A DNA stretch of 64,000 bases from Ancylobacter rudongensis (GTDB lineage Bacteria > Pseudomonadota > Alphaproteobacteria > Rhizobiales > Xanthobacteraceae), in NCBI RefSeq assembly GCF_900100155.1, contig NZ_FMTP01000005.1, positions 248,001 to 312,000 of the forward strand. Direction: 5' to 3'. Below the pieces are notes generated by a model that saw only the letters and a list, made by a program, of their open reading frames with translations, did no database searches and was not told the origin of the DNA. Of the stretch, positions 1 to 64,000 are shown in pieces (position 1 is the stretch's first letter; every line of letters starts with the position of its first letter). Both the position numbers and the translations under genes were made by a program.

Positions 1-2
1 GC

Positions 3-404
3 GCCAGCCATGACGGCTATGCCAAGCGCTTCGGCGTGGTCCACCAGCGCTCCTGGCGGCTGTCGGCCGACGGCATGCGGCTCGACGGCGAGGACCTGTT
101 CCGGGTGGCGCAGGGCGAGGAATTCTCCACCGATCAGCCCGGCCGCTACGCGCTGCGCTTCCACCTGCACCCCTCGGTCGAGCCCTCCCGCGCCTCGGAC
201 GGGCAGACGGTGATCCTGCGGCTGCCGGATGGCGACGACTGGGCGTTCACCGCTCCGGACAGTGCCGTCGTTATCGAGGAGAGCATCTTCCTCGGCAGCA
301 ATGCCGGCCCCCGCCGCACCGAGCAGCTGGTGATTACAGGCAATGCCCGGCAGACGCCGCGAGTGGAATGGACCTTCGTCCAGCTCAGGGCGCTGCGGGG
401 GTAG
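3..404 (+). CDS. Heparinase II/III-like protein, C-terminal part (5' end outside window)
   Basis: The reading frame is already open at the window edge and ends with TAG at 402-404, so only the last 133 residues are visible. The translation opens SHDGYAKRFGVVHQRSWRLS, followed by a beta-rich domain with LRFHLHPSVE and ITGNARQTPRVEWTF. This resembles the C-terminal beta domain of heparinase II/III-type polysaccharide lyases, which in Rhizobiales commonly lie just upstream of purH. The catalytic alpha/alpha barrel is not in the window, so the substrate cannot be judged. No start codon was chosen; the internal ATG at 36 is not a real start. Confidence 0.75.
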   Translation, partial: ASHDGYAKRFGVVHQRSWRLSADGMRLDGEDLFRVAQGEEFSTDQPGRYALRFHLHPSVEPSRASDGQTVILRLPDGDDWAFTAPDSAVVIEESIFLGSNAGPRRTEQLVITGNARQTPRVEWTFVQLRALRG

Positions 405-478
405 TGGGCGGGCGGCGCGCGTGCTTCGAGGCCGCCTCCGGCGGCACCTCGGCATGACGAGGTTGCCGCCTTAAGTGC

Positions 479-518
479 CGTCATCCTGAGGCGCGCGGCC
501 GCGCGCCTCAGGATGACG
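479..518. repeat. Dispersed palindrome, family A copy 1 (perfect 40-bp inverted repeat)
   Basis: The two arms, beginning CGTCATCCTGAGG and ending CCTCAGGATGACG, are perfectly complementary over all 40 bases. The element lies between the heparinase-like gene and purH. A second, imperfect member of the same family is at 11426-11528. The upstream stretch 430-465 (GCTTCGAGGCC, CACCTCGGCATGACGAGG) may be a degraded further part. Confidence 0.85.
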
Positions 519-607
519 CATGCCTGACCCGGGGGCTCGAAGGTTCACCCGGGAGGTCAGACGTGATAGGGCGGCGGCATCCTGGTTCCAACGCACTGGC
601 CGCTTTC

Positions 608-2209
608 ATGTCCGCTGACATCCGCCCCATCGCCCGCGCCCTTCTCTCGGTGTCCGACAAGACCGGCCTCGTGCCCTTCGCGCGGGCGCTGGCCGCCAAA
701 GGCATCGCGCTGGTGTCGACCGGCGGCACGCGCAAGGCGCTGGCCGAGGCGGGGCTGGAGGTGGCGGACGTGTCCGACCTCACCGGCTTCCCGGAGATGA
801 TGGACGGGCGGGTGAAGACGCTGCACCCCGGCGTGCATGGCGGCATTCTCGCCATTCGCGACGACGAAGGCCACCGCGCCTCCATGGACGAGCACGGCAT
901 CCTGCCGATCGATCTCGTCGTGGTGAATCTGTACCCGTTCGAGGCCACCGTGGCGCGCGGCGCCGGCTATGATGACTGCGTCGAGAACATCGACATTGGC
1001 GGCCCGGCGATGATCCGAGCCGCCGCCAAGAACCATGCCGATGTGGCTGTGGTGGTCGACCCGTCGAGCTATGCCACCGTGCTGGCCGACCTTGACGCGA
1101 AGGGCGGCACCACGCTGGCCACCCGGCGCACGCTGGCGCAGCTCGCCTATGCCCGCACCGCTACCTATGACGGCGCCATCGCCGCCTGGTTCGCCGAGGT
1201 GGAGGCCAAGGAAAACACTGCGGCGGCGGCGCAAAGCCAGGTCTTTGGCGGCCGTCTCGCCGAGGCGCTGCGCTATGGCGAGAACCCGCATCAGAGCGCG
1301 GCCTTCTATATCGGCGGCCCGGCGCGGCCCGGCGTCGCCACCGCCCGCCAGCTGCAGGGCAAGGCGCTCTCCTACAACAACCTGAACGACACCGACGCCG
1401 CCTTCGAGGCGGTGGCGGAGTTCGACCCCGCCCGCGCGCCGGCGGTGGTGATCGTCAAGCACGCCAATCCCTGCGGCGTCGCCGAGGGTGAGACGCTGGT
1501 CGAGGCCTATCGCAAGGCGCTGGCCTGCGACCCGACCTCGGCCTTTGGCGGCATCGTCGCGCTGAACCGCACGCTGGACGCCGAGGCCGCGCGCGCCATT
1601 GTCGACATCTTCACCGAGGTGATCGTCGCCCCCGACGCGTCAGAGGAAGCCGCCGCCATCATCGCCACCAAGAAGAATCTGCGCCTGCTCGTCACCGGCG
1701 GCTTGCCGGACCCGCGCGGCGGCGGCCGTCTGGTGAAGTCGCTGGCCGGCGGCTATCTCGTGCAGTCGCGCGACAATGCTGTCGTGGGCGACATGGCGCT
1801 GAAGGTGGTGACGCAGCGCGCCCCGACCGAGAAGGAACTGGCCGACCTCGCCTTCGCCTTCCGGGTAGTGAAGCATGTGAAGTCGAACGCCATCGTCTAT
1901 GCTAGGGACCTCGCCACGGTCGGCATCGGCGCCGGCCAGATGAGCCGGGTCGATTCGGCGCGGATCGCCGCGCACAAGGCGCGGGATGCAGCCGAAGCGG
2001 CCGGGAATGCCGAGCCGCTGACGCGTGGCAGCGTGGTGGCTTCCGACGCCTTCTTCCCCTTCGCCGATGGGCTGATCACCGCCATCGAGGCCGGGGCCAC
2101 CGCCGTGATCCAGCCGGGCGGCTCGATCCGCGACGCGGACGTGATCGCGGCGGCGGACGCCGCCGGCATCGCCATGGTGTTTACCGGCGTGCGGCACTTC
2201 CGGCACTGA
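608..2209 (+). CDS. purH: Bifunctional AICAR formyltransferase / IMP cyclohydrolase
   Basis: PurH catalyses the last two steps of de novo IMP synthesis in the cytosol: formylation of AICAR with 10-formyl-THF, then ring closure. The N-terminal MGS-like cyclohydrolase domain (about residues 1-200) starts [19 protein letters not shown] and carries STGGTRKAL. The transformylase domain follows, with the KHANPCGVA active-site motif and [13 protein letters not shown]. The ATG at 608 was chosen because it gives 533 residues, the usual length, and places the conserved start at residue 6; an in-frame upstream start at 563 would add an unconserved arginine-rich leader. It reads toward ompW and ends before a shared terminator. 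Confidence 0.97.
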
Positions 2210-2231
2210 GCGCGGGCGGGGGCAAAACGAA

Positions 2232-2257
2232 AAAGGGCCGGCGCGAGCCGGCCCTTT
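2232..2257. terminator. Bidirectional intrinsic terminator between purH and ompW
   Basis: An 11-bp stem AAAGGGCCGGC / GCCGGCCCTTT encloses the loop GCGA. On the minus strand it is followed by a T-rich tract (TTTTTCGTTTT). It sits in the 67-bp gap between the convergent purH and ompW stop codons and can serve both. Confidence 0.85.
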
Positions 2258-2276
2258 GCGTGTGAGGTGCGTCGCC

Positions 2277-2987
2277 TCAGAAACGGTAGGTGACGCCGAC
2301 GCCGACGATCCACGGGTCGAGATTGGCCTTGCCGGTGAGCGGCTGGCCGGCGACCACCACGTCGAAATCGGGCCTCAGGAACAGCTTCTTCACATCGACG
2401 TTGAAGCCCCAGTGCTCGTCGAGCATGTAGTCGAAGCCGGCCTGCAGCGCCCAGCCGAACGTGTCCTTCACGTCGATCGAATCGGCGGAATAAGCCTTCT
2501 GGTCGAAGAAGAAGGTGTAGTTGATGCCGGCGCCGATATAGGGCTTGAAGGCGCCGAAATCGGTGAAGTGGTACTGCAGCGTCAGGGTGGGCGGCAGCAG
2601 CCACACTTCGCCGATCTTGTTGAGGCTGGAAATCGAGCCCGCGCCGTTGATGTCGTGCGGGGTGACGCCGAGGATCAGCTCGGCTGCCCAGTTCTTGGTG
2701 AAATAGTAGGTGATGTCGAGTTCCGGCACCACCGAATCGGAGACATCGAGATTCGAGCCGGGCACGCCGCGCACCGAGCCGTCATTCTCGGAGATGACGC
2801 CGAGCAGGCGCAGGCGGATCTGCCACGGGCTCTGCTCCACCACCGGAGCGGGGGCCTTGTAGGCAAGCGGGGGCGTGCTGTCGATGTCGGCGGCCAGCAC
2901 CGGCGCAGCGGCCAGCACCGTGCCGAGAAGCGCCAGACCCGCCGCCGAAGCGGAAAGACGATGTAGTGTTGATCCGATGGATGCCAT
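2277..2987 (-). CDS. ompW: OmpW-family outer membrane beta-barrel protein
   Basis: The 236-residue product begins with a signal peptide (about residues 1-32, [20 protein letters not shown]) and continues as an OmpW-type eight-stranded barrel: [64 protein letters not shown] and the C-terminal VGVGVTYRF ending in the aromatic residue typical of barrel assembly. OmpW proteins form narrow hydrophobic channels in the outer membrane. The ATG at 2987 was preferred over an upstream in-frame start at 3206 because it places the signal peptide at the N terminus. A perfect FNR/FixK-type palindrome lies 76 bp upstream, suggesting oxygen control. Confidence 0.92.
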
Positions 2988-3062
2988 GCCCCAAACCCCT
3001 TGTTTCCGTTGCTCCTGTACGGAGCTCGGGCCTAGTGGTGAGCGGAGAGGGCGTGCGCGAGC

Positions 3063-3076
3063 TTGATCGAGATCAA
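3063..3076 (-). promoter_or_regulatory. FNR/FixK-type box upstream of ompW
   Basis: TTGATCGAGATCAA matches the TTGAT-N4-ATCAA palindrome recognised by FNR/FixK/AadR-family regulators at every defined position. It is symmetric, so strand alone does not assign a target. It lies 76 bp upstream of the ompW start and about 160 bp upstream of the divergent glutamate dehydrogenase gene. E. coli ompW is known to be FNR-activated, which supports ompW as the target. No convincing -10 is seen at the ideal class II spacing, so the exact start site is unclear. Confidence 0.7.
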
Positions 3077-3164
3077 ACCGGCGATACTCTTGTATTTCTG
3101 TGACCCGAAGGCAACAGGAGCAGCAGCGACGGCGGTCGCGGCATTTCAGCGACCAGAATAGACG

Positions 3165-3170
3165 TATAAT
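3165..3170 (+). promoter_or_regulatory. -10 element upstream of NAD-glutamate dehydrogenase
   Basis: A perfect TATAAT hexamer lies in an AT-rich patch (GACGTATAATAGAAC) 66 bp upstream of the dehydrogenase start. No good -35 is found at 17 bp, so it may need an activator or have an extended recognition sequence. Confidence 0.5.
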
Positions 3171-3235
3171 AGAACAATCAGTTAAAGCCGGTACGCGGGC
3201 GCCCATGCGGGGCCCGCCGCATCCGGCAGGGGGAA

Positions 3236-6200
3236 ATGATGGGCGTCGAAGGGTTCCTGGCCAGCGAAGACGAGCGCGTCGCGCGCCAGCTCGTCGAGCA
3301 GGCGGACCTTATCCTGCAGGCGACCGACGGCGATGTGCCGGCCCGGTTCGCCCATGGCTTGTTCGGTCGGGCGGTGGCGGAGGATGTGCGTGTCTACACC
3401 CCGCATGAACTCGCCAGTCTGGCGCGCCTCGCCTATGGCCATCTGAAGGTCCGCCGGCGCGACAGTTCCGACATCCGCATCGAACAGCCCCAGGCCGCCG
3501 AGGGCGGCGACCGGCTCGCCCGGGTATCGGTGATCGAGATCGTCAATGACGACATGCCGTTCCTGCTCGATTCGATCATGGGGGCGCTCAATGCCCAGGG
3601 GCTGACGGCCAGTTTCGTGGTGCATCCCATCATGGGTGTGGACCGCGACGCGGCCGGGCAGGTGACGGGCCTCGTCCCCGGCGAGACGCCGGCCGGCGCC
3701 CGCATGCGGCGCGAGAGCCTGATCCAGATCCACGTTCCGCGCATCGAGGATGAGGGCCGGCGCGCCGCGCTGATCGAGGAACTCACCCTGGTGCTGAACC
3801 AGGTGCGCGTAGTGGTGGGCGCCTGGCAGCCGATGATGGCGCAGGTGCGCGCCGCCGTCACCAATCTCACCCTCGCCCCCGCCCTGGTGCCGCGCGAGGA
3901 CCGCGAAGAGGCGATCGCTTTCCTCGAATGGCTGCTGGCCGGGCGCTTCACTTTTCTCGGCTGCCGCCATTACCAGGCCACCGGTACGCCCGCCGGCGCG
4001 AAGGCGACCGTGTTCGAGCGGCGCATGGAAGACGCGCTGGGACTGATGGCGGATGAAGCCTTCCGCCTGTTCCGCCCCACCGGCGATCCGCGCACCGTCA
4101 GCACCGATCTCGCCGAGGCGCTGGCCGACCCCAGCCCGCTGATCGTCACCAAGTCGCGCGCCGTCTCCAATGTGCACCGGCGGGCCTGGATCGATGTGGT
4201 GCTGGTCAAGCGCTACGATGCGCAGGGCCGCGTGGTCGGCGGGCTGTGCATCGCCGGGCTGTTTACCGCCACCGCCTATACGAGTTCGGTCCGCACCATC
4301 CCGATGTTGCGGCGCAAGGCGGCGACCGTGCTGGCGCGGGCCGGCTTCGCCCCCGAGAGCCATTCCGGCCGGGCGCTGGTGAAGGTGCTCGAAACCTATC
4401 CGCGCGACGACTTGTTCCAGATCGACACCACCGCGCTCTACCAGTTCTCGCTCGCCATCCTCCAGCTCGACGAGCACCCGCGCGTGCGGGTACTGGCGCT
4501 CAATGAGCGGTTCGACCGCTTCGTCTCGATCCTCGTCTTCGTGCCGCGCGAGCGCTACGACAGCGACGTGCGCGAGAAGATCGGCCATCTGCTGGCGGGA
4601 AGCTTCGGCGGACAGATCGTCGCCTTCCGCCCTATGTTCCTGGAAGGGCCGCTGATCCGCGTCCACTTCATCATCGAGCGCGGCCCCGGCGAGGTGCCGA
4701 CGGTCAATCGCGCCACGCTGGAGGAGGCGATCGGCGCCATCATCCGCACCTGGGGCGACGGCTTTGCCGAGGCGCTGGCGGCGACGGTGCCGGCCAGCAA
4801 GGCGAGCGAGCTGATGGAGCGCTACGCCAAGGCGTTCCCGGCGGGCTATCAGGCGGGCTCGGCGCCGGCGGAGGCGATCGACGATCTGCGCCTGATCGAG
4901 GAACTGAGTGACGCGAGCCCGGTGGCGGCGGATTTCCGCGCCTCGGCGCTGCGCGAGCGCGGGCGGGTCTCGCTCAAGGTGTTCAGCTACAAGGTGCCGC
5001 GCCTGCTCTCCGAGCGGGTGCCGCTGCTCGAATCGATGGGCTTCGTCGTCATTGACGAGCGCACCTTCACCATCAAGCCCGCCGGCGGCGCCCCGGTCTA
5101 TCTGCACGACATGCTGCTGTCGCGGCGCGGCGGCGGCGACATCCCGCTCGACAAGCTCGGGCCGCGGCTGCACGCGACGCTGATGGCGGTGCTGCGCGGC
5201 GGTGAGAGCGACGGCTTCAACGCGCTGGCGCTGAACGCCCTTCTCGGCTGGCGCGACATCGCGCTGCTGCGCGCGCTCGGGCGCTATCTCCGCCAGGTCG
5301 GCATTCCGTTCAGCCAGGACTATCTCTGGCAGACGCTGAACGCTCATCCCGCCCTCGCCCAGAAGCTTGTGGCGCTGTTCCATGCCCGCTTCGACCCGGA
5401 GGCCAATGACCGCCGGGCCGAGCGGCAGGAGGAATTGCGCGCCGCGATCGAGGCCGCGCTGGCCGATGTGCCGAGCCTCGACGAGGACCGCATCCTGCGC
5501 CGCTTCGCCAACCTCATCAGCGCGGCGGTGCGGACCAATTTCTTCCAGCGCGGGCCGCAGGGTGGCCACCGGCCGACCATCGCCATCAAGTTCTTGAGCG
5601 CCGAGGTCGAGGGGCTGCCGCAGCCGCGCCCGCTGTTCGAGATCTTCGTGCAGTCGCCCCGCGTCGAGGGCATCCATCTGCGCTTCGGCCGGGTGGCGCG
5701 CGGGGGGCTGCGCTGGTCCGACCGGCCGCAGGACTTCCGCACCGAGGTGCTGGGCCTCGTCAAGGCGCAGCAGGTGAAGAACGCCGTCATCGTGCCGGTG
5801 GGCGCCAAGGGCGGCTTCGTGCCGCAGCAGCTGCCCGCCGGCCCGCGCGAGGCCATCCAGGCCGAGGGCGTCGAGGCCTACAAGCTGTTCATTTCCAGCC
5901 TGCTCGACGTAAGCGACAATATCGAGGACGGCCGCACCGTCCATCCCGCGCACACGGTGCAGCACGACGAGGACGACCCCTATCTCGTGGTCGCCGCCGA
6001 CAAGGGCACGGCGACCTTCTCCGACACCGCCAACGCGCTCTCGCTGCAGCGCGGCTTCTGGCTGGGCGATGCCTTCGCCTCCGGCGGCTCGGTCGGCTAC
6101 GACCACAAGGCAATGGGCATCACCGCGCGCGGCGCCTGGGAGGCGGTGCGCCGGCATTTCCGCGAGATGGATGTCGATATCCGCCGCACGCCCTTCACCG

Positions 6201-8092
6201 TGGCCGGCGTCGGCGACATGTCGGGCGACGTGTTCGGCAATGGCATGATCCTGGAGAACACGATCCGCCTCGTCGCCGCCTTCGACCATCGCGACATCTT
6301 CCTCGATCCCAATCCGGATCCGGAAACCTCGTTCCGCGAGCGCCAGCGGCTGTTCGCGCTGCCGCGCTCCAGCTGGCAGGACTATGACAAGTCGCTGATC
6401 TCGCCCGGCGGCGGCGTGTTCCCGCGCACCGCCAAGAGCATTCCGCTGACCCTGGCGATGCGCGAGGTGCTCGGCTTCGACAAGAGCTCGGCTTCGCCCT
6501 CCGAAGTGATCAGCGCGATCCTGCGGGCGCCGGTGGACCTGTTGTGGTTCGGCGGCATCGGCACCTATGTCCGCGCCTCCAGCGAGACCGACGCGCAGGC
6601 GGGCGACCGCGCCAATGACGCCGTGCGGATCACCGGCAATCAGGTGCGTGCGCGGGTGATCGGCGAGGGCGCCAATCTCGGCGTCACCCAGCGCGGGCGC
6701 ATCGAGGCGGCGCGCCGCGGCGTGCGGCTGAACACCGACGCCATCGACAATTCAGCTGGCGTCAACACCTCCGATATCGAGGTGAACATCAAGATCGCCA
6801 TGGCCCCCGCCTTGCGCGAGGGGCGGCTCGACCCGCAGGCGCGGGCGCAGGTGCTGGCCGGCATGACCGGCGATGTCGCGGCGCTGGTGCTGGCCAACAA
6901 TTATCTGCAGACGCTGGCGCTCTCGCTCGCCGAAATGCGTGGGCTGGACGATCTCGGCTTCCTGCAGCGGCTGATGCAGCGGCTGGAAGGGCGCGGGCTG
7001 CTCGACCGCGCGGTGGAATATCTGCCCTCCGACACCGAGCTGAATGAGCGGCGCGGCCGGGGCGAGGCGCTCACCCGGCCGGAAATGGCGGTGCTGCTGG
7101 CCTATGCCAAGCTTTCCGCCCAGGCCGACCTCCTCGAGACCGGCGTGCCGGATGATCCCTATCTCGCGCGCGAGCTGGCGGCCTATTTCCCCGCCGAGCT
7201 GCGCGAGCATTTCCCGGAAGGGATCGAGCACCACCGGCTGCGGCGCGACATCATCGCCACCCGCCTGTCGAACGCCATGATCAACCATGGTGGCCCGGCC
7301 TTCGTCGCCCGGCTGACCGACGAGACCGGGGCGGGGATCGACAGCATCGCCAAGGCCTTCGCCGTGGTGCGTGACGGTTTCGGGCTCGCCGCCCTCAACC
7401 GCGAGATCGACGCGCTGGACGGTCTGGTGGCGGGCGCGGTGCAGCTCGATCTCTATGGCGTCGTCCAGGACATGCTGCTCGACCGCTCGATCTGGTTCCT
7501 GCGCAATGTCGACCTCCGGCGCAATCTCGACGAGCTGGTCGGCCATTACGCCGCCGGCATCGCCCCGGTGGAAAAGGTGCTGGCCGGGCCGGTGCGCGAA
7601 TTGCTGCCCGAGGAGGCGCGGGTGCTGCACGATGCCCGCATCAGCCAGTGGACGCAGGCCGGGGTGCCCGAGACGCTGGCGCGGCGCATCGCCCGCCTGC
7701 CGGCGGTGGAAAGTGCCACCGACATCGTGCTGATCGCCGACCGCACCCGGGCGCCGCTGGCGGATGCCGCCGTGACCTTCTTCGCAGTCGCGCTGCTGTT
7801 CCGGCTCGACCGCATCCTCGGCCCGGCGCGGACCCTGTCGGTGAGCGACTATTACGACCGGCTGGCGCTGGAGCGGGCGCTGGCGGCTTTCGAGAGCGCC
7901 GTGCGCCGGCTCACCGCCGAGGTGATCGAGGAGCATGGCGCCGGCGTCGCCGGGGTGTCGAGCTGGGCGCGGGCGCGTGGCGAGGTGGTGGAGCGGGCGC
8001 GCAACGGCGTGCACGAGATCGCCGGCTCCGGGCTCAGCGTGTCGAAGCTCTCCGTGGCGGCCAGCCTGATCGGCGATCTGGTGCGGGGGTAG
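3236..8092 (+). CDS. gdhB: NAD-specific glutamate dehydrogenase, large (about 180 kDa) type
   Basis: This 1618-residue protein belongs to the large bacterial NAD-GDH family, which oxidatively deaminates glutamate to 2-oxoglutarate and ammonium. The N-terminal half carries ACT-like regulatory segments (for example VIEIVNDDMPFLLDSIMGAL near residue 100). The catalytic part has GRVARGGLRWSDRPQDFR and LVKAQQVKNAVIVPVGAKGG (around residues 820-865), which include the substrate-binding and catalytic lysines, then GVGDMSGDVFGNGM and GEGANLGVTQ of the NAD fold. A GGGGG ribosome-binding run precedes the tandem ATG codons at 3236 and 3239, so the start is uncertain by one residue. It stands alone, convergent with acs. 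Symbol follows usage for this family in pseudomonads; some genomes call it gdh2. Confidence 0.95.
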   Translation: MMGVEGFLASEDERVARQLVEQADLILQATDGDVPARFAHGLFGRAVAEDVRVYTPHELASLARLAYGHLKVRRRDSSDIRIEQPQAAEGGDRLARVSVIEIVNDDMPFLLDSIMGALNAQGLTASFVVHPIMGVDRDAAGQVTGLVPGETPAGARMRRESLIQIHVPRIEDEGRRAALIEELTLVLNQVRVVVGAWQPMMAQVRAAVTNLTLAPALVPREDREEAIAFLEWLLAGRFTFLGCRHYQATGTPAGAKATVFERRMEDALGLMADEAFRLFRPTGDPRTVSTDLAEALADPSPLIVTKSRAVSNVHRRAWIDVVLVKRYDAQGRVVGGLCIAGLFTATAYTSSVRTIPMLRRKAATVLARAGFAPESHSGRALVKVLETYPRDDLFQIDTTALYQFSLAILQLDEHPRVRVLALNERFDRFVSILVFVPRERYDSDVREKIGHLLAGSFGGQIVAFRPMFLEGPLIRVHFIIERGPGEVPTVNRATLEEAIGAIIRTWGDGFAEALAATVPASKASELMERYAKAFPAGYQAGSAPAEAIDDLRLIEELSDASPVAADFRASALRERGRVSLKVFSYKVPRLLSERVPLLESMGFVVIDERTFTIKPAGGAPVYLHDMLLSRRGGGDIPLDKLGPRLHATLMAVLRGGESDGFNALALNALLGWRDIALLRALGRYLRQVGIPFSQDYLWQTLNAHPALAQKLVALFHARFDPEANDRRAERQEELRAAIEAALADVPSLDEDRILRRFANLISAAVRTNFFQRGPQGGHRPTIAIKFLSAEVEGLPQPRPLFEIFVQSPRVEGIHLRFGRVARGGLRWSDRPQDFRTEVLGLVKAQQVKNAVIVPVGAKGGFVPQQLPAGPREAIQAEGVEAYKLFISSLLDVSDNIEDGRTVHPAHTVQHDEDDPYLVVAADKGTATFSDTANALSLQRGFWLGDAFASGGSVGYDHKAMGITARGAWEAVRRHFREMDVDIRRTPFTVAGVGDMSGDVFGNGMILENTIRLVAAFDHRDIFLDPNPDPETSFRERQRLFALPRSSWQDYDKSLISPGGGVFPRTAKSIPLTLAMREVLGFDKSSASPSEVISAILRAPVDLLWFGGIGTYVRASSETDAQAGDRANDAVRITGNQVRARVIGEGANLGVTQRGRIEAARRGVRLNTDAIDNSAGVNTSDIEVNIKIAMAPALREGRLDPQARAQVLAGMTGDVAALVLANNYLQTLALSLAEMRGLDDLGFLQRLMQRLEGRGLLDRAVEYLPSDTELNERRGRGEALTRPEMAVLLAYAKLSAQADLLETGVPDDPYLARELAAYFPAELREHFPEGIEHHRLRRDIIATRLSNAMINHGGPAFVARLTDETGAGIDSIAKAFAVVRDGFGLAALNREIDALDGLVAGAVQLDLYGVVQDMLLDRSIWFLRNVDLRRNLDELVGHYAAGIAPVEKVLAGPVRELLPEEARVLHDARISQWTQAGVPETLARRIARLPAVESATDIVLIADRTRAPLADAAVTFFAVALLFRLDRILGPARTLSVSDYYDRLALERALAAFESAVRRLTAEVIEEHGAGVAGVSSWARARGEVVERARNGVHEIAGSGLSVSKLSVAASLIGDLVRG

Positions 8093-8128
8093 GACCCACG
8101 CTTCTGGCGTGCCGCTCTCAAACGAAGA

Positions 8129-8151
8129 CCGGCCGCGCATGGCGCGGCCGG
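8129..8151. terminator. Hairpin between convergent gdhB and acs
   Basis: A perfect 10-bp GC stem CCGGCCGCGC / GCGCGGCCGG encloses a 3-nt loop, located 37 bp after the dehydrogenase stop and 39 bp before the acs stop. No T run follows on either strand, so it is only a probable terminator. Confidence 0.6.
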
Positions 8152-8189
8152 CTCGCAATCATCTTGCGTAGTGCCAAACCCGCCTGAGG

Positions 8190-10148
<1,959 letters not shown>

Positions 10149-10289
10149 GGCGTTTCTCCCCCTTAAGGCTGGCGCTGTGCGCCTCTTGCTTCGCCGGGAT
10201 TATGGGGAGCCGGCCCCGGCTGGACAAGCCGACGCCGCGCGCGACTTTGGTCGGTAGGTAGTCAAGCGGAGGGCGAGGGCCGGCGTCGA

Positions 10290-10952
10290 TTACCGGCGCG
10301 GCCGCCAGACGCTGGTGGCCTTGATTTCGGAATCCTCCAGCTCGCGCGACACCGGCACGGCATAGTCCGCCACCTTCTCCAGCCGGTCGCGCGGCAAATA
10401 GGAGCGGCCGGGATCGCCGATCCACACATCGGCGCCCCGCGCGGAGAGCGCTTGCAACCAGGCGAACACCCTTGCCGCGAGGTCGCGCTCATAGGCAATA
10501 TCGCCGGCGAGCACCACGTCCCAGCTGCCCGCCGTGCCCACCACATCCGTGGTCAGCACCGTCACGGCATCGGCCTTGTTGAGGGCGGCGTTCAGCGCAA
10601 TGGCGGCGTGGGCGAAGGGGTCGATGTCGGCGCAGGCGACATGCGCCGCGCCCGCCTTTGCCGCCGCGATGCCGACCAGGCCGGAGCCCGAGGCGAAATC
10701 CAGCACGCGCTTGCCGCGCACGGTCTCGGGATGGTCGAGAATATAGCGGGCGAGCGCCTGCCCGCCGGCCCAGGCGAAGGCCCAGAAGGGCGGCGGCAGG
10801 CCGATCTCGCCCAGTTCCTCCTCGGTGCGCTGCCAGATCGGCAGCGATTCGGTGGCGAGGTGGAGGGTGATCTCGGGAACCAGCGGCGGGGCGAGGCGCG
10901 CCGTCTCCGTACGGATGAAGCTGTCGGGATCGGCGATGCCGCGCGGCGTCAC
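10290..10952 (-). CDS. Class I SAM-dependent methyltransferase, ETF-beta lysine methyltransferase-like
   Basis: The 220-residue protein has a Rossmann methyltransferase core: motif I VLDFASGSGLVGIAAAKAG, then CADIDPFA and VLAGDIAYERDLAARV. The N terminus SFIRTETARLAPPLVPEITL and PPFWAFAWAGGQALARYIL are typical of the METTL20/ETFB lysine methyltransferase-like group, often auto-annotated as L11 methyltransferase. The GTG start at 10952 overlaps the TGA of the upstream EVE gene (GTGA), indicating translational coupling. Family membership is clear; the specific substrate (electron-transfer flavoprotein beta) is inferred from homologues. Confidence 0.8.
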   Translation of the reverse strand: MTPRGIADPDSFIRTETARLAPPLVPEITLHLATESLPIWQRTEEELGEIGLPPPFWAFAWAGGQALARYILDHPETVRGKRVLDFASGSGLVGIAAAKAGAAHVACADIDPFAHAAIALNAALNKADAVTVLTTDVVGTAGSWDVVLAGDIAYERDLAARVFAWLQALSARGADVWIGDPGRSYLPRDRLEKVADYAVPVSRELEDSEIKATSVWRPRR

Positions 10953-11368
10953 CGTGTGCCGCCTGCCATCTCCAGCACGATATCCCATTCGGCGTCGGTG
11001 ACGGGCTGCACCGACAGGCGGGAGAATTTCATCAGCGCCATCTCGGCGAGGCGCGGCTCGGCCTTGACGGCGGCCAGCGAGACCGGGTTCTTCAGCGCCT
11101 CGACCGCCTTGATATCGACCATGACGAACTTGCCGGAAGCGTCGGACGGGTCGGGATAGGCCTCCTTGATCACCTCGACGATGCCGACAATCTCCTTGCC
11201 CTCGTTCGAGTGGTAGAAGAAGCCGCGATCGCCCAGCTTCATGGCAAGAAGCTGCTGCTTGGCGAGGTGGTTGCGCACCCCGTCCCAATGCGTGCCCTTC
11301 TCGGCGGCGGCGACCTGCTGGTCCCAGGACCATTTGAAGGGTTCGGACTTGTAGAGCCAGTGCGCCAT
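10949..11368 (-). CDS. EVE domain-containing protein
   Basis: This 139-residue protein starts MAHWLYKSEPFKWSWD and contains WDGVRNHLAKQQLLAM and GDRGFFYHSNEGKEIVGIVEV, which is the EVE (PUA-like) fold. EVE domains are thought to bind modified nucleobases; the cellular role of the stand-alone form is not established. ATG 11368 was chosen because an upstream in-frame start adds only an unconserved 11-residue leader. It is co-transcribed and overlaps 4 bp with the downstream methyltransferase. Confidence 0.9.
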   Translation of the reverse strand: MAHWLYKSEPFKWSWDQQVAAAEKGTHWDGVRNHLAKQQLLAMKLGDRGFFYHSNEGKEIVGIVEVIKEAYPDPSDASGKFVMVDIKAVEALKNPVSLAAVKAEPRLAEMALMKFSRLSVQPVTDAEWDIVLEMAGGTR

Positions 11369-11425
11369 TTCCACTCCTCGTGACCTCGCCGGGAGGTCCA
11401 TTCACTTACCGTCTCACCGCGCCGC

Positions 11426-11528
11426 CGTCATCCTGAGGTGCCCGGCCAGCCGGGCCTCGAAGGATAGTGGTCTGAAGCGCTCAATGCCCATCCTTCGAGG
11501 CTCGCTTCGCTCGCGCCTCAGGATGACG
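11426..11528. repeat. Dispersed palindrome, family A copy 2
   Basis: The outer arms CGTCATCCTGAGG and CCTCAGGATGACG match those of copy 1 at 479-518. The 103-bp element has an additional internal hairpin (CCCGGCCAGCCGGG) and inner inverted arms CTCGAAGGAT / ATCCTTCGAG. It fills most of the spacer between the EVE gene and gpsA, which reads toward it, so it may also act as a transcription end. Confidence 0.85.
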
Positions 11529-11566
11529 GCGTGCCTGACTGGCTACCATCCCGCCGCGACATCGCC

Positions 11567-12556
11567 TCACGCTTCCGCTTTCTGGGGGCGGGCCAGCAGC
11601 GACCCGATCGCCTGTTCGATATCGCTGCGCCCGGCCAGCACCGCCTCGACGGCGCGGGCGATCGGCATGTCGACGCCGCGCGCCTGCGCCATCGCCACCA
11701 GCACGCTGGCGGTGAGTGCGCCTTCCGCCAGCTTGCCGGGCGGGTGCAGGCCCTCGTCCTGGCCGAGGCTGAGGCCGAGCGCGTAATTGCGCGACTGCGC
11801 GGTGGAGCAGGTGAGGATGAGATCGCCAAGGCCCGACAGGCCGGTCAGCGTCTCCGCCTTGGCACCATAGGCCTTGCCGAAGCGCATCAGTTCGGCGAAG
11901 CCGCGCGCGATCAGCGCCGCGCCGGCGCTGGCGCCCAGCTTCCGCCCGCCGACGATGCCGGCGGCGATGGCGAGCACGTTCTTGGCCGCGCCGCCAATCT
12001 CGACGCCGCGCACATCGGCGCTGTGGTAAAGGCGGAACGAGGACGAGCCGAGCGCGGCGGCCAGCGCCTCGGCAACGCCGAGATCGCGGCAGGCGAGGGT
12101 GACGGCGGTCGGCAGGCCGGCCGCGACATCGGCGGCGAAGCTGGGGCCGGACAGGATGGCGGGAACCGCCTGCGGGCAGGCCTCGCTCAGCACCTGCGTC
12201 ATGAACAGCGATGTGCCGCGCTCGATGCCCTTGGCGCAGGTGACGACAGGGGTGCCGGCGGCCAGATGCGGGGCAAGTTCAGCGGCGACGGGGCGGCTCG
12301 CCTGCGCCGGCACCACGAGCAGAATCGCGTCCATGCCCGCGAGCACTGAAAGATCGGCGGTCGGGCGCACCGTGTCGGCGAGAACCACCCCCGGTAGATG
12401 CGCCGGGTTGCTGCGGGTCCGCGCCATCGCCGCGACGAGGTCGCGGTCGCGGCCCCAGAGCACGACCTCGCGCCCGGCGCGGGCGCTGGCATTGGCAAGG
12501 GCGGTGCCCCAGGCGCCGGCGCCGACCACACCGATGGAGGCATAGCGAGCGGACAT
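11567..12556 (-). CDS. gpsA: Glycerol-3-phosphate dehydrogenase [NAD(P)+]
   Basis: GpsA reduces dihydroxyacetone phosphate to sn-glycerol 3-phosphate, the backbone for phospholipids. The 329-residue sequence has the N-terminal dinucleotide fold [18 protein letters not shown], the AKGIERGT segment, [17 protein letters not shown], and the catalytic lysine region [13 protein letters not shown], with [12 protein letters not shown] in the C-terminal domain. Its ATG at 12556 shares one base with the TGA of tsaD (TGATG), so the two are translationally coupled; this order is common in Alphaproteobacteria. Confidence 0.97.
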
Positions 12557-13734
12557 CAGCCGCCGGTCCCGGCCGGGCCAAAGGAGGGGGCGGGAAGAAC
12601 GGCAGCCGCCGCGCCGACCCCTGCCGCCGGTTCGCTCGCGGCTGCATCCTCGGCGGGAGGCACCGCGAGGCCGGCGACCGCGAGAGCGGCCGCTTCCACC
12701 TCGGCCAGCGGCCAGCGGGCGCGGGGGGAGACGTCGAGCCCGTCATAAAGGCCGCGCGCCAGCCGTTCCGCCCCGGCCCAGGCGATCATCGCGCCATTGT
12801 CGGTGCACAGTTCCGGCGGCGGCACGGCGAGGCGGGTGCCGCCATCGGCCGCCACCTTGTGCAGCGCCCGGCGCACCGCCTGGTTGGCGCCGACGCCGCC
12901 GGCCAGCACCAGCGCGGAAGGCTTCAGCCCCCGCTGGCGCATCACCCGCAGGGCGCAGCGCACCCGGTCGGAAAGGACGTCGACAATGGCCGCCTGGAAG
13001 GAGGCGCACAGGTCGTTCACGTCCTCCTCGCTCAGCGGGGCGATCTTCAGCGCCTCGATCCGTACCGCGGTCTTGAGGCCGGAGAGCGAGAAATCGGGCA
13101 CCGGCTTGCCATGCAGCGGGCGCGGCAGGGCGAAGCGGGCGGGGTCGCCCTTCAGCGCCGCCCGTTCCACCGCCGGGCCGCCGGGATAGGGCAGGCCGAG
13201 CATCTTGGCGGTCTTGTCGAACGCCTCGCCGACGGCGTCGTCAATGGTGCCGCCGAGCTTGGTGTAGTCGCCGATGCCGGTGACGGCGACCAGCTGGGTA
13301 TGGCCGCCCGACACCAGAAGCAGCAGGAAGGGGAAGGGCACCTTGTCGGTGAGGCGCGCGGTGAGCGCGTGGGCTTCCAGATGATTGACGGCGATCAGCG
13401 GCTTCTTCGCCGCCAGCGCCAGCGCCTTGGCGGTGGTGAGGCCGACAATGACGCCGCCGATCAGCCCCGGGCCGGCGGCGGCGGCGATGCCGTCGATTTC
13501 GTTGAGGCTGAGCCCGGCGGCGCGCAGGGCGCGGGCGATCAGATGGTCGAGCACCTCAACATGGGCACGGGCGGCGATCTCCGGCACCACGCCGCCATAT
13601 TCGGCATGGTCCTCGGTCTGGGAATGGACGATGTTGGACAGGATCGTGCCGGTGCCATCGGCGCGCCGACGCACCACCGCGGCGGCGGTTTCATCGCAGG
13701 TGGTCTCGATCCCGAGCAGGAGCAGATCGCGCAT
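12556..13734 (-). CDS. tsaD: tRNA N6-adenosine threonylcarbamoyltransferase
   Basis: TsaD transfers threonylcarbamoyl to A37 of ANN-decoding tRNAs. Visible motifs are [15 protein letters not shown], the metal-binding NHLEAHAL histidines, VSGGHTQLV, the [12 protein letters not shown] segment and [15 protein letters not shown] 13734 gives [16 protein letters not shown]; an upstream frame extension has no family support. The protein is 392 residues because of an Ala/Pro/Gly-rich tail of about 35 residues after the conserved domain. The gene diverges from hemC across a 179-bp region with an AT-rich inverted repeat. Confidence 0.96.
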
Positions 13735-13829
13735 TGACTTTACGGGGTTGGACAGTGAATTGAGCCGGCACCGAACCGCTTGTGGCCCGACCGTATCATC
13801 CGGCTTCGCAATGATACGGCCATATCGGC

Positions 13830-13851
13830 CCACAAAATATTGATATTGTGG
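13830..13851. promoter_or_regulatory. AT-rich inverted repeat in the tsaD-hemC divergent region
   Basis: CCACAA-N10-TTGTGG flanks an AT-only-like core (AATATTGATA), standing out from the GC-rich surroundings. It lies about 65 bp upstream of the chosen hemC ATG and 96 bp upstream of tsaD, where an operator or -10 region would be expected. No known regulator is assigned. Confidence 0.4.
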
Positions 13852-13913
13852 CCAAAAACCCGACATCTGAAGCTCAGCTGCCGGATTTTACCCCACTAGC
13901 ACCGCAGGACGGC

Positions 13914-14843
13914 ATGACGCAATCGCTTCCCAAACTTCGGCTCGGCACGCGCGGCAGCCCGCTGGCGCTCTGGCAGGCACATGCGGTGCGCGACGCGCTG
14001 CTCAAGGCCCATCGCTGGCCGGACGAGGCCGTGGAGGTGCAGGTGATCCGCACCACCGGCGACGCCATCACCGATCGGGCGCTGTCGGAGGCGGGCGGCA
14101 AGGGGCTGTTCACCAAGGAGCTGGAGGAGGCGCTGCTCGACAGGCGCATCGACCTCGCGGTGCATTCGGCCAAGGACATGCCGACCCGTCTGCCGGACGG
14201 GCTGCATCTCGTCGGCTATCTCCCGCGGGCGGATGTGCGCGACGCTCTGATCCTGCGCGAGGGCGTGGCGCTGCGCGACCTCAAGCCGGGCGCGAAGGTG
14301 GGCACCGCCTCGCTGCGGCGCGAGGCGCAATTGCGCCGGCTGCGGCCGGATCTCGATGTCTCGCTGCTGCGCGGCAATGTGCACACTCGCCTCGCCAAGG
14401 TGGAAAACGGCGATTTCGACGGCACGCTGCTCGCTTATGCTGGCCTCAGCCGCCTCGGCCTCGCCGACAAGGTGAGCTCGGTGCTGGAGACGACGGACTT
14501 TCTCCCCGCCGTGGGGCAGGGGGCGGTGGCGATCGAGACCCGCTTCGGCGACATTGCGGTCGACGCGCTGGTGGTGCCGGTGGTGTGCCCGGCCACGGGG
14601 CTGGCGCTGCGGGTGGAGCGGGCCTATCTCGGCCAGCTCGACGGCTCCTGTCGCACGCCGATCGCCGGGCTGGCGCAGGTGGACGGCGAGGAGATCCGCT
14701 TTCGTGGCGCCGTGCTTTCGCCGGATGGGGCGCGCTATTACGAGATCGTGCGCTATGGTCCGCGCAACCGCGCGCTGGAACTCGGCATCGCCGCCGGGCA
14801 GGAGATGCGCGCCCTGGTGCCGCCCGAACTGCTGCCGCATTGA
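13914..14843 (+). CDS. hemC: Hydroxymethylbilane synthase (porphobilinogen deaminase)
   Basis: HemC polymerises four porphobilinogens into hydroxymethylbilane in haem and corrin synthesis. The sequence has LRLGTRGSPLALWQAH, the arginine-rich GTASLRREAQLRRLRPD and RGNVHTRLAKV, PAVGQGAVAIE, and the cofactor-attachment cysteine in QLDGSCRTPIAG. ATG 13914 with AGGA upstream gives 309 residues, the family length; an in-frame GTG at 13848 would add 22 unconserved residues and overlap the inverted repeat. It is first in the run hemC-hemD-mitofilin-hemY. Confidence 0.96.
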   Translation: MTQSLPKLRLGTRGSPLALWQAHAVRDALLKAHRWPDEAVEVQVIRTTGDAITDRALSEAGGKGLFTKELEEALLDRRIDLAVHSAKDMPTRLPDGLHLVGYLPRADVRDALILREGVALRDLKPGAKVGTASLRREAQLRRLRPDLDVSLLRGNVHTRLAKVENGDFDGTLLAYAGLSRLGLADKVSSVLETTDFLPAVGQGAVAIETRFGDIAVDALVVPVVCPATGLALRVERAYLGQLDGSCRTPIAGLAQVDGEEIRFRGAVLSPDGARYYEIVRYGPRNRALELGIAAGQEMRALVPPELLPH

Positions 14844-14854
14844 GCGGGCGCGAC

Positions 14855-15556
14855 ATGCAGGTGCTGGTGACACGGCCACAGCCGGACGCGCAGGCCACCG
14901 CCGCGCGGCTTGATGCCGCCGGGCATGGCGCGATCATTGATCCCATGCTCGCCGTCGAGGCGGTGGAGGCCCGCCTGCCGGCGGGAGCCTTCGATGCGGT
15001 GGCGCTGACCAGCGTCAATGGCGCCCGGCTGCTGGGTGGCCGCCCGGAGCTGCCGGCACTGGCGGGGCTGCCGCTTTATGCCGTCGGCCGGCGGACGGCG
15101 GCGGCGGCGCCGGGAGCGTTCGGCACGGTTCATGTCGCCGGGGGCGATGGCGCGGCGCTGGCCGAACTGCTGCGCGCCAGACTGCCGCGCGGCGCCCGGC
15201 TGCTCTATGTGGCCGGCGAAGAGCGGGCGGTCGACCTCGGCGCGGCACTGGCGGGAGACGGCATTTCCACCGAACTTTTTGTGATCTATCGCACCGTCCC
15301 GGCGCAGGCGCTGGCGCCGGCGACGATTGAGGCGGCGCGGGACGGGCGGATTGACGCGGCCTTCCATTTTTCGCCGCGCACCGCCGCCACCCTGGCGGCC
15401 CGCGCGCAGGAGGCCGGCGTGGCGACCTATTTCCGCCATGTCGAGCATCTGTGCTTTTCTGCCAATGTGGCGAAGCCGCTGGCGGCTGCCGGCTGGCCGA
15501 CCCGTGTCGCCGCCGCGCCGACGGAAGAGGACCTGTTCGATCTGCTGAACGGGTAG
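14855..15556 (+). CDS. hemD: Uroporphyrinogen-III synthase
   Basis: HemD closes hydroxymethylbilane with inversion of ring D. The protein is poorly conserved, as is usual for the family: VLVTRPQPDAQATAARLDAAGH at the N terminus, ALTSVNGARLLG, LYAVGRRTAAAA, LLYVAGEERAVDLGAAL, VIYRTVPAQ and FHFSPRTAATL. ATG 14855 is 11 bp after the hemC stop and gives 233 residues. The immediate position after hemC supports the call as strongly as the sequence. Confidence 0.9.
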   Translation: MQVLVTRPQPDAQATAARLDAAGHGAIIDPMLAVEAVEARLPAGAFDAVALTSVNGARLLGGRPELPALAGLPLYAVGRRTAAAAPGAFGTVHVAGGDGAALAELLRARLPRGARLLYVAGEERAVDLGAALAGDGISTELFVIYRTVPAQALAPATIEAARDGRIDAAFHFSPRTAATLAARAQEAGVATYFRHVEHLCFSANVAKPLAAAGWPTRVAAAPTEEDLFDLLNG

Positions 15557-15650
15557 GCCCTCGCAGTCTCCCGAGGTTGCGGCGCGGGGATAGGCGGTCT
15601 ATCCCGGAACAAGAGCCGGCCCGGCGCTTTATCAAGGTAGAGGTAAGGAC

Positions 15651-17069
15651 GTGGCGACAGACGATCCGAAAAAGGGTGCTGAGGACAAGGTTGAGGCCGG
15701 GGGCAAGCCCGCGCGCCGCAAGCCGCCGACGCTCGACCTTTCCGCCCGGGAAGTGACGCCCGTTTCCGACGAGGCGGCGACCGCTGAGGCTGTGGTGCCC
15801 GCGTCCAAGCCCGACGCCTCTCAGCCCGTCTCTTCAAAGCCCGACGTCTCGACGGCAGGCGACGCCCTGCCGGACGCGCCCAAGCCGGATACATCACCCG
15901 ACATGCCCCCCGAGACGCTGAAGCCCGATGCCGCCGCCGCGACCGACGAGGTGCCGGTGATCGATGCCACTGGCGACTATGGGAGCGGCAAAGGCGAGGC
16001 GGCCGACGTGCCGCCGCCCGTTCATCCCGTCCCGCCGCCCGCCGAGCCTCGCCCGACGCGCCCGCTCGGCCTGTTCGGCACGCTTGTCGTCGCGCTGCTG
16101 TCCGGCCTGATCGGCGGCGGCTTCGCGCTAGGCGTGGTGTCGACCTTCTACGGCGCCGAGGAGAATGTGGACGCCATCACCGAGCTTGAGGCGCGGGCGC
16201 TGGACCTGCGCCAGCGGCTGGAACTGCTGGAGGCCCGCTCCGGCGAGGCGCCGGCGGCCGGCCTCAATGCTCCCGCCGAGCTGGCGACCCGGCTCGATGC
16301 GCTGGAAAGCGGGCTGAACGCACTCGGCTCCAAGGTTGATGCCCTGCCGGCCGCCCCTGCCACCGCGCCCGCCGCCTCGCCGGATGATGTCGCGGCGGTG
16401 AAGGGCCAGGTCGAGGCGCTGGAGCAGAAGGTGAGCGCGCTTCCCGCGCCGGCCCCGGCGGCCTCGCCCGAAGCTCTCAATGCCGCCACCGCCCGCCTCG
16501 ACGCGTTGGAGACCAAGCTCGCGGCCGCCACTGCCGCGCAGCGCGCCAGCGGACAGGGCACGGCGCAGCTCGTCGTCCTGGGCACGCTGCGCGAGGCGGT
16601 CGTCTCCGGCCGCCCCTTCACCACCGAGCTGAAGGCGGCGCAGGCGCTGCTGGCCGAGGACGCGGTGCCGCTGGCGGCGCTTGAGGATTCCGCTGCCACC
16701 GGCTTTGCCTCCGGCCCGGCGCTTGCCGCGCAGCTGCGCGCCGCCACCGCGCCCGCCCCGGCGACCGATGCGGCCGGCGCGCCGGCGGATGAGGGGATTG
16801 TCGCCACCCTGCTGCAGGGCGCGCAGAAGCTCGTCACCATTCGACGTTCCGACGATGTCTCGGCCTCGCCCGACATCGCCAAGGCCGAGATGGCGCTGAC
16901 GCAGGGTGATTTCGAGGCCGCGCGGGCGGCTCTCGCCGCGCTGCCCGAGGCCGAGCGCGCCGCCGCGCAGCCCGTGCTCGCCGCGCTGGATGCCCGGCAG
17001 GCGGCGCTCGCCACCCTTGCCGAGCTTCATCGGCGCGTGCTCGCCACTCTCGCGGGAGGAAGCCAGTGA
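15651..17069 (+). CDS. Mitofilin-domain inner membrane protein (alphaproteobacterial Mic60 homologue)
   Basis: This 472-residue protein has a Pro/Ala-rich cytoplasmic N-terminal segment with repeated KPD motifs (residues 1-135), one transmembrane helix LFGTLVVALLSGLIGGGFALG, a coiled-coil-prone region (ITELEARALDLRQRLELLEAR onward), and a C-terminal mitofilin-like domain with ALTQGDFEAARAALAALPEAE. The GTG start at 15651 follows AGGTAAGGAC. In Alphaproteobacteria such proteins are encoded beside haem genes and are homologues of mitochondrial Mic60, which shapes cristae. The stop overlaps the hemY-like start. Confidence 0.85.
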   Translation: MATDDPKKGAEDKVEAGGKPARRKPPTLDLSAREVTPVSDEAATAEAVVPASKPDASQPVSSKPDVSTAGDALPDAPKPDTSPDMPPETLKPDAAAATDEVPVIDATGDYGSGKGEAADVPPPVHPVPPPAEPRPTRPLGLFGTLVVALLSGLIGGGFALGVVSTFYGAEENVDAITELEARALDLRQRLELLEARSGEAPAAGLNAPAELATRLDALESGLNALGSKVDALPAAPATAPAASPDDVAAVKGQVEALEQKVSALPAPAPAASPEALNAATARLDALETKLAAATAAQRASGQGTAQLVVLGTLREAVVSGRPFTTELKAAQALLAEDAVPLAALEDSAATGFASGPALAAQLRAATAPAPATDAAGAPADEGIVATLLQGAQKLVTIRRSDDVSASPDIAKAEMALTQGDFEAARAALAALPEAERAAAQPVLAALDARQAALATLAELHRRVLATLAGGSQ

Positions 17070-18658
17070 TCCGGCTCGTCGTCTATCTGCTCGTCCTCGC
17101 CCTTGTGGCCTTCGGCATCGCCTGGCTGGCGGACCGGCCCGGTGCGGTGGTGATCGACTGGCAGGGCTGGCAGGTCGAGACCAGCATTCTGGTCGCGGCC
17201 AGCGCCCTGCTGGCGCTGCTGGCGGCGGCGATCCTGCTGTGGACGCTGCTGCGGCTGATCGTGCGCTCGCCCGACACCATTGCCCATTCCTGGCGCAACC
17301 GGCGCCGCAATCGCGGCTGGGCGGCGGTCACGCGCGGCCTCGTCGCGGTGGGCTCGGGCGACGCGGTGGGCGCGCGCCGGGCGGCCAATGACGCCCAGCG
17401 CCTGCTCGGCGAGGAGCCGCTCAGCAAGCTGCTGGCGGCGCAGGCGGCGCAGCTTTCCGGTGATGCCGCCGGTGCCGAGGCGGTGTTCCGCTCGATGACC
17501 GAAACCGCCGGCACGCGCCTGCTCGGCCTGCGCGGCCTGCATGTGGAAGCGCGCCGGCGCGGCGACCAGGGCGCGGCGCTGCAGGCGGCGGAAGAAGCCG
17601 CCCGGCACGAGCCCGGCCTCGCCTGGGCCGCCGATGCGGTGATCGAGGCGCGCTGCCTGAATGGCGATTTCGCCGGGGCGCTGGCGATGCTGGAGCGCGA
17701 GGCGGCGCATGGGGCGCTCGACCGGGCGACCCATCGGCGCCGGCGCGCCGTGCTGCTGGCGGCGCAGGCGCAGGCTCTCGAACTCTCCGACCCCGCCACC
17801 GCCCGCGACAAGGCGCAGGAAGCCGCCCGCCTCGCCCCGACGCTGGTGCCGGCAGCCGACATTGCCGGGCGCCTGCTGGGCGCCGCCGGCGATGTACGCA
17901 AGGCGGCGAAGATCATCGAGGCCGCCTATGCGGCGACCCCGCATCCCGACCTTGCCGACGCCTATCTGCACCTACGGCCGGGCGATGCCTCACGCGAGCG
18001 GCTGAAGCGCGTGCGCACGCTCACCGCCCATCAGCCCGCCCATCCGGAAAGCGCCATGGCGCTGGCCCGTGCCGCGCTCGACGCGCAGGATTTCGACGTC
18101 GCCCGCACGGCGTTGGCGCCGCTGCTGGTGGCGCCGACCCAGCGCGCCTGCCTGTTGATGGCGGAGCTGGAAGCGGGCGAGCATGGCGATGTCGGCAAGG
18201 CCCGCGAATGGACCGCCCGCGCCGTGCGCGCCCAGCGCGACCCCGCCTGGGTGGCCGATGGCGTGGTGGCCGAGGCCTGGGGGCCGATCTCGCCGGTCAG
18301 CGGCCGGCTCGACGCCTATGAATGGAAGCTGCCGCCCGGCCTCGCGACGACGCCGATGCTGGAGAACGAGGCGGAGCGGGTGAAGCTGGCGATCGCCGCC
18401 GCCATCGAGAGCCGCCCGCCTGCGGCGGAGGGCCCGGTGGTCGATCTCAGCCCCGCAGGTGCCTCGCCAAGCCTGGCGCCGGCCGTTCCCGAGACGGAGG
18501 GCAAGGCGGAGCCGGAGAAGGCGAGCACGAAGGTCTCGCCGCAGCCGGCCGCCTTGGCGACGCCTGTGGTGGCGATGCCGCATCTGCCGGACGATCCCGG
18601 CCCCGGCGCGCCCTTCGCCGACGAGCCCGGCGCGGCGCCGCGCGGCCCCTATATGTGA
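17066..18658 (+). CDS. hemY: HemY-type inner membrane TPR protein
   Basis: The 530-residue protein has two N-terminal membrane helices (IRLVVYLLVLALVAFGIAWLA and ILVAASALLALLAAAILLWTL) around the HemY-N signature AVVIDWQGWQVETS, then a long alpha-helical TPR-like domain (AANDAQRLLGEEPLSKLLAAQAA; LFVE-type repeats to about residue 390) and a Pro/Ala-rich tail. The GTG start at 17066 overlaps the TGA of the mitofilin gene. HemY proteins are tied to haem synthesis by gene order; their biochemical role is not settled. This is not the Bacillus protoporphyrinogen oxidase of the same name. Confidence 0.88.
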   Translation: MIRLVVYLLVLALVAFGIAWLADRPGAVVIDWQGWQVETSILVAASALLALLAAAILLWTLLRLIVRSPDTIAHSWRNRRRNRGWAAVTRGLVAVGSGDAVGARRAANDAQRLLGEEPLSKLLAAQAAQLSGDAAGAEAVFRSMTETAGTRLLGLRGLHVEARRRGDQGAALQAAEEAARHEPGLAWAADAVIEARCLNGDFAGALAMLEREAAHGALDRATHRRRRAVLLAAQAQALELSDPATARDKAQEAARLAPTLVPAADIAGRLLGAAGDVRKAAKIIEAAYAATPHPDLADAYLHLRPGDASRERLKRVRTLTAHQPAHPESAMALARAALDAQDFDVARTALAPLLVAPTQRACLLMAELEAGEHGDVGKAREWTARAVRAQRDPAWVADGVVAEAWGPISPVSGRLDAYEWKLPPGLATTPMLENEAERVKLAIAAAIESRPPAAEGPVVDLSPAGASPSLAPAVPETEGKAEPEKASTKVSPQPAALATPVVAMPHLPDDPGPGAPFADEPGAAPRGPYM

Positions 18659-18685
18659 GGCTAAGCGTCACGGGCGCCTGAGGCC

Positions 18686-18708
18686 AGGCGAGCCTGCTAG
18701 GCTCGCCT
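18686..18708 (+). terminator. Hairpin after the hemC-hemY operon
   Basis: A 9-bp stem AGGCGAGCC / GGCTCGCCT with a TGCTA loop begins 28 bp after the hemY stop. The following bases (GTGTGGG) are not a T run, so it is a weak intrinsic terminator at best. Confidence 0.5.
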
Positions 18709-18734
18709 GTGTGGGCTGGCCCTGCGTGAAAAGC

Positions 18735-18916
18735 GCAAAAAAAAGCGCGCCATGCGGCGCGCTGATTTCCCCGTAGAGGTGCCCGGTCAGAAGCCGGCCG
18801 CTCGTCAAGCGGCCGGAGGGTACAGGTGCGGTCGGAGTACATCCGTCCTGACCGCCCACATCCGGCGAGGCACTGACGAGGTGCCAACATGCCGGAAGCC
18901 CTGTTCTGACTGGGTT
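18735..18916 (-). ncRNA. Unassigned stand-alone structured RNA (about 180 nt with terminator)
   Basis: On the minus strand a promoter-like pair (TTGCAT at 18950-18945, TATAGG at 18926-18921, 18-bp spacer) is followed within about 7 nt by the 5' arm of a closing helix: CCC-A-GTCAGAA (18914-18904) pairs with TTCTGAC-C-GGG (18792-18782). The interior can form a 9-bp hairpin (18794-18816), a nested hairpin around 18862-18895 and GCGGTC/GACCGC. The heptamers CTCGTCA (18880-18874) and TGACGAG (18807-18801) are exactly complementary; they can either kiss as two loops or pair directly in a long rod. A U8 intrinsic terminator closes the unit. No open frame of note lies within. A rod-like fold with paired ends resembles 6S RNA, but no conserved 6S sequence was recognised, so the family is left open. 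Confidence 0.6.
18737..18763 (-). terminator. Strong intrinsic terminator of the minus-strand RNA
   Basis: Reading the minus strand, an 8-bp stem AGCGCGCC / GGCGCGCT with loop GCAT is followed directly by eight T residues. It is 365 bp beyond the cobT stop, and the RNA unit lies between, so it most likely ends that RNA and any cobT read-through. Confidence 0.85.
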
Positions 18917-18920
18917 GAAG

Positions 18921-18950
18921 CCTATATGGGGCGGCCTTCCGCCGATGCAA
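18921..18950 (-). promoter_or_regulatory. Putative sigma-70 promoter of the minus-strand RNA
   Basis: TTGCAT (-35) and TATAGG (-10) are separated by 18 bp. The predicted start, near 18914-18916, coincides with the 5' base of the closing helix. The -35 has the TTG core and the -10 matches four of six positions. Confidence 0.5.
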
Positions 18951-18976
18951 GGGGGCGGCGCCCGATACAGCGCCAC

Positions 18977-19075
18977 GCCGTCCTCCCGGACGGCGGCAGG
19001 CCGATCCGGGATCGTTTACCCGACCTTCCGCGGCGCGATCCCGGCTCTTCGCTGCGCTGCGGCCGGGATGACGGC
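18977..19075. repeat. Dispersed palindromic repeat, family B copy 1
   Basis: The stretch begins with the hairpin CCGTCCTCCCGGACGG, continues with GATCCGGGATCG, and ends GGCCGGGATGACGGC. It shares the GTCCGGGAT/ATCCCGGAC-type arms with copies at 42523, 46168, 51803, 52390, 53139 and 60547. It lies between the structured RNA and the cobT stop. Nothing coding is seen in 18659-19127. Confidence 0.75.
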
Positions 19076-19127
19076 AGGCGAGACGCCGTGCCGGAGCGCC
19101 CTCTCCGGAAGCCCCGTCCCTTTAGGC

Positions 19128-21107
19128 TCAATGCACCCGGCGGGTAGAGAGCGGGGTGGGGGAGGGGCGGCCGGCAGGCTTGCCCGCCTTGGCTGCGGGC
19201 GCGAAGGCGGCGGCGCTGCGGCCCTTCTGCTCCTTGGCACCGCCGCGCGCGGATTGCTCGCCGAACAGTTCCGCCAGCTTGTCGGTCATCGCGCCGCCCA
19301 GTTCCTCGGCGTCGACAATGGTGACGGCGCGCTTGTAGTAGCGCGTCACGTCATGACCGATGCCGATGGCGATCAGTTCGACCGGGGACTTGTCCTCGAT
19401 CTGCTGGATGATCCAGCGCAGATGCCGCTCCAGATAATTGCCGGGATTCACCGAGAGGGTGGAATCGTCGACCGGCGCGCCGTCGGAGATCATCATCAGG
19501 ATCCGGCGCGATTCCGTGCGCGCCAGCAGGCGGTTATGCGCCCATTCCAGCGCCTCGCCGTCGATGTTCTCCTTCAGCAGCCCCTCGCGCATCATCAGGC
19601 CGAGATTGCGCCGGGCGCGGCGCCAGGGGGCGTCGGCGGATTTGTAGATGATGTGGCGCAGGTCGTTCAGCCGGCCGGGGGCGCCGGGCTTGCCGGCCGA
19701 GAGCCACGCCTCGCGCGCCTGGCCGCCCTTCCACGCCTTGGTGGTGAAGCCGAGAATCTCGACCTTGACGCCGCAGCGCTCCAGCGTGCGCGCCAGAATA
19801 TCGGCGCAGGCGGCCGCCACGGTGATCGGGCGCCCTCGCATCGAGCCGGAATTGTCGAGCAGCAGGGTGACGACGGTGTCGCGGAAATCGGTGTCGCGCT
19901 CGCGCTTGAACGAGAGCGGCTGCATCGGGTCCAGAATGATGCGGTGCAGGCGCGCCGGGTCGAGCATGCCTTCTTCGAGGTCGAACTCCCAGCCCCGGTT
20001 CTGCTGCGCCATCAGCTTGCGCTGCAGCCGGTTGGCGAGACGGGCGACGATGCCGGACAGGTGCACCAGCTGCTTGTCGAGATGAGCGCGCAGCCGCGCC
20101 AGCTCGTCGGCGTCGCACAGCTCGTCCGCGTTCACCGTCTCGTCGAAGCGCGGGGTGAAGGGGTGGTATTCCGGCGGGCGCGGCTCGGCCGGCACCGCGT
20201 TCTCCGGCTTCCAGGGCTCGGAGGCATCGTCGGATTCGCCCAGCTCGGCATCGTCGGAAAGCTCGGAATTGGGCTGGTCCTGCTGCTCCTCGGATTCCTC
20301 CGGGTTCTGGTCGGAGGACAGGTCGGTGTCGACCTCGGTCTGGCCCTCGGCGTTGTCTTCCTCCTCGGAATCGCTGCCCTTGCCGTTGTCGTCGTCGCGG
20401 CTGTCATCGGCCTCGGTGGAGGGGTCGTTGTTCTCGTCGAAGGGGGCGATGTCCTCGCCCATGCCGAGCGAGGAGAGCAGGTCGCGCATCGCCTCGGCGA
20501 AGCGGGCCTGGTTGTCGGCGGCGCCGGAAAGCTCGTCGAGTGCGCTAGCGCCGTGCTCCTCGATGAAGCCACGCCACAGATTGACCATTTCGCGCGCCGC
20601 GGCGGGCGGGGCCATGCCGGTCATGCGCTCGCGCAGGATGAGCGAGAGCGCATGCTCCAGCGGCGCGTCGGAGCGGTCGGCCAGATTGGCGTAATTGGCC
20701 TTCTGGTAGCGGTCCTCCAGCATGGCGGAGAGATTCAGCGCCACGCCGTCCATGCGCAGGGCGCCGAGCGATTCGCAGCGCGTCTGCTCGGCGGCTTCAA
20801 ATGCGGCGCGGGCCTCCTGGCCCATCGGCACCAGCCGCTGATGCACCTTGGGGTCGTGGCAGGCCATGCGCAGCGCCATGGAATCGGCATGGCCGCGCAT
20901 GATGGCGGCGTCCTGCTTCGACATGCGCCTTGCCGGCTCGGGCAGGCGGGCGCGCCCGTCGGCAAAGCCGGGCTTTTCCGAGCCGAAGGTCACGTCGATC
21001 TCGCGATTGCCGGCAATGGCGCGCAGGCAGCCGGTGACGGCGCGCTTGAGCGGCTCGGTCGGGGCTTCCTTGGGCGGGGTGCGGCTGGTGCGGTTCGACG
21101 TGGACAT
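19128..21107 (-). CDS. cobT: Aerobic cobaltochelatase subunit CobT
   Basis: CobT with CobS and CobN inserts cobalt into hydrogenobyrinic acid a,c-diamide in aerobic cobalamin synthesis. The 659-residue protein has the conserved N terminus [20 protein letters not shown], a very acidic central stretch ([19 protein letters not shown] and following, about residues 215-265), and a C-terminal VWA domain whose MIDAS motif DNSGSMRG starts near residue 418, with [11 protein letters not shown] later. ATG 21107 is the family start; the upstream frame is unconserved. cobS is 77 bp upstream in the same direction. CobN is not in the window. Confidence 0.96.
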
Positions 21108-21184
21108 GGCAAGCCTTGAATCTGGGCAGCCTTCTCCCGATGGAGAAGGCGGGACCGGCGGCCGGCCGGTCCCGGGGATGGCCG

Positions 21185-22171
21185 TCAGGACATGACGACG
21201 TTGATGGCCGACTCGGTCAGTTCCTTGCCGAAGCAGCGCTGGTAGAACTCGGCCACCAGCGGGCGCTCCAGCTCGTCGCACTTGTTGAGGAAGGTGACGC
21301 GGAACGAGAAGGCCAGTTCCTGGAAGATCTCGGCGTTCTCGGCCCAGGTGATGACCGTGCGCGGGCTCATCACGGTCGACAGGTCGCCATTGATGAAGGC
21401 CTGCCGGGTGAGATCGGCCAGGCGCACCATGCGGGCGGCGACGTCGCGGCCTTCCGGCGTCTGCAGGTTCTTGGCCTTGGAGACGACGATGTCGACCTCC
21501 TTGTCATGGGCCAGGTAGTTCAGCGTGGTGACGATGGACCAGCGGTCCATCTGCGCCTGGTTGATCTGCTGGGTGCCGTGATAAAGGCCGGTGGTGTCGC
21601 CGAGGCCGATGGTGTTGGCGGTCGAGAACAGGCGGAAGGCGCCGTGCGGGCGGATGACCCGGTTCTGGTCCAGCAGCGTCAGGCGACCGGCGGATTCGAG
21701 CACGCGCTGGATCACGAACATCACGTCCGGGCGGCCGGCGTCGTACTCATCGAACACCAGGGCGACGTTGTTCTGGTAGGCCCAGGGCAGGATGCCGTCG
21801 CGGAATTCGGTGACCTGAAGCCCATCGCGCACCACGATCGCGTCCTTGCCGATCAGGTCGATGCGGCTGATGTGGCTGTCGAGGTTGATGCGCACGCAGG
21901 GCCAGTTGAGCCGGGCAGCGACCTGCTCGATATGGCTGGATTTGCCGGTGCCGTGATAGCCCGTGACCATCACCCGGCGGTTATGGGCAAAGCCGGCGAG
22001 GATGGCGAGGGTGGTCGGCCGGTCGAACAGATAGTCGGGATCGATTTCCGGCACATGGGCGTCCGGTTCGGCGTAGGCCGGCACATCCAGATCGACATCG
22101 ATGCCGAACACCTGACGAACAGAGAGCTTCATGTCCGGCAGCGCGGGCGCTTGCGTGAGCGGGGCGGTCAT
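21185..22171 (-). CDS. cobS: Aerobic cobaltochelatase subunit CobS (AAA+ ATPase)
   Basis: CobS is the AAA+ motor subunit of cobaltochelatase. The 328-residue product shows Walker [11 protein letters not shown], Walker [11 protein letters not shown], the sensor-like [19 protein letters not shown] and the lid residues around [16 protein letters not shown] 22171 is preceded by GGAGGAAGA, an excellent ribosome-binding site, and was preferred over an in-frame ATG 7 codons upstream. It is followed by cobT, the conserved partner order. Confidence 0.97.
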
Positions 22172-22224
22172 TCTTCCTCCGTTGCCGCGCATCGGCGCGC
22201 GGGCTGGTCTGGCACACGCGCTTC

Positions 22225-22845
22225 CTAGCAGAAGCCCGCGTTCTTGAGATGATTATACGATTGGATCACGTCGCGCAGACGGTCCTCGGTCGAAATATCG
22301 CCGCCATTGGCGTCGGGATGGTACTTTTTGACCAGCACCTTGAAACGGGCCTTGATCTCCTCCGGCGTGGCGGAAATCTCCACCCCCAGGGATTCGAAGG
22401 CGCGGCGCTCGGCATTGCGGATCATCCGGCTCTCGCGCGGCGCCTCCGGCTCGGGACGGGCGCGCCCGCCCACCTCGCCGAACATGCCGAAGGGGTCGGC
22501 GATGTTTTCCGTCGCGTGGCGCTTGGCGTGCTCGGCGGCGCGGGCGGCCCCGCCCTTCGAGCCCATCTTCCAGGTCGGCCGATGGCCGGTGGCCGCGTCC
22601 TTCTGATAGGCGGCGACGGCATCGTCGGCCATGCCGTTGAAATAATTGTAGGACTGGTTGTAGGCGCGGGCATGCTCGAAGCAGAAGCGCCAGAACTGCC
22701 CCTCCATCTGCCGGCCCTTCGGCGCGCGATGAGTCGCGGGATTGCAGCAGCCCTCCCACTCGCAAGCGGGGCCTTCCGCCTTCAGGCGGCGATCGCGGTC
22801 GGGCTTCACGCGGATGCGATCGAAGAGGGGGGAGTCGAGCTTCAT
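22225..22845 (-). CDS. J-domain-containing protein (C-terminal DnaJ domain)
   Basis: This 206-residue protein has a cysteine-containing N-terminal region ([36 protein letters not shown]) and a C-terminal J domain (about residues 145-206) with the diagnostic HPD in [12 protein letters not shown]. It should stimulate an Hsp70, but the client is unknown. ATG 22845 gives the family start [15 protein letters not shown]. It sits between cobS and divergent bolA, an arrangement widely kept in Rhizobiales, which suggests a housekeeping rather than cobalamin role. Confidence 0.92.
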
Positions 22846-23083
22846 GGTCCGACGATTATGCTGTTGCTGGAGCAGGTATACAAGAAACCGCTGGTTCGTC
22901 ACCGCCCTGAAGAGACATACGGGGCGCTGGGCCGATCAGATCGCGGTGTGCAGGATCGGTTGTTTCCTCACCGTACCGGGCGAGGTCGAAGGGAATATCC
23001 GATCCGATTGCGGTGCAATCGGGTCGGCGCCGGTCAGGCGGGGGATGTTGACGCCGCTAGGACGTGGGCGTACCGCATCGTTC

Positions 23084-23395
23084 ATGAGCACGCAAATCCC
23101 AAGCCCGCCCCTGCCCTCCGACGACGCCGTATCCCAGGCGCTGGCCCGCGTGCGGGCGGCGCTGGCCGAATTGTCGCCGAGCGTGCTCGAGCTCGAGGAT
23201 GAAAGTCATCGGCATGAGGGCCATGGCGGGCATCGTCCGGGTCAGTTGACGCATCTTCGCGTGCGGATTGTCGCGCAGGCGTTCCTCGGCCAGAGCCGGC
23301 TGGCGCGCCATCGCGTGGTGAATGGCCTGCTGGCCGATGAAATGGCGCGCGGCCTGCACGCCCTCGCGATCGAGGCGAAGGCGCCCGGCGAATAG
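23084..23395 (+). CDS. bolA: BolA family protein
   Basis: The 103-residue product has the class II KH-like BolA fold with LELEDESHRHEGHGGH (candidate iron-sulfur ligands), THLRVRIVAQAFLGQSRLARHRVVNGLLADEM and HALAIEAKAP. BolA proteins work with monothiol glutaredoxins in iron-sulfur/iron regulation. ATG 23084 begins MSTQIPSPPLPSDDAV. It diverges from the J-domain gene across 238 bp that contain a small hairpin (CGATTG-CGGTG-CAATCG, near 23015-23030). Confidence 0.93.
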   Translation: MSTQIPSPPLPSDDAVSQALARVRAALAELSPSVLELEDESHRHEGHGGHRPGQLTHLRVRIVAQAFLGQSRLARHRVVNGLLADEMARGLHALAIEAKAPGE

Positions 23396-23529
23396 CCGGA
23401 GGAACGCTGCTAAAATAGGTGCGGTCGGCCGGAAAACCAGATCGGGCGCGATCGTCTCGTCTCGGCCCAAAGGCGATGCACGCCCAAAGGTGGGCCCCGA
23501 GACGGCCTATGCGATGGCTGTTGCCGCCG

Positions 23530-24804
23530 TCATGCCACCCGCCGCAGCGGGGCGACGCGCAGAAGGGTGATGCGGTTGCGCTGCTTGCGCATCACCTGGA
23601 AGCGGAAGCCGTGGAACATGAAGGCCTGCCCCGGCTCCGGGATGATGCGGGCCTCGTGGATGACCAGGCCGGCGATGGTGGTCGCCTCCTCATCCGGCAG
23701 GTGCCAGCCCATGGCGCGGTTGAGATCGCGGATCGCCACCGTGCCCTCGACGCTGACCGACCCGTCCGGGTTGCGGCGGGCGCCGGTGAAGGCCTTGTCG
23801 TGCTCGTCGGAAATGTCGCCGACGATCTCCTCCAGAATGTCCTCCAGCGTCACCAGCCCCATCACCTCGCCATACTCGTCGACGACGAGGGCGAAGTGCT
23901 GCTTGCGCCGGCGGAACGCCTTGAGCTGGTCGGGCAGGGAGGTGACGTCGGGCACGAACCACGGCGTCCGCGCGATCTTCTCGACATCGAGCTTCGAGGT
24001 GTCGTTGCCGACCGCGATCAGTTCGCGCAGCAGGTCCTTGGCGTGCAGCACGCCGACGATGTTGTCCGGCCGCTCGCGCCACAGCGGCAGGCGGGTGTGC
24101 GGGGAGGCGAGCACCTCGTGGACGATCCGCTCGGGTGGCTCATCGGCGTTCAGGCTCGCCATCTTGGTGCGGTGGACCATGATGTCGGAGACTTCCAGCT
24201 CGCCAAGGTCGAGCAGGCCGCCGAGCATGTCGCGCTCGTCCTTCACCACGCTGCCCTCGCGGTGCAGCAGGTCGACCGTGCCGCGCAGTTCGTCCGAGGC
24301 GGACAGAACGTTGGTGGTAGCGCCGAGCGGCACGCCCATGGCGCGCAGCAGGGCACGCACCAGCGCCTCGATCGCCAGCGTCAGTGGCCCGAACAGGCCG
24401 ACGATGAAGCGGATCGGCCTGGCCACCCGCAGCGAGACGCGGTCGGGGTGGTTGATGGCGATGGTCTTGGGCAGCACTTCGGAGAAAATGACGACAATGA
24501 TCGTCATGCCTACGGTCGCATAGGCGATGCCGGCAGTGCCGAACCAGGCGAGCAGTAGCCCTGTGGTCAGTGAGGAGGCGGCGATGTTGACGAGATTGTT
24601 ACCCAGCAGGATGCCGCCAATGAGGCGCTCGCGCTGCCCCATCATCCGGTTCACCAGCGCGGCGCGAGCATCACCGTTCTTTTCGAGCGTGTGCATCCGC
24701 GCCTTGGAGGAGGCGGTCAGTGCCGTTTCGCTGCCCGAGAAGAAACAGGACAGCAGCAGGCAGATGATAACAGCGCCGAAGGCAATCCAGTCATAAGCGG
24801 TCAT
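23530..24804 (-). CDS. CNNM/CorC-family membrane protein (DUF21, CBS pair, CorC_HlyC)
   Basis: The 424-residue protein has an N-terminal DUF21 membrane domain (IAFGAVIICLLLSCFFSGSETALTA; four helices to about residue 150), a CBS pair (DIMVHRTKMASLNADEPPERI; IVGVLHAKDLLRELI; HFALVVDEYGEVMGLVTLEDILEEIVGDI) and a C-terminal CorC_HlyC domain with VEGTVAIRDLNR and IPEPGQAF. The family includes magnesium-transport-linked CorB/CorC proteins; the exact ion is inferred. The SGSETALTA signature is intact. It begins 9 bp after the aroB stop and is probably co-transcribed with aroK-aroB. Confidence 0.93.
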   Translation of the reverse strand: MTAYDWIAFGAVIICLLLSCFFSGSETALTASSKARMHTLEKNGDARAALVNRMMGQRERLIGGILLGNNLVNIAASSLTTGLLLAWFGTAGIAYATVGMTIIVVIFSEVLPKTIAINHPDRVSLRVARPIRFIVGLFGPLTLAIEALVRALLRAMGVPLGATTNVLSASDELRGTVDLLHREGSVVKDERDMLGGLLDLGELEVSDIMVHRTKMASLNADEPPERIVHEVLASPHTRLPLWRERPDNIVGVLHAKDLLRELIAVGNDTSKLDVEKIARTPWFVPDVTSLPDQLKAFRRRKQHFALVVDEYGEVMGLVTLEDILEEIVGDISDEHDKAFTGARRNPDGSVSVEGTVAIRDLNRAMGWHLPDEEATTIAGLVIHEARIIPEPGQAFMFHGFRFQVMRKQRNRITLLRVAPLRRVA

Positions 24805-24813
24805 GGCGCCTTC

Positions 24814-25962
24814 TTATCGGGACTGGCGTTCCACCTCAAGGAAGGCCCGCACCTGCGAAGGGTCGACGTCGCGGGCGATGTAGCTCTGGCCGATGCCGCG
24901 GGCGAGGATGAAGGTGAGCGCGCCGCGCGAGACCTTCTTGTCCTGGCCGATCAGTGCCATCAGCCCGTCGGTGTCCGGCAGGGTGCCGGGAATGTCGGCG
25001 ATGCGCGTCGGCAGGCCGACACTGCGCAGATGCGCCTCCACCCGCGCCGCGTCGCCTTCCGCGCACAGGCCCTGTGCCGCCGAGAAGCGGAAGGCCTGCG
25101 CCATGCCGATGGCGACCGCCTCGCCATGCAGCAGGCGCTGCGAGAAGCCGGCGCCCGCCTCCAGCGCGTGGCCGAAGGTGTGGCCGAGATTGAGCAAGGC
25201 GCGATCGCCCGTCTCCTTCTCGTCGCGGCTGACCACGGCGGCCTTGGAGGCGCAGCTGGTGGCGATGGCCTCGATGCGCTCGGGCCCGCCGCCGAACACG
25301 GCCTGCCATTTGCGCTCCAGCCAGGCGAAGAAGGGTGCGTTGTCGATCAGCCCGTATTTGGCGACCTCGGCATAGCCGGAGCGGAATTCGCGCAGCGGCA
25401 ACGTGTCGAGCGCGCCGGTATCGGCCAGCACCAGGATCGGCTGGTGGAAGGCGCCGACGAGGTTCTTGCCGTGGCGGGAATTGATGCCGGTCTTGCCGCC
25501 GACAGACGAATCGACCTGCGCCAGCAGGCTGGTTGGGGCCTGGACGAAATCGACCCCGCGCCGCAGCGCCGCCGCCGCAAAGCCGGCGAGATCGCCGACC
25601 ACACCGCCGCCCAGCGCCAGCACAAGATCCCCGCGCTCGATCCGCGCGGCCAGCAGGGCGTCGACCACTTCCTCGAACACGGCGAAGCACTTCGACTTCT
25701 CGCCGGGGGCAACCAGCACCGGGGTGGGCGACAGGCCGGCCGCGCGCAGTGCTGTCTCCACCGTGCCGAGATGGCGGTCGGCGACATTGTGGTCGGTGAC
25801 GATGCCGACCCGGGCGCCCGGCCGCAGCGCAGCGATGCGCGCCCCGGCCTCAGCCAGCAGGCCCGGGCCGATGACGATGTCATAGGAACGCTCGCCGAGG
25901 CCGACGCACAGCTGCGTGCGGTCGGCGGCGGCGCGAGGTTCGGAAGCGGCGGGCGTGTTCAT
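24814..25962 (-). CDS. aroB: 3-dehydroquinate synthase
   Basis: AroB converts DAHP to 3-dehydroquinate, step two of the shikimate pathway. The 382-residue protein has LGERSYDIVIGPG, the NAD-binding LALGGGVVGDLAGFAAA, FVQAPTSLLAQVDSSVGGKTGIN, and the metal-ligand histidines in NLGHTFGHALE and LLHGEAVAIGM. The ATG at 25962 overlaps the aroK stop by 4 bp (ATGA), the common aroK-aroB coupling. Confidence 0.97.
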   Translation of the reverse strand: MNTPAASEPRAAADRTQLCVGLGERSYDIVIGPGLLAEAGARIAALRPGARVGIVTDHNVADRHLGTVETALRAAGLSPTPVLVAPGEKSKCFAVFEEVVDALLAARIERGDLVLALGGGVVGDLAGFAAAALRRGVDFVQAPTSLLAQVDSSVGGKTGINSRHGKNLVGAFHQPILVLADTGALDTLPLREFRSGYAEVAKYGLIDNAPFFAWLERKWQAVFGGGPERIEAIATSCASKAAVVSRDEKETGDRALLNLGHTFGHALEAGAGFSQRLLHGEAVAIGMAQAFRFSAAQGLCAEGDAARVEAHLRSVGLPTRIADIPGTLPDTDGLMALIGQDKKVSRGALTFILARGIGQSYIARDVDPSQVRAFLEVERQSR

Positions 25963-26567
25963 GTCTCGTCTCCCGAAGCCGGCGCGGCGAGATGGGCGAT
26001 GAGCGCCTCGATCACCGTATCGACCATCACGTCCTGCGGTACGTCATGCGACACGACGGTGACATCCGCCAGCGCGTAGACCGGATAGCGCTGGTCGATC
26101 AGCCGCGCCAGCGTTCCTTCCGGATCGTTCTTCAGCAGAGGCCGGTCGTCGCGCCGGCGCACGCGGCGCAGCAGCACATCGAGCTCGGCCTTGAGCCAGA
26201 CACAGATGCCGCGGGCGGCGATAGCGGTGCGCGTCTCCTCGCTCATATAGGCGCCGCCGCCGGTGGCGAGCACCATCGGCCCGGCCTCCAGCAGGCGGGC
26301 GATCACCTTCTTCTCGCCGTCGCGGAAGGCGGGCTCGCCACGCAGGGCGAAGATCTCGGGAATGGTCATGCCCGCCGCCGTCTCGATCTCGGTGTCGGCA
26401 TCGGCGAAGGGCAAAGCGAGGCGGCGGGCGAGGCGCTTGCCGACCGAGGACTTGCCAGCGCCCATCATGCCGACAAGCACGATGGAACGCCCGCCCTGAA
26501 GCTCGCGCAGGCGCGCCGCCTTCTCGTCCTGTTCGGGTTCCGCCGTCATCGCACCCTGCTCGCTCAA
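25959..26567 (-). CDS. aroK: Shikimate kinase
   Basis: The enzyme phosphorylates shikimate at O3. Walker A is GMMGAGKSSVGKRLA, with the substrate-binding DADTEIE and the lid region RVRRRDDRPLL. The 202-residue length includes an N-terminal extension of about 28 residues; ATG 26567 is used, but the ATG at 26549 is an equally possible start. Translational coupling to aroB is evident from the 4-bp overlap. Confidence 0.95.
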   Translation of the reverse strand: MSEQGAMTAEPEQDEKAARLRELQGGRSIVLVGMMGAGKSSVGKRLARRLALPFADADTEIETAAGMTIPEIFALRGEPAFRDGEKKVIARLLEAGPMVLATGGGAYMSEETRTAIAARGICVWLKAELDVLLRRVRRRDDRPLLKNDPEGTLARLIDQRYPVYALADVTVVSHDVPQDVMVDTVIEALIAHLAAPASGDET

Positions 26568-26783
26568 ACGCAGCGCGGACTAGCATTGGCGCAAGGGTGA
26601 CGCAATGCGAGGGGAACGCAATGGGAAGCTGTCCGGCCCGACGGTGGCGGTGTAACGCTCCGTTCAGACAGAAATGACAGGGTGAAACCGACATCGCCCG
26701 GGTCGGGCGCGTTTCCGCCGGCCTGCTAAAGGCCGTAGGATCGGCGCCACCCTCCATCGAATCGCGCAAGGCCCCGCTCCCCC

Positions 26784-26927
26784 ATGCCGAGCCTCATCCG
26801 TCTTCTCGTCATCCTCGGCATTCTCGGCGGCATCGGCTACGGCACGCTGTGGGCGTTCGCCACGCTGGTGAAGCCGCAGATGCGCGAGATGAGCATCGTG
26901 GTGCCGGCGGATCGGTTCGCCAAATGA
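26784..26927 (+). CDS. Small membrane protein encoded upstream of xerD (47 aa)
   Basis: The product is MPSLIRLLVILGILGGIGYG followed by TLWAFATLVKPQMREMSIVV and PADRFAK. It has one hydrophobic helix (residues 4-29) and a short polar C-terminal tail. The stop overlaps the xerD start as ATGA, indicating coupling. Similar short proteins precede xerD in many Rhizobiales and are sometimes misnamed histidine kinase; no function is known. The hydrophobic pattern, codon use and coupling make it a real gene despite its size. Confidence 0.75.
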   Translation: MPSLIRLLVILGILGGIGYGTLWAFATLVKPQMREMSIVVPADRFAK

Positions 26928-27907
26928 ACGCGCCAGTGCCGCCTCCCGGACTGGCGCGGCTTTTTCTCGACATGATGGCGGCCGAGCGCGGGGCCGGGGC
27001 GAACACGCTGGGCGCCTATCAGCGCGACCTTGAGGACTATGAGGGGTTTCTGGCGACGCAGGGCGTGGATGCCGCAGGCGCGGCGACCCAGGATCTTCGC
27101 GCCTGGCTCGCGGCCCTCTCCGCGCGCGGTCTTGCCAGCGCCAGCGTGGCGCGCAAGCTCTCGGCGGTGCGCCAGTTCCACCGCTTCCTCTATGCCGAAG
27201 GCCATCGCGGCGATGATCCCGCCGCCGTGCTGGAAGGACCGCGCCGCAGCCGGCCGCTGCCCAAGGTGCTGACGCTGGAGGAGGTGAGCCGCCTCATCGC
27301 CACCGCCCATGCGCGGGCGGGCGAGGCGGTGTCGAGCTTTGCGGAGGCTGCGCGGCGGGCGCGCACCGCCTGTTTCATCGAACTGCTCTACGCCACCGGC
27401 CTGCGCGTTTCCGAGCTGGCGGCGCTGCCGGCCTCGGCCGCGACGATGAAGGGCGATGCCCTCATCGTGCGCGGCAAGGGCAACAAGGAGCGGCTGGTGC
27501 CGCTGGGCGAGCCGGCGAAGACGGCGATGGGGCTCTATCGCGCGGCGCTGGACACGGCGATGGCCGGGAAGGCGGGAAGGGGGCAGGGCACGGCCCCGCC
27601 ACAGCGCCCGCGCTGGCTGTTTCCCTCCGGTGCCGCCAGCGGCCACATCACCCGCCAGCAGGTGGCGCTGGACCTGAAGGACCTCGCCCTGGCGGCGGGG
27701 CTCGACCCGGCCCGGCTCTCGCCGCATGTGCTGCGCCATGCCTTCGCCAGCCATCTTCTGGCGCATGGGGCGGAACTGCGCATCGTGCAGACCCTGCTCG
27801 GCCATGCCGATATCTCGACCACCCAGATCTATACCCATGTGCTGGACGAGCGGTTGAAAAGCCTGGTTCGCGACCTGCATCCGCTCAGCGATGGCAGCGG
27901 CGATTAA
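26924..27907 (+). CDS. xerD: Tyrosine recombinase XerD
   Basis: XerD with XerC resolves chromosome dimers at dif. The 327-residue protein has the N-terminal SAM-like DNA-binding domain (NTLGAYQRDLEDYEGFL) and the catalytic domain with the R-H-x-x-R-H-Y set: GLRVSELAAL, SPHVLRHAFASHLL, LLGHADISTTQIYTHV. ATG 26924 lies within the stop of the small membrane protein gene. It is the housekeeping recombinase, not an integrase: there is no att-like site or cargo beside it and accA follows. Confidence 0.95.
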   Translation: MNAPVPPPGLARLFLDMMAAERGAGANTLGAYQRDLEDYEGFLATQGVDAAGAATQDLRAWLAALSARGLASASVARKLSAVRQFHRFLYAEGHRGDDPAAVLEGPRRSRPLPKVLTLEEVSRLIATAHARAGEAVSSFAEAARRARTACFIELLYATGLRVSELAALPASAATMKGDALIVRGKGNKERLVPLGEPAKTAMGLYRAALDTAMAGKAGRGQGTAPPQRPRWLFPSGAASGHITRQQVALDLKDLALAAGLDPARLSPHVLRHAFASHLLAHGAELRIVQTLLGHADISTTQIYTHVLDERLKSLVRDLHPLSDGSGD

Positions 27908-28024
27908 GCGCATTTGCGGCCTTGCCTTGACGTCGCCACCCTCTCGGGGCAGCTTCCGCGCAACTTCGCGGGTCTCCCTTCCGGGTGGCCCCCCTTACCT
28001 TGTCAGCCGGTTCAGTCATTTCCA

Positions 28025-28978
28025 ATGCGCAGCTACCTCGATTTTGAGAAGCCCGTGGCCGAACTTGAGGCCAAGCTGGAAGAATTGCGCGCCATGGCGG
28101 CGCAGGGCGACGCGGTCGCCATTGGCGACGACATCGCCCGGCTGGAGGGCAAGGCGCGCGACGCGCTGCTCCAGCTTTACGCGAATCTCTCCCCCTCGCA
28201 GAAGACGCAGGTGGCGCGCCACCCGCTGCGCCCGCACTTCTCCGACTATGCCGCCAGCCTGTTCGAGGAGTTCGACCCGCTGGCCGGCGACCGCAAGTTC
28301 GGCGACGACTACGCCATTCTCGGCGGCCTCGCGCGCTTTCGCGGCCGTGCCGTCTGCCTGATCGGGCAGGAGAAGGGCTCGACCACCGAGACCCGCATCA
28401 AGCACAATTTCGGCATGGCCCGGCCGGAGGGCTACCGCAAGGCGGTGCGCCTGATGGAGCTGGCCGACCGTTTCTCGCTGCCTGTCATTTCGCTGGTCGA
28501 CACTGCCGGCGCCTTCCCCGGCCTCGACGCCGAGGAGCGTGGTCAGGCCGAGGCGATTGCCCGCTCCACCGATGCCTGCCTCTCGCTCGGCGTCCCCAAT
28601 GTTGCCGTCATCATCGGCGAGGGTGGCTCGGGCGGCGCGATCGCCATCGCCACGGCCAACCGCGTGCTGATGCTGGAGCATGCGATCTACAGCGTGATCT
28701 CGCCGGAAGGGGCGGCCTCGATTCTCTGGCGCGATACCGCCAAGGCGCAGGAAGCCGCGATGAACATGAAGATCACGGCGCAGGACCTGCTCCGCTTCCA
28801 TGTCATCGATTCCGTGATCTCCGAGCCCCCCGGCGGCGCCCACCGCGCCCCCGAGGCGGCGATGCAGGCGGCGGGTGACGCCATCGAGGCGGCGCTCGGC
28901 GAACTGGACGGAATGGACCCGGCAGCGCTGCGCAAGGCGCGCCGCGAGAAATTCCTCGCCATCGGCCGCAATCTCTGA
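28025..28978 (+). CDS. accA: Acetyl-CoA carboxylase carboxyltransferase subunit alpha
   Basis: AccA with AccD transfers the carboxyl group from biotin to acetyl-CoA in the first step of fatty acid synthesis. The 317-residue sequence starts [21 protein letters not shown] and has [58 protein letters not shown] and [18 protein letters not shown] 28025 gives the standard length; an upstream in-frame start would add 37 unconserved residues. It follows xerD by 117 bp, a conserved order. Confidence 0.97.
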
Positions 28979-29136
28979 GCCCCAAAGGCTCGTTTGCGGC
29001 AGGGGCGGACGTGCCGGCGCCCTCGCGAAAGGGTGATGTCGGTGGTAATGCGGGGCGGGATTGCGGCCGCCCCAGGTGCGGTATAACGCTTTGGCGCAGG
29101 CGCCTCTGGCGCGTCGCTTTGGGGGAGTCTCCGGGG

Positions 29137-30777
29137 TTGAAGGTTCAAGGGTTTTCGAGCCTCTCGCGCCAGGTGCGTGACCGGGGGTTCGGCGCGCGCT
29201 GGCGCGCGGCCCTGCTTGCCGGGTGTGCCGCGCTGGTGCTGGCCGGCTGCAATGGCGGCGACAGTTCCTCGCCGATGTCCAAGGCCAGCAAGACCCTGTC
29301 GCCGCAGACGCTGGCGCTGATCCAGCAAAAGGACATGACCAAGTCCAGCCCGATCGTGGTGCGGATCTTCAAGGAAGAATCCGAGCTGGAGGTCTGGAAG
29401 GAAACCACTAGCGGCGACTATGAGCTGCTGAAGACCTATCCGATCTGCCGCTGGTCCGGCGAATTGGGGCCGAAGGTGCGGGAAGGCGACCGGCAGGCGC
29501 CGGAGGGCTTCTACACCATCACCCCGGGCCAGATGAACGCCAATTCCAGCTATTACCTCGCCTTCGACCTCGGCTTTCCCAATGCCTATGACCGTGCCTG
29601 GGGCCGCTCGGGGAGCAATCTGATGGTGCATGGCGACTGCTCCTCGCGCGGCTGCTACGCCATGACCGACGAGCAGGTGCAGGAGATTTTCGCGCTGGGC
29701 CGCGAGAGCTTCTATGGCGGCCAGCGCTCGTTCCAGGTGCAGGCCTACCCGTTCCGCATGACCACCGACAATCTGGTGCGCCACCGCAACAACCCGCACC
29801 TCGCCTTCTGGAAGATGCTGAAGGAAGGCAGCGACGTGTTCGAGCTGACCAAGGCGCCGCCGAAGGTGGATTATTGCGGCAAGCGCTACGTGTTCAACGC
29901 CACGCCGACCGACCCCAGCCAGAAGCTGCAGGCCTCCGCCCCGTGCCCGGACTACACCCAGCCGGAAGGGCTGGAGGAGGCGCTCGCCGCCCGGCAGAAG
30001 GAGGTCAGCACCCGGATCGCCAGCGCCGGCGCGCTGCAGCCGGCCGCCCCGATCAAGACGGGCAAGGATGGCGGGATGCACAAGGTGTTCCTCGCCAAGC
30101 TGGAAAATCCCGAGCTTTCCGCCCCGGGCTCGCTGCCGCCGGTGGTGAAGCCGCCGGGCAGCGACTATGGCGTCTCGACCACCGAGCCGGCTCCGGCCGA
30201 GAGCATCGCGCTTGCCACCGCCGATACGGTGACGGAATTGGCCGCCGTGCCGCTGCCGGCGCCGCGCCCCGATGATGCGCCGGGCGGCCCGCGCACCGCG
30301 GTCGCCGCCGCTCCGGCTTCGGGCGGGTTCTTCAGCCTGTTCAGTGGCCTGGCGCCGGCGGAAACCAAGCCGGCCGACGCCGCCGCGCCGCAGGCGGCTG
30401 CCACGGCGCCCCAGGCCGGCGGTCCGCCCGCCACTACGGCCCCCGCCGATGCCCAGGCCCGGCCGCCGGAGCGCGCGGCGCTGCCGCAGCTCGCCTCGCT
30501 CGATCCCGGCAGCAATGGCGGCTTTCTCGACAGTCTGAAGAACTGGTTCGGCGGCAGCACGCCGCCGGCAGCGGCGCCCGCTGAGCCGATCGCCGATGTG
30601 CCGGTGCCGCCCGTGCGTCCGCCGGTGCCGCGCCAGGCGACGGCGGCGCCTGCGGCGCCCGCCGTGGCTTCGCCCTCGGTGGCGTCGTCCAGCGGCGAGG
30701 CGGTGTCCGGCTCCGTGCCGACGCTGCCGGGCGCGGCCGGCATCCTGGCGCCGGGCAGCTTCTCCACCGTTCAGTAA
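29137..30777 (+). CDS. YafK-type L,D-transpeptidase lipoprotein with long Pro/Ala-rich tail
   Basis: The N terminus carries a lipoprotein signal (WRAALLAGCAALVLAGC) with the lipobox cysteine around residue 36, then a YkuD/YafK-type L,D-transpeptidase domain containing the catalytic motif HGDCSSRGCYAM (HGDC...SxGC). Such enzymes crosslink or modify peptidoglycan in the periplasm. After about residue 300 the sequence is proline/alanine-rich and low in complexity to residue 546. The start is uncertain: TTG 29137 with GGGGGAG upstream places the signal peptide near the N terminus, whereas GTG 29011 would add an arginine-rich leader. A promoter-like TTGCGG-N15-TATAAC lies just before. Confidence 0.85.
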   Translation: MKVQGFSSLSRQVRDRGFGARWRAALLAGCAALVLAGCNGGDSSSPMSKASKTLSPQTLALIQQKDMTKSSPIVVRIFKEESELEVWKETTSGDYELLKTYPICRWSGELGPKVREGDRQAPEGFYTITPGQMNANSSYYLAFDLGFPNAYDRAWGRSGSNLMVHGDCSSRGCYAMTDEQVQEIFALGRESFYGGQRSFQVQAYPFRMTTDNLVRHRNNPHLAFWKMLKEGSDVFELTKAPPKVDYCGKRYVFNATPTDPSQKLQASAPCPDYTQPEGLEEALAARQKEVSTRIASAGALQPAAPIKTGKDGGMHKVFLAKLENPELSAPGSLPPVVKPPGSDYGVSTTEPAPAESIALATADTVTELAAVPLPAPRPDDAPGGPRTAVAAAPASGGFFSLFSGLAPAETKPADAAAPQAAATAPQAGGPPATTAPADAQARPPERAALPQLASLDPGSNGGFLDSLKNWFGGSTPPAAAPAEPIADVPVPPVRPPVPRQATAAPAAPAVASPSVASSSGEAVSGSVPTLPGAAGILAPGSFSTVQ

Positions 30778-30794
30778 GAGCGCAGTGCGCCGTT

Positions 30795-31187
30795 TCAAGC
30801 GATCGGGGAGCTGTGAATGCTGGCGACCCGCCAGCCCGACGCTTCGTGCCGCCACACGCGGGTGAAGCGCAACGTCGCCTCGAAGGGCGCGCCGCCCGCC
30901 GTGCCGGTGGCATCGGCGCGCAGCACCGCCAGCACCACGCCCGGGGCGACCCGGCTCAGCCGGTAGCCCGAGAAGGCCAGCGCATCCAGCCGGAAGGCGC
31001 CGGTGCGGTGCAGGTCGAGATCGTCTTCCTTGCTCAGCACATGGCCGAACTGGTTGACGAAGACCAGGTCGTCGGCCAGCAGGTCGTCGAGGGCGGCGAC
31101 GTCGCCCGCGAGCGCGGCCGCGCACAGGCGCCGCTCGTCGGCTTCGACGCTTTTCAGGTCGTCCGCCGCCGAGCCGTTCTGATCCAT
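30795..31187 (-). CDS. NTF2-like / DUF4440 family protein
   Basis: The 130-residue protein fits the SnoaL/NTF2 cone fold: ADERRLCAAALAGDVAALDDLLADDLVFVNQFGH, then beta strands ending LRFTRVWRHEASGWRVASIHSS. Stand-alone members have varied or unknown functions, and no catalytic set is obvious. It begins 9 bp after the secA stop and reads in the same direction, so it is probably co-transcribed with secA. Confidence 0.8.
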   Translation of the reverse strand: MDQNGSAADDLKSVEADERRLCAAALAGDVAALDDLLADDLVFVNQFGHVLSKEDDLDLHRTGAFRLDALAFSGYRLSRVAPGVVLAVLRADATGTAGGAPFEATLRFTRVWRHEASGWRVASIHSSPIA

Positions 31188-31196
31188 TGCCAGGCC

Positions 31197-33992
31197 TTAG
31201 ACGAACTTGCCGTGGCAGTGCTTGTATTTGAGGCCGGAGCCGCAGGGGCAGGCCTCGTTACGCCCGACCCGGCCCCAGGTGGAGGGATCATCGGGGTTGC
31301 GCACCGGCGCGGCGGCATCCTCGGCCGGGGCGAGCGTCGCCTCGGCGGCGATCTCGGCATCGGCGAGCGCGAACTCGTCCTCGCCGGTGGCGGGGTCGAT
31401 ATGGTGCGGCGCCATGGGCGGCATGTCGTCGGTCTGCGGCGCGGCCATCACCTCGACCCGCATCAGCTGGGCGGTCACGGCCTCGCGCAGATTGGCGAGC
31501 ATGGCCTCGAACAGCTGGAAAGCCTCCGACTTGTACTCGTTCAGCGGGTCGCGCTGGGCATAGCCGCGCAGCCCGATGACCTGGCGCAGATGATCGAGCG
31601 TCACCAGATGCTCGCGCCAGAGGTGGTCCAGCGTCTGCAAAAGGATCGACTTCTCGACATAGCGCATGATGTCGGGGCCGTATTTGGCCGCCTTCAGCGC
31701 CATCGCCTCGTCGGCCCGGCGCTGCACCCGCTCGCGCATCTCCTCGTCGGCGATGCCTTCCTCGGCCGCCCATTCCTTGACCGGCAGGTCGAGGCCGAGC
31801 ACGCGCTGCAGCGCTTCGGCCAGCCCGTCCGTGTCCCACTGCTCGGGATAGGCGCTGGGCGGAACATGCTTGACGACGATGTCTTCGATGATGCCGTGGC
31901 GCATCTCGGCCACCGTCTCGGCGACGTCCTCGTCCTGCATCAGCTCGACGCGCTGCTCGAACACCACCTTGCGCTGGTCGTTCATCACGTCGTCGTATTT
32001 CAGCAGGTTCTTGCGGATGTCGTAATTGCGCGCCTCGACCTTCTGCTGCGCCTTTTCCAGCGCCCGGTTGATCCAGGGATGGACGATCGCCTCGCCCTCC
32101 TTGAGGCCGAGCTTCTGCAGCATGCCGTCGAGCCGGTCCGAGCCGAAGATCCGCATCAGATCGTCTTCCAGCGACAGGAAGAAATGCGAATGGCCGGGGT
32201 CGCCCTGGCGGCCGGAGCGGCCGCGCAGCTGGTTGTCGATGCGCCGGCTCTCATGGCGCTCGGTGCCGATGACGTAAAGCCCGCCGGCGGCCAGCGCCTT
32301 CGCCTTCAGCTTGGCGACCTCCTCGCGGATGCGGGCCTCGGCGGCGGCGCGCTGCTCGCCTTCCGGCATGTCGCCGAGTTCATGGGAGATGCGCATATCG
32401 GCATTGCCGCCGAGCTGGATGTCGGTGCCGCGGCCGGCCATGTTGGTGGCGATGGTGACGGCGCCGGGAACGCCGGCCTGGCTGACGATGTAGGATTCCT
32501 GCTCGTGGTGGCGGGCATTGAGCACCGCGAACACCTGGTCGTCCGCCGTGCCCTGGTCGCCGTCATAGAGCGGGCGGAAGGCGTCGGGGTCGGAAAAATC
32601 CTTCTGCTTGAAGCCGCGCTTCTTCAGCAGCTCCGCCAGCAGTTCCGACTTCTCGATCGAGGTGGTGCCAACCAGCACCGGCTGGCCCCGGCTCTTGCAG
32701 TCGGTGATGAGGTCGATGATGGCGTTGTATTTCTCGGCCGCCGTCCGGTAGACCTCGTCATCGTCGTCGACGCGCTGCACCGGCAGGTTGGTCGGAATCT
32801 CGATCACTTCGAGATTGTAGATATCCTGGAACTCCGCCGCCTCGGTATTGGCCGTGCCGGTCATGCCGGCCAGCTTCTCATACATGCGGAAATAGTTCTG
32901 GAAGGTGATGGAGGCCAGCGTCTGGTTCTCGGGCTGGACCTGCACCCGCTCCTTGGCTTCCAGCGCCTGATGCAGCCCTTCCGAATAGCGCCGGCCGGGC
33001 ATCATGCGGCCGGTGAACTCGTCGATGATGACGACTTCGTTGTTGCGGACGATGTAGTCCTTGTCGCGCTGGAACAGCGTGTGGGCGCGCAGGGCCTGGT
33101 TGACGTGGTGGACGACCGAGACATTCTCGATGTCGTACAGGCTCTCGCCCTTGAGGATGCCGGCGTCGCGCAGCAGGTTCTCGGCCTTTTCCATGCCGGC
33201 CTCGGTCAGGGCGACCGAGCGCTGCTTCTCGTCGACGTCGTAATCCTCCTTCGAGAGCTTGGGGATATAGGCGTCGATGGTGGTGTAGAAGTCCGAACGG
33301 TCGTCGAGCGGGCCGGAAATGATCAGCGGGGTGCGGGCTTCGTCGACCAGAATCGAGTCCACCTCGTCGACCACGGCGTAGAAGTGCGGGCGCTGCACCA
33401 TCTGGTTCAGCTCGTACTTCATGTTGTCGCGCAGATAGTCGAAGCCGAGCTCGTTATTGGTGGCGTAGGTGACATCGCAGGCATAGGCCGCGCGGCGCTC
33501 ATTGTCGTCGAGGCCGTGATGGATGATGCCGGTGGTGAGGCCGAGGAAACGATAGACGCGCCCCATCCATTCGGCGTCGCGCTTGGCGAGGTAGTCATTG
33601 ACGGTGACGACGTGGACGCCCTTGCCGGTCAGCGCGTTGAGATAGACCGGCGCGGTGGCGACCAGGGTCTTGCCTTCGCCGGTCCGCATCTCGGCGATGC
33701 CGCGCTCATGCAGCACCATGCCGCCGATCAGCTGCACGTCGAAATGCCGCTGGCCCAGCGCTCGGCGGGAGGCCTCGCGCACGGTGGCGAAGGCGGGGAC
33801 CAGCAGGTCGTCCAGGCTGGCGCCGTTGGCCAATTGCTCGCGGAAGGTAAGGGTGCGGGCGCGCAGCGCCTCGTCGGAGAGCGCCTTCAGCTCCGGTTCG
33901 AGCGCGTTGATGGCCGCGACCTTGGGCTGATAGCCGCGCACGCGGCGGTCATTGGCCGATCCGAAGAGCTTTCGCGCGAGAGCGCCGAACAT
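31197..33992 (-). CDS. secA: Preprotein translocase ATPase SecA
   Basis: SecA drives post-translational export through SecYEG. The 931-residue protein has Walker [10 protein letters not shown], the DEAD-like [17 protein letters not shown], the preprotein crosslinking domain, GTDIQLGG with the [15 protein letters not shown] region, RSGRQGDPG (motif VI), and a C-terminal zinc motif [16 protein letters not shown] that binds SecB and ribosomes. ATG 33992 gives [18 protein letters not shown], the family start. It diverges from the parvulin gene across 425 bp, the usual alphaproteobacterial arrangement. Confidence 0.98.
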
Positions 33993-34417
33993 GAGACTTC
34001 CAATCCGAGTCCGCCAGGAGCAGGTGTCGGACGGGCGGTGACGGGCCGCCGCATCCTCTTGTGCAAGCTGCGGGCGCGAGAGCGCGGGCTGAAGCCTCAT
34101 CGAGACGCCATTTGCGGCCGAAATGGGTCTTCAGGGCCGGGCCGCCGCGAACGGCTTGCGGGTTCTTGCGTCACATAAGCGCGAGTGCCGGCGAGAACCC
34201 GCACCGCGTGCCACACTTATGAACGGGTTTGGGGGTTGTCAATCGCGGGCCGGACGACAGCTTTGCTTCACAGCAGGCCGTCGCCCCGGCGGTCCATTCC
34301 CCGGCGCTCCGGCGGCGAAAAATCTGGCGTCGGTGATCTTACACGCTTGCAACCTGAACCGGGCTGGGCCAGCTTTCGCGGCCCCGCAGCGGCCAACCGA
34401 AAATCGAGGAACGCTTC
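33993..34417. other. Divergent intergenic region, secA / parvulin isomerase
   Basis: The 425 bp hold no convincing coding frame. They should contain the promoters of both divergent genes. GGTTGTCAATC (near 34234) and TTACACGCTTGCAACC (near 34340) are the only AT-leaning patches, and neither forms a clear -35/-10 pair. No structured RNA was recognised. Confidence 0.5.
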
Positions 34418-35437
34418 ATGACCCGTCATAGCCCGCACACCGCGCCCAAGGCGGCCCATCGCCCCGCCGGCCGGGTCACCTCCAGCCCGCTGCGCGCCGG
34501 TCTTCTCGCCGCCCTGATCGGCACGGCCTTCCTTCCGGCGCTGCCGGCTCTCGCCCAGGACGCTGCTCCGGCGACCGCCACCGCACCGGCGACCGCCGCC
34601 ACGCAGAGCGATGATCCCGTGCTCGCCACCGTCAACGGCACGCCGATCCGTCGCAGCGACGTGACCGCCGCCGCCGCCGAACTGGCCCCGAACCTGCCCC
34701 AGCAGATCCAGGGCGCGGCGCGCGACGAATATGTTCTCGGCTTCCTTATCGACCTCAACGCCATGGCGCAGGCCGCCGAGGCCGAGAAGCTCTATGAGAC
34801 CGACGCCTTCAAGCGCGAGATGGAATTCATCCGCAAGCGCGTGCTGATGCAGGCCATTCTCACCCAGGCCACGAAGGCGGCCCTCACCGACGAGGCCATG
34901 CAGAAGACCTACCAGGAAGCGGTGGCGCAGCAGAAGCCGGAGAAGGAAGTGCGCGCCCGCCACATCCTGTTCCGCGCCGACCCCAACGACAAGGAAGCCC
35001 AGGCCGCTGCCGAGAAGAAGGCGCAGGATGTCGAGGCCCAGCTCAAGAAGGGCGCGGACTTCGCCAAGCTCGCCACCGAGCTGACCGAGGATCCCTCGGG
35101 CAAGGCCGATGGCGGCGATCTCGGCTTCTTCACCAAGGAGCAGATGGTGCCGGAATTCGCCGAGGTCGCCTTCGAGCTGAAGCCCGGCGAAGTGTCGAAG
35201 CCGGTGAAGACCCAGTTCGGCTGGCACGTCATCAAGCTTGAGGAAACGCGCGAGCGGCCGGTGCCGACCTTCGAGGAAGTGAAGCCGCAGATCGAGCAGT
35301 TCGTGGCGCAGAAGGCGCAGGCCGAAGTGGTGCAGAAGACCCGCGACGCCGCCAAGGTGGAGAAGACCGCGGCGGCGCCGAAGCCCGGCGACCTCCTCAC
35401 CCCGCCTGCCGCGACCCCCGCCAAGCCGACGCCGTGA
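34418..35437 (+). CDS. Periplasmic parvulin-type peptidyl-prolyl isomerase
   Basis: The 339-residue protein has a signal peptide (LRAGLLAALIGTAFLPALPALAQ), a SurA/PrsA-like N-terminal segment (VLATVNGTPIRRSDV) and a PpiC rotamase domain: VRARHILFRADPNDKEAQ, GGDLGFFTKEQMVPEFAEVAF, PVKTQFGWHVIKLEE (about residues 180-285). The Pro/Ala-rich tail is dispensable-looking. It probably assists folding of exported proteins, in keeping with its divergence from secA. A strong hairpin terminator follows 87 bp after the stop. Confidence 0.93.
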   Translation: MTRHSPHTAPKAAHRPAGRVTSSPLRAGLLAALIGTAFLPALPALAQDAAPATATAPATAATQSDDPVLATVNGTPIRRSDVTAAAAELAPNLPQQIQGAARDEYVLGFLIDLNAMAQAAEAEKLYETDAFKREMEFIRKRVLMQAILTQATKAALTDEAMQKTYQEAVAQQKPEKEVRARHILFRADPNDKEAQAAAEKKAQDVEAQLKKGADFAKLATELTEDPSGKADGGDLGFFTKEQMVPEFAEVAFELKPGEVSKPVKTQFGWHVIKLEETRERPVPTFEEVKPQIEQFVAQKAQAEVVQKTRDAAKVEKTAAAPKPGDLLTPPAATPAKPTP

Positions 35438-35523
35438 GCGGGACCCGGAGCGCGCACCGATCAGCCGGCAACGCAGGCTGATCGGATCGCGCCTAAAGCG
35501 CCGCGTCAGGCGCGGCAATAGAC

Positions 35524-35555
35524 AAAGCCCCGGGCCGGTGAGGTCCGGGGCTTTT
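35524..35555 (+). terminator. Intrinsic terminator after the parvulin gene
   Basis: A 10-bp stem AAAGCCCCGG / CCGGGGCTTT encloses an 11-nt loop and is followed by T. Another inverted repeat (CGATCAGCC / GGCTGATCG) lies upstream near 35458-35484. Confidence 0.8.
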
Positions 35556-35734
35556 CCTTGCCCTGGCGCGGGACCGGCGCCGGCGATGATGTGCAGACGG
35601 CGAGACGCTGCCGCCCGCCTTGCCGGCGCGCAGCACGCCTCGGCCGTGCCGAGGTCCGACCGAACCCAGATCCTCAGGTGAGAGAGCGCCGCACGGGCTG
35701 GGGCGCCATCTAAAAGCGCCCTTTGGTGACCGCC

Positions 35735-36763
35735 TTAGGCGCGCCAGTCGTCATAATCCGACCGGGCCATCATCTCCGCCAGTTCGCGGACCGTGACCTT
35801 GGGCTCCCAGCCCAGCCTGGTGCGCGCCTTTGTTGCGTCGCCGAGAAGAAGCTCGACTTCGGCCGGCCGGAAGAATCTCGGATTGACCTTGACCGCGACC
35901 TTGCCGCTCCGACGGTCCACGGCGTGCTCGGCCTCCGCCGTGCCGGACCACGCCAGGTCAAGGCCGAGCGCCTCCGCTGCGAAATTCACGAAATCCCGAA
36001 TGGGCGTCGTGATCCCGGTGGCCAGAACATAGTCTTCCGCCACCTCCTGCTGCAGCATGCGCCACATGCCTTCCACGTAATCGCCGGCATAGCCCCAGTC
36101 GCGGCGCGCATCGAGATTGCCGAGTTCCACCGGCACCTGATCGCCATGAGCGAAGCGGGCCAGTGCCAATGTGATCTTGCGTGTCACCATCTCGGCGCCG
36201 CGCACGGGGCTTTCGTGATTGAAGAGAATGCCGGATGAGGCATGAAGCCCGAAGGATTCGCGGTAGTTCACGGTGATGTAATGGCCATACACCTTGGCCA
36301 CACCATAGGGCGAGCGGGGATGGAAAGGCGTTTCCTCGGTCTGCGGCACCGTCCTCGCGCGGCCGAACATCTCCGAGGTCGACGCTTGATAGAAGCGGGT
36401 CTGGGGCGAATAGGTGCGCAGAGCATCCAGCAGGCGCGCGACACCCAGGCCATTCACATCGGCGACGTAGATCGGCTGGTCCCACGAGGACCCGACAAAG
36501 CTCTGCGCCGCCAGATTGTACACTTCGTCAAAAGTGGTGCCGCGAATGGCGCGGTTGATGCTGTTGATCTCCCCGAGGTCGACGTCAACCAGCCGCACGG
36601 CGTCGGCCACTCCCAGCTTGCGCAAACGCGTCGTCTTGGCCTGCGAGTTGGCGCGGACAGTGCCGGTTACATCATACCCCTTGTCGAGCAGCAGGCGGGC
36701 GAGATAGCTGCCATCCTGCCCGGTGATCCCCGTGATCAACGCCTTCTTCACTCTCGACTCCAC
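35735..36763 (-). CDS. gmd: GDP-mannose 4,6-dehydratase
   Basis: Gmd makes GDP-4-keto-6-deoxymannose, the precursor of GDP-fucose, GDP-rhamnose and related deoxysugars for cell-surface polysaccharide. The 342-residue SDR protein has the NAD(P) motif ALITGITGQDGSYLARLLLDKGYDV, STSEMFG, the catalytic YGVAK dyad, NHESPVRGAEMVTRK and RRDWGYAGDYVEGMW. No downstream enzyme (fcl, rmd) lies in the window. The codon bias is weaker than in the flanking core genes and a glycosyltransferase follows upstream on the same strand, suggesting an acquired surface-sugar cassette. Confidence 0.95.
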   Translation of the reverse strand: MESRVKKALITGITGQDGSYLARLLLDKGYDVTGTVRANSQAKTTRLRKLGVADAVRLVDVDLGEINSINRAIRGTTFDEVYNLAAQSFVGSSWDQPIYVADVNGLGVARLLDALRTYSPQTRFYQASTSEMFGRARTVPQTEETPFHPRSPYGVAKVYGHYITVNYRESFGLHASSGILFNHESPVRGAEMVTRKITLALARFAHGDQVPVELGNLDARRDWGYAGDYVEGMWRMLQQEVAEDYVLATGITTPIRDFVNFAAEALGLDLAWSGTAEAEHAVDRRSGKVAVKVNPRFFRPAEVELLLGDATKARTRLGWEPKVTVRELAEMMARSDYDDWRA

Positions 36764-36958
36764 GCGCGTTTAAATAATCCCACTGTCGTCGCTACATAAA
36801 TACCGTTGGATGCGGGTTGTCGAGGCGTTTGGTGGTGCTTGAAGCCGGCCGTCGATCTGCACGTTGCGCGCCAGACATGTCGCATATTGCCGTTCCACGA
36901 CGTCGGCACGTTCCCTCATCTGCGGAAGGGATGGCCGGGGACGTACTTCTATTTCTTG
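36764..36958. other. AT-rich spacer between gmd and the glycosyltransferase
   Basis: The 195-bp spacer is visibly poorer in GC than most of the window (for example AAATAATCCCACTG, CTACATAAATACCG). On the minus strand it precedes gmd and could hold its promoter. No gene is seen in it. Confidence 0.4.
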
Positions 36959-38137
36959 TCAGGCAAGGGATTCTTTTATAAGTCGCCCCACCGATTCAAA
37001 CGAATTGTGTGCCTTGAGATGGGCGAAGCCTGCCAGCGCTCTCTCCCCGACCTGCCCGGGGTCATCATAGAGACGCCGCATGATGCTGGCGGCGTGCTCG
37101 ACGCTCGGCTCGGCCCAGTAGTTGCCCTCGGCGCCAACGTAATCGTCAGCCTTCAACGTGACCTTGGTGAAGCCGACGGGATAGCCGGTCCGCTCATTGA
37201 TGAAGTCGCGTGTGCCACCAAAGTCGGTGGCCACCACGCCTTTGCCGCGTGCCAGGGCTTCGGCGCATCCAAGTCCGAATCCTTCGGAGCGGTGCAGGGA
37301 GACGAAGACGTTGCACTCATCCATCAAGGTCGACATTTCTTCGCGGGTGAGGGTCTTGTCGATGATCTCGATGCGTGGATCCTGCCGGGCAAGGGCGACG
37401 AGTTCCGTCTGCCGCCCCGCTTCGGCGTCCCTGCCGCGGGCCTTGACGAGCAGCCGGGCATCTTCCCGGCCGGTTGGAAACGCCGCGCGAAATGCTCGGA
37501 TGGCGCCGAAGGGGTTCTTTCGCGAGGCGTAGGAATCGAAGTCGAAGAACGTGTAAAACTTCAGGGGGCCATGGAGGGCCTGACGCCTGGGCTCTTCCGG
37601 CAGGTGAATGGGCTGAGGAACCAGGGTGACAGTCTTGTGCTGAGCGCTTTCGAGGGCGTTCTGGATGAAGGTTGTCGGGGCCCAGTAGGCGTCGAAGCCG
37701 TCGAGCAGCGGCTTCCACGTTGCGGGAAAGCTCGGCAGTTCCCAGAACGGGTAGGCGATGTTGACCTGGCAGTGGCACGTCCGGCTGGCGAACATGCCGA
37801 GTTCGGGCGCGCCGCAGATGGTCAGCGCCGTGCGGTGCTGCTGGGACGATGCGGCAAGCCGCTCCGCCAGGGCGGGTTCCGACATGCGCCCCGGGAGGGG
37901 AGCATTGATCAACCCGGCGGGAACGCCCCCCGCATCGAGCGCGGCCACCATCAGCCGCGCGGCTTCTCCAAGCCCGATTTCGGAGAGAAGATAGCCGACA
38001 ATGTCGAGCCCGGGCTGTCGTTTCCAGCGCGTGAGGCGGCGAAGCCAGCCGGGATTTGCCACCGCAGGCGGACAGTTCGCCCGCGAGCCGCAGTGCGACC
38101 GCCATCCACGAGTCATCATCTTGTTGGAGACCCTCAT
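36959..38137 (-). CDS. GT4-family glycosyltransferase
   Basis: The 392-residue protein has a GT-B fold of the GT4 type: N-terminal GLDIVGYLLSEIGLGEAARL, FYTFFDFDSYASRKNPFGAIRAF, LLVKARG, and the nucleotide-sugar site with the E-x7-E pattern in HRSEGFGLGCAEALARGKGVVATDFGG. Donor and acceptor are unknown; neighbouring gmd makes a GDP-deoxysugar a reasonable guess. The N terminus is uncertain: the conserved domain begins around residue 43, so a start downstream of 38137 is possible. The 3' end of the gene is unusually AT-rich. Confidence 0.85.
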   Translation of the reverse strand: MRVSNKMMTRGWRSHCGSRANCPPAVANPGWLRRLTRWKRQPGLDIVGYLLSEIGLGEAARLMVAALDAGGVPAGLINAPLPGRMSEPALAERLAASSQQHRTALTICGAPELGMFASRTCHCQVNIAYPFWELPSFPATWKPLLDGFDAYWAPTTFIQNALESAQHKTVTLVPQPIHLPEEPRRQALHGPLKFYTFFDFDSYASRKNPFGAIRAFRAAFPTGREDARLLVKARGRDAEAGRQTELVALARQDPRIEIIDKTLTREEMSTLMDECNVFVSLHRSEGFGLGCAEALARGKGVVATDFGGTRDFINERTGYPVGFTKVTLKADDYVGAEGNYWAEPSVEHAASIMRRLYDDPGQVGERALAGFAHLKAHNSFESVGRLIKESLA

Positions 38138-38736
38138 CGCTTCGCCGACATCTTTAGGACGCCGATCGCCCGGGCCGCGCCTCGGTCATTCCTACAGCGG
38201 AACACGCACGCTGTTGAGATCAGAAACGAACTCTAGGATTGATCGACCTTCAGGTCATGCCGATCGTGGCGGCGGCGAGGAGAGGGACCCCGAGGAGGTG
38301 GTTGGTTCGTCGCTGGTCGCGTGGTGGCGAGGTGGCGCAAGGGCTTGCGGGGCTTTCGTGCCGCCACCGCAATGTCGACCGGTACATTAATTACCTTTCG
38401 TGGCCGTTGCTGTGGCTGCCGTCTCGGGACGTGCGAGGCGAGGGCAGGGCGCGAATGCGCATCCGCTTGCCTTGCGGGATTTCGTTCCGCCTCGCCCGCC
38501 CGGGCGAGCCGTCCGTGACCCGTGCGGTGGTCGCCGTCGCGGGTTAGGCGAGGCGGAGGTGGGCGCGTCCGCTTTCGTTGCCGGGCTTTCGTGCGCGAGT
38601 CGCTGTAGAATGGTGTGGCCCGGCATTGGCGGCGCCGTGAGACGGCCTCTGCCGTGCCGGTGCGCGAGATCACGGGCGGGATCACGCAGCAGAATCGTCG
38701 GCCCTGTCGCCGGGATCGAGGGTGAGCAGAGCGCGT
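38138..38736. other. 599-bp region without a recognisable gene
   Basis: Several short open frames exist on both strands, but all have arginine/proline-rich, low-information translations and no family resemblance. There is no consistent third-position bias. The sequence may be a decayed gene or spacer in the accessory segment. Confidence 0.45.
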
Positions 38737-39372
38737 TCAGCGCCGGAGGCACCCGCGGGCGATCAGCCGGGCGGCGGATGAGAGGCTACGAGAGTCGTCC
38801 TCAAGCCGTCGCGTCAGCAGGCGCGCCCAGACATAACCGCTGACGAGATCGAGGCCGGCGGCAAGATCGAAATCCGTCGCCAATTCCCCCCGGCGCGCGG
38901 CGCGATCGAACAGCTCAGCAAGCGGAAAACTGCGCTCGGCGAGAAAGGCTCGGAGCATTTCCAGCGCCGCATGGTCGTGCTGGGCTTCCACCAGCAGGGC
39001 GGTGAACGCTTCGCCGGCGGGCGTATCGCGCCAGAATGCGAGCAGGCGACCCAGCGCCGCGACGAGATCGCCCTCCAGCGACCCGGTATCGGTGCCTGAG
39101 AGGTCGAGCGGCTGGCGGGCGTAAATCTCGATCAACAGCGCAGGCTTGCCGCTCCACCAACGATAGATGGTGGGCTTGCCCGCGCCTGCGCGCCGCGCCA
39201 CCTGCTCGATGGTGAAGCCGGCATACCCCGCCTCTGCGAGCACCGCCTCAGCCGCCACCAGAATGGCCTCGGACGCTGCCTTGCTTCGGCGAGGTCCGGC
39301 CGAGCTGCGGCGGCCCGGGCCGCCCTGGGCGCCAACGGACCGTTGCCGAAAGGTTGCGTTAACCATCTTCAT
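38737..39372 (-). CDS. TetR/AcrR-family transcriptional regulator
   Basis: The 211-residue protein has a basic N-terminal tail and then a TetR helix-turn-helix: ASEAILVAAEAVLAEAGYAG followed by FTIEQVARRAGAGKPTIYRWW (about residues 33-75). The C-terminal ligand domain resembles the TetR_C_16-like group. ATG codons at 39372 and 39366 are both possible starts, without a strong ribosome-binding site. A paired operator-like sequence with an embedded TATAAT lies 90-135 bp upstream, pointing to autoregulation. No divergent target gene is present. Confidence 0.9.
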   Translation of the reverse strand: MKMVNATFRQRSVGAQGGPGRRSSAGPRRSKAASEAILVAAEAVLAEAGYAGFTIEQVARRAGAGKPTIYRWWSGKPALLIEIYARQPLDLSGTDTGSLEGDLVAALGRLLAFWRDTPAGEAFTALLVEAQHDHAALEMLRAFLAERSFPLAELFDRAARRGELATDFDLAAGLDLVSGYVWARLLTRRLEDDSRSLSSAARLIARGCLRR

Positions 39373-39460
39373 TAACCACAGAGGTGGAAGGCCGAGACGA
39401 TCAGGCGGCGTTCAACAGACCGGCCTTGCATGGTGGCGGAGAGCCGACCCGCCAGGCCGA

Positions 39461-39509
39461 TTTAAACGAAACGAAACGTTCAGGATTATAAAACGAAACG
39501 TTTCGTAAC
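39461..39509 (-). promoter_or_regulatory. TetR-type operator pair with embedded -10
   Basis: ACGAAACGTTTCGT at 39493-39506 is a perfect 14-bp palindrome. A second, related site, AACGAAACGAAACGTT, lies at 39465-39480. Between them, on the minus strand, is a perfect TATAAT (39490-39485). This places the tetR promoter between two operator copies. No clear -35 is visible. Confidence 0.7.
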
Positions 39510-40837
39510 GGCTCTAAATCATTAGACAGCCGGACGTTTTTAGGGATCGCTGAAGAACCGTCTACGACACCTTGATGCCACCAGCGATGTCATGACCAAC
39601 CTCGACCGGGGCGGCACACCTTCTCGCGATTGGCCGACGACACGCCGAATCAGTTGCGCAAGCGACGTCCCCTTCTCGCCCGTTCCCTGCCAAAGGTAAA
39701 GACTCTCGGCGGAATCCGGGGGGGCGGCCGGGTGAGAGGAACAGGTGGCCGGGCCGTCAGCACCGGCCTCGCCATTTCGACGGCATGTTCCGAGAGCAGG
39801 CGACCCGAGGCGACGCGACACGGCCAATGGGGCGGGCCGGCAGGTCGCCGCTTCGAGCCATTCACCGCTTCGTATCGAACATCTAAGGCCCGCCGCCCCC
39901 AAACCCGCTGTCCGACCGATTCCCTGATCTCTTTCAGGTAATGTGGGCGGTGTCGCCCGAGAGGACGTGGCGGTCATAAGGGTCCGGTTATCGTGGCGAC
40001 AGCGAAGCCGGCTCCCTGACCTCGTCCCCGAGATGTTAGGCGGTGCCGCCCGAGAGGACGCAGCGTCGGGAAGGTCCGGCGTCGGAGTCCGAGAAAGCCG
40101 TAAAGGTCCGGCGGTCAGTGCGAGGGCGAGGCCACTGACGATCTCCTCCCGCTCATGTGCGGCGGTGCCGCCCGAGACGCCGCGCGCCATGACGGCCCGG
40201 CGTTGGAGCCCGAGAAAGTCGACACCCCGTTTCCCTCGCGGTGGTTTGCGGCGGTGCCGCCTGAGACGACGCGGCGGTCGTAAAAATCTGGCATCAGCGC
40301 GACGACGAAGCCATTCCGATGATCTTCGCCAGGCGATGGGGGCGGTGCCCGCCTGAGATGACGCAGCGGTCGAAAGGGTCCGGCTATCCGTGCCCCGACG
40401 CCGCCGATCTCCTGATCTCCTTTCAGAGATACTCGGCGCGGCTGCCCGAGAGGACGCAGCCGCCATGAAGGTCGGGGTAGCTCTGCCGCGCTGACTGAAG
40501 AGCGACCATGATGTCCCGATAGGGCGGATCGAAAATCCCAGCCGCCTCTGGTGAGCGGTGACGGCATGCAGGCTGAAAGGACTCCGGCGTGGCCGCACCT
40601 CGCAGTCGGCCGAGGGCGCGCGTCAGCAGGCACCTTGCCGGCCAGAGCAGGTGTGTGGGAGAGCCCGCATGCGGCGTGGAGACGACCCGCCGCAAATGGC
40701 AGAGGCACGCTCGCACGAGCCGCGCCCGTGCCCGCTCCGGCGCGCGGCCGGCCCTGCCTTCGGCACGCCGTCGTCTTGCGGATGTTGCGCATCTCGGGCA
40801 CATCGGTCCGGCCCTTTCCCGCGATCGAGTTCCCCCG
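39510..40837. other. Long apparently non-coding region between tetR and argJ
   Basis: No frame in these 1.3 kb has a recognisable product. Long open frames exist because of high GC, but their translations are arginine/serine-rich and break phase with the internal repeats. The region contains the degenerate tandem repeat at 39946-40520. The argJ promoter should lie near its end. Confidence 0.5.
39946..40520. repeat. Degenerate tandem repeat, about six units of roughly 90 bp
   Basis: Units begin with GGCGGTGYCGCCYGAGA-like sequence at 39946, 40039, 40161, 40250, 40341 and 40435, giving spacings of 93, 122, 89, 91 and 94 bp. Each opens with a small palindrome (GGCGGTGCCGCC), continues with GAGGACGCAGCGGTC-like and AAAGGTCCGG-like segments, and several end with GATCTCCTGATCTCC or TCTCTTTCAGG. 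The spacings are not multiples of three overall, so it is not a coding repeat. Confidence 0.75.
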
Positions 40838-42076
40838 ATGGCCCACGCTGCTCCCGTCTCCCCGCTCGCTCCCAAGACGACGCCCGATGTTGGCCCCGTG
40901 GCCGGGGTGCGCTTCGCCACCGCCGAGGCGGGCATCCGCTATAAGGGCCGCACCGACGTGCTGCTGCTCACCCTCGATCCCGGCACCAGCGTGGCGGGGG
41001 TGTTCACCCGCTCCCGTTGCCCCTCGGCGCCGGTCGAGTGGTGCCGCGCCAATCTGCCCCACGGCACCGCGCGGGCGCTGGTGGTCAATTCCGGCAATGC
41101 CAACGCCTTCACCGGTGCGAAGGGGCGTGAATCGACAGCGCTGACGGCGAAGATCGCGGCCAAGGCGCTTGGCTGCCGGGAGGAGGAGATCTACCTCGCC
41201 TCCACAGGCGTCATCGGCGAGCCGCTCGACGCCTCCAAGTTCGAGGGTGTGCTGGAAGAAACCGCCCGCCGCCTGGCGCCACTGCCCTGGATCGAGCCGG
41301 CCAAAGCGATCATGACCACCGACACCTTCCCCAAGCTCGCCACCGCCAGGGTGAAGATCGACGGTGTCGACGTGACCATCGCCGGCATCGCCAAGGGCGC
41401 CGGCATGATCGCGCCTGATATGGCGACCATGCTGTCCTTCGTCTTCACAGATGCCGCCATCGCCGCGCCCGCGCTGCAGGCCCTGCTCTCCAAGGGCGTG
41501 ACGGACAGCTTCAACGCCGTGACCATCGACGGCGACACTTCGACCTCCGACACGCTGATGCTGTTCGCCACCGGCGCCTCGGGCGCGCCGCGCATCGATG
41601 ACGCGAAGGACCCGCGCCTCGGCCGCTTCCGCAAGGCGCTCACCGGCGTGCTGGCGGATCTGGCCGAGCAGGTGGCGCGCGATGGCGAAGGTGCCCGCAA
41701 GCTGGTGAATATCCACGTCACGGGCGCGACCTCGAAGCGTTCCGCCCGGCGGATCGCCATGTCGATCGCCAATTCGCCGCTGGTGAAGACAGCGGTGGCC
41801 GGCGAGGACGCCAATTGGGGCCGCATCGTCATGGCGGTGGGCAAGGCCGGCGAGCCGGCCGAGCGCGACCTTCTCTCCATTTCCTTCGGGCCCATCCGCG
41901 TGGCGCATGAAGGCGCGCGTGACCCCGCCTATGACGAGGGCGAGGTTTCCGCCTACATGAAGAACGACGTGATCGACATCACGGTCGATCTCGGGCTCGG
42001 GCGGGGGTCGGACCGGGTGATGACCTGCGACCTCACCAAGGAATATGTCGCCATCAATGGCGATTATCGTTCCTGA
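40838..42076 (+). CDS. argJ: Bifunctional glutamate N-acetyltransferase / amino-acid acetyltransferase
   Basis: ArgJ transfers acetyl from N-acetylornithine to glutamate, and in the bifunctional form also uses acetyl-CoA, in arginine synthesis. The 412-residue precursor self-cleaves before the threonine of [16 protein letters not shown]. Other family segments are [51 protein letters not shown], and [17 protein letters not shown] 40838 gives [16 protein letters not shown]; upstream in-frame starts would add a basic unconserved leader. The C terminus ends in the conserved [10 protein letters not shown]. Confidence 0.96.
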
Positions 42077-42095
42077 GCTGCGAAGGGCGAACGGC

Positions 42096-42506
42096 ATGAA
42101 ACTCGTCCTCGTCGCCGCCGCCGCTCTCATCGATGTGGATGGGCGCGTGCTGCTGACCGAGCGGCCGGCGGGCAAGTCGCTGGCCGGGCTGTGGGAGTTT
42201 CCCGGCGGCAAGGTCGAGCCGGGCGAGCGGCCGGAGGAGTGCCTGATCCGCGAACTGGCGGAGGAACTGGGGATCACGGTGAAGGAGCCGTGCCTCGCCC
42301 CGCTCTCCTTTGCCTCGCACACCTATGAGAATTTCCAGCTGCTGATGCCGCTCTGGGTCTGCCGGCGCTGGGAAGGGCAGGCGCAGGGCCGCGAGGGCCA
42401 GCGCTTGGCCTGGGTGAAGCTGGGTGCGCTGCGCGATTACCCGATGCCGCCGGCCGACGAGCCGCTGATCCCGGTGTTGCTCGACCTGCTGGGTCCGGGG
42501 CGCTGA
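42096..42506 (+). CDS. mutT: 8-oxo-dGTP diphosphatase (MutT, Nudix)
   Basis: MutT removes oxidised dGTP from the nucleotide pool. The 136-residue protein contains a complete Nudix box, GGKVEPGERPEECLIRELAE followed by ELGI, matching GX5EX7REUXEEXGU, preceded by LLTERPAGKSLAGLWEFPG. ATG 42096 follows argJ by 19 bp and was preferred over an upstream in-frame start within argJ. Nudix substrate specificity is inferred from close resemblance to MutT. Confidence 0.93.
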   Translation: MKLVLVAAAALIDVDGRVLLTERPAGKSLAGLWEFPGGKVEPGERPEECLIRELAEELGITVKEPCLAPLSFASHTYENFQLLMPLWVCRRWEGQAQGREGQRLAWVKLGALRDYPMPPADEPLIPVLLDLLGPGR

Positions 42507-42522
42507 GTTCTGCCGTTGTTGG

Positions 42523-42560
42523 CGTCATCCCGGACGGCCGTAAGGCCGTGCCGGGAGCGT
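42523..42560. repeat. Dispersed palindromic repeat, family B copy 2
   Basis: A short member: CGTCATCCCGGACGGCC, then GTAAGGCC and GTGCCGGGAGCG. It lies between convergent mutT and the methyltransferase gene and may help end transcription. Confidence 0.65.
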
Positions 42561-42613
42561 AGGCTGAAAGGAGCGACCCCGCCCGAAGTGGCGCTCCGGC
42601 CGGGTGCGCGCCC

Positions 42614-43510
42614 TCACTCCCCCTTCAGCCGTCCCTCCGGCACGTTCAGCGCGTCGGCAAGGCGGGTCTTGGCGGAGCCGGGGCGCAGCGGTTTCTGCTG
42701 GCTTTCATGCGGGGCCCAGCCTGAAATCCAGACGATCTCGAAGGTCGCGCGCAGGCGCCCGTCCGGGTCGGCGAAGCGCTCGGCATAGACCTCGAACAGC
42801 CGCACCAGCGTCTTCTTCAGCAGCGGCGCGCGGCGCCGGTCGGCGAGCGGGTTGGTCGCGCCCATGCGGCGCAGATCGTGCAGCAGGGAAAGCGGGTCGC
42901 CATAGCGCACCACCACGCGGTCGACATCGGTGACGGGGAGGGCGAGGCCCGCGCGCTGCAGCAGCCCGCCGAGGTCGCGCAGATCGACAAAGGGCGCGAC
43001 GCGCGGGGAGATGCCGCCCAGCGTGTCGCTCTCGGCGATGGCGAAGGCCTCGCGCAGCTCGGCAAGCGTGCCGCCGCCGAGAAAGCCGGCGAGCAGCAGC
43101 CCGTCCGGCTTCAGCGCGCGGCGGATCTGCGCCAGCACGCCGGGCAGGTCGTTGACGCTCTGCAGGGCGAGGGCGGAGACGACGAGATCGAGCGAGGCGG
43201 GGGCGAAGGGCAGGATTTCCGGGTCGGTGACGACGTCGACATCGGCCCGCTCGGCCGGGCCGAAGGCCTTATAGGTCTCGACCATGCCGGTGCTCGCCAG
43301 CGCCTCGCGCAGCACGGGCGTCGGCGTGCCGAGATCGGCGGCCGTGCCGAAGGGGCGCTTCACCGCTGTCAGCCGGTCGACGAGGTCTTCCGCCACGCGC
43401 TCAAGCAGGAAGGTTTCCGGGCCGAGCGCGCGCGCCCTCCTACGGCGCTGCGCCAGCGCCTGGGGGTCGAACACGTTCATCGGCGAAGTGGGCGTCGGGG
43501 AAGCGGTCAT
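42614..43510 (-). CDS. SAM-dependent methyltransferase-fold protein, NDUFAF5/BioC-like
   Basis: The 298-residue protein begins with MNVFDPQALAQRRRRARAL and FLLERVAEDLVDRL, followed by a class I methyltransferase core: TAADLGTPTPVL, DPEILPFAPASLDLVVSALALQSVNDLPGVLAQIRRALKPDGLLL and AGFLGGGTLAELREAF. This pattern matches the NDUFAF5 group, which in mitochondria hydroxylates an arginine of a complex I subunit. ATG 43510 is preceded by GAGGAG at good spacing; ATG 43480 is the alternative. It diverges from comF. Confidence 0.82.
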   Translation of the reverse strand: MTASPTPTSPMNVFDPQALAQRRRRARALGPETFLLERVAEDLVDRLTAVKRPFGTAADLGTPTPVLREALASTGMVETYKAFGPAERADVDVVTDPEILPFAPASLDLVVSALALQSVNDLPGVLAQIRRALKPDGLLLAGFLGGGTLAELREAFAIAESDTLGGISPRVAPFVDLRDLGGLLQRAGLALPVTDVDRVVVRYGDPLSLLHDLRRMGATNPLADRRRAPLLKKTLVRLFEVYAERFADPDGRLRATFEIVWISGWAPHESQQKPLRPGSAKTRLADALNVPEGRLKGE

Positions 43511-43611
43511 AAGGGGCTCCTCGGCGAGAGCCATAGGGCCGGCTCGCGGCGAGGTCAAAGGTGGGCGGCCCTCCAGCAGCGCGCCGGGGCCGGCCGTGCT
43601 ACTATCCGGGT

Positions 43612-44442
43612 ATGGAATGGCAGCCGGAGCCGATGCACGCGCCTGCCCGCGAGGCGGAGGCGCCACCGCCCGCCCTGGCCACGCAGCTGCGCGGCGTGGG
43701 GCGCCGGCTGCTGCGCGGGTTGGTGGATGTCGCGCTGCCGCCGGCCTGCATGGCCTGCCGGGCGGCGGTGGACGAGCCGGGCTGCCTGTGCGGCCAATGC
43801 TGGGGCCGCCTTTCCTTCATCGCGGCGCCCTTTTGCGACCGGCTGGGCACGCCTCTGCCCTATGGGTTTGGGGAGGGGCGGCTGCTTTCGCCCGCCGCGC
43901 GGGAGGCGCCGCCGGCCTATGGCAGGGCGCGGGCGGTGGCGGAATTCGGCGACGTGGCGCGCAATCTGATCCACGCGCTCAAATATGCCGACCGGCTCGA
44001 CATCGCCCCGCCGATGGGGCGGATGATGGCCCGTGCCGGGGCGGATATCCTTTCCGACGCGCAGGCCCTGGTGCCGGTGCCGCTGCATCGGCTGCGGCTG
44101 TGGCGGCGGCGGTTCAACCAGTCGGCGGCGCTGGCCGGGGTGATCGGCGGCGAGGCCGGCCTGCCGGTGCGGGCGGGCTGGCTGGAGCGCCGGCGCGCGA
44201 CCGTGCCGCAGGTGGGGCTCGACCGGGCGGCGCGGGCGCGCAATGTTCAGGGCGCTTTCGCCGTGCCCGACATGGGAAAAGGGGAACTGCGCGGCCGGCG
44301 GCTGGTTCTGGTCGATGACGTGCTCACGACCGGGGCGACGATCGACGCCTGCGTCAAGGCGCTGCTGCGCGCCGGGGCGGGACAGGTGGACGTTCTGGTG
44401 TTCGCGCGGGTTGCTGACGTGGCAGACGCGCCCCTATCATAA
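43612..44442 (+). CDS. comF: ComF-family phosphoribosyltransferase-like protein
   Basis: The 276-residue protein has an N-terminal zinc-finger-like cysteine set (PPACMACRAA, GCLCGQCWG, PFCDRLGTPL), then a type I PRTase domain with LIHALKYADR, LVPVPLHRLRLWRRRFNQSA and the PRPP loop LVLVDDVLTTGATIDACVKAL. ComF is needed for natural transformation in some bacteria, but the conserved alphaproteobacterial form beside grxC has no proven role. ATG 43612 begins MEWQPEPMHAPA. It is first in a run comF-grxC-nitrilase-DUF1178. Confidence 0.92.
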   Translation: MEWQPEPMHAPAREAEAPPPALATQLRGVGRRLLRGLVDVALPPACMACRAAVDEPGCLCGQCWGRLSFIAAPFCDRLGTPLPYGFGEGRLLSPAAREAPPAYGRARAVAEFGDVARNLIHALKYADRLDIAPPMGRMMARAGADILSDAQALVPVPLHRLRLWRRRFNQSAALAGVIGGEAGLPVRAGWLERRRATVPQVGLDRAARARNVQGAFAVPDMGKGELRGRRLVLVDDVLTTGATIDACVKALLRAGAGQVDVLVFARVADVADAPLS

Positions 44443-44490
44443 GAGACCAGGATACCGGCCGCAGCAGCGGTCGATGGTTAGGACCCTTCG

Positions 44491-44748
44491 ATGGCGAAAA
44501 TCGAGATTTACACCACATCGACCTGCCCCTATTGCCATGCGGCCAAGAAGCTGCTCGGGCGCAAGGGCGTCGATTTCTCCGAGATCAACGTGACCGGCGA
44601 CCCGGTGGCGCGCTCCTCCATGTCGAGCCGGGCCAATGGGCGCACCAGCGTGCCGCAGATCTTCATCGACGGACGTCATGTCGGCGGCTGCGACGACCTT
44701 TACGCGCTTGAGGAGGCCGGCGAGCTGGACGCGCTACTTGCCAGCTGA
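44491..44748 (+). CDS. grxC: Glutaredoxin 3 (dithiol)
   Basis: The 85-residue protein has the dithiol active site STCPYCHAAKKLL near residue 12, the cis-proline TSVPQIFIDG and the glutathione-binding GGCDDL. It reduces disulfides with glutathione. It starts 48 bp after comF and 14 bp before the nitrilase gene, in one operon. Confidence 0.96.
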   Translation: MAKIEIYTTSTCPYCHAAKKLLGRKGVDFSEINVTGDPVARSSMSSRANGRTSVPQIFIDGRHVGGCDDLYALEEAGELDALLAS

Positions 44749-44762
44749 ACGAGAGTGAAACC

Positions 44763-45677
44763 ATGACCGGCTCTTCCGATACGCTCACGCCCGGCACCCC
44801 GCGGCTCGGCAGCCCGTTTCGCGCGGCGCTCATCCAGATGCGGACCGAAAAGAGCGTCGCGGCCAATGTCGCGGCGGCCTCGGCGCTGATCCGCGAGGCG
44901 GCGGCGGCGGGGGCGAGCTACATCCAGACGCCTGAAATGACCGGCACCATGGAGGAGAACCGCGAGGCGCTGTTCCGTGTGCTGCATGCGGAAGAGGACG
45001 ACCCGGCGCTGGCCGCCTTCCGGGCGCTCGCGGCCGAATTGAAGGTGCATCTGCATATCGGCTCGCTGGCGGTGCGGGCGAGCGAGCATCGCGCCGCCAA
45101 CCGCTCCTATCTGCTCGCCCCGGACGGGACGATCGCCGCCTGCTACGACAAGATCCACATGTTCGATGTCGACCTGCCCAATGGCGACGTCTACCGCGAA
45201 TCGGCCGCCTACCGGCCGGGCGAACTGGCCATCGTGGCGGAGCTGCCGCAGATCAGGCTCGGCTTCACCATCTGCTACGATCTGCGCTTTCCCGCGCTGT
45301 TCCGGACGCTGGCCGAGGCGGGGGCGGGGATGATCGCCGCGCCGGCCGCCTTCACCCAGTCGACGGGCGAGGCTCACTGGCACATTCTGCTGCGCGCCCG
45401 GGCGATCGAGACCGGGTGCTATGTGCTGGCGGCGGCGCAGGGCGGCACGCATGAGAACGGGCGCAAGACCTTCGGCCACAGCCTCATCATCGACCCGTGG
45501 GGCACCATTCTGGCCGAAGGCGGCACCGAGCCGGGCATCGTCAGTGCCGAGATCGACCCGGCGCAGGTGGCGCTGGTGCGCGGGCGGATTCCCTCGCTGT
45601 CGAACGGGCGGCGCTTCGAACTGGTGGCCCCGGCCGATCATGGCCGGCTGCATCTCGTTCCCGGTGGCGTGGCATGA
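44763..45677 (+). CDS. Carbon-nitrogen hydrolase (nitrilase superfamily, Nit1/Nit2-like)
   Basis: The 304-residue protein carries the superfamily triad: glutamate in YIQTPEMTG, lysine in CYDKIHMFDVD and cysteine in GFTICYDLRFPALF. These features match the Nit branch that hydrolyses deaminated glutathione or omega-amides, which would suit its place directly after glutaredoxin. ATG 44763 lies 14 bp after grxC. The stop overlaps the DUF1178 start (ATGA). Confidence 0.93.
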   Translation: MTGSSDTLTPGTPRLGSPFRAALIQMRTEKSVAANVAAASALIREAAAAGASYIQTPEMTGTMEENREALFRVLHAEEDDPALAAFRALAAELKVHLHIGSLAVRASEHRAANRSYLLAPDGTIAACYDKIHMFDVDLPNGDVYRESAAYRPGELAIVAELPQIRLGFTICYDLRFPALFRTLAEAGAGMIAAPAAFTQSTGEAHWHILLRARAIETGCYVLAAAQGGTHENGRKTFGHSLIIDPWGTILAEGGTEPGIVSAEIDPAQVALVRGRIPSLSNGRRFELVAPADHGRLHLVPGGVA

Positions 45678-46165
45678 TTCTCTATCGGCTGTGCTGCGCA
45701 AGGGAGCACGAGTTCGAGAGCTGGTTCCGCGATTCCGCCGCCTATGACGACCAGCGCGGGCGTGGCCTCGTCACCTGCCCGGTCTGCGGCTCGCCTGAGG
45801 TGGACAAGGCGTTGATGGCCCCGGCGCTCGGCCGCGCGGCGCGCAAATTCGCTGCCGAGCCGGCCGCCGACATGGCGCCGATGGAGGCTCCCGAAGCCGT
45901 CCCGCCGGCGGCGACCCAGCCGGTCGCGCTGGTCTCGGAGAAGGAGCAGCAGCTGCGCGCCATGCTGCGCGCGGTGCGGGCCCATGTCGTCGCCCATTCG
46001 GTCGATGTCGGCGACGAATTCGCCAAGCGTGCGCGGCGCATGCATGAGGGCGACGAGGAAAAGCGCGCGATTCGCGGCGAGGCGACCCCGGACGAGGTAC
46101 GGGCGCTGATCGAGGACGAGATCGAGGTGCTGCCGCTGCCGATGCTGCCGGACGAGCGCAACTGA
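45674..46165 (+). CDS. DUF1178 family protein
   Basis: The 163-residue protein begins MILYRLCCAREHEFESWFRD, then has a zinc-ribbon-like CPVCGSPEVDKALMAPAL, an Ala/Pro linker and the conserved C-terminal half AHVVAHSVDVGDEFAKRARRMHEGD with RAIRGEATPDEVRALIEDE. The start overlaps the nitrilase stop by 4 bp. Function is unknown; its consistent place after the nitrilase suggests a link with thiol metabolism. Confidence 0.92.
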   Translation: MILYRLCCAREHEFESWFRDSAAYDDQRGRGLVTCPVCGSPEVDKALMAPALGRAARKFAAEPAADMAPMEAPEAVPPAATQPVALVSEKEQQLRAMLRAVRAHVVAHSVDVGDEFAKRARRMHEGDEEKRAIRGEATPDEVRALIEDEIEVLPLPMLPDERN

Positions 46166-46167
46166 GG

Positions 46168-46345
46168 GAAGGGGCCTCGGTTTCCCGGCCCAGCGGAGCC
46201 GAAGGCGAAGCGCAGAGCCGGGGTCCAGCGCAAAGGCCCGCCGTAGGCGCTTCACTGTGGATTGAGCGGCGTCGCCGAGTCTTCGCTGGATCCCGGATCT
46301 GCGCCGCACTGCGTGCAGCTTGTCCGGGAAACGGGCCTGCGATGA
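46168..46345. repeat. Dispersed palindromic repeat, family B copy 3
   Basis: This longer member has TTTCCCGGCCCAGCGGAG and GAGCCGGGGTCCAGCG at one side and GGATCCCGGATC, GCGCCGCACTGCGTGCAGC, TTGTCCGGGAAAC at the other. The same modules recur at 52390-52495 and 60547-60655. It fills the spacer between convergent DUF1178 and ccmG. Confidence 0.75.
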
Positions 46346-46357
46346 CGCTGCGCCGCT

Positions 46358-46975
46358 CTACGGACCCGCCGTCCGCGCGCTCTCGATCTGCGGCAGCAGG
46401 CGGTCCTTCAACCCCTGCGCGTCGATGGGGCCGATATATTTGTAGGCGATGCGCCCGTCCTTGCCGATGACGAAGGTCTCCGGCACGCCATAGACGCCCC
46501 AGTCGATGGCGGTGCGGCCATTGGCGTCGACGCCCACCGCCGCATAGGGGTTGCCGAAGCGGCCAAGGAACCGGCGGGCATTGTCGGCGTCGTCCTTGTA
46601 GTTCAGGCCGACGAGGCGGAAGCCCGGCATCTTCGACAGCTCGACCAGAAAGGGATGCTCGTCGCGGCACGGCACGCACCAGGAAGCGAAGACGTTGAGC
46701 ACCGTCACCTCGCCCTTGAGCGCGGCCGATGTGAGGCCCGGCACCGGCTGGCCCTCGCGCGCCAGCCCCTCCAGCGCCGGCAGGTCGATCGCCGGCGCCT
46801 GCCGGCCGATCAGCGCCGAAGGCACGCGCGAGGGATCGCCGGAGAACAGCCGTCCATAGAACAGCGCCGCCAGCGCCAGGAACGCGACCAGCGGCAGCAG
46901 CACGAGCAGCCGCGAACGGCGGGGCCGGGGAGGCGGCGCGTCCTCGGAAGGCGGGGTGTCGGAGATCTGGTTCAT
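46358..46975 (-). CDS. ccmG: Thiol:disulfide interchange protein CcmG (DsbE)
   Basis: CcmG keeps apocytochrome c thiols reduced in the periplasm for haem ligation. The 205-residue protein has a cytoplasmic tail, one membrane anchor (LLVLLPLVAFLALAALFYGRL) and a thioredoxin fold with NVFASWCVPCRDEHPFL, GLNYKDD and YGVPETFVIGKDGRI. ATG 46975 lies inside the ccmD stop (ATGA overlap) and gives the usual length. Confidence 0.96.
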   Translation of the reverse strand: MNQISDTPPSEDAPPPRPRRSRLLVLLPLVAFLALAALFYGRLFSGDPSRVPSALIGRQAPAIDLPALEGLAREGQPVPGLTSAALKGEVTVLNVFASWCVPCRDEHPFLVELSKMPGFRLVGLNYKDDADNARRFLGRFGNPYAAVGVDANGRTAIDWGVYGVPETFVIGKDGRIAYKYIGPIDAQGLKDRLLPQIESARTAGP

Positions 46976-47142
46976 GCGTCGGCGCGCCCGGCCGAGCGGC
47001 GGCGCACGCCGCGTGCCTCCAGTTCCTCCAGCCGGCGGCGCACGAGGCGCCCGTCGGCGACGATCCACAGCGCCAGCGCCCCGAGCGCCAGGGCGCTCAC
47101 GCCGTAGCAGGCGATGATGAAGAAGCCGTGCTCGCCGAACAT
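46972..47142 (-). CDS. ccmD: Haem exporter protein CcmD
   Basis: This 56-residue protein begins MFGEHGFFIIACYGVSALAL and has one membrane helix followed by the basic RLVRRRLEELEARGVRRRS tail typical of CcmD, which helps release holo-CcmE from CcmABC. It starts 10 bp after ccmC and overlaps ccmG by 4 bp. Small size means it is easily missed, but position and sequence agree. Confidence 0.9.
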   Translation of the reverse strand: MFGEHGFFIIACYGVSALALGALALWIVADGRLVRRRLEELEARGVRRRSAGRADA

Positions 47143-47152
47143 TCAGAACGCC

Positions 47153-47887
47153 TCACGCATAGGCCGCCTCGGCGGCGGCGCGCGCTTCCAGCACGCGCAG
47201 GCGACGGCGGTAGATTTCGTTGCGCATCGCCGCCATGTGCAGCGCCAGCATCAACAGGGTGAACCCGACGGCGCAGATCATCAGCGGCCAGAGCAGGCTC
47301 GAATGAATGGTCGGCCCGTCCATGCGGAACACCGAGGCCGGCTGGTGCAGGGTGTTCCACCAGTCGACCGAGAACTTGACGATCGGCACATTGACGAAGC
47401 CGACCAGCGACAGCACCGCCGCCGCACGTCCGGCCTGGTTGGGGTCCTCGATCGCCGAGCGCAGCGCCAGCAGGCCGAGATAGAGTAGCAGCAGCACCAG
47501 CATGGAGGTGAGGCGCGCGTCCCAGACCCAGTAGGTGCCCCACATCGGCCGCCCCCAGAGCGAGCCGGTGAACAGGCAGAGGAAGGCGAACACCGCGCCG
47601 ATCGGCGCCATCGCCTTGTGCGCCACATCCGCCAGCGGGTGGCGCCAGACCAGGATGCCGAGGGCGGATGCCGCCAGCAGCGAATAGCCGAACATCGCCA
47701 GCCAAGCGAAGGGCACGTGGATGTACATGATCCGCACCGTTTCGCCCTGCTGGTAGTCTTCCGGGGCGCGGAAGGCCAGGAAGAAGCCGAGCGCCAGCGT
47801 CGCCAGCGCAAGGCCTGTCAGCCACGGCAGGACGCGCCCGGAAAGGGCGAGGAAGCGGGTGGGGTTGGCAAAATCCATCAGCGCCAT
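47153..47887 (-). CDS. ccmC: Haem exporter protein CcmC
   Basis: CcmC presents haem to CcmE in cytochrome c maturation. The 244-residue protein has six predicted membrane helices and the tryptophan-rich haem-handling motif WGTYWVWDARLTSML between periplasmic histidines (IMYIHVPFAW, DWWNTLHQPAS). It is first in the local set ccmC-ccmD-ccmG. ccmA and ccmB, normally just upstream, are absent: the next gene upstream is on the other strand. Confidence 0.96.
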   Translation of the reverse strand: MALMDFANPTRFLALSGRVLPWLTGLALATLALGFFLAFRAPEDYQQGETVRIMYIHVPFAWLAMFGYSLLAASALGILVWRHPLADVAHKAMAPIGAVFAFLCLFTGSLWGRPMWGTYWVWDARLTSMLVLLLLYLGLLALRSAIEDPNQAGRAAAVLSLVGFVNVPIVKFSVDWWNTLHQPASVFRMDGPTIHSSLLWPLMICAVGFTLLMLALHMAAMRNEIYRRRLRVLEARAAAEAAYA

Positions 47888-48022
47888 CGGGCGGTTCTAA
47901 TCTGCCGCATGACTCTCGGCAACACGCCCCGTTGGCGCCGGAACGCGGATGTGAAGCCACAGCATGGCCAAATCTGCGCTATTCAACCGGCGGACCAACG
48001 ACGATAAGGGAATCGAGCGCTT

Positions 48023-48433
48023 ATGCCGCACATCTCCGCCGCACCCGCCACTCTTCTCCTTGCGCTCGTCGCCCTGTCTGCCGGCGGGCTGACCGCCGCG
48101 CAGGCGCGTTCAGCCGACGACCAGATGATGCGGCTGGAGCCCTCGGAGCGGATCGAGCAGGTGTGCAACACCCGCGCCATGGGCGAGGTCCAGCGCGGGC
48201 AGAAGGGCATGCACCCCGACGAACTCGTCGCCTATGCCTATCGCGATCCGGTGGTGAAGGGCGCGAAGATCAACGCGCCGGGCGCGGCGGTGCGCTCGGG
48301 CGGCACCTGGTACCACATGGCCTATGAGTGCGAGACCGCGCATGAGGGGCTTGATGTGACGCGCTTCCACTACACGCTCGGCGCGGCGATCCCGACCTCG
48401 GAATGGGGCGCCCACTACCTCGTGGGACAGTGA
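48023..48433 (+). CDS. DUF930 domain-containing exported protein
   Basis: The 136-residue protein has a signal peptide (ATLLLALVALSAGGLTAAQA) and a conserved body MRLEPSERIEQVCNTRAM, HPDELVAYAYRDP, GGTWYHMAYECET and YTLGAAIPTSEWGAHYL. Two cysteines (CNTRA, YECET) could form a disulfide. The DUF930 call rests on this pattern. No function is known; the protein should be periplasmic. It diverges from ccmC. Confidence 0.82.
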   Translation: MPHISAAPATLLLALVALSAGGLTAAQARSADDQMMRLEPSERIEQVCNTRAMGEVQRGQKGMHPDELVAYAYRDPVVKGAKINAPGAAVRSGGTWYHMAYECETAHEGLDVTRFHYTLGAAIPTSEWGAHYLVGQ

Positions 48434-48458
48434 GCGCCGCCCAAGGGCCCGCCTGCCG

Positions 48459-49976
48459 CTACCACGAATGCAGCGCCCGCAGGGTCGGGGTCTTCTTGTC
48501 GAGATGGTCGGCCATGCGGCCGAGCAGCCGGTCGAGCAGCTGGACCGCTTCCACCACCGCCGGCCCCTTGTTCAGCATGACGCATTCGGCGCGGGCGGCC
48601 ATGGCGGCGTCGGTCATCTCGCCGCGCGAGGGAATGCCGTCGCGCACCAGATCCTCCAGCACCTGCGTCGCCCAGATCGCCGGCACCGAGGCCGCCTCGC
48701 AGATCCACAAAAGCTCCTCCTGCATTTCGGCGAGGCGGGTGAAGCCGATCTCGGCGGCGAGGTCGCCGCGGGCGATCATCACGCTGAAATGGCCGAAGCG
48801 GGCGGCGCGGGCGATCAGGTCCGGCAGGTTCCGCACCGCCTCGGGGCGCTCGATCTTGGCCATCAGGCCGAGCGGGCGCGCGCGCCCGGCGCCGTGGCGG
48901 GCGATGGCGGCGTCGAGCAGGTCGAGATCTTCCGGCCGGCTGACGAAGGAATAGCCGATGACGTCGGCGCATTCGATGACGGTGGCGAGGTCGGCGTCGT
49001 CCTTGGCGGTGAGCGGGGAGAGGCCGAGCGCGGTGTCGGGCAGGTTGATGCCCTTTTCCGGCTTCAGCTTGGTGCCGCCGGGACGGGTGTGGAGGATGCG
49101 CAGGATCGCCTCGCCCTCGTGCACGCTCTCCACCACCGCCTCGACCTTGCCGTCGTCATAGCGCACGCGGTGGCCGAGCCCGAGGCGGGTGACGATTTCC
49201 GGCAGCGAGACGGCGGCGCTGAACAGGGCGGCGTCATCGACGCGGGGCTCGCCCTCGGCGACGAGGCGCAGCGTGTCGCCGGGCAGCAGCCGGCCGGTCG
49301 GCTTGTCCTTGCGCATCGGCAGCACCGCGCCGGTGCGGATCTTCGGCCCGGCAATGTCCATCAGCACCGCGATCGGGCGGCCGACCGCCTCGGCCGCGGC
49401 GCGCACATGCCGCGCCATGGCCCGCCAGGTGTCGGCGTCGTCATGGGCGCAGTTGATGCGGGCGACATCCATGCCGGCCTTCGCCAGCGCCAGCACGAAG
49501 GCCGGATCGCCACCGGCCTCGCCGGGCAGCGTGACCATGATGCGGGTATAGCGCCCCTCCGGCTCCGGGCCGAGGCTTGCCGCACTGGCCGCCTCCAGCC
49601 GGGCCTCGCCGGCGAAGAAGGCGGCGGGCTCCGGCGGCGGGAAGGGCAGGGGACGGCCAGCGCGGGCGGCCAGCGCCACCAGCACCGCGTCGAGCGTCGG
49701 CAGCACCCGGCTCTCCAGCCGGCCGAGCGAGGACAGGCCGCGCCACATCAGCTGGCGCTGCAGCGGGCGCAGCTCGTGCCGGCGCAAGGCGAGATAATGC
49801 GCGAGATTGTCGAGCGCCGCGTCCGCGCGTCGGGCCTCGCGGCGGAAGCGCTCGATCAGGGGGGCGGCCTCCTCGACCACCGCCGCCCGCAGGGACAGCA
49901 GGGTCTCGAACAGGGCGTTGTCATCGCTGACGACGTCGTCGCTGGCGGCGGAGAGGGGCGCGGTGTCGCTGTTCAT
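48459..49976 (-). CDS. Atypical pyruvate kinase lacking the C-terminal domain
   Basis: The catalytic A/B-domain core is recognisable from residue ~142: RIMVTLPGE, AGMDVARINCAHDDADTW, IAVLMDIAGPKIRTGAVL, the catalytic lysine in MAKIERPEAVRNL, the metal/substrate region SVMIARGDLAAEIGF and WATQVLEDLVRDGIPSRGEMTDAA. Two departures are visible. First, about 140 N-terminal residues form an unrelated helical segment. Second, the chain stops right after the last A-domain helix (MLNKGPAVVEAVQLLDRLL), so the C-terminal allosteric domain is missing and the usual SGETA is replaced. ATG 49976 with AGGAAA is preferred to ATG 49994. Activity as pyruvate kinase is likely but not certain. Confidence 0.82.
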   Translation of the reverse strand: MNSDTAPLSAASDDVVSDDNALFETLLSLRAAVVEEAAPLIERFRREARRADAALDNLAHYLALRRHELRPLQRQLMWRGLSSLGRLESRVLPTLDAVLVALAARAGRPLPFPPPEPAAFFAGEARLEAASAASLGPEPEGRYTRIMVTLPGEAGGDPAFVLALAKAGMDVARINCAHDDADTWRAMARHVRAAAEAVGRPIAVLMDIAGPKIRTGAVLPMRKDKPTGRLLPGDTLRLVAEGEPRVDDAALFSAAVSLPEIVTRLGLGHRVRYDDGKVEAVVESVHEGEAILRILHTRPGGTKLKPEKGINLPDTALGLSPLTAKDDADLATVIECADVIGYSFVSRPEDLDLLDAAIARHGAGRARPLGLMAKIERPEAVRNLPDLIARAARFGHFSVMIARGDLAAEIGFTRLAEMQEELLWICEAASVPAIWATQVLEDLVRDGIPSRGEMTDAAMAARAECVMLNKGPAVVEAVQLLDRLLGRMADHLDKKTPTLRALHSW

Positions 49977-50236
49977 GGCCGGGTTTCCTCGCATGGCTGC
50001 GGCACGCTAGAATGGCGCTGTTACGCGGCTGTGACCTCCGTAGTCTCCCGCAAAAGGCCGTCAAAACTTGACTCACTGGCGCGCGGCGCTTACTAGCCCC
50101 ACATCCTCGCAGACCCCGCGAGCCGATCCGCCGCCCGGCCCTTGAGGCCGGAGGTCAACGCCCGACAGCGCCATGCGCCCTCGGGCGCCGTTCGGCGTTG
50201 CGCTGTGAGCTGTGGGAAAAGGACCGGAGCGAACGC

Positions 50237-51778
50237 ATGTTCGATTCATTGACCGACCGCCTTGGCGGCATACTCGACCGGCTGAAACGACGCGGCGCCC
50301 TCACCGAGGCCGACGTGAACGAGGCCATGCGCGAGGTGCGCCGGGCCCTGATCGAGGCCGATGTCGCGCTCGACGTGGTGCGCTCCTTCACCGACAAGGT
50401 GCGCACCCGCGCCGTCGGCGCCGAGGTGATCAAGTCGGTCACACCCGGCCAGATGGTGGTGAAGATCGTCAATGACGAACTCGTCGCCATGCTGGGCTCC
50501 GACGCCAAGCCGATCGACCTCGACGCGGCCCCGCCGGTGCCGGTGCTGATGGTCGGCCTGCAGGGCTCGGGCAAGACCACCTCCACCGCCAAGATCGCCA
50601 AGCGCCTGACCGAGCGCGGCAACCGCAAGGTGCTGATGGCCTCGCTCGATACCCGCCGCCCGGCGGCGATGGAGCAGCTGGCCATGCTCGGCACGCAGGT
50701 TGGCGTCGCCACCCTGCCGATCGTTGCCGGCCAGTCCGCCGTGCAGATCGCCCGCCGCGCCATGGAAGCCGCCCGCCTCGGTGGCTATGACGTGGTGATG
50801 CTCGACACCGCCGGCCGTGTCACCCTCGACGAGGCGCTGATGGCGGAAGTGGCCGAGGTGAAGGCCGCGACCAGGCCGCATGAAGTGCTGCTCGTTGCCG
50901 ACAGCCTCACCGGCCAGGACGCGGTGAACACCGCCAAGGCGTTCGACGAGCGCGTCGGCCTCACCGGCATCGTGCTGACCCGCGCCGATGGCGACGGGCG
51001 CGGCGGTGCCGCCCTTTCCATGCGCGCCGTTACCGGCAAGCCGATCAAGCTGCTCGGCACCGGCGAAAAGATGGACGCGCTGGAGGATTTCGATCCCCGC
51101 CGCGTCGCCGGCCGCATCCTCGGCATGGGCGATGTCGTCTCGCTGGTCGAGAAGGCGGTCGAGAACATCGACGCCGAAAAGGCGATGGCCGCGGCCGATC
51201 GCATGCGCAAGGGGCAGTTCGACCTCGACGATCTGCGCATGCAGCTGGACCAGATGGAAAAGCTCGGCGGCCTTGGCGGGCTGATGGGCATGCTGCCCGG
51301 CGTCGGCAAGATGAAGAACCAGCTGGCCGCCTCCGGCATGAATGACGGGGTGCTGAAGCGCCAGAAGGCCATCATCGATTCGATGACCAAGAAGGAGCGG
51401 CGCAACCCGAAGTTGCTCGACGGCTCCCGTCGCAAGCGCATCGCCAGCGGCTCCGGCACCAAGGTCGAGGACGTCAACCGGCTGATGAAGATGCACCGCC
51501 AGATGGCGGACATGATGAAGGCGATGGGCGCCCCCGGCGCCAAGCGCGGCCCGATGGCGGGCCTTGCCTCCATGTTCGGCCTCGGTGGCGGCGGCGGCAT
51601 GCCGAGTCCCGACCAGCTGAAGCAGATGGCCGAGAAGATGCCCGGTGGGCTCGGCGGTGGCGGCCTGCCGCCGAATTTCCCCGGCAACATGCCCGGCCTT
51701 CCCGGCGGGCTGCCGGGGCTGGGAAACAAGCCGGGCGGGCTTCCGGGCCTGCCGGGCTTTCCGGGAAAGAAGAAGTGA
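50237..51778 (+). CDS. ffh: Signal recognition particle protein Ffh
   Basis: Ffh binds SRP RNA and signal sequences and targets membrane proteins co-translationally. The 513-residue product has the N domain (MFDSLTDRLGGILDRLKRRG), G-domain motifs GLQGSGKTTSTAK, DTRRPAAMEQL, DTAGRV and TRADGDGRGG, and a methionine-rich M domain with SGSGTKVEDVNRLMK and QMADMMKAMG, ending in a Gly/Pro/Leu-rich tail. ATG 50237 is the family start. It leads ffh-rpsP-rimM-trmD-rplS. Confidence 0.97.
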   Translation: MFDSLTDRLGGILDRLKRRGALTEADVNEAMREVRRALIEADVALDVVRSFTDKVRTRAVGAEVIKSVTPGQMVVKIVNDELVAMLGSDAKPIDLDAAPPVPVLMVGLQGSGKTTSTAKIAKRLTERGNRKVLMASLDTRRPAAMEQLAMLGTQVGVATLPIVAGQSAVQIARRAMEAARLGGYDVVMLDTAGRVTLDEALMAEVAEVKAATRPHEVLLVADSLTGQDAVNTAKAFDERVGLTGIVLTRADGDGRGGAALSMRAVTGKPIKLLGTGEKMDALEDFDPRRVAGRILGMGDVVSLVEKAVENIDAEKAMAAADRMRKGQFDLDDLRMQLDQMEKLGGLGGLMGMLPGVGKMKNQLAASGMNDGVLKRQKAIIDSMTKKERRNPKLLDGSRRKRIASGSGTKVEDVNRLMKMHRQMADMMKAMGAPGAKRGPMAGLASMFGLGGGGGMPSPDQLKQMAEKMPGGLGGGGLPPNFPGNMPGLPGGLPGLGNKPGGLPGLPGFPGKKK

Positions 51779-51802
51779 CGGCCCGATGACCTGACCCCCT
51801 TG

Positions 51803-51912
51803 CCGTCATCCCGGACGGCGCCTCAAGCGCCGATCCGGGATCGTTCTCCGCGCCTCAGGCGCCAAACGATCCCGGATCGGCGTTCGCTGCGCTCTCTTCG
51901 TCCGGGATGACG
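51803..51912. repeat. Dispersed palindromic repeat, family B copy 4 (ffh-rpsP spacer)
   Basis: The 110-bp element starts CCGTCATCCCGGACGGCG and ends CCGGGATGACG, with internal GATCCGGGATCG and AACGATCCCGGATCGG arms. The two halves are inverted, so it can form a long stem. It occupies most of the 176-bp spacer. Confidence 0.85.
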
Positions 51913-51954
51913 ACAGACACCAACCGACGAAACTGACACCAAAGGAAGAAAGAC

Positions 51955-52329
51955 ATGTCCCTCAAGATCCGTCTCGCCCGTGGCGGCGCCAAGAAGCGTC
52001 CCTATTACCGCATCGTCGTCGCCGATTCGCGCTCCCCGCGCGATGGCCGCTTCATCGAGAAGATCGGCACCTTCGATCCGCTGAAGCCCAAGGATGCGGC
52101 CGACCGCTTCACCCTCGACGTCGAGAAGGCCAAGGCCTGGCTCGCCAAGGGCGCCCAGCCGACCGACCGCGTCGCCCGCTTCCTCGACAGCCTCGAGCTG
52201 GTGAAGCGCGCCGCCCGCAACAACCCGGAGAAGGCCGTCCCCGGCAAGAAGGCGCAGGAGCGCGCCGCCGAAGCCGCCAAGGCCGCCGAAGCCGCTGCCG
52301 CCGCCGCTGCGGCTCCCTCGGCCGAGTGA
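51955..52329 (+). CDS. rpsP: 30S ribosomal protein S16
   Basis: The 124-residue protein has the S16 core [60 protein letters not shown], then an Ala/Glu/Lys-rich tail (about residues 95-124) common in Alphaproteobacteria. AAAGGAAGAAAGAC precedes the ATG. Confidence 0.98.
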
Positions 52330-52347
52330 GGCCCCGCCCCGGTAGGT

Positions 52348-52367
52348 GTCGACCCTTGAGGGTCGAC
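52348..52367 (+). terminator. Perfect hairpin after rpsP
   Basis: GTCGACCC-TTGA-GGGTCGAC forms an 8-bp stem with a 4-nt loop 19 bp after the rpsP stop; GGCGGCTTTT follows shortly after. It could be an attenuator or RNA processing site inside the operon. Confidence 0.55.
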
Positions 52368-52389
52368 GCCTTCGGCGGCTTTTAGGCTG

Positions 52390-52495
52390 GGTCCCGGATC
52401 GGCGCCGCGCTGCGCGCGTCTTGTCCGGGAAACGGTATGTGAGACTGTGTCCCGGACCAGCGACGCCGCAGGCGGAGCGCCGATCCGGGACCCAG
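52390..52495. repeat. Dispersed palindromic repeat, family B copy 5 (rpsP-rimM spacer)
   Basis: GGTCCCGGATCGGCGCCGC and TTGTCCGGGAAAC on the left, and GTCCCGGACCAGCG and CGCCGATCCGGGACCC on the right, are arranged as inverted arms. The modules match copies 3 and 7. Confidence 0.85.
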
Positions 52496-52541
52496 GAAAG
52501 GCTGCGCCGCAGGCGCTTTGATGATCTGCCGCGAGACCGCT

Positions 52542-53084
52542 ATGCCCCATGACCGTGTTCTGCTCGCCCGCATCGGCGCCCCGCATGGGGTGCGCGGCGA
52601 GGTGCGGCTGTTCATCTTCGCCGCCGATCCGGCCGCGCTGCAGGACTATGCGCCGCTGACCGACGAGGCGGGGACGCGGACCTTCCGCATCAAGACGCTG
52701 CGGCCGGCGAAAGACCATTTCGTCGCCCGGCTGGAAGGTGTCGACAGCCGCGAGGCGGCCGAGGCGCTGACCAATCAGGGCGTCTATGTCGCCCGCGACC
52801 TGCTGCCCGAGCCGGACGAGGAAGATGATTTCTACCAGGCCGACCTGATCGGGCTGGCCGCCTTCACAAGCGAGGGCGCGCCGTTCGGCAAGGTGGTGGC
52901 GGTGCATGATTTTGGCGCCGGCGACATTCTCGAAATCGCCCCGGAAGCCGGGGGCAAAACGCTCATGCTGCCCTTCACCAAGGCGGTGGTGCCCAGCGTC
53001 GACCTCAAGGCCGGCCGCCTCACCGTCGAGCCCGGCGAATGGGCGCGCGAGGAAGCCCCGCCGCCGGAGGCGGACCAGGGCTGA
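52542..53084 (+). CDS. rimM: Ribosome maturation factor RimM
   Basis: RimM binds S19 and aids 30S head maturation. The 180-residue protein has RVLLARIGAPHGVRGEVRLF, FVARLEGVDSREAAEALTNQ and the PRC-barrel half DLIGLAAFTSEGAPFGKVVAVHDFGAGD, LLPFTKAVVP. ATG 52542 is preferred because the conserved sequence begins five residues later; ATG 52521 is the alternative. Neither has a strong ribosome-binding site. Confidence 0.95.
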   Translation: MPHDRVLLARIGAPHGVRGEVRLFIFAADPAALQDYAPLTDEAGTRTFRIKTLRPAKDHFVARLEGVDSREAAEALTNQGVYVARDLLPEPDEEDDFYQADLIGLAAFTSEGAPFGKVVAVHDFGAGDILEIAPEAGGKTLMLPFTKAVVPSVDLKAGRLTVEPGEWAREEAPPPEADQG

Positions 53085-53138
53085 CGGGCGATCGGGACGG
53101 GTCGGGGAGGGCTCCTCCGGTCCGGGTTTGGAATATCT

Positions 53139-53226
53139 CGTCATCCCGGCCGAGCGCAGCGAGAGCCGGGATCGCTCTTCAACGGCGCGCGCTCCCGGAT
53201 CGGCCTGACGGCCGTCCGGAATGACG
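53139..53226. repeat. Dispersed palindromic repeat, family B copy 6 (rimM-trmD spacer)
   Basis: CGTCATCCCGGCCGAGCGC, GAGAGCCGGGATCGCTC, CTCCCGGATCGGCC and GCCGTCCGGAATGACGGCC form inverted arms. It is the third family B element in successive spacers of this operon. Confidence 0.8.
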
Positions 53227-53263
53227 GCCTGACGACGTTGGCCTCCGGATCGGAACCCCTGCC

Positions 53264-53983
53264 ATGTGGCGCGCCTCCCTCGTCACCATCTTTCCCGACA
53301 TGTTTCCCGGCCCGCTTGGTCTCTCGTTGGCCGGCCGGGCGCTGGCGCAGGGCGCCTGGGGACTTGAGACGGTGGACCCGCGCGCGCACGCCACCGACCG
53401 CCACCGATCGGTCGACGACACGCCGGCCGGCGGCGGGCCGGGCATGGTGATGCGGGTCGACGTGCTGGCCCGCGCGGTGGATGCCGCCGCCCCGGCCGGC
53501 GACACCCGCCCGCGCCTGCTGATGACCCCGCGCGGCGCGCCGCTGACCCAGCAACGCGTGCGCGAGCTCAGCGCGGGGGAGGGCGTGGTCATCGTCTGCG
53601 GCCGCTTCGAGGGGGTGGACGACCGGCTCATTGCCGCGCGCGGGCTGGAGGAGGTGTCGGTCGGCGACGTGGTGCTCTCGGGCGGGGAGATCGGCGCGCT
53701 GGTGTTGCTCGACGCCTGCGTGCGGCTGCTGCCGGGGGTGATGGGACACCCGGAATCGGGCACCGAGGAGAGCTTTTCCGCCGGCCTGCTGGAATATCCC
53801 CAGTACACCCGCCCGCAGAGCTTCGAGGGGCTGGAGATTCCGGCGGTCCTCACCAGCGGCGACCATGCCAAGGTCGCCCGCTGGCGGCGGGAGCAGGCGG
53901 AGGCCGCCACACGGGAGCGACGGCCGGACCTGTGGGCGGCCTATCGCGCCGCGCATGACGGTCCTGCGACGAAGGGGGAATGA
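53264..53983 (+). CDS. trmD: tRNA (guanine37-N1)-methyltransferase
   Basis: TrmD methylates G37 of tRNAs next to the anticodon and prevents +1 frameshifts. The 239-residue SPOUT protein has [38 protein letters not shown], the knot region [36 protein letters not shown] and [19 protein letters not shown] 53264 gives the standard length. Confidence 0.97.
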
Positions 53984-54094
53984 CAAACCCTCCGCTTTCG
54001 CGTATAGGGCGCGCCGTCACTACCAACTGACAACAGCAAGATGCGGGCGGCCGGGTTCTGACATGCCCTGACCGATCCTGCCTGAGGTGATAAC

Positions 54095-54514
54095 ATGGTC
54101 GATATTATTCGCGAGCTCGACATCGAGCAGGCCGCCAAGCTCGCCGAGCTGCGCGCCATCCCCGACTTCCAGCCGGGCGACACCGTCATCGTCAATGTGA
54201 AGGTGAAGGAAGGCGAGCGCACCCGCGTGCAGGCCTATGAGGGCGTCGTGATCGCCCGCAATGGCGGCGGCATCAATGAGAGCTTCACCGTTCGCAAGAT
54301 CTCCTATGGTGAAGGCGTCGAGCGCGTGTTCCCGCTCTATTCGCCGAACATTGACAGCCTGAAGGTTGTCCGTCGCGGCAAGGTCCGCCGCGCCAAGCTG
54401 TATTACCTGCGCGACCGTCGCGGCAAGTCGGCCCGTATCGCCGAGCGCCAGGACAAGAACGCCGGCAGCCGCAAGAAGGGCCCGGCGACGACCCCGGCCG
54501 CTGCCGCCGAGTGA
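54095..54514 (+). CDS. rplS: 50S ribosomal protein L19
   Basis: The 139-residue protein has [60 protein letters not shown] and [21 protein letters not shown] Lys/Ala-rich tail extends about 15 residues beyond the E. coli form. It closes the rpsP-rimM-trmD-rplS group and is followed by a strong terminator. Confidence 0.98.
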
Positions 54515-54555
54515 ATTCCGGCCCCGGCTCCGGCCGGGACTGTCAGACGACGTTC

Positions 54556-54583
54556 AGGGCGGCTTCGGCCGCCCTTTTCTTTT
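54556..54583 (+). terminator. Strong intrinsic terminator after rplS
   Basis: An 8-bp stem AGGGCGGC / GCCGCCCT is capped by the stable tetraloop TTCG and followed by TTTCTTTT. It ends 12 bp before the stop of the convergent dipeptidase gene. Confidence 0.93.
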
Positions 54584-54594
54584 GTCCGCCGGGC

Positions 54595-55350
54595 TCAGGG
54601 GCCGCCCGTCACCGGGAAGTCGAAATACGTGCCGGGAAACGGCTCGCCCGCCAGCGTGTAGTGCCACCATTCCTCGGCGTAGGGCGTGAAGCCGTGGCGC
54701 TGCATCAGCGTCTTAAGCGTCTCCCGGTTGGTGGTGGCCTCCGCCGGAATGCCGGCGGCGCCATGATGGGCGCGCACATCGAAGCAATCATAGCCGGTGC
54801 CGAAATCGAGCGTGGCGTCGTCAAAGCGCTCGCCCATCGGCAGGGCGCAGTCGGCGAGCGGTTCGCCGGGCGCCCAGGGGGGCGCCGGCTTCTGGTCGAG
54901 CCGTACGATGGCGAGATCGACCGTGCTGCCCCGGCTGTGGCCGGACTTCTCGGCGATGTAGCCGCGCGCGAACAATTCGGTCTTGGGCACGCGGGGATAG
55001 AATTCCGGCTTCATCGCCTCGTCGCCAAGGTCCCTGGCCCAGGCGACGAAATCGGCGACGGCCTGCGCCGGGCGGTAGCAGTCATAGACCCTGAGGCCGA
55101 GCCCCTGCGCGGCCAGTTCGCGCGCCGCTGCCGCCAGCGCCTCTGCCGCCTGCCGCGTCAGGATGCATTCGGGCGCGGCATAGGCGGCGATGGGACGGCC
55201 GACGAAATTATGCGGGCCGGCATAGCGTATGTCGTACTGGATGGTGGGGGCGACCTCCCGCAGCCGGACGAAGCCCACGGGGAGATCGGCGCTGCGGACG
55301 GCGGCCGGCGCCGCCACGAGCGCGAGTGTCAGCAGGACAGTCCTGAGCAT
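54595..55350 (-). CDS. Exported D-alanyl-D-alanine dipeptidase (VanX/DdpX family)
   Basis: The 251-residue protein has a signal peptide (LRTVLLTLALVAAPAAVRSAD) and an M15-type zinc peptidase domain: VYDCYRPAQAVADFVAWA, the zinc ligands in EKSGHSRGSTVDLAIV (H, D) and EEWWHYTL (E base, H ligand), with MGERFDDAT and GYDCFD between. It would cleave D-Ala-D-Ala in the periplasm for wall recycling. No van regulators or ligases are nearby, so glycopeptide resistance is not implied. ATG 55350 was chosen for the signal peptide. Confidence 0.92.
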   Translation of the reverse strand: MLRTVLLTLALVAAPAAVRSADLPVGFVRLREVAPTIQYDIRYAGPHNFVGRPIAAYAAPECILTRQAAEALAAAARELAAQGLGLRVYDCYRPAQAVADFVAWARDLGDEAMKPEFYPRVPKTELFARGYIAEKSGHSRGSTVDLAIVRLDQKPAPPWAPGEPLADCALPMGERFDDATLDFGTGYDCFDVRAHHGAAGIPAEATTNRETLKTLMQRHGFTPYAEEWWHYTLAGEPFPGTYFDFPVTGGP

Positions 55351-55463
55351 CGCCTGAACCTTGATCGGGACAACGCCCGCGGATGTGCCATCGGCGATCG
55401 GGCCTGTCCAGAGGAGGACCGTCGACGGCGCACCTCTATACGGGAAGCGCCGGGCAGGGGCGC

Positions 55464-55706
55464 TCAGCAATCCTTGATGTGCAGCACGCGGGTATTGGTC
55501 TGCTGCTCGACCAGGATCGTGCCGTCGCCGAGCATGGCGGCCTGCATCACGGTGGCGAAGTCCGGCTTGCGCAGGGGGCAGGTAATGAGTTGCCGGCGCT
55601 CGGCCTTCGCGACCTCCTGCGGCTTCACATCCGTACGGTTCCCCGCCTCGACGGCGGCGAAAGTGGCAAATGTTGCGGCGATCAAGGCGATGTCGGACAG
55701 GCGCAT
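55464..55706 (-). CDS. Small exported hypothetical protein (80 aa)
   Basis: The product starts with a probable signal sequence (LSDIALIAATFATFAAVEAG) and has a short mature part with QLITCPLRKPDFATVMQAA, MLGDGTILVEQQTNTRVLHI and a terminal cysteine. Two cysteines may pair. A GGGAG ribosome-binding site precedes ATG 55706. No family was recognised. It lies upstream of the dipeptidase gene on the same strand. Confidence 0.6.
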   Translation of the reverse strand: MRLSDIALIAATFATFAAVEAGNRTDVKPQEVAKAERRQLITCPLRKPDFATVMQAAMLGDGTILVEQQTNTRVLHIKDC

Positions 55707-56221
55707 CGTAAGCTCCCTTCGCCAAATCAGCTTAGCGCGCTGGATGAAGCGCCGCCACATCAAAGGTAAAAAACCAGGAAGTTACGTCCATGCGCTGATT
55801 TTATCCTGATTTTACTATGTAATACATTATTCCAGTCGCGATACCGGGCGTTTGCGCGTCACGCAGTCGTGCGGCAGCGGAGGGCGGGACGTGGGGCGGC
55901 GGTGATTGTTTGCCGCGCGTAGACTTGCTAGAAGGGTTCCATGATGGCGCATGGCACACCGATGACGGTTACCTGCGGCGCGACGGCTGCGTCGGCGCCC
56001 GGTGCCGCGCGCCCGGAGGCACGCCGCCGCCTGCCCACCACCATCGGTTTCGCCGCCGTGCCGGATCATGTCCGCCTGCCGGCGCGCTTTTTCGGACGCT
56101 TCACCGCCTGCGCGGTCGCCGGGCTTAGCTGAGCGCTGCCCGGAGCCGGAGCCTTCGGGCTTTGCGCTCCCGGCCGCGCTGCTGCCCCGCCCCTGTTTTC
56201 CTCTTCCCAAGAGACGCCCAG
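55707..56221. other. 515-bp region upstream of leuC
   Basis: The first part (55740-55840) is AT-rich (TTTTATCCTGATTTTACTATG) and may hold promoters for either side. A plus-strand open frame 55941-56132 (63 codons, MMAHGTPMTVTC...) has reasonable codon bias, but no family resemblance and no leucine run that would suggest a leu leader peptide. It was not called as a gene. Confidence 0.4.
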
Positions 56222-57643
56222 ATGAGCACGTCCGCTCCCCGCACCCTGTACGACAAGATTTTCGACGACCACATCATCGACCGCCAGGAGGACGGCACCT
56301 GCCTCCTCTATATCGACCGGCATCTGGTGCATGAGGTGACCAGCCCGCAGGCCTTTGAGGGCCTGCGCGTGGCCGGCCGCCGGGTGCATGCGCCGTCGAA
56401 GACGCTCGCCGTGGTCGACCACAACGTGCCGACCACCGATCGCCGCTTCGGCATCGACGACCCCGAGAGCCGCATCCAGGTGGAGACGCTGGCCGAGAAC
56501 GCCCGCGAGTTCGGCGTCGAGTATTTCAACGAGCTCGACAAGCGCCAGGGCATCGTCCACGTCATCGGGCCGGAGCAGGGCTTCACCCTGCCGGGCACCA
56601 CCATTGTCTGCGGCGACAGCCACACCTCGACCCATGGCGCCTTCGGCGCGCTCGCCCATGGCATCGGCACCTCGGAGGTCGAGCATGTGCTCGCCACCCA
56701 GACGCTGATCCAGAAGAAGAGCAAGAACATGCGGGTCAGCGTCGACGGCAAGCTGCCCGACGGCGTGACCGCCAAGGATGTGACGCTCGCCATCATCGGC
56801 GCCACCGGCACCGCCGGCGGCACCGGCTATGTCATCGAATATGCCGGCGAGGTGTTCCGCGCCCTGTCGATGGAAGGCCGCATGACGGTCTGCAACATGT
56901 CTATCGAGGGCGGGGCGCGCGCCGGCATGGTCGCCCCCGACGAGACCACCTATGCCTATGTGAAGGACCGCCCCCGCGCGCCCAAGGGCGCCGACTGGGA
57001 CGCGGCGCTGCGCTATTGGGACACGCTGCGCACCGATGAGGGCGCGTTCTTCGACAAGGAAATCCGCCTCGACGGCGCCGCGCTGCCGCCCATCGTCTCC
57101 TGGGGCACCAGCCCGGAGGACGTGATCTCGGTCGAGGGGCGGGTGCCCGATCCCGACCTGATCGACGACCCGGACAAGCGCGACGCCAAGAAGCGGGCGC
57201 TGGCCTATATGGGCCTCGTCGCCGGCACCAAGATCATCGATATCCCGGTCGACAAGGTGTTCATCGGCTCCTGCACCAATGCCCGCATCGAGGATCTGCG
57301 CGCCGCCGCCGCCATCGTGCGCGGCCACAAGGTGCGCGAGGGCGTCTCCGGCATGATCGTGCCGGGCTCGGGGCTGGTGAAGCTGCAGGCCGAGGCCGAG
57401 GGGCTGGACGCCATCTTCAAGGCGGCCGGCTTCGACTGGCGCGAGCCGGGCTGCTCCATGTGCTTGGCCATGAACGCCGACAAGCTCGGCCCGGAGGAGC
57501 GCTGCGCCTCCACCTCGAACCGCAATTTCGAGGGAAGGCAGGGCTTCAAGGGCCGCACCCATCTCGTCTCCCCCGCCATGGCGGCGGCGGCGGCGATCGC
57601 CGGCCATTTCGTCGACGTCCGCACCTGGCCGCGGGCGGGTTGA
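56222..57643 (+). CDS. leuC: 3-isopropylmalate dehydratase large subunit
   Basis: LeuC with LeuD isomerises isopropylmalate in leucine synthesis, using a 4Fe-4S cluster. The 473-residue protein has [44 protein letters not shown] and the cluster cysteines in [15 protein letters not shown] and [16 protein letters not shown] 56222 begins [13 protein letters not shown]. leuD lies 1.3 kb downstream, separated by three small genes. Confidence 0.98.
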
Positions 57644-57665
57644 GCCTCGGCGCGGGGGCAGCGCG

Positions 57666-57800
57666 ATGAGGGGCGATCCGTTCTGGGACCCGCCGCCCGA
57701 CGACCCCATGGAAGTGTGGGGCCGTCGCCTCGGGCGCGGCCTCGCCGTCGTGGTGGCGCTCGGCCTCGTCGCCTATCTGTTCGCGACCTATCTGAGGTGA
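57666..57800 (+). CDS. Small single-pass membrane protein (44 aa)
   Basis: The product begins MRGDPFWDPPPDDPMEVWGR and has one hydrophobic helix (GRGLAVVVALGLVAYLFATYL). It lies 22 bp after leuC and 4 bp before the zincin gene, in phase with an operon. Third-position GC is high as in true genes here. The acidic Pro-rich N terminus should be cytoplasmic. No family was recognised. Confidence 0.6.
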   Translation: MRGDPFWDPPPDDPMEVWGRRLGRGLAVVVALGLVAYLFATYLR

Positions 57801-57804
57801 GCCG

Positions 57805-58221
57805 ATGAGCGAGAGCGGCGACTGGCTGAAGCGCGGCGCGCCGAGCCTGGGCGATATGGAGGCGATGGCCGAGGAGGCCTATGCCCGCCTGCCGGACGAA
57901 TTCCGCGCCCTGTGCGGCAATCTCGTCATCCGGGTCGAGGATTTCCCGACCGACGAGGTGCTGAAGGAGATGGAGGCGGAAAGCCCGTTCGACCTGCTCG
58001 GCCTGTTCCAGGGCATCGGGCTGGCGCAGGGTTACGAGACCGTCGCCGGCGTGCTGCCCAACATGATCTTCCTCTATCGCCGCCCGATCCTCGACTATTG
58101 GGCGGAGAACGAGGAAACGCTGGGCGACATCGTCACCCATGTCCTCGTGCACGAGATCGGCCACCATTTCGGCCTCTCCGACGACGACATGGAGCGGATC
58201 GAGGAGGAGGCGGATAGGTAG
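57805..58221 (+). CDS. Metallopeptidase-like (zincin, TTHA0227-type) protein
   Basis: The 138-residue protein contains the extended zinc motif VLVHEIGHHFGLSDDDM near residue 112 (HExxHxxG-x-x-D), preceded by NMIFLYRRPIL and LGLFQGIGLAQG. This matches the small minimal-gluzincin-like family often annotated as metallopeptidase family protein. Substrate is unknown. It follows the 44-aa membrane protein by 4 bp. Confidence 0.88.
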   Translation: MSESGDWLKRGAPSLGDMEAMAEEAYARLPDEFRALCGNLVIRVEDFPTDEVLKEMEAESPFDLLGLFQGIGLAQGYETVAGVLPNMIFLYRRPILDYWAENEETLGDIVTHVLVHEIGHHFGLSDDDMERIEEEADR

Positions 58222-58292
58222 CGGACCGCCTGGCAAGGGCGTAAGGCTCGGCTTAGAATCTCTCCAAACGAGAGAGACGAAGGGCAAGGGTC

Positions 58293-58853
58293 ATGACAAC
58301 GCATGCTTCCCATCCGGCCGTGGCGCACGCCTACAGCCAGCCTTTGCGGGCGCTGCACTGGCTGACGGTGTTCGCAATCATCGTCACCTATGGCGTGACC
58401 TATCTCGAAGCGTTCTTCGAGCGTGGAACGGCCGGACGCGACCTCATCTGGTCGACCCATATCTCGGTGGGTCTGACGATTCTCGGTTTCGTCGCGCTGC
58501 GGCTCGTGCTGCGCGTTGTCGGACCGGTGCCGCCGCCTTCGGCGGCCTTGTCGCGGCCGGCACATCTGGCCTCGACCGCGGTTCACGTGCTGCTCTATGT
58601 CCTGCTGGTCGCGACACCTCTCGTCGGCATCTATCTCGCCTTCCTGCGCGGTAATGAGGTGGCGTTCTTCGGCCTGTTCACGATTCCCTCCCCGGTGGGG
58701 GTGGACCGGACAGCCGCCGGTCAGGTCAAGGAGGTGCACGAGCTTCTGGCGAACGGGCTGGTCGTGCTGGCCCTGCTGCACGCGGCGGCGGCTTTGGTGC
58801 ATCATCACGTCCTCAAGGACGACGTGCTGCGCCGCATGCTGCCCGGCCGCTGA
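58293..58853 (+). CDS. Cytochrome b561 family protein
   Basis: The 186-residue membrane protein has four predicted helices and candidate haem-ligand histidines in [44 protein letters not shown] and [21 protein letters not shown]. It is a di-haem b561 of the CybB type that passes electrons from the quinone pool or to a periplasmic partner. A hairpin CTCTCCAAACGAGAG lies just upstream, near 58260-58274. Confidence 0.9.
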
Positions 58854-58975
58854 CCGCCGGCGCGATCTGCGCGGGCGGGTTGCGCGCCGTGCGCCGCCGG
58901 GGCACACCACCGGGAAGGCGGGACATCGAAGGGATGGCGGCGTTCGCGCCGCTTCCGCAGTTTGAGGAGAGTGCC

Positions 58976-59581
58976 GTGGACAAGTTCACCATCCTGACCG
59001 GCGTCGCGGCGCCGCTGCATCTGGTCAATGTCGACACCGACATGATCATTCCGAAGCAGTATCTGAAGACGATCAAACGCACCGGGCTGGGCGTCGGGCT
59101 GTTCTCCGAGCTCCGCTACAAGGAGGACGGGTCGGACAACCCCGATTTCGTGCTCAACAAGCCGGCCTATAAGGGCGCGCAGATCCTGATCGCCGGCGAC
59201 AATTTCGGCTGCGGCTCCTCGCGTGAGCACGCGCCCTGGGCGCTGCTCGACTTCGGCATTCGCTGCGTGATCTCCACGTCCTTTGCCGACATCTTCTACA
59301 ATAACTGCTTCAAGAACGGCATCCTGCCGATCCGGGTGACGCCGGAACAGCTGGCGGCGCTGTTCGACGACGCCGGACGCGGTGCCAACGCCAAGATCAC
59401 CGTCGATCTGGAAAGCCAGACCATTACCGGCCCGGATGGCGGCTCGATCTCCTTCGAGATTGACGCCTTCCGCAAGCACTGCCTGCTGAACGGGCTCGAC
59501 GATATCGGCCTGACCCAGGTGAAGGCCGACAAGATCAAGTCTTACGAGGAAAAGCTCAGCCAGGACCGCCCCTGGGCGTGA
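58976..59581 (+). CDS. leuD: 3-isopropylmalate dehydratase small subunit
   Basis: The 201-residue protein has the swivel-domain motifs [38 protein letters not shown] and [17 protein letters not shown]. The GTG at 58976 (GTG-GAC-AAG) preceded by GAGGAG gives [14 protein letters not shown] and the family length; an upstream frame extension is unconserved. Confidence 0.97.
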
Positions 59582-59627
59582 GCGTGCCGGCGCCGCCACG
59601 CGCGGCGGCGCCCGAGCGGAGGCTTCC

Positions 59628-60014
59628 ATGACCGAGCGCCGGCGCATCTCTTCCGGCTCCGCCTTCGAGGCGGTGGCCGGCTATTCCCGCGCCGTGGTCG
59701 ACGGAGCGGATATCTTCGTCTCCGGCACGACAGGCTATGACTACGCCGCCATGGTGCTGCCCGAGGATCTCGTGGCGCAGACCCATGGCTGTTTCGCCAA
59801 CATCGCGGCGGCGCTGGCGCAGGCGGGCGCCAGCCTCGATGACGTGGTGCGCGTGCGCTACATCGTGACCCAGGCCGACTATGCCGACATCGTCTTCCCG
59901 ATCTTCGGCCAGTATTTCGCCAAGGCGCGGCCGGCGGCCACCCTCATCGTCGCCGGGCTGCTGCAACCGCAGATGAAGATCGAGATCGAAGTGACCGCGC
60001 GCCGGCAGGGCTGA
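59628..60014 (+). CDS. RidA family protein (enamine/imine deaminase-like)
   Basis: The 128-residue protein has the YjgF/RidA fold: RISSGSAFEAVAGYSRAVVD, DIFVSGTTGYDYAA, VRVRYIVTQADYADIVFPIF and KARPAATLIVAGLLQPQMKIEIEVTA. The RidA catalytic arginine equivalent (RPxxT context with V instead of S) makes it closer to the Rid subfamilies of less certain function. It follows leuD by 46 bp and may limit damage from reactive enamines linked with amino acid metabolism. Confidence 0.9.
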   Translation: MTERRRISSGSAFEAVAGYSRAVVDGADIFVSGTTGYDYAAMVLPEDLVAQTHGCFANIAAALAQAGASLDDVVRVRYIVTQADYADIVFPIFGQYFAKARPAATLIVAGLLQPQMKIEIEVTARRQG

Positions 60015-60099
60015 GCGCGCGCTGCCAGCGTTTTCGCTTTACAGCGCCCCCGTCTCGGGATGGAATCATTCAAAACGAGAACATCCGGGAGACGCCCCC

Positions 60100-60441
60100 A
60101 TGTGCCACATCTTCGCGGGCCAAGCGCCCGAGACCTATGAGAGCCAGACGCGCTCGGTGCGGATCGGTGGCCATTCCACCTCGATCCGGCTGGAGGCGGC
60201 GTTCTGGACCGTGCTGGAAGAGGTCGCCGCCCATCAGGGCATGAGCGTCGGCAAGTTCGTCACCAAGCTGCATGACGAGGTGCTGGAACTGCATGGCGAG
60301 GTGCGCAACTTCGCCTCGCTGCTGCGCTGCTCCTGCCTGATCTTTCTCGCCGAGCTGCGCCCGGCCGGTGTCGCCCCGGTGGCGGCGCGCGGGCGGTATC
60401 TGTGCGAGAGCACGCGGATTCACCTCGAAGCGGCGGAGTAG
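60100..60441 (+). CDS. Ribbon-helix-helix domain protein (RHH_4)
   Basis: The 113-residue protein starts MCHIFAGQAPETYESQTRSV and carries RIGGHSTSIRLEAAFWTVLE, EVAAHQGMSVGKFVTKLHDE and LRYLC-type C-terminal sequence (AARGRYLCESTRIHLE). It belongs to the RHH_4 group of putative DNA-binding proteins found across Alphaproteobacteria. The target is unknown and no operator was seen nearby. Confidence 0.88.
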   Translation: MCHIFAGQAPETYESQTRSVRIGGHSTSIRLEAAFWTVLEEVAAHQGMSVGKFVTKLHDEVLELHGEVRNFASLLRCSCLIFLAELRPAGVAPVAARGRYLCESTRIHLEAAE

Positions 60442-60824
60442 GGGCCGGCATTTTTCAACCGAACGGGGCAGAAGCCGCGTTCGGGTGGCAGGAAAAACTG
60501 CTGAAGACGGACATTTCCGAAGACGGCAATCGCCGAAGAGTCTTGCGCGGGATTCCGGCTCGGCGCTGCGCTGCGCGCAGCTTGGCCGGGAAACAGGATT
60601 GTGCCCCGGACCAGCGGAGGCGAAGCCGGAGAGCCGAGCCGGGGCCCAGCGCGGGGAACTTCGGCAACTCCTGACTGTCTCGCCCGTCTGCCGCCCCCCG
60701 CCGCGCCGGCAATGCACATCGTGGTGATGTGTTAGCGGTCTACCACCTGCCGCCCCGGCGCAGGCCTAGCATCTCCTTCAGGCGACGCGTTTCGCCCTGG
60801 TGAGGTTCAAGGCCGGAGGAACAG
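60442..60824. other. 383-bp spacer holding a family B repeat
   Basis: No coding frame was recognised. The middle is taken by the palindromic repeat at 60547-60655. The last 100 bp should hold the promoter of the following glyoxalase-fold gene. Confidence 0.5.
60547..60655. repeat. Dispersed palindromic repeat, family B copy 7
   Basis: GGATTCCGGCTCGGCGCTGC, TTGGCCGGGAAACAGG, GTGCCCCGGACCAGCGGAGG and GAGCCGGGGCCCAGCG repeat the module order of copy 3 (inverted) and copy 5. Confidence 0.75.
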
Positions 60825-61220
60825 GTGGCGAAGGCCATTCACTCGATGATCCGCGTGCGCGACGAGGCGCGCTCGGTTGATTTCTACGCGCGCGCCTTCG
60901 GGCTGGAGGTGGCGCAGCGTCTGCCGTTTGACGGCTTCACGCTGGTCTATCTGCGCAACGCGGAAGCCGATTTCGAGGTCGAGCTGACCATCAATCACGA
61001 CCGCACCGAGCCCTACGCGCTGGGTGACGGCTATGGCCACATCGCCTTCGTGGTGGATGATCTCGACGCCGAACATGCACGCTTCACGCAGGAAGGGCTC
61101 ACTCCCAATCCGATCAAGGAGTTTTTCCACGAGGGCGCGCTTCTGGCCAAGTTCTTCTTCGTCACTGATCCTGACGGCTACAAGATCGAGGTGCTGAAGA
61201 AGCACGGACGCTACCGCTGA
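60825..61220 (+). CDS. gloA: VOC-family protein, lactoylglutathione lyase-like
   Basis: The 131-residue protein has the paired beta-alpha-beta-beta-beta units of the glyoxalase I fold and metal-ligand positions H in AIHSMIRV, E in DFEVELTI, H in GYGHIAFVVDDL and E in GYKIEVLKKHG. Glyoxalase I isomerises the methylglyoxal-glutathione hemithioacetal. The GTG at 60825 follows GGAGGAACAG. The gloA symbol is probable; other VOC roles cannot be excluded. Confidence 0.82.
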   Translation: MAKAIHSMIRVRDEARSVDFYARAFGLEVAQRLPFDGFTLVYLRNAEADFEVELTINHDRTEPYALGDGYGHIAFVVDDLDAEHARFTQEGLTPNPIKEFFHEGALLAKFFFVTDPDGYKIEVLKKHGRYR

Positions 61221-61289
61221 ACGACCGCGCCGGTACGCCAAGCGGCGCGCGATAAGTCAATAATACATAAAAATGCCTGGGAGGTTACA

Positions 61290-61826
61290 ATGGCAACTCT
61301 GATCGACAGGCGCGGTCCGTCACGCCGTGCCGTGCTTGCGGGCATCGGCGCCGCCGGCGCGCTGATGGTGAGCGGCGCGGCGGTGCTCAACCCGCGCGAG
61401 GCCTGGGGCCTGGAAGTCACCGCGCTCAAGCCGGAGACCATGCGCACGCTCATCGTCATGGCGCGCGACGTCTACCCGCATGACCGCATTCCCGACCGCT
61501 ACTACGCCATCGCGATGAAGCCCTATGAGGTCGACGCCGCCAAGGACCCCGCGCTGAAGGTGCTTGTCGAGGACGGCGTCATCACCCTCGATACGCTGTC
61601 CAAGGCCAAATACGGCGTCGCCTATGCCGATGTCGGCTGGGAGGACCAGCGCGTGGCGGTGCTGCGCGAGATCGAGGACAGCGCGTTCTTCCAGAAGGTG
61701 CGGGGCGGCCTGGTGGTCGGCCTCTACAACCAGGAGGAGGTGTGGCCGATCTTCGGCTATGAGGGCGCCTCGGCCGACAAGGGCGGTTACATCGACCGCG
61801 GCTTCAACGACATCGCCTGGCTGTGA
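61290..61826 (+). CDS. Gluconate 2-dehydrogenase subunit 3 family protein with Tat signal
   Basis: The 178-residue protein has a twin-arginine signal (PSRRAVLAGIGAAGALMVSG) and the subunit 3 signature LIVMARDVYPHDRIPDRYYA, with VRGGLVVGLYNQEEVWPIFGYEG. Proteins of this family are small partners of FAD-containing GMC dehydrogenases. It lies 15 bp upstream of a GMC gene that has no signal peptide, consistent with co-export of the pair. An AT-rich promoter-like stretch (TAATACATAAAAATG) precedes it. Confidence 0.9.
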   Translation: MATLIDRRGPSRRAVLAGIGAAGALMVSGAAVLNPREAWGLEVTALKPETMRTLIVMARDVYPHDRIPDRYYAIAMKPYEVDAAKDPALKVLVEDGVITLDTLSKAKYGVAYADVGWEDQRVAVLREIEDSAFFQKVRGGLVVGLYNQEEVWPIFGYEGASADKGGYIDRGFNDIAWL

Positions 61827-61841
61827 CGGGAGGCTCGCATC

Positions 61842-63413
61842 ATGTCCGCACCCTTCGATCTGAATGATGATTCCGTCGTCGTCGTCGTCGGCTCCGGCGC
61901 CGGTGGCGGCACGCTGGGCACCGAGCTGGCGCTCAAGGGCATCAAGGTGGTGATCCTTGAGGCCGGCCAGCGCCACAACATGGAAGACTTCGTCAATAAT
62001 GAGTGGGAGAGCTTCTCCCAGCTCGCCTGGACCGACATGCGCACCACCTCCGGCTCGTGGCGGGTGCACAAGAACTTCCCCAATCTCCCCGCTTGGATCG
62101 TCAAGGCGGTGGGCGGTTCCTCGGTGCATTGGGCCGGCGCCTCGCTGCGCTTCCAGGAGCATGAGTTCAAGACCCGCACCACCTATGGCGACCTCGACGG
62201 CGCCAATCTGCTCGACTGGCCGATCACGCTGGCCGAGCTGGAGCCGTGGTACGCCAAGGCCGAGGACCGCATGGGCGTGACCCGCACCAACGGCATTCCC
62301 GGCCTGCCCGGCAACAACAACTTCAAGGTGTTCGAGGCCGGGGCGAAAAAGATCGGCTACAAGGAGGTCTCGACCGGCCGGATGGCGATCAACAGCGAAC
62401 CGCGCGCCGATCGCGGCGCCTGCCAGCAGATCGGCTTCTGCTTCCAGGGCTGCAAGTCGGGGGCGAAATGGTCGACGCTGATCGCCGAGATTCCGCGTGG
62501 CGAGGCCACCGGCAATCTGGAGGTGCGCCCGCAGAGCATGGTGCAGAAGATCGAGCATGATGAGACCGGCAAGGTCACGGCCGTCGTCTATGTCGATAAG
62601 GACGGCAAGACCCAGCGCCAGAAGGCGCGCATCGTCGCGGTGGCCGGCAATTCGATCGAGAGCCCGCGCCTGCTGCTCAACTCCGCCAGCAACATGTTCC
62701 CGGACGGGCTCGCCAATTCCTCGGGGCAGGTGGGGCGTAACTACATGCGCCACATGACCGGCTCGGTCTACGCCATCTTCGAGAAGCCGGTGCACATGTA
62801 TCGCGGCACCACCATGGCCGGCATCGTGCGCGACGAGGCGGGCTTTGATGCCAAACGCGGTTTCGCCGGTGGCTATGAGATGGAGACGCTCTCCATCGGC
62901 GTGCCGTTCATGGCCGCCTTCCTCGATCCGGGCGGCTGGGGCCGCTCCTTCGCCTCGGCGATGGACGGCTATGTCAACATGGCCGGGCTGTGGATCGTCG
63001 GCGAGGACATGCCGCAGGAGACCAACCGCGTCACCCTCAACACCGATGTGAAGGACCAGTACGGGCTGCCGGTGGCCAATGTGCATTTCGACGACCATCC
63101 GAACGATGTCGCCATGCGCAACCACGCCTATGCCCAGGGTGCAGCGATCTACGATTCGGTCGGCGCCACCCGCACCCTGCCGACGCCGCCTTATCCGTCC
63201 ACGCATAATCTCGGCACCAACCGGATGAGCGCCAAGGCGCGCGACGGCGTGGTGAACAAGCACGGGCAGACCCACGACATCCCGAACCTGTTCATCGCCG
63301 ATGGCAGCCAGTTCACCACCGGCGGCGCGGAAAACCCGACGCTGACCATCGTCGCTTTGGCGCTGCGGCAGGCCGATTTCATCGCCGGGGAGATGACGCG
63401 CAAGACGATCTGA
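61842..63413 (+). CDS. GMC-family FAD oxidoreductase, large subunit
   Basis: The 523-residue protein has the FAD-binding VVGSGAGGGTLGTELALKG and VVILEAGQRHNMEDFV, VGGSSVHWAGASLRF, a cysteine-containing CQQIGFCFQGCKSGAKWS that may bind a cofactor or disulfide, and the GMC C-terminal part THNLGTNRMSAKARDGVVN with FIADGSQFTTGGAENPTLTI. It is a dehydrogenase rather than an oxidase by its company with a gluconate dehydrogenase subunit 3 homologue. The substrate is unknown and no cytochrome c subunit gene follows. Confidence 0.93.
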   Translation: MSAPFDLNDDSVVVVVGSGAGGGTLGTELALKGIKVVILEAGQRHNMEDFVNNEWESFSQLAWTDMRTTSGSWRVHKNFPNLPAWIVKAVGGSSVHWAGASLRFQEHEFKTRTTYGDLDGANLLDWPITLAELEPWYAKAEDRMGVTRTNGIPGLPGNNNFKVFEAGAKKIGYKEVSTGRMAINSEPRADRGACQQIGFCFQGCKSGAKWSTLIAEIPRGEATGNLEVRPQSMVQKIEHDETGKVTAVVYVDKDGKTQRQKARIVAVAGNSIESPRLLLNSASNMFPDGLANSSGQVGRNYMRHMTGSVYAIFEKPVHMYRGTTMAGIVRDEAGFDAKRGFAGGYEMETLSIGVPFMAAFLDPGGWGRSFASAMDGYVNMAGLWIVGEDMPQETNRVTLNTDVKDQYGLPVANVHFDDHPNDVAMRNHAYAQGAAIYDSVGATRTLPTPPYPSTHNLGTNRMSAKARDGVVNKHGQTHDIPNLFIADGSQFTTGGAENPTLTIVALALRQADFIAGEMTRKTI

Positions 63414-63605
63414 CCGGCCGGGTGGCTTCTCCCTCGTCCCTGGGCGCGTCCCGGGGACCCGGCTCGTCCTGGCCGATGATGGAGGACTGGGGGCCGGCGG
63501 CGCCCCCGACCATGGGCGAGGTCTCGTCCACGGCGCATGTCCCACGGTGCCGGTCTGCGCCGTGCGTCGAACCGCGATCCCGCCTGCAATCCTCCCCACC
63601 TTCCC

Positions 63606-63635
63606 CCGCCGGCTCGCTGCCGGCGGTTTCGTTTT
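63606..63635 (+). terminator. Intrinsic terminator after the GMC operon
   Basis: An 8-bp stem CCGCCGGC / GCCGGCGG with a 5-nt loop TCGCT is followed by TTTCGTTTT. It lies 193 bp after the GMC stop and 147 bp before leuB. The rest of the 368-bp spacer (63414-63781) shows nothing recognisable. Confidence 0.75.
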
Positions 63636-63781
63636 GTGTGGGCCGCGCTCGGCATGTCCGGCTACCCGGCGCCTCTTCGCGCCCCACACGTCTTGCCACC
63701 GCAATCATCTGGCTTTAGCACTCGCTCGCCGGCGGCTCGCCCGGCAATGACGCTTCCTCAACGGCGCAAGCGAGGGACCTG

Positions 63782-64000
63782 ATGGCGACCCACAAGCTTC
63801 TCCTTCTCCCCGGCGACGGCATCGGCCCCGAAGTGATGGCCGAGGTGAAACGGGTCATCGACTGGCTCGACCGGCGCGGGCTTGCCTCCTTCGCCATCGA
63901 GGAGGACCTCGTCGGCGGCGCGGCCTATGATTCCTGCGGCCAGCCGATTTCCGAGGAGGCGATGGCCAAGGCGTTCGCTGCCGATGCCATCCTGCTCGGC
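63782..64000 (+). CDS. leuB: 3-isopropylmalate dehydrogenase, N-terminal part (cut by window end)
   Basis: Only the first 73 residues are present: MATHKLLLLPGDGIGPEVMA, then EVKRVIDWLDRRG, FAIEEDLVGGAAYDSCGQPI and the beginning of the ILLG strand that in LeuB continues to GAVGGPKW. LeuB oxidises and decarboxylates isopropylmalate with NAD. It is in the same direction as leuC and leuD but separated from leuD by five genes and a terminator. Confidence 0.93.
   Translation, partial: MATHKLLLLPGDGIGPEVMAEVKRVIDWLDRRGLASFAIEEDLVGGAAYDSCGQPISEEAMAKAFAADAILLG

Follow-up and report, generated by a model that had tools for sequence, protein, structure and literature searches.

Several described RNAs lie close to the one reported here. 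OLE, GOLLD and ROOL are large ornate RNAs that self-assemble through kissing loops among other contacts, with switching palindromic loops, and their oligomers have been seen by cryo-EM; in the available excerpt of that study, the replacement of one palindrome by another is taken as the sign of an intermolecular contact (PMC12286853). Among the Rhizobiales, the stress sRNA EcpR1 (SmelC291) consists of two stem-loops and targets dnaA and gcrA, and in the accessible portion of the report its conservation spans several families of the order and its loop is invariant (PMC4414408). The RpoHI/RpoHII sRNAs of Rhodobacter sphaeroides also belong to an alphaproteobacterial RpoH network and are likened here by description only, from partial text of two reports (PMC8307010, PMC9779115). 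6S RNA (RF00013) is a stand-alone transcript with paired ends that forms a single long rod with a central bubble. In dimerisation initiation hairpins, a loop with a six-base palindrome kisses its own copy.

We analysed a window of 64,000 nucleotides of Ancylobacter rudongensis DNA, in which the minus strand carries over positions 18951-18737 a promoter, followed by a closed, branched RNA and then a terminator. That this is a real, new family of stand-alone structured RNAs is near certain. In our preferred reading (rough probability 0.57) it would be an RpoH-driven, self-assembling RNA that presents the loop of its helix P4 to a partner. It resembles OLE, GOLLD and ROOL, as these are described in the excerpt, in its probable kissing loops and, in relatives of class B, its palindromic loops, but has a core of ~135 nt, a heat-shock-type promoter and no Rfam match, and its dimerisation is a proposal. 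With EcpR1 it shares the stress link, the spread over several families of the same order and an invariant loop; the architecture differs, and the EcpR1 loop motif UCCGCCGCAUCU, as given in the excerpt of PMC4414408, has 0 matches in the whole window. The likeness to dimerisation initiation hairpins applies to a palindromic sister class alone (class B, below), and the present RNA is a cellular one with a heat-shock-type promoter. The features of the locus are as follows.

18737..18916, minus strand: whole predicted transcript, ~180 nt; its ends are predicted from the promoter (start placed ~7 nt past the -10 box) and the terminator (end at the U-run)
18946..18951, minus strand: -35 box CTTGCA of RpoH (sigma-32) type, from pattern scan and consensus
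18924..18930, minus strand: -10 box CCCATAT of RpoH type, with a 15-base spacer from the -35 box
18781..18914, minus strand: conserved structured core (domain I); models R1 and R2 span it, and 30/30 genus genomes have it
18905..18914, minus strand: P1, 5' arm CCCAGTCAGA; one pair varies between C-G (8/13 rows) and U-A (5/13)
18782..18791, minus strand: P1, 3' arm TCTGACCGGG, from the covariation analysis
18899..18902, minus strand: P1b, 5' arm AGGG, from the RNAalifold consensus; its pairs hold in 10-13 of the 13 rows
18817..18820, minus strand: P1b, 3' arm CCCT, from the RNAalifold consensus
18891..18898, minus strand: P2, 5' arm CTTCCGGC; 2/8 pairs double-changed, one position unpaired in 12/13 rows
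18859..18866, minus strand: P2, 3' arm GCCGGATG, from the covariation analysis
18869..18885, minus strand: P3 hairpin GGCAC-CTCGTCA-GTGCC; 100% of cells paired, 2/5 pairs double-changed
18874..18880, minus strand: P3 loop CTCGTCA, of which TCGTCA (18874-18879) is complementary to the P5 loop
18850..18858, minus strand: P4, 5' arm; 7/10 pairs double-changed, 91.4% of cells paired
18825..18833, minus strand: P4, 3' arm, from the covariation analysis
18834..18849, minus strand: P4 apical element AGGACGGATGTACTCC, with a bulged A, a 3-bp helix GGA/TCC and the nine-base loop CGGATGTAC; identical in 13/13 sequences of alignment A1
18794..18816, minus strand: P5 hairpin CCGGCCGC-TTGACGA-GCGGCCGG; 99% of cells paired, 3/8 pairs double-changed
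18802..18808, minus strand: P5 loop TTGACGA, of which TGACGA (18802-18807) is complementary to the P3 loop
18737..18763, minus strand: intrinsic terminator, stem and U-run, AGCGCGCC-GCAT-GGCGCGCT; eight T in a row, the first one paired

A preliminary description of this stretch had proposed a stand-alone structured RNA on the minus strand, and all the parts it described are present: a closing helix between CCCAGTCAGA (18905-18914) and TCTGACCGGG (18782-18791), whose 5' arm begins 9 bases past the -10 box, a terminator at 18763-18737 with its run of eight T, the first of them paired, and a plausible promoter. It recognised the structured RNA, but not that the promoter is of RpoH type, that the P4 loop is invariant or that a palindromic sister class exists; its interval (18735..18950) truncates the -35 box by one base. 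The fold energy of -103.3 kcal/mol compares with -85.8 +/- 4.6 in dinucleotide shuffles (z = -3.8; 0/200 as good). The terminator is the single site found by a scan of 1.6 kb vs 0.5 expected from shuffles, which is weak taken alone.

The promoter boxes are of RpoH rather than sigma-70 type, and a sigma-70 promoter scan at the locus found none. Published consensus sequences are CTTGAA-N15-16-CCTATAT for RpoH1 and CTTGCC-N15-16-CCTATCT for RpoH2 (Barnett et al. 2012, as quoted in the available part of PMC4843759). The window promoter, CTTGCA-N15-CCCATAT, has one change from the RpoH1 consensus in each box and fits the RpoH type. The organism behind both consensus sequences is presumably Sinorhizobium meliloti. 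Across the family, 53/75 sites have the pattern CTTG[ACT][ACG]-N14..17-C[CT][CT]A[TGA][ACT]T, which was written after seeing the sequences, at a distance of 50-130 bases upstream from the P4 motif; dinucleotide-shuffled versions of these stretches would give 0.02. The 75 sites contain a few duplicated under two locus ids as well as second tandem units; L063, L110 and L101 were not counted, nor were sites with <120 upstream bases. Among the 22 misses about a dozen have both boxes with about one base changed (e.g. ACCATCT), and at L073 the examined stretch stops within the box. The remaining nine are without RpoH boxes, namely four second tandem units, L059, L136, L137, L138 and L065. In the same genome a similar pattern is found upstream of 2/3 hsp20-family loci and 1/2 groES loci, a suggestive comparison only, for which the pattern was modified slightly and the search extended further; with a stricter pattern (A required after CTTGN) neither groES locus gave a match. 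Control of the RNA gene by RpoH appears quite likely.

The structure was evaluated on alignment A1, which holds 13 core sequences from 12 genus genomes, one of them with two units, using a hand-written structure of 46 pairs that includes six kissing pairs. Paired cells make up 94.5% of 596, as compared to a mean of 88.0% in shuffles (0/500 reach it). The preliminary description had suggested related genomes as a check for covarying pairs, and this comes out in its favour: 16/46 pairs are changed on both sides vs 7.5 in shuffles, corresponding to 43 vs 12.4 cells (0/500 shuffles as good in each case). The covariation score of 0.246 vs 0.123 is equally beyond the shuffles (0/500 as high), while a fifth measure, further pair types, gives 31 vs 27.6 and is reached by 28/500. 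Sliding the partners by 1-3 columns lowers pairing to 29-45%. RNAalifold without a supplied structure recovers the same helices and adds P1b. The resulting model is a fold of two linked three-way junctions comprising P1, P1b, P2/P3, P4 and P5. Open reading frames cover the region; a coding reading was set aside because the helices covary and the alignment contains a single-base gap.

The two complementary heptamers of the preliminary description, CTCGTCA and TGACGAG, map to the hairpin loops of P3 (18874-18880) and P5 (18802-18808). This holds for the whole of the first and for TGACGA of the second, the final G of which (18801) is the first base of the stem. Both a kissing and a rod-like fold had been offered. 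With both heptamers borne in loops, we favour the kissing fold over the rod, since the P3 and P5 stems covary independently and the loop complementarity survives double changes elsewhere. The common Ancylobacter loop pair UCGUCA/UGACGA is replaced by ACGUCA/UGACGU in Taklimakanibacter, Prosthecomicrobium and a family f14 genome, by GCAUCA/UGAUGC in Chthonobacter and by UUGUCG/UGACAA in second Kaistia copies. Double changes affect three of the six loop pairs, 49/127 (UA, AU, GC), 50/126 (CG, UA) and 51/125 (GC, AU); all of them come from other genera, and the kissing helix shows no double change within the genus (the 13 rows of A1).

Over 17 loop pairs, 93/102 cells are paired, and after reshuffling of the P5 loops the average is 86.8 (6/20000 reach 93). 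The loop hexamers, 17 rows here and 8 others, were aligned by hand after inspection, and the rows are not phylogenetically independent. They were read by hand because the automatic hairpin finder proved too crude: it returned the expected loops in many rows and competing hairpins in others, some Ancylobacter included. Microvirga mostly has 5/6 loop pairs, as have A. vacuolatus, A. defluvii, L117 and L138; L089 and L134 have 4/6. L065 was excluded from these rows since its promoter and P3 look broken. We consider a loop-loop contact between P3 and P5 likely. The RNA of the window itself belongs to this class with two complementary loops (class A), in which the kiss may be made within one molecule or between two, no feature of class A distinguishing the intramolecular from the intermolecular form.

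A covarying palindromic loop is found in relatives of class B only, which comprises Kaistia, family f35 and a Bosea MAG and in which P3 is not complementary to P5. Genomes of the Kaistia-type genus g123 (L059, L125, L136, L137, L138) carry a second copy with class A loops alongside the class B copy; in L059, L136, L137 and L138 these second copies have no RpoH-type pattern. Read by eye and by folding, P3 of class B ends in a GNRA tetraloop (GCAA, GAGA, GUAA, GAAA) in 9/12 RNAs, the exceptions being L072, L128 and L135. P5 carries one of eight palindromes: ACUAGU, GCUAGC, ACCGGU, UCCGGA, UCUAGA, CCUAGG, AUGCAU and GUGCAC. All 24/24 half-pairs of the palindromes are matched vs 13.8 in shuffles, 1/20000 of which is as good, and the outer pair of the CUAG set takes the forms A-U, U-A, G-C and C-G. 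L122 and L129, whose whole P5 hairpins are near-perfect palindromes and uninformative on kissing, were kept out of the class B rows.

The palindromes relate to their hairpins in different ways. Six of the 12 P5 hairpins have a palindrome offset by half a base from the hairpin register, and the palindrome of L133 is entirely within an open eight-base loop, so extension of the stem fails as an explanation for seven of 12. In L061, L068 and L060 palindrome and hairpin share a centre and stem extension could account for the palindrome; in L113 and L072 the predicted P5 hairpin is shifted. The lowest-energy hairpins of L071, L128 and L135 take up palindrome bases and leave a three-base loop, so that a kiss there would cost closing pairs. 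By the palindrome-to-palindrome reasoning in the excerpt of PMC12286853, class B RNAs would be dimers.

Four Ancylobacter loci (L088, L078, L108 and L097, from A. defluvii, A. oerskovii, A. sonchi and A. sp. Lp-2) contain tandem units, with P4 motifs 256-285 nt apart and a linker that folds at -77 to -96 kcal/mol. The linker holds the long inverted repeat CCCGACAGGGTGA/TCACCCTGTCGGG, with one base different in L088. The RpoH-type pattern precedes the first unit only. By eye, a hairpin followed by four U lies behind the second unit in L108 and L097, and no clear terminator was seen after it in L088 and L078. These units look like a dimer made as one chain. A dimeric working form seems to us slightly favoured by the palindromes and tandem units; its odds are tempered by the several class B hairpins that can close over their own palindrome. 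A fuller version of this proposal is put forward tentatively, at somewhat less than even odds: that self-assembly is conserved while the contact switches between P3-P5 and P5-P5, with tandem units in some species, and that the dimer shows two invariant loops to a stress partner.

Alternatively, the RNA could act as a monomer, the P3-P5 kiss serving as an intramolecular clamp that orients P4 and class B using GNRA docking instead, with palindromes that are incidental or part of the stem. The P3 tetraloop in 9/12 class B RNAs fits this, as a swap between kissing loop and tetraloop requires no second molecule, and several P5 hairpins close over the palindrome unaided. Such a monomer would have to accommodate eight different P5 palindromes, as good as which only 1/20000 half-shuffles are, seven of 12 palindromes beyond the reach of stem extension, and linked tandem units in four species. 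We regard it as possible, with the odds clearly against it.

The most constant part of the RNA is the P4 loop. GGACGGAUGUACUCC is identical in 13/13 aligned genus sequences and nearly invariant across families. The pattern scan used in other families selects for this loop, and pattern-free model matches also keep it. Variants occur in L053 and L138; the GCA-loop-TGC variant of L053 preserves the small helix by a compensated pair change. In the literature searched, the 15-base loop in four spellings gave no match. We infer that the P4 loop binds a protein or ribosomal partner, and a protein partner has about even odds. Because of its near-invariance across families, a protein or rRNA partner suits the loop better than many mRNAs.

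In the self-assembly reading, RNA polymerase with RpoH would make the ~180-nt RNA under heat or other protein-damaging stress, and the transcript would fold into its two linked three-way junctions. The seven-base loops of P3 and P5 would then form a six-pair kissing contact, within or between molecules, and in class B two molecules would pair through their P5 palindromes; the Ancylobacter species with tandem units would produce the dimer as a single chain. So assembled, the RNA would offer the P4 loop (GGA-CGGAUGUAC-UCC) to its partner, probably a protein, which might be sequestered or scaffolded by the RNA during stress. The gene, helices, loop complementarity, palindromes, promoter type and invariant loop are read from the sequence, whereas heat-shock expression, dimerisation, the protein partner and the outcome are our interpretation. 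Heat-shock regulons are usually seen as lists of chaperones and proteases, to which a structured RNA of RpoH type would add an RNA arm. If the kiss is intermolecular, the family offers a small, tractable natural case of RNA self-assembly with two interchangeable contact solutions in related bacteria, and if the self-assembly reading is true, an as yet undescribed kind of small stress assembly built from RNA alone.

A trans-acting sRNA, in which the P4 loop or exposed P3/P5 loops seed pairing with mRNAs, would be compatible with either fold. Invariance of a loop is typical of a seed, EcpR1 being an example according to the excerpt of PMC4414408, and the promoter is of a stress type. The full complement GGAGTACATCCGTCC, with <=2 mismatches, is hardly enriched, with 4, 5, 3 and 5 sites in four genomes vs 3, 3, 2 and 4 for the backwards control, counts which include the RNA gene itself; shorter seeds are possible. 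As the near-invariant loop also fits a protein or rRNA partner better, we regard an sRNA of this type as rather unlikely.

The distribution of the RNA centres on the genus. When 198 family genomes were searched at the DNA level, 15 matched: the matches were long in 12 genomes of the genus (the window's included) and spanned only 24-33 bases in three genomes of other genera. Model R1 matches 30/30 sampled Ancylobacter genomes, five of them twice; family-wide it matches 30/391 genomes, all Ancylobacter (1/47 genera), and order-wide 12/397 genomes in 6/141 genera. Model R2, built from 36 aligned matches, raises the latter to 22/397 genomes in 8/141 genera. One of these matches, L132, was judged chance, the P4 motif being absent; without it 21 genomes remain and, as its genus has another match, still 8 genera. 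In the class, R2 matches 2/367 genomes, the window's own and the coding coincidence L139, and nothing convincing was found outside the order. The first pass of the wide searches scores about eight candidates per genome, which makes absences weak, and the model E-values are rough owing to a shortened calibration.

A pattern scan of named genomes found 63 stretches, mainly in Ancylobacter, Microvirga and Kaistia, with rarer members in Prosthecomicrobium, Chthonobacter, Taklimakanibacter and a few others. R1 scores 62/63 of these sites at E up to 1, L063 and L110 among them. We judged L063, L110 and L139 to be coding coincidences, since their matches lie in the reading frame of what we take to be a polyphosphate-kinase-like protein. 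L101 (Photobacterium), which has no model match, was judged chance or coding, as were the matches on 6/7 viral contigs. On the seventh, L162, a 29.7-bit model match at ~7070-7202 is apparently intergenic and has a possible CCCUAG/CUAGGG loop pair; it may be a phage-borne relative or chance.

Plasmids also carry the RNA. Microvirga sp. VF16 has copies on its chromosome and two plasmids (L066, L169, L171), and further Microvirga plasmid copies are L170 (M. lotononidis) and L117 (M. roseola), with several copies per genome; the core of L169 begins 22 bases past an IS256 transposase gene. Under three Microvirga plasmid matches the records list no features. The M. lotononidis record is barely annotated, and in the two well-annotated records, whose feature table omits RNA genes, nothing is annotated at the match. 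The RNA family is probably missing from annotations. In many members beyond Ancylobacter the core is followed on its 3' side by a conserved domain II, GCCCAGGC-CCGUAG ... CCGGA-GCCUGGGC with U-rich sequence behind it; its hairpin (GCCCAGGCCCGUAG...CCGGAGCCUGGGC) is present in L061, L066 and other Kaistia, Microvirga, Prosthecomicrobium, Chthonobacter and f35 loci. It looks like a terminator. The Ancylobacter alignment has no domain II, with a plain terminator or other 3' end instead.

The neighbours of the RNA differ by genus. In the window they are hemY and cobT, with cobT (19128-21281, minus strand) directly upstream; in Microvirga they are other genes, and at four Kaistia-type loci the RNA stands beside an RNase D-like gene, a name we presume from the start of its peptide. 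We conclude that the RNA is an independent unit, since it has its own promoter and terminator and its neighbours differ between genera. That cobT lies directly upstream on the same strand could suggest a read-through or 3' UTR product, or a cis element, of this gene, but an RpoH-type promoter stands between cobT and the RNA and the same RNA is found beside other genes elsewhere, Microvirga plasmids included, making a cobT product very improbable.

In agreement with the preliminary description, which recognised no RNA family, a scan of the region with Rfam 15 gave no family at or above its gathering score. Rows below threshold were judged chance; the best of them, isrK (29.1 of 50 bits, E 1.7e-4), matches only the terminator, a single hairpin and the bases that separate the two. 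Rfam scans of 11 relatives found none for the RNA, the only hit being a tRNA elsewhere in L050, and those of one Microvirga and one Kaistia member no gathering-score match; among the literature matches listed, no title or abstract start describes the RNA. The resemblance to 6S RNA noted in the preliminary description does not hold: closed ends and stand-alone transcription could indicate a 6S-like regulator of RNA polymerase, but RF00013 has no row in the region even at E up to 10, the fold is branched instead of a single rod, and the genome has a separate 6S gene at C11:112367-112522 (90.5 bits), outside the window, so that membership is refuted and a 6S-like role scarcely credible. A CsrA/RsmA sponge acting through ACGGAUG of the P4 loop, which resembles a CsrA site in motif alone, is as remote in this organism, as the genome has no CsrA (PF02599) match in a search that was positive in 3/14 control genomes.

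Three further observations concern the surroundings of the RNA gene and the rest of the window. Between the RNA and cobT, positions 18978-19075 form a stretch rich in inverted repeats with CCGGGATGACG-like pieces, similar pieces of which also flank some orthologous RNA copies; it looks like a dispersed palindromic repeat. Upstream of hemY, 15651-17069 on the plus strand encodes a long Ala/Pro-rich protein with a weak Pfam match below the cut-off. The Rfam scan of the window also identified an ffh sRNA (RF01793) at 50144-50195 on the plus strand, with 57.9 bits at a cut-off of 35.
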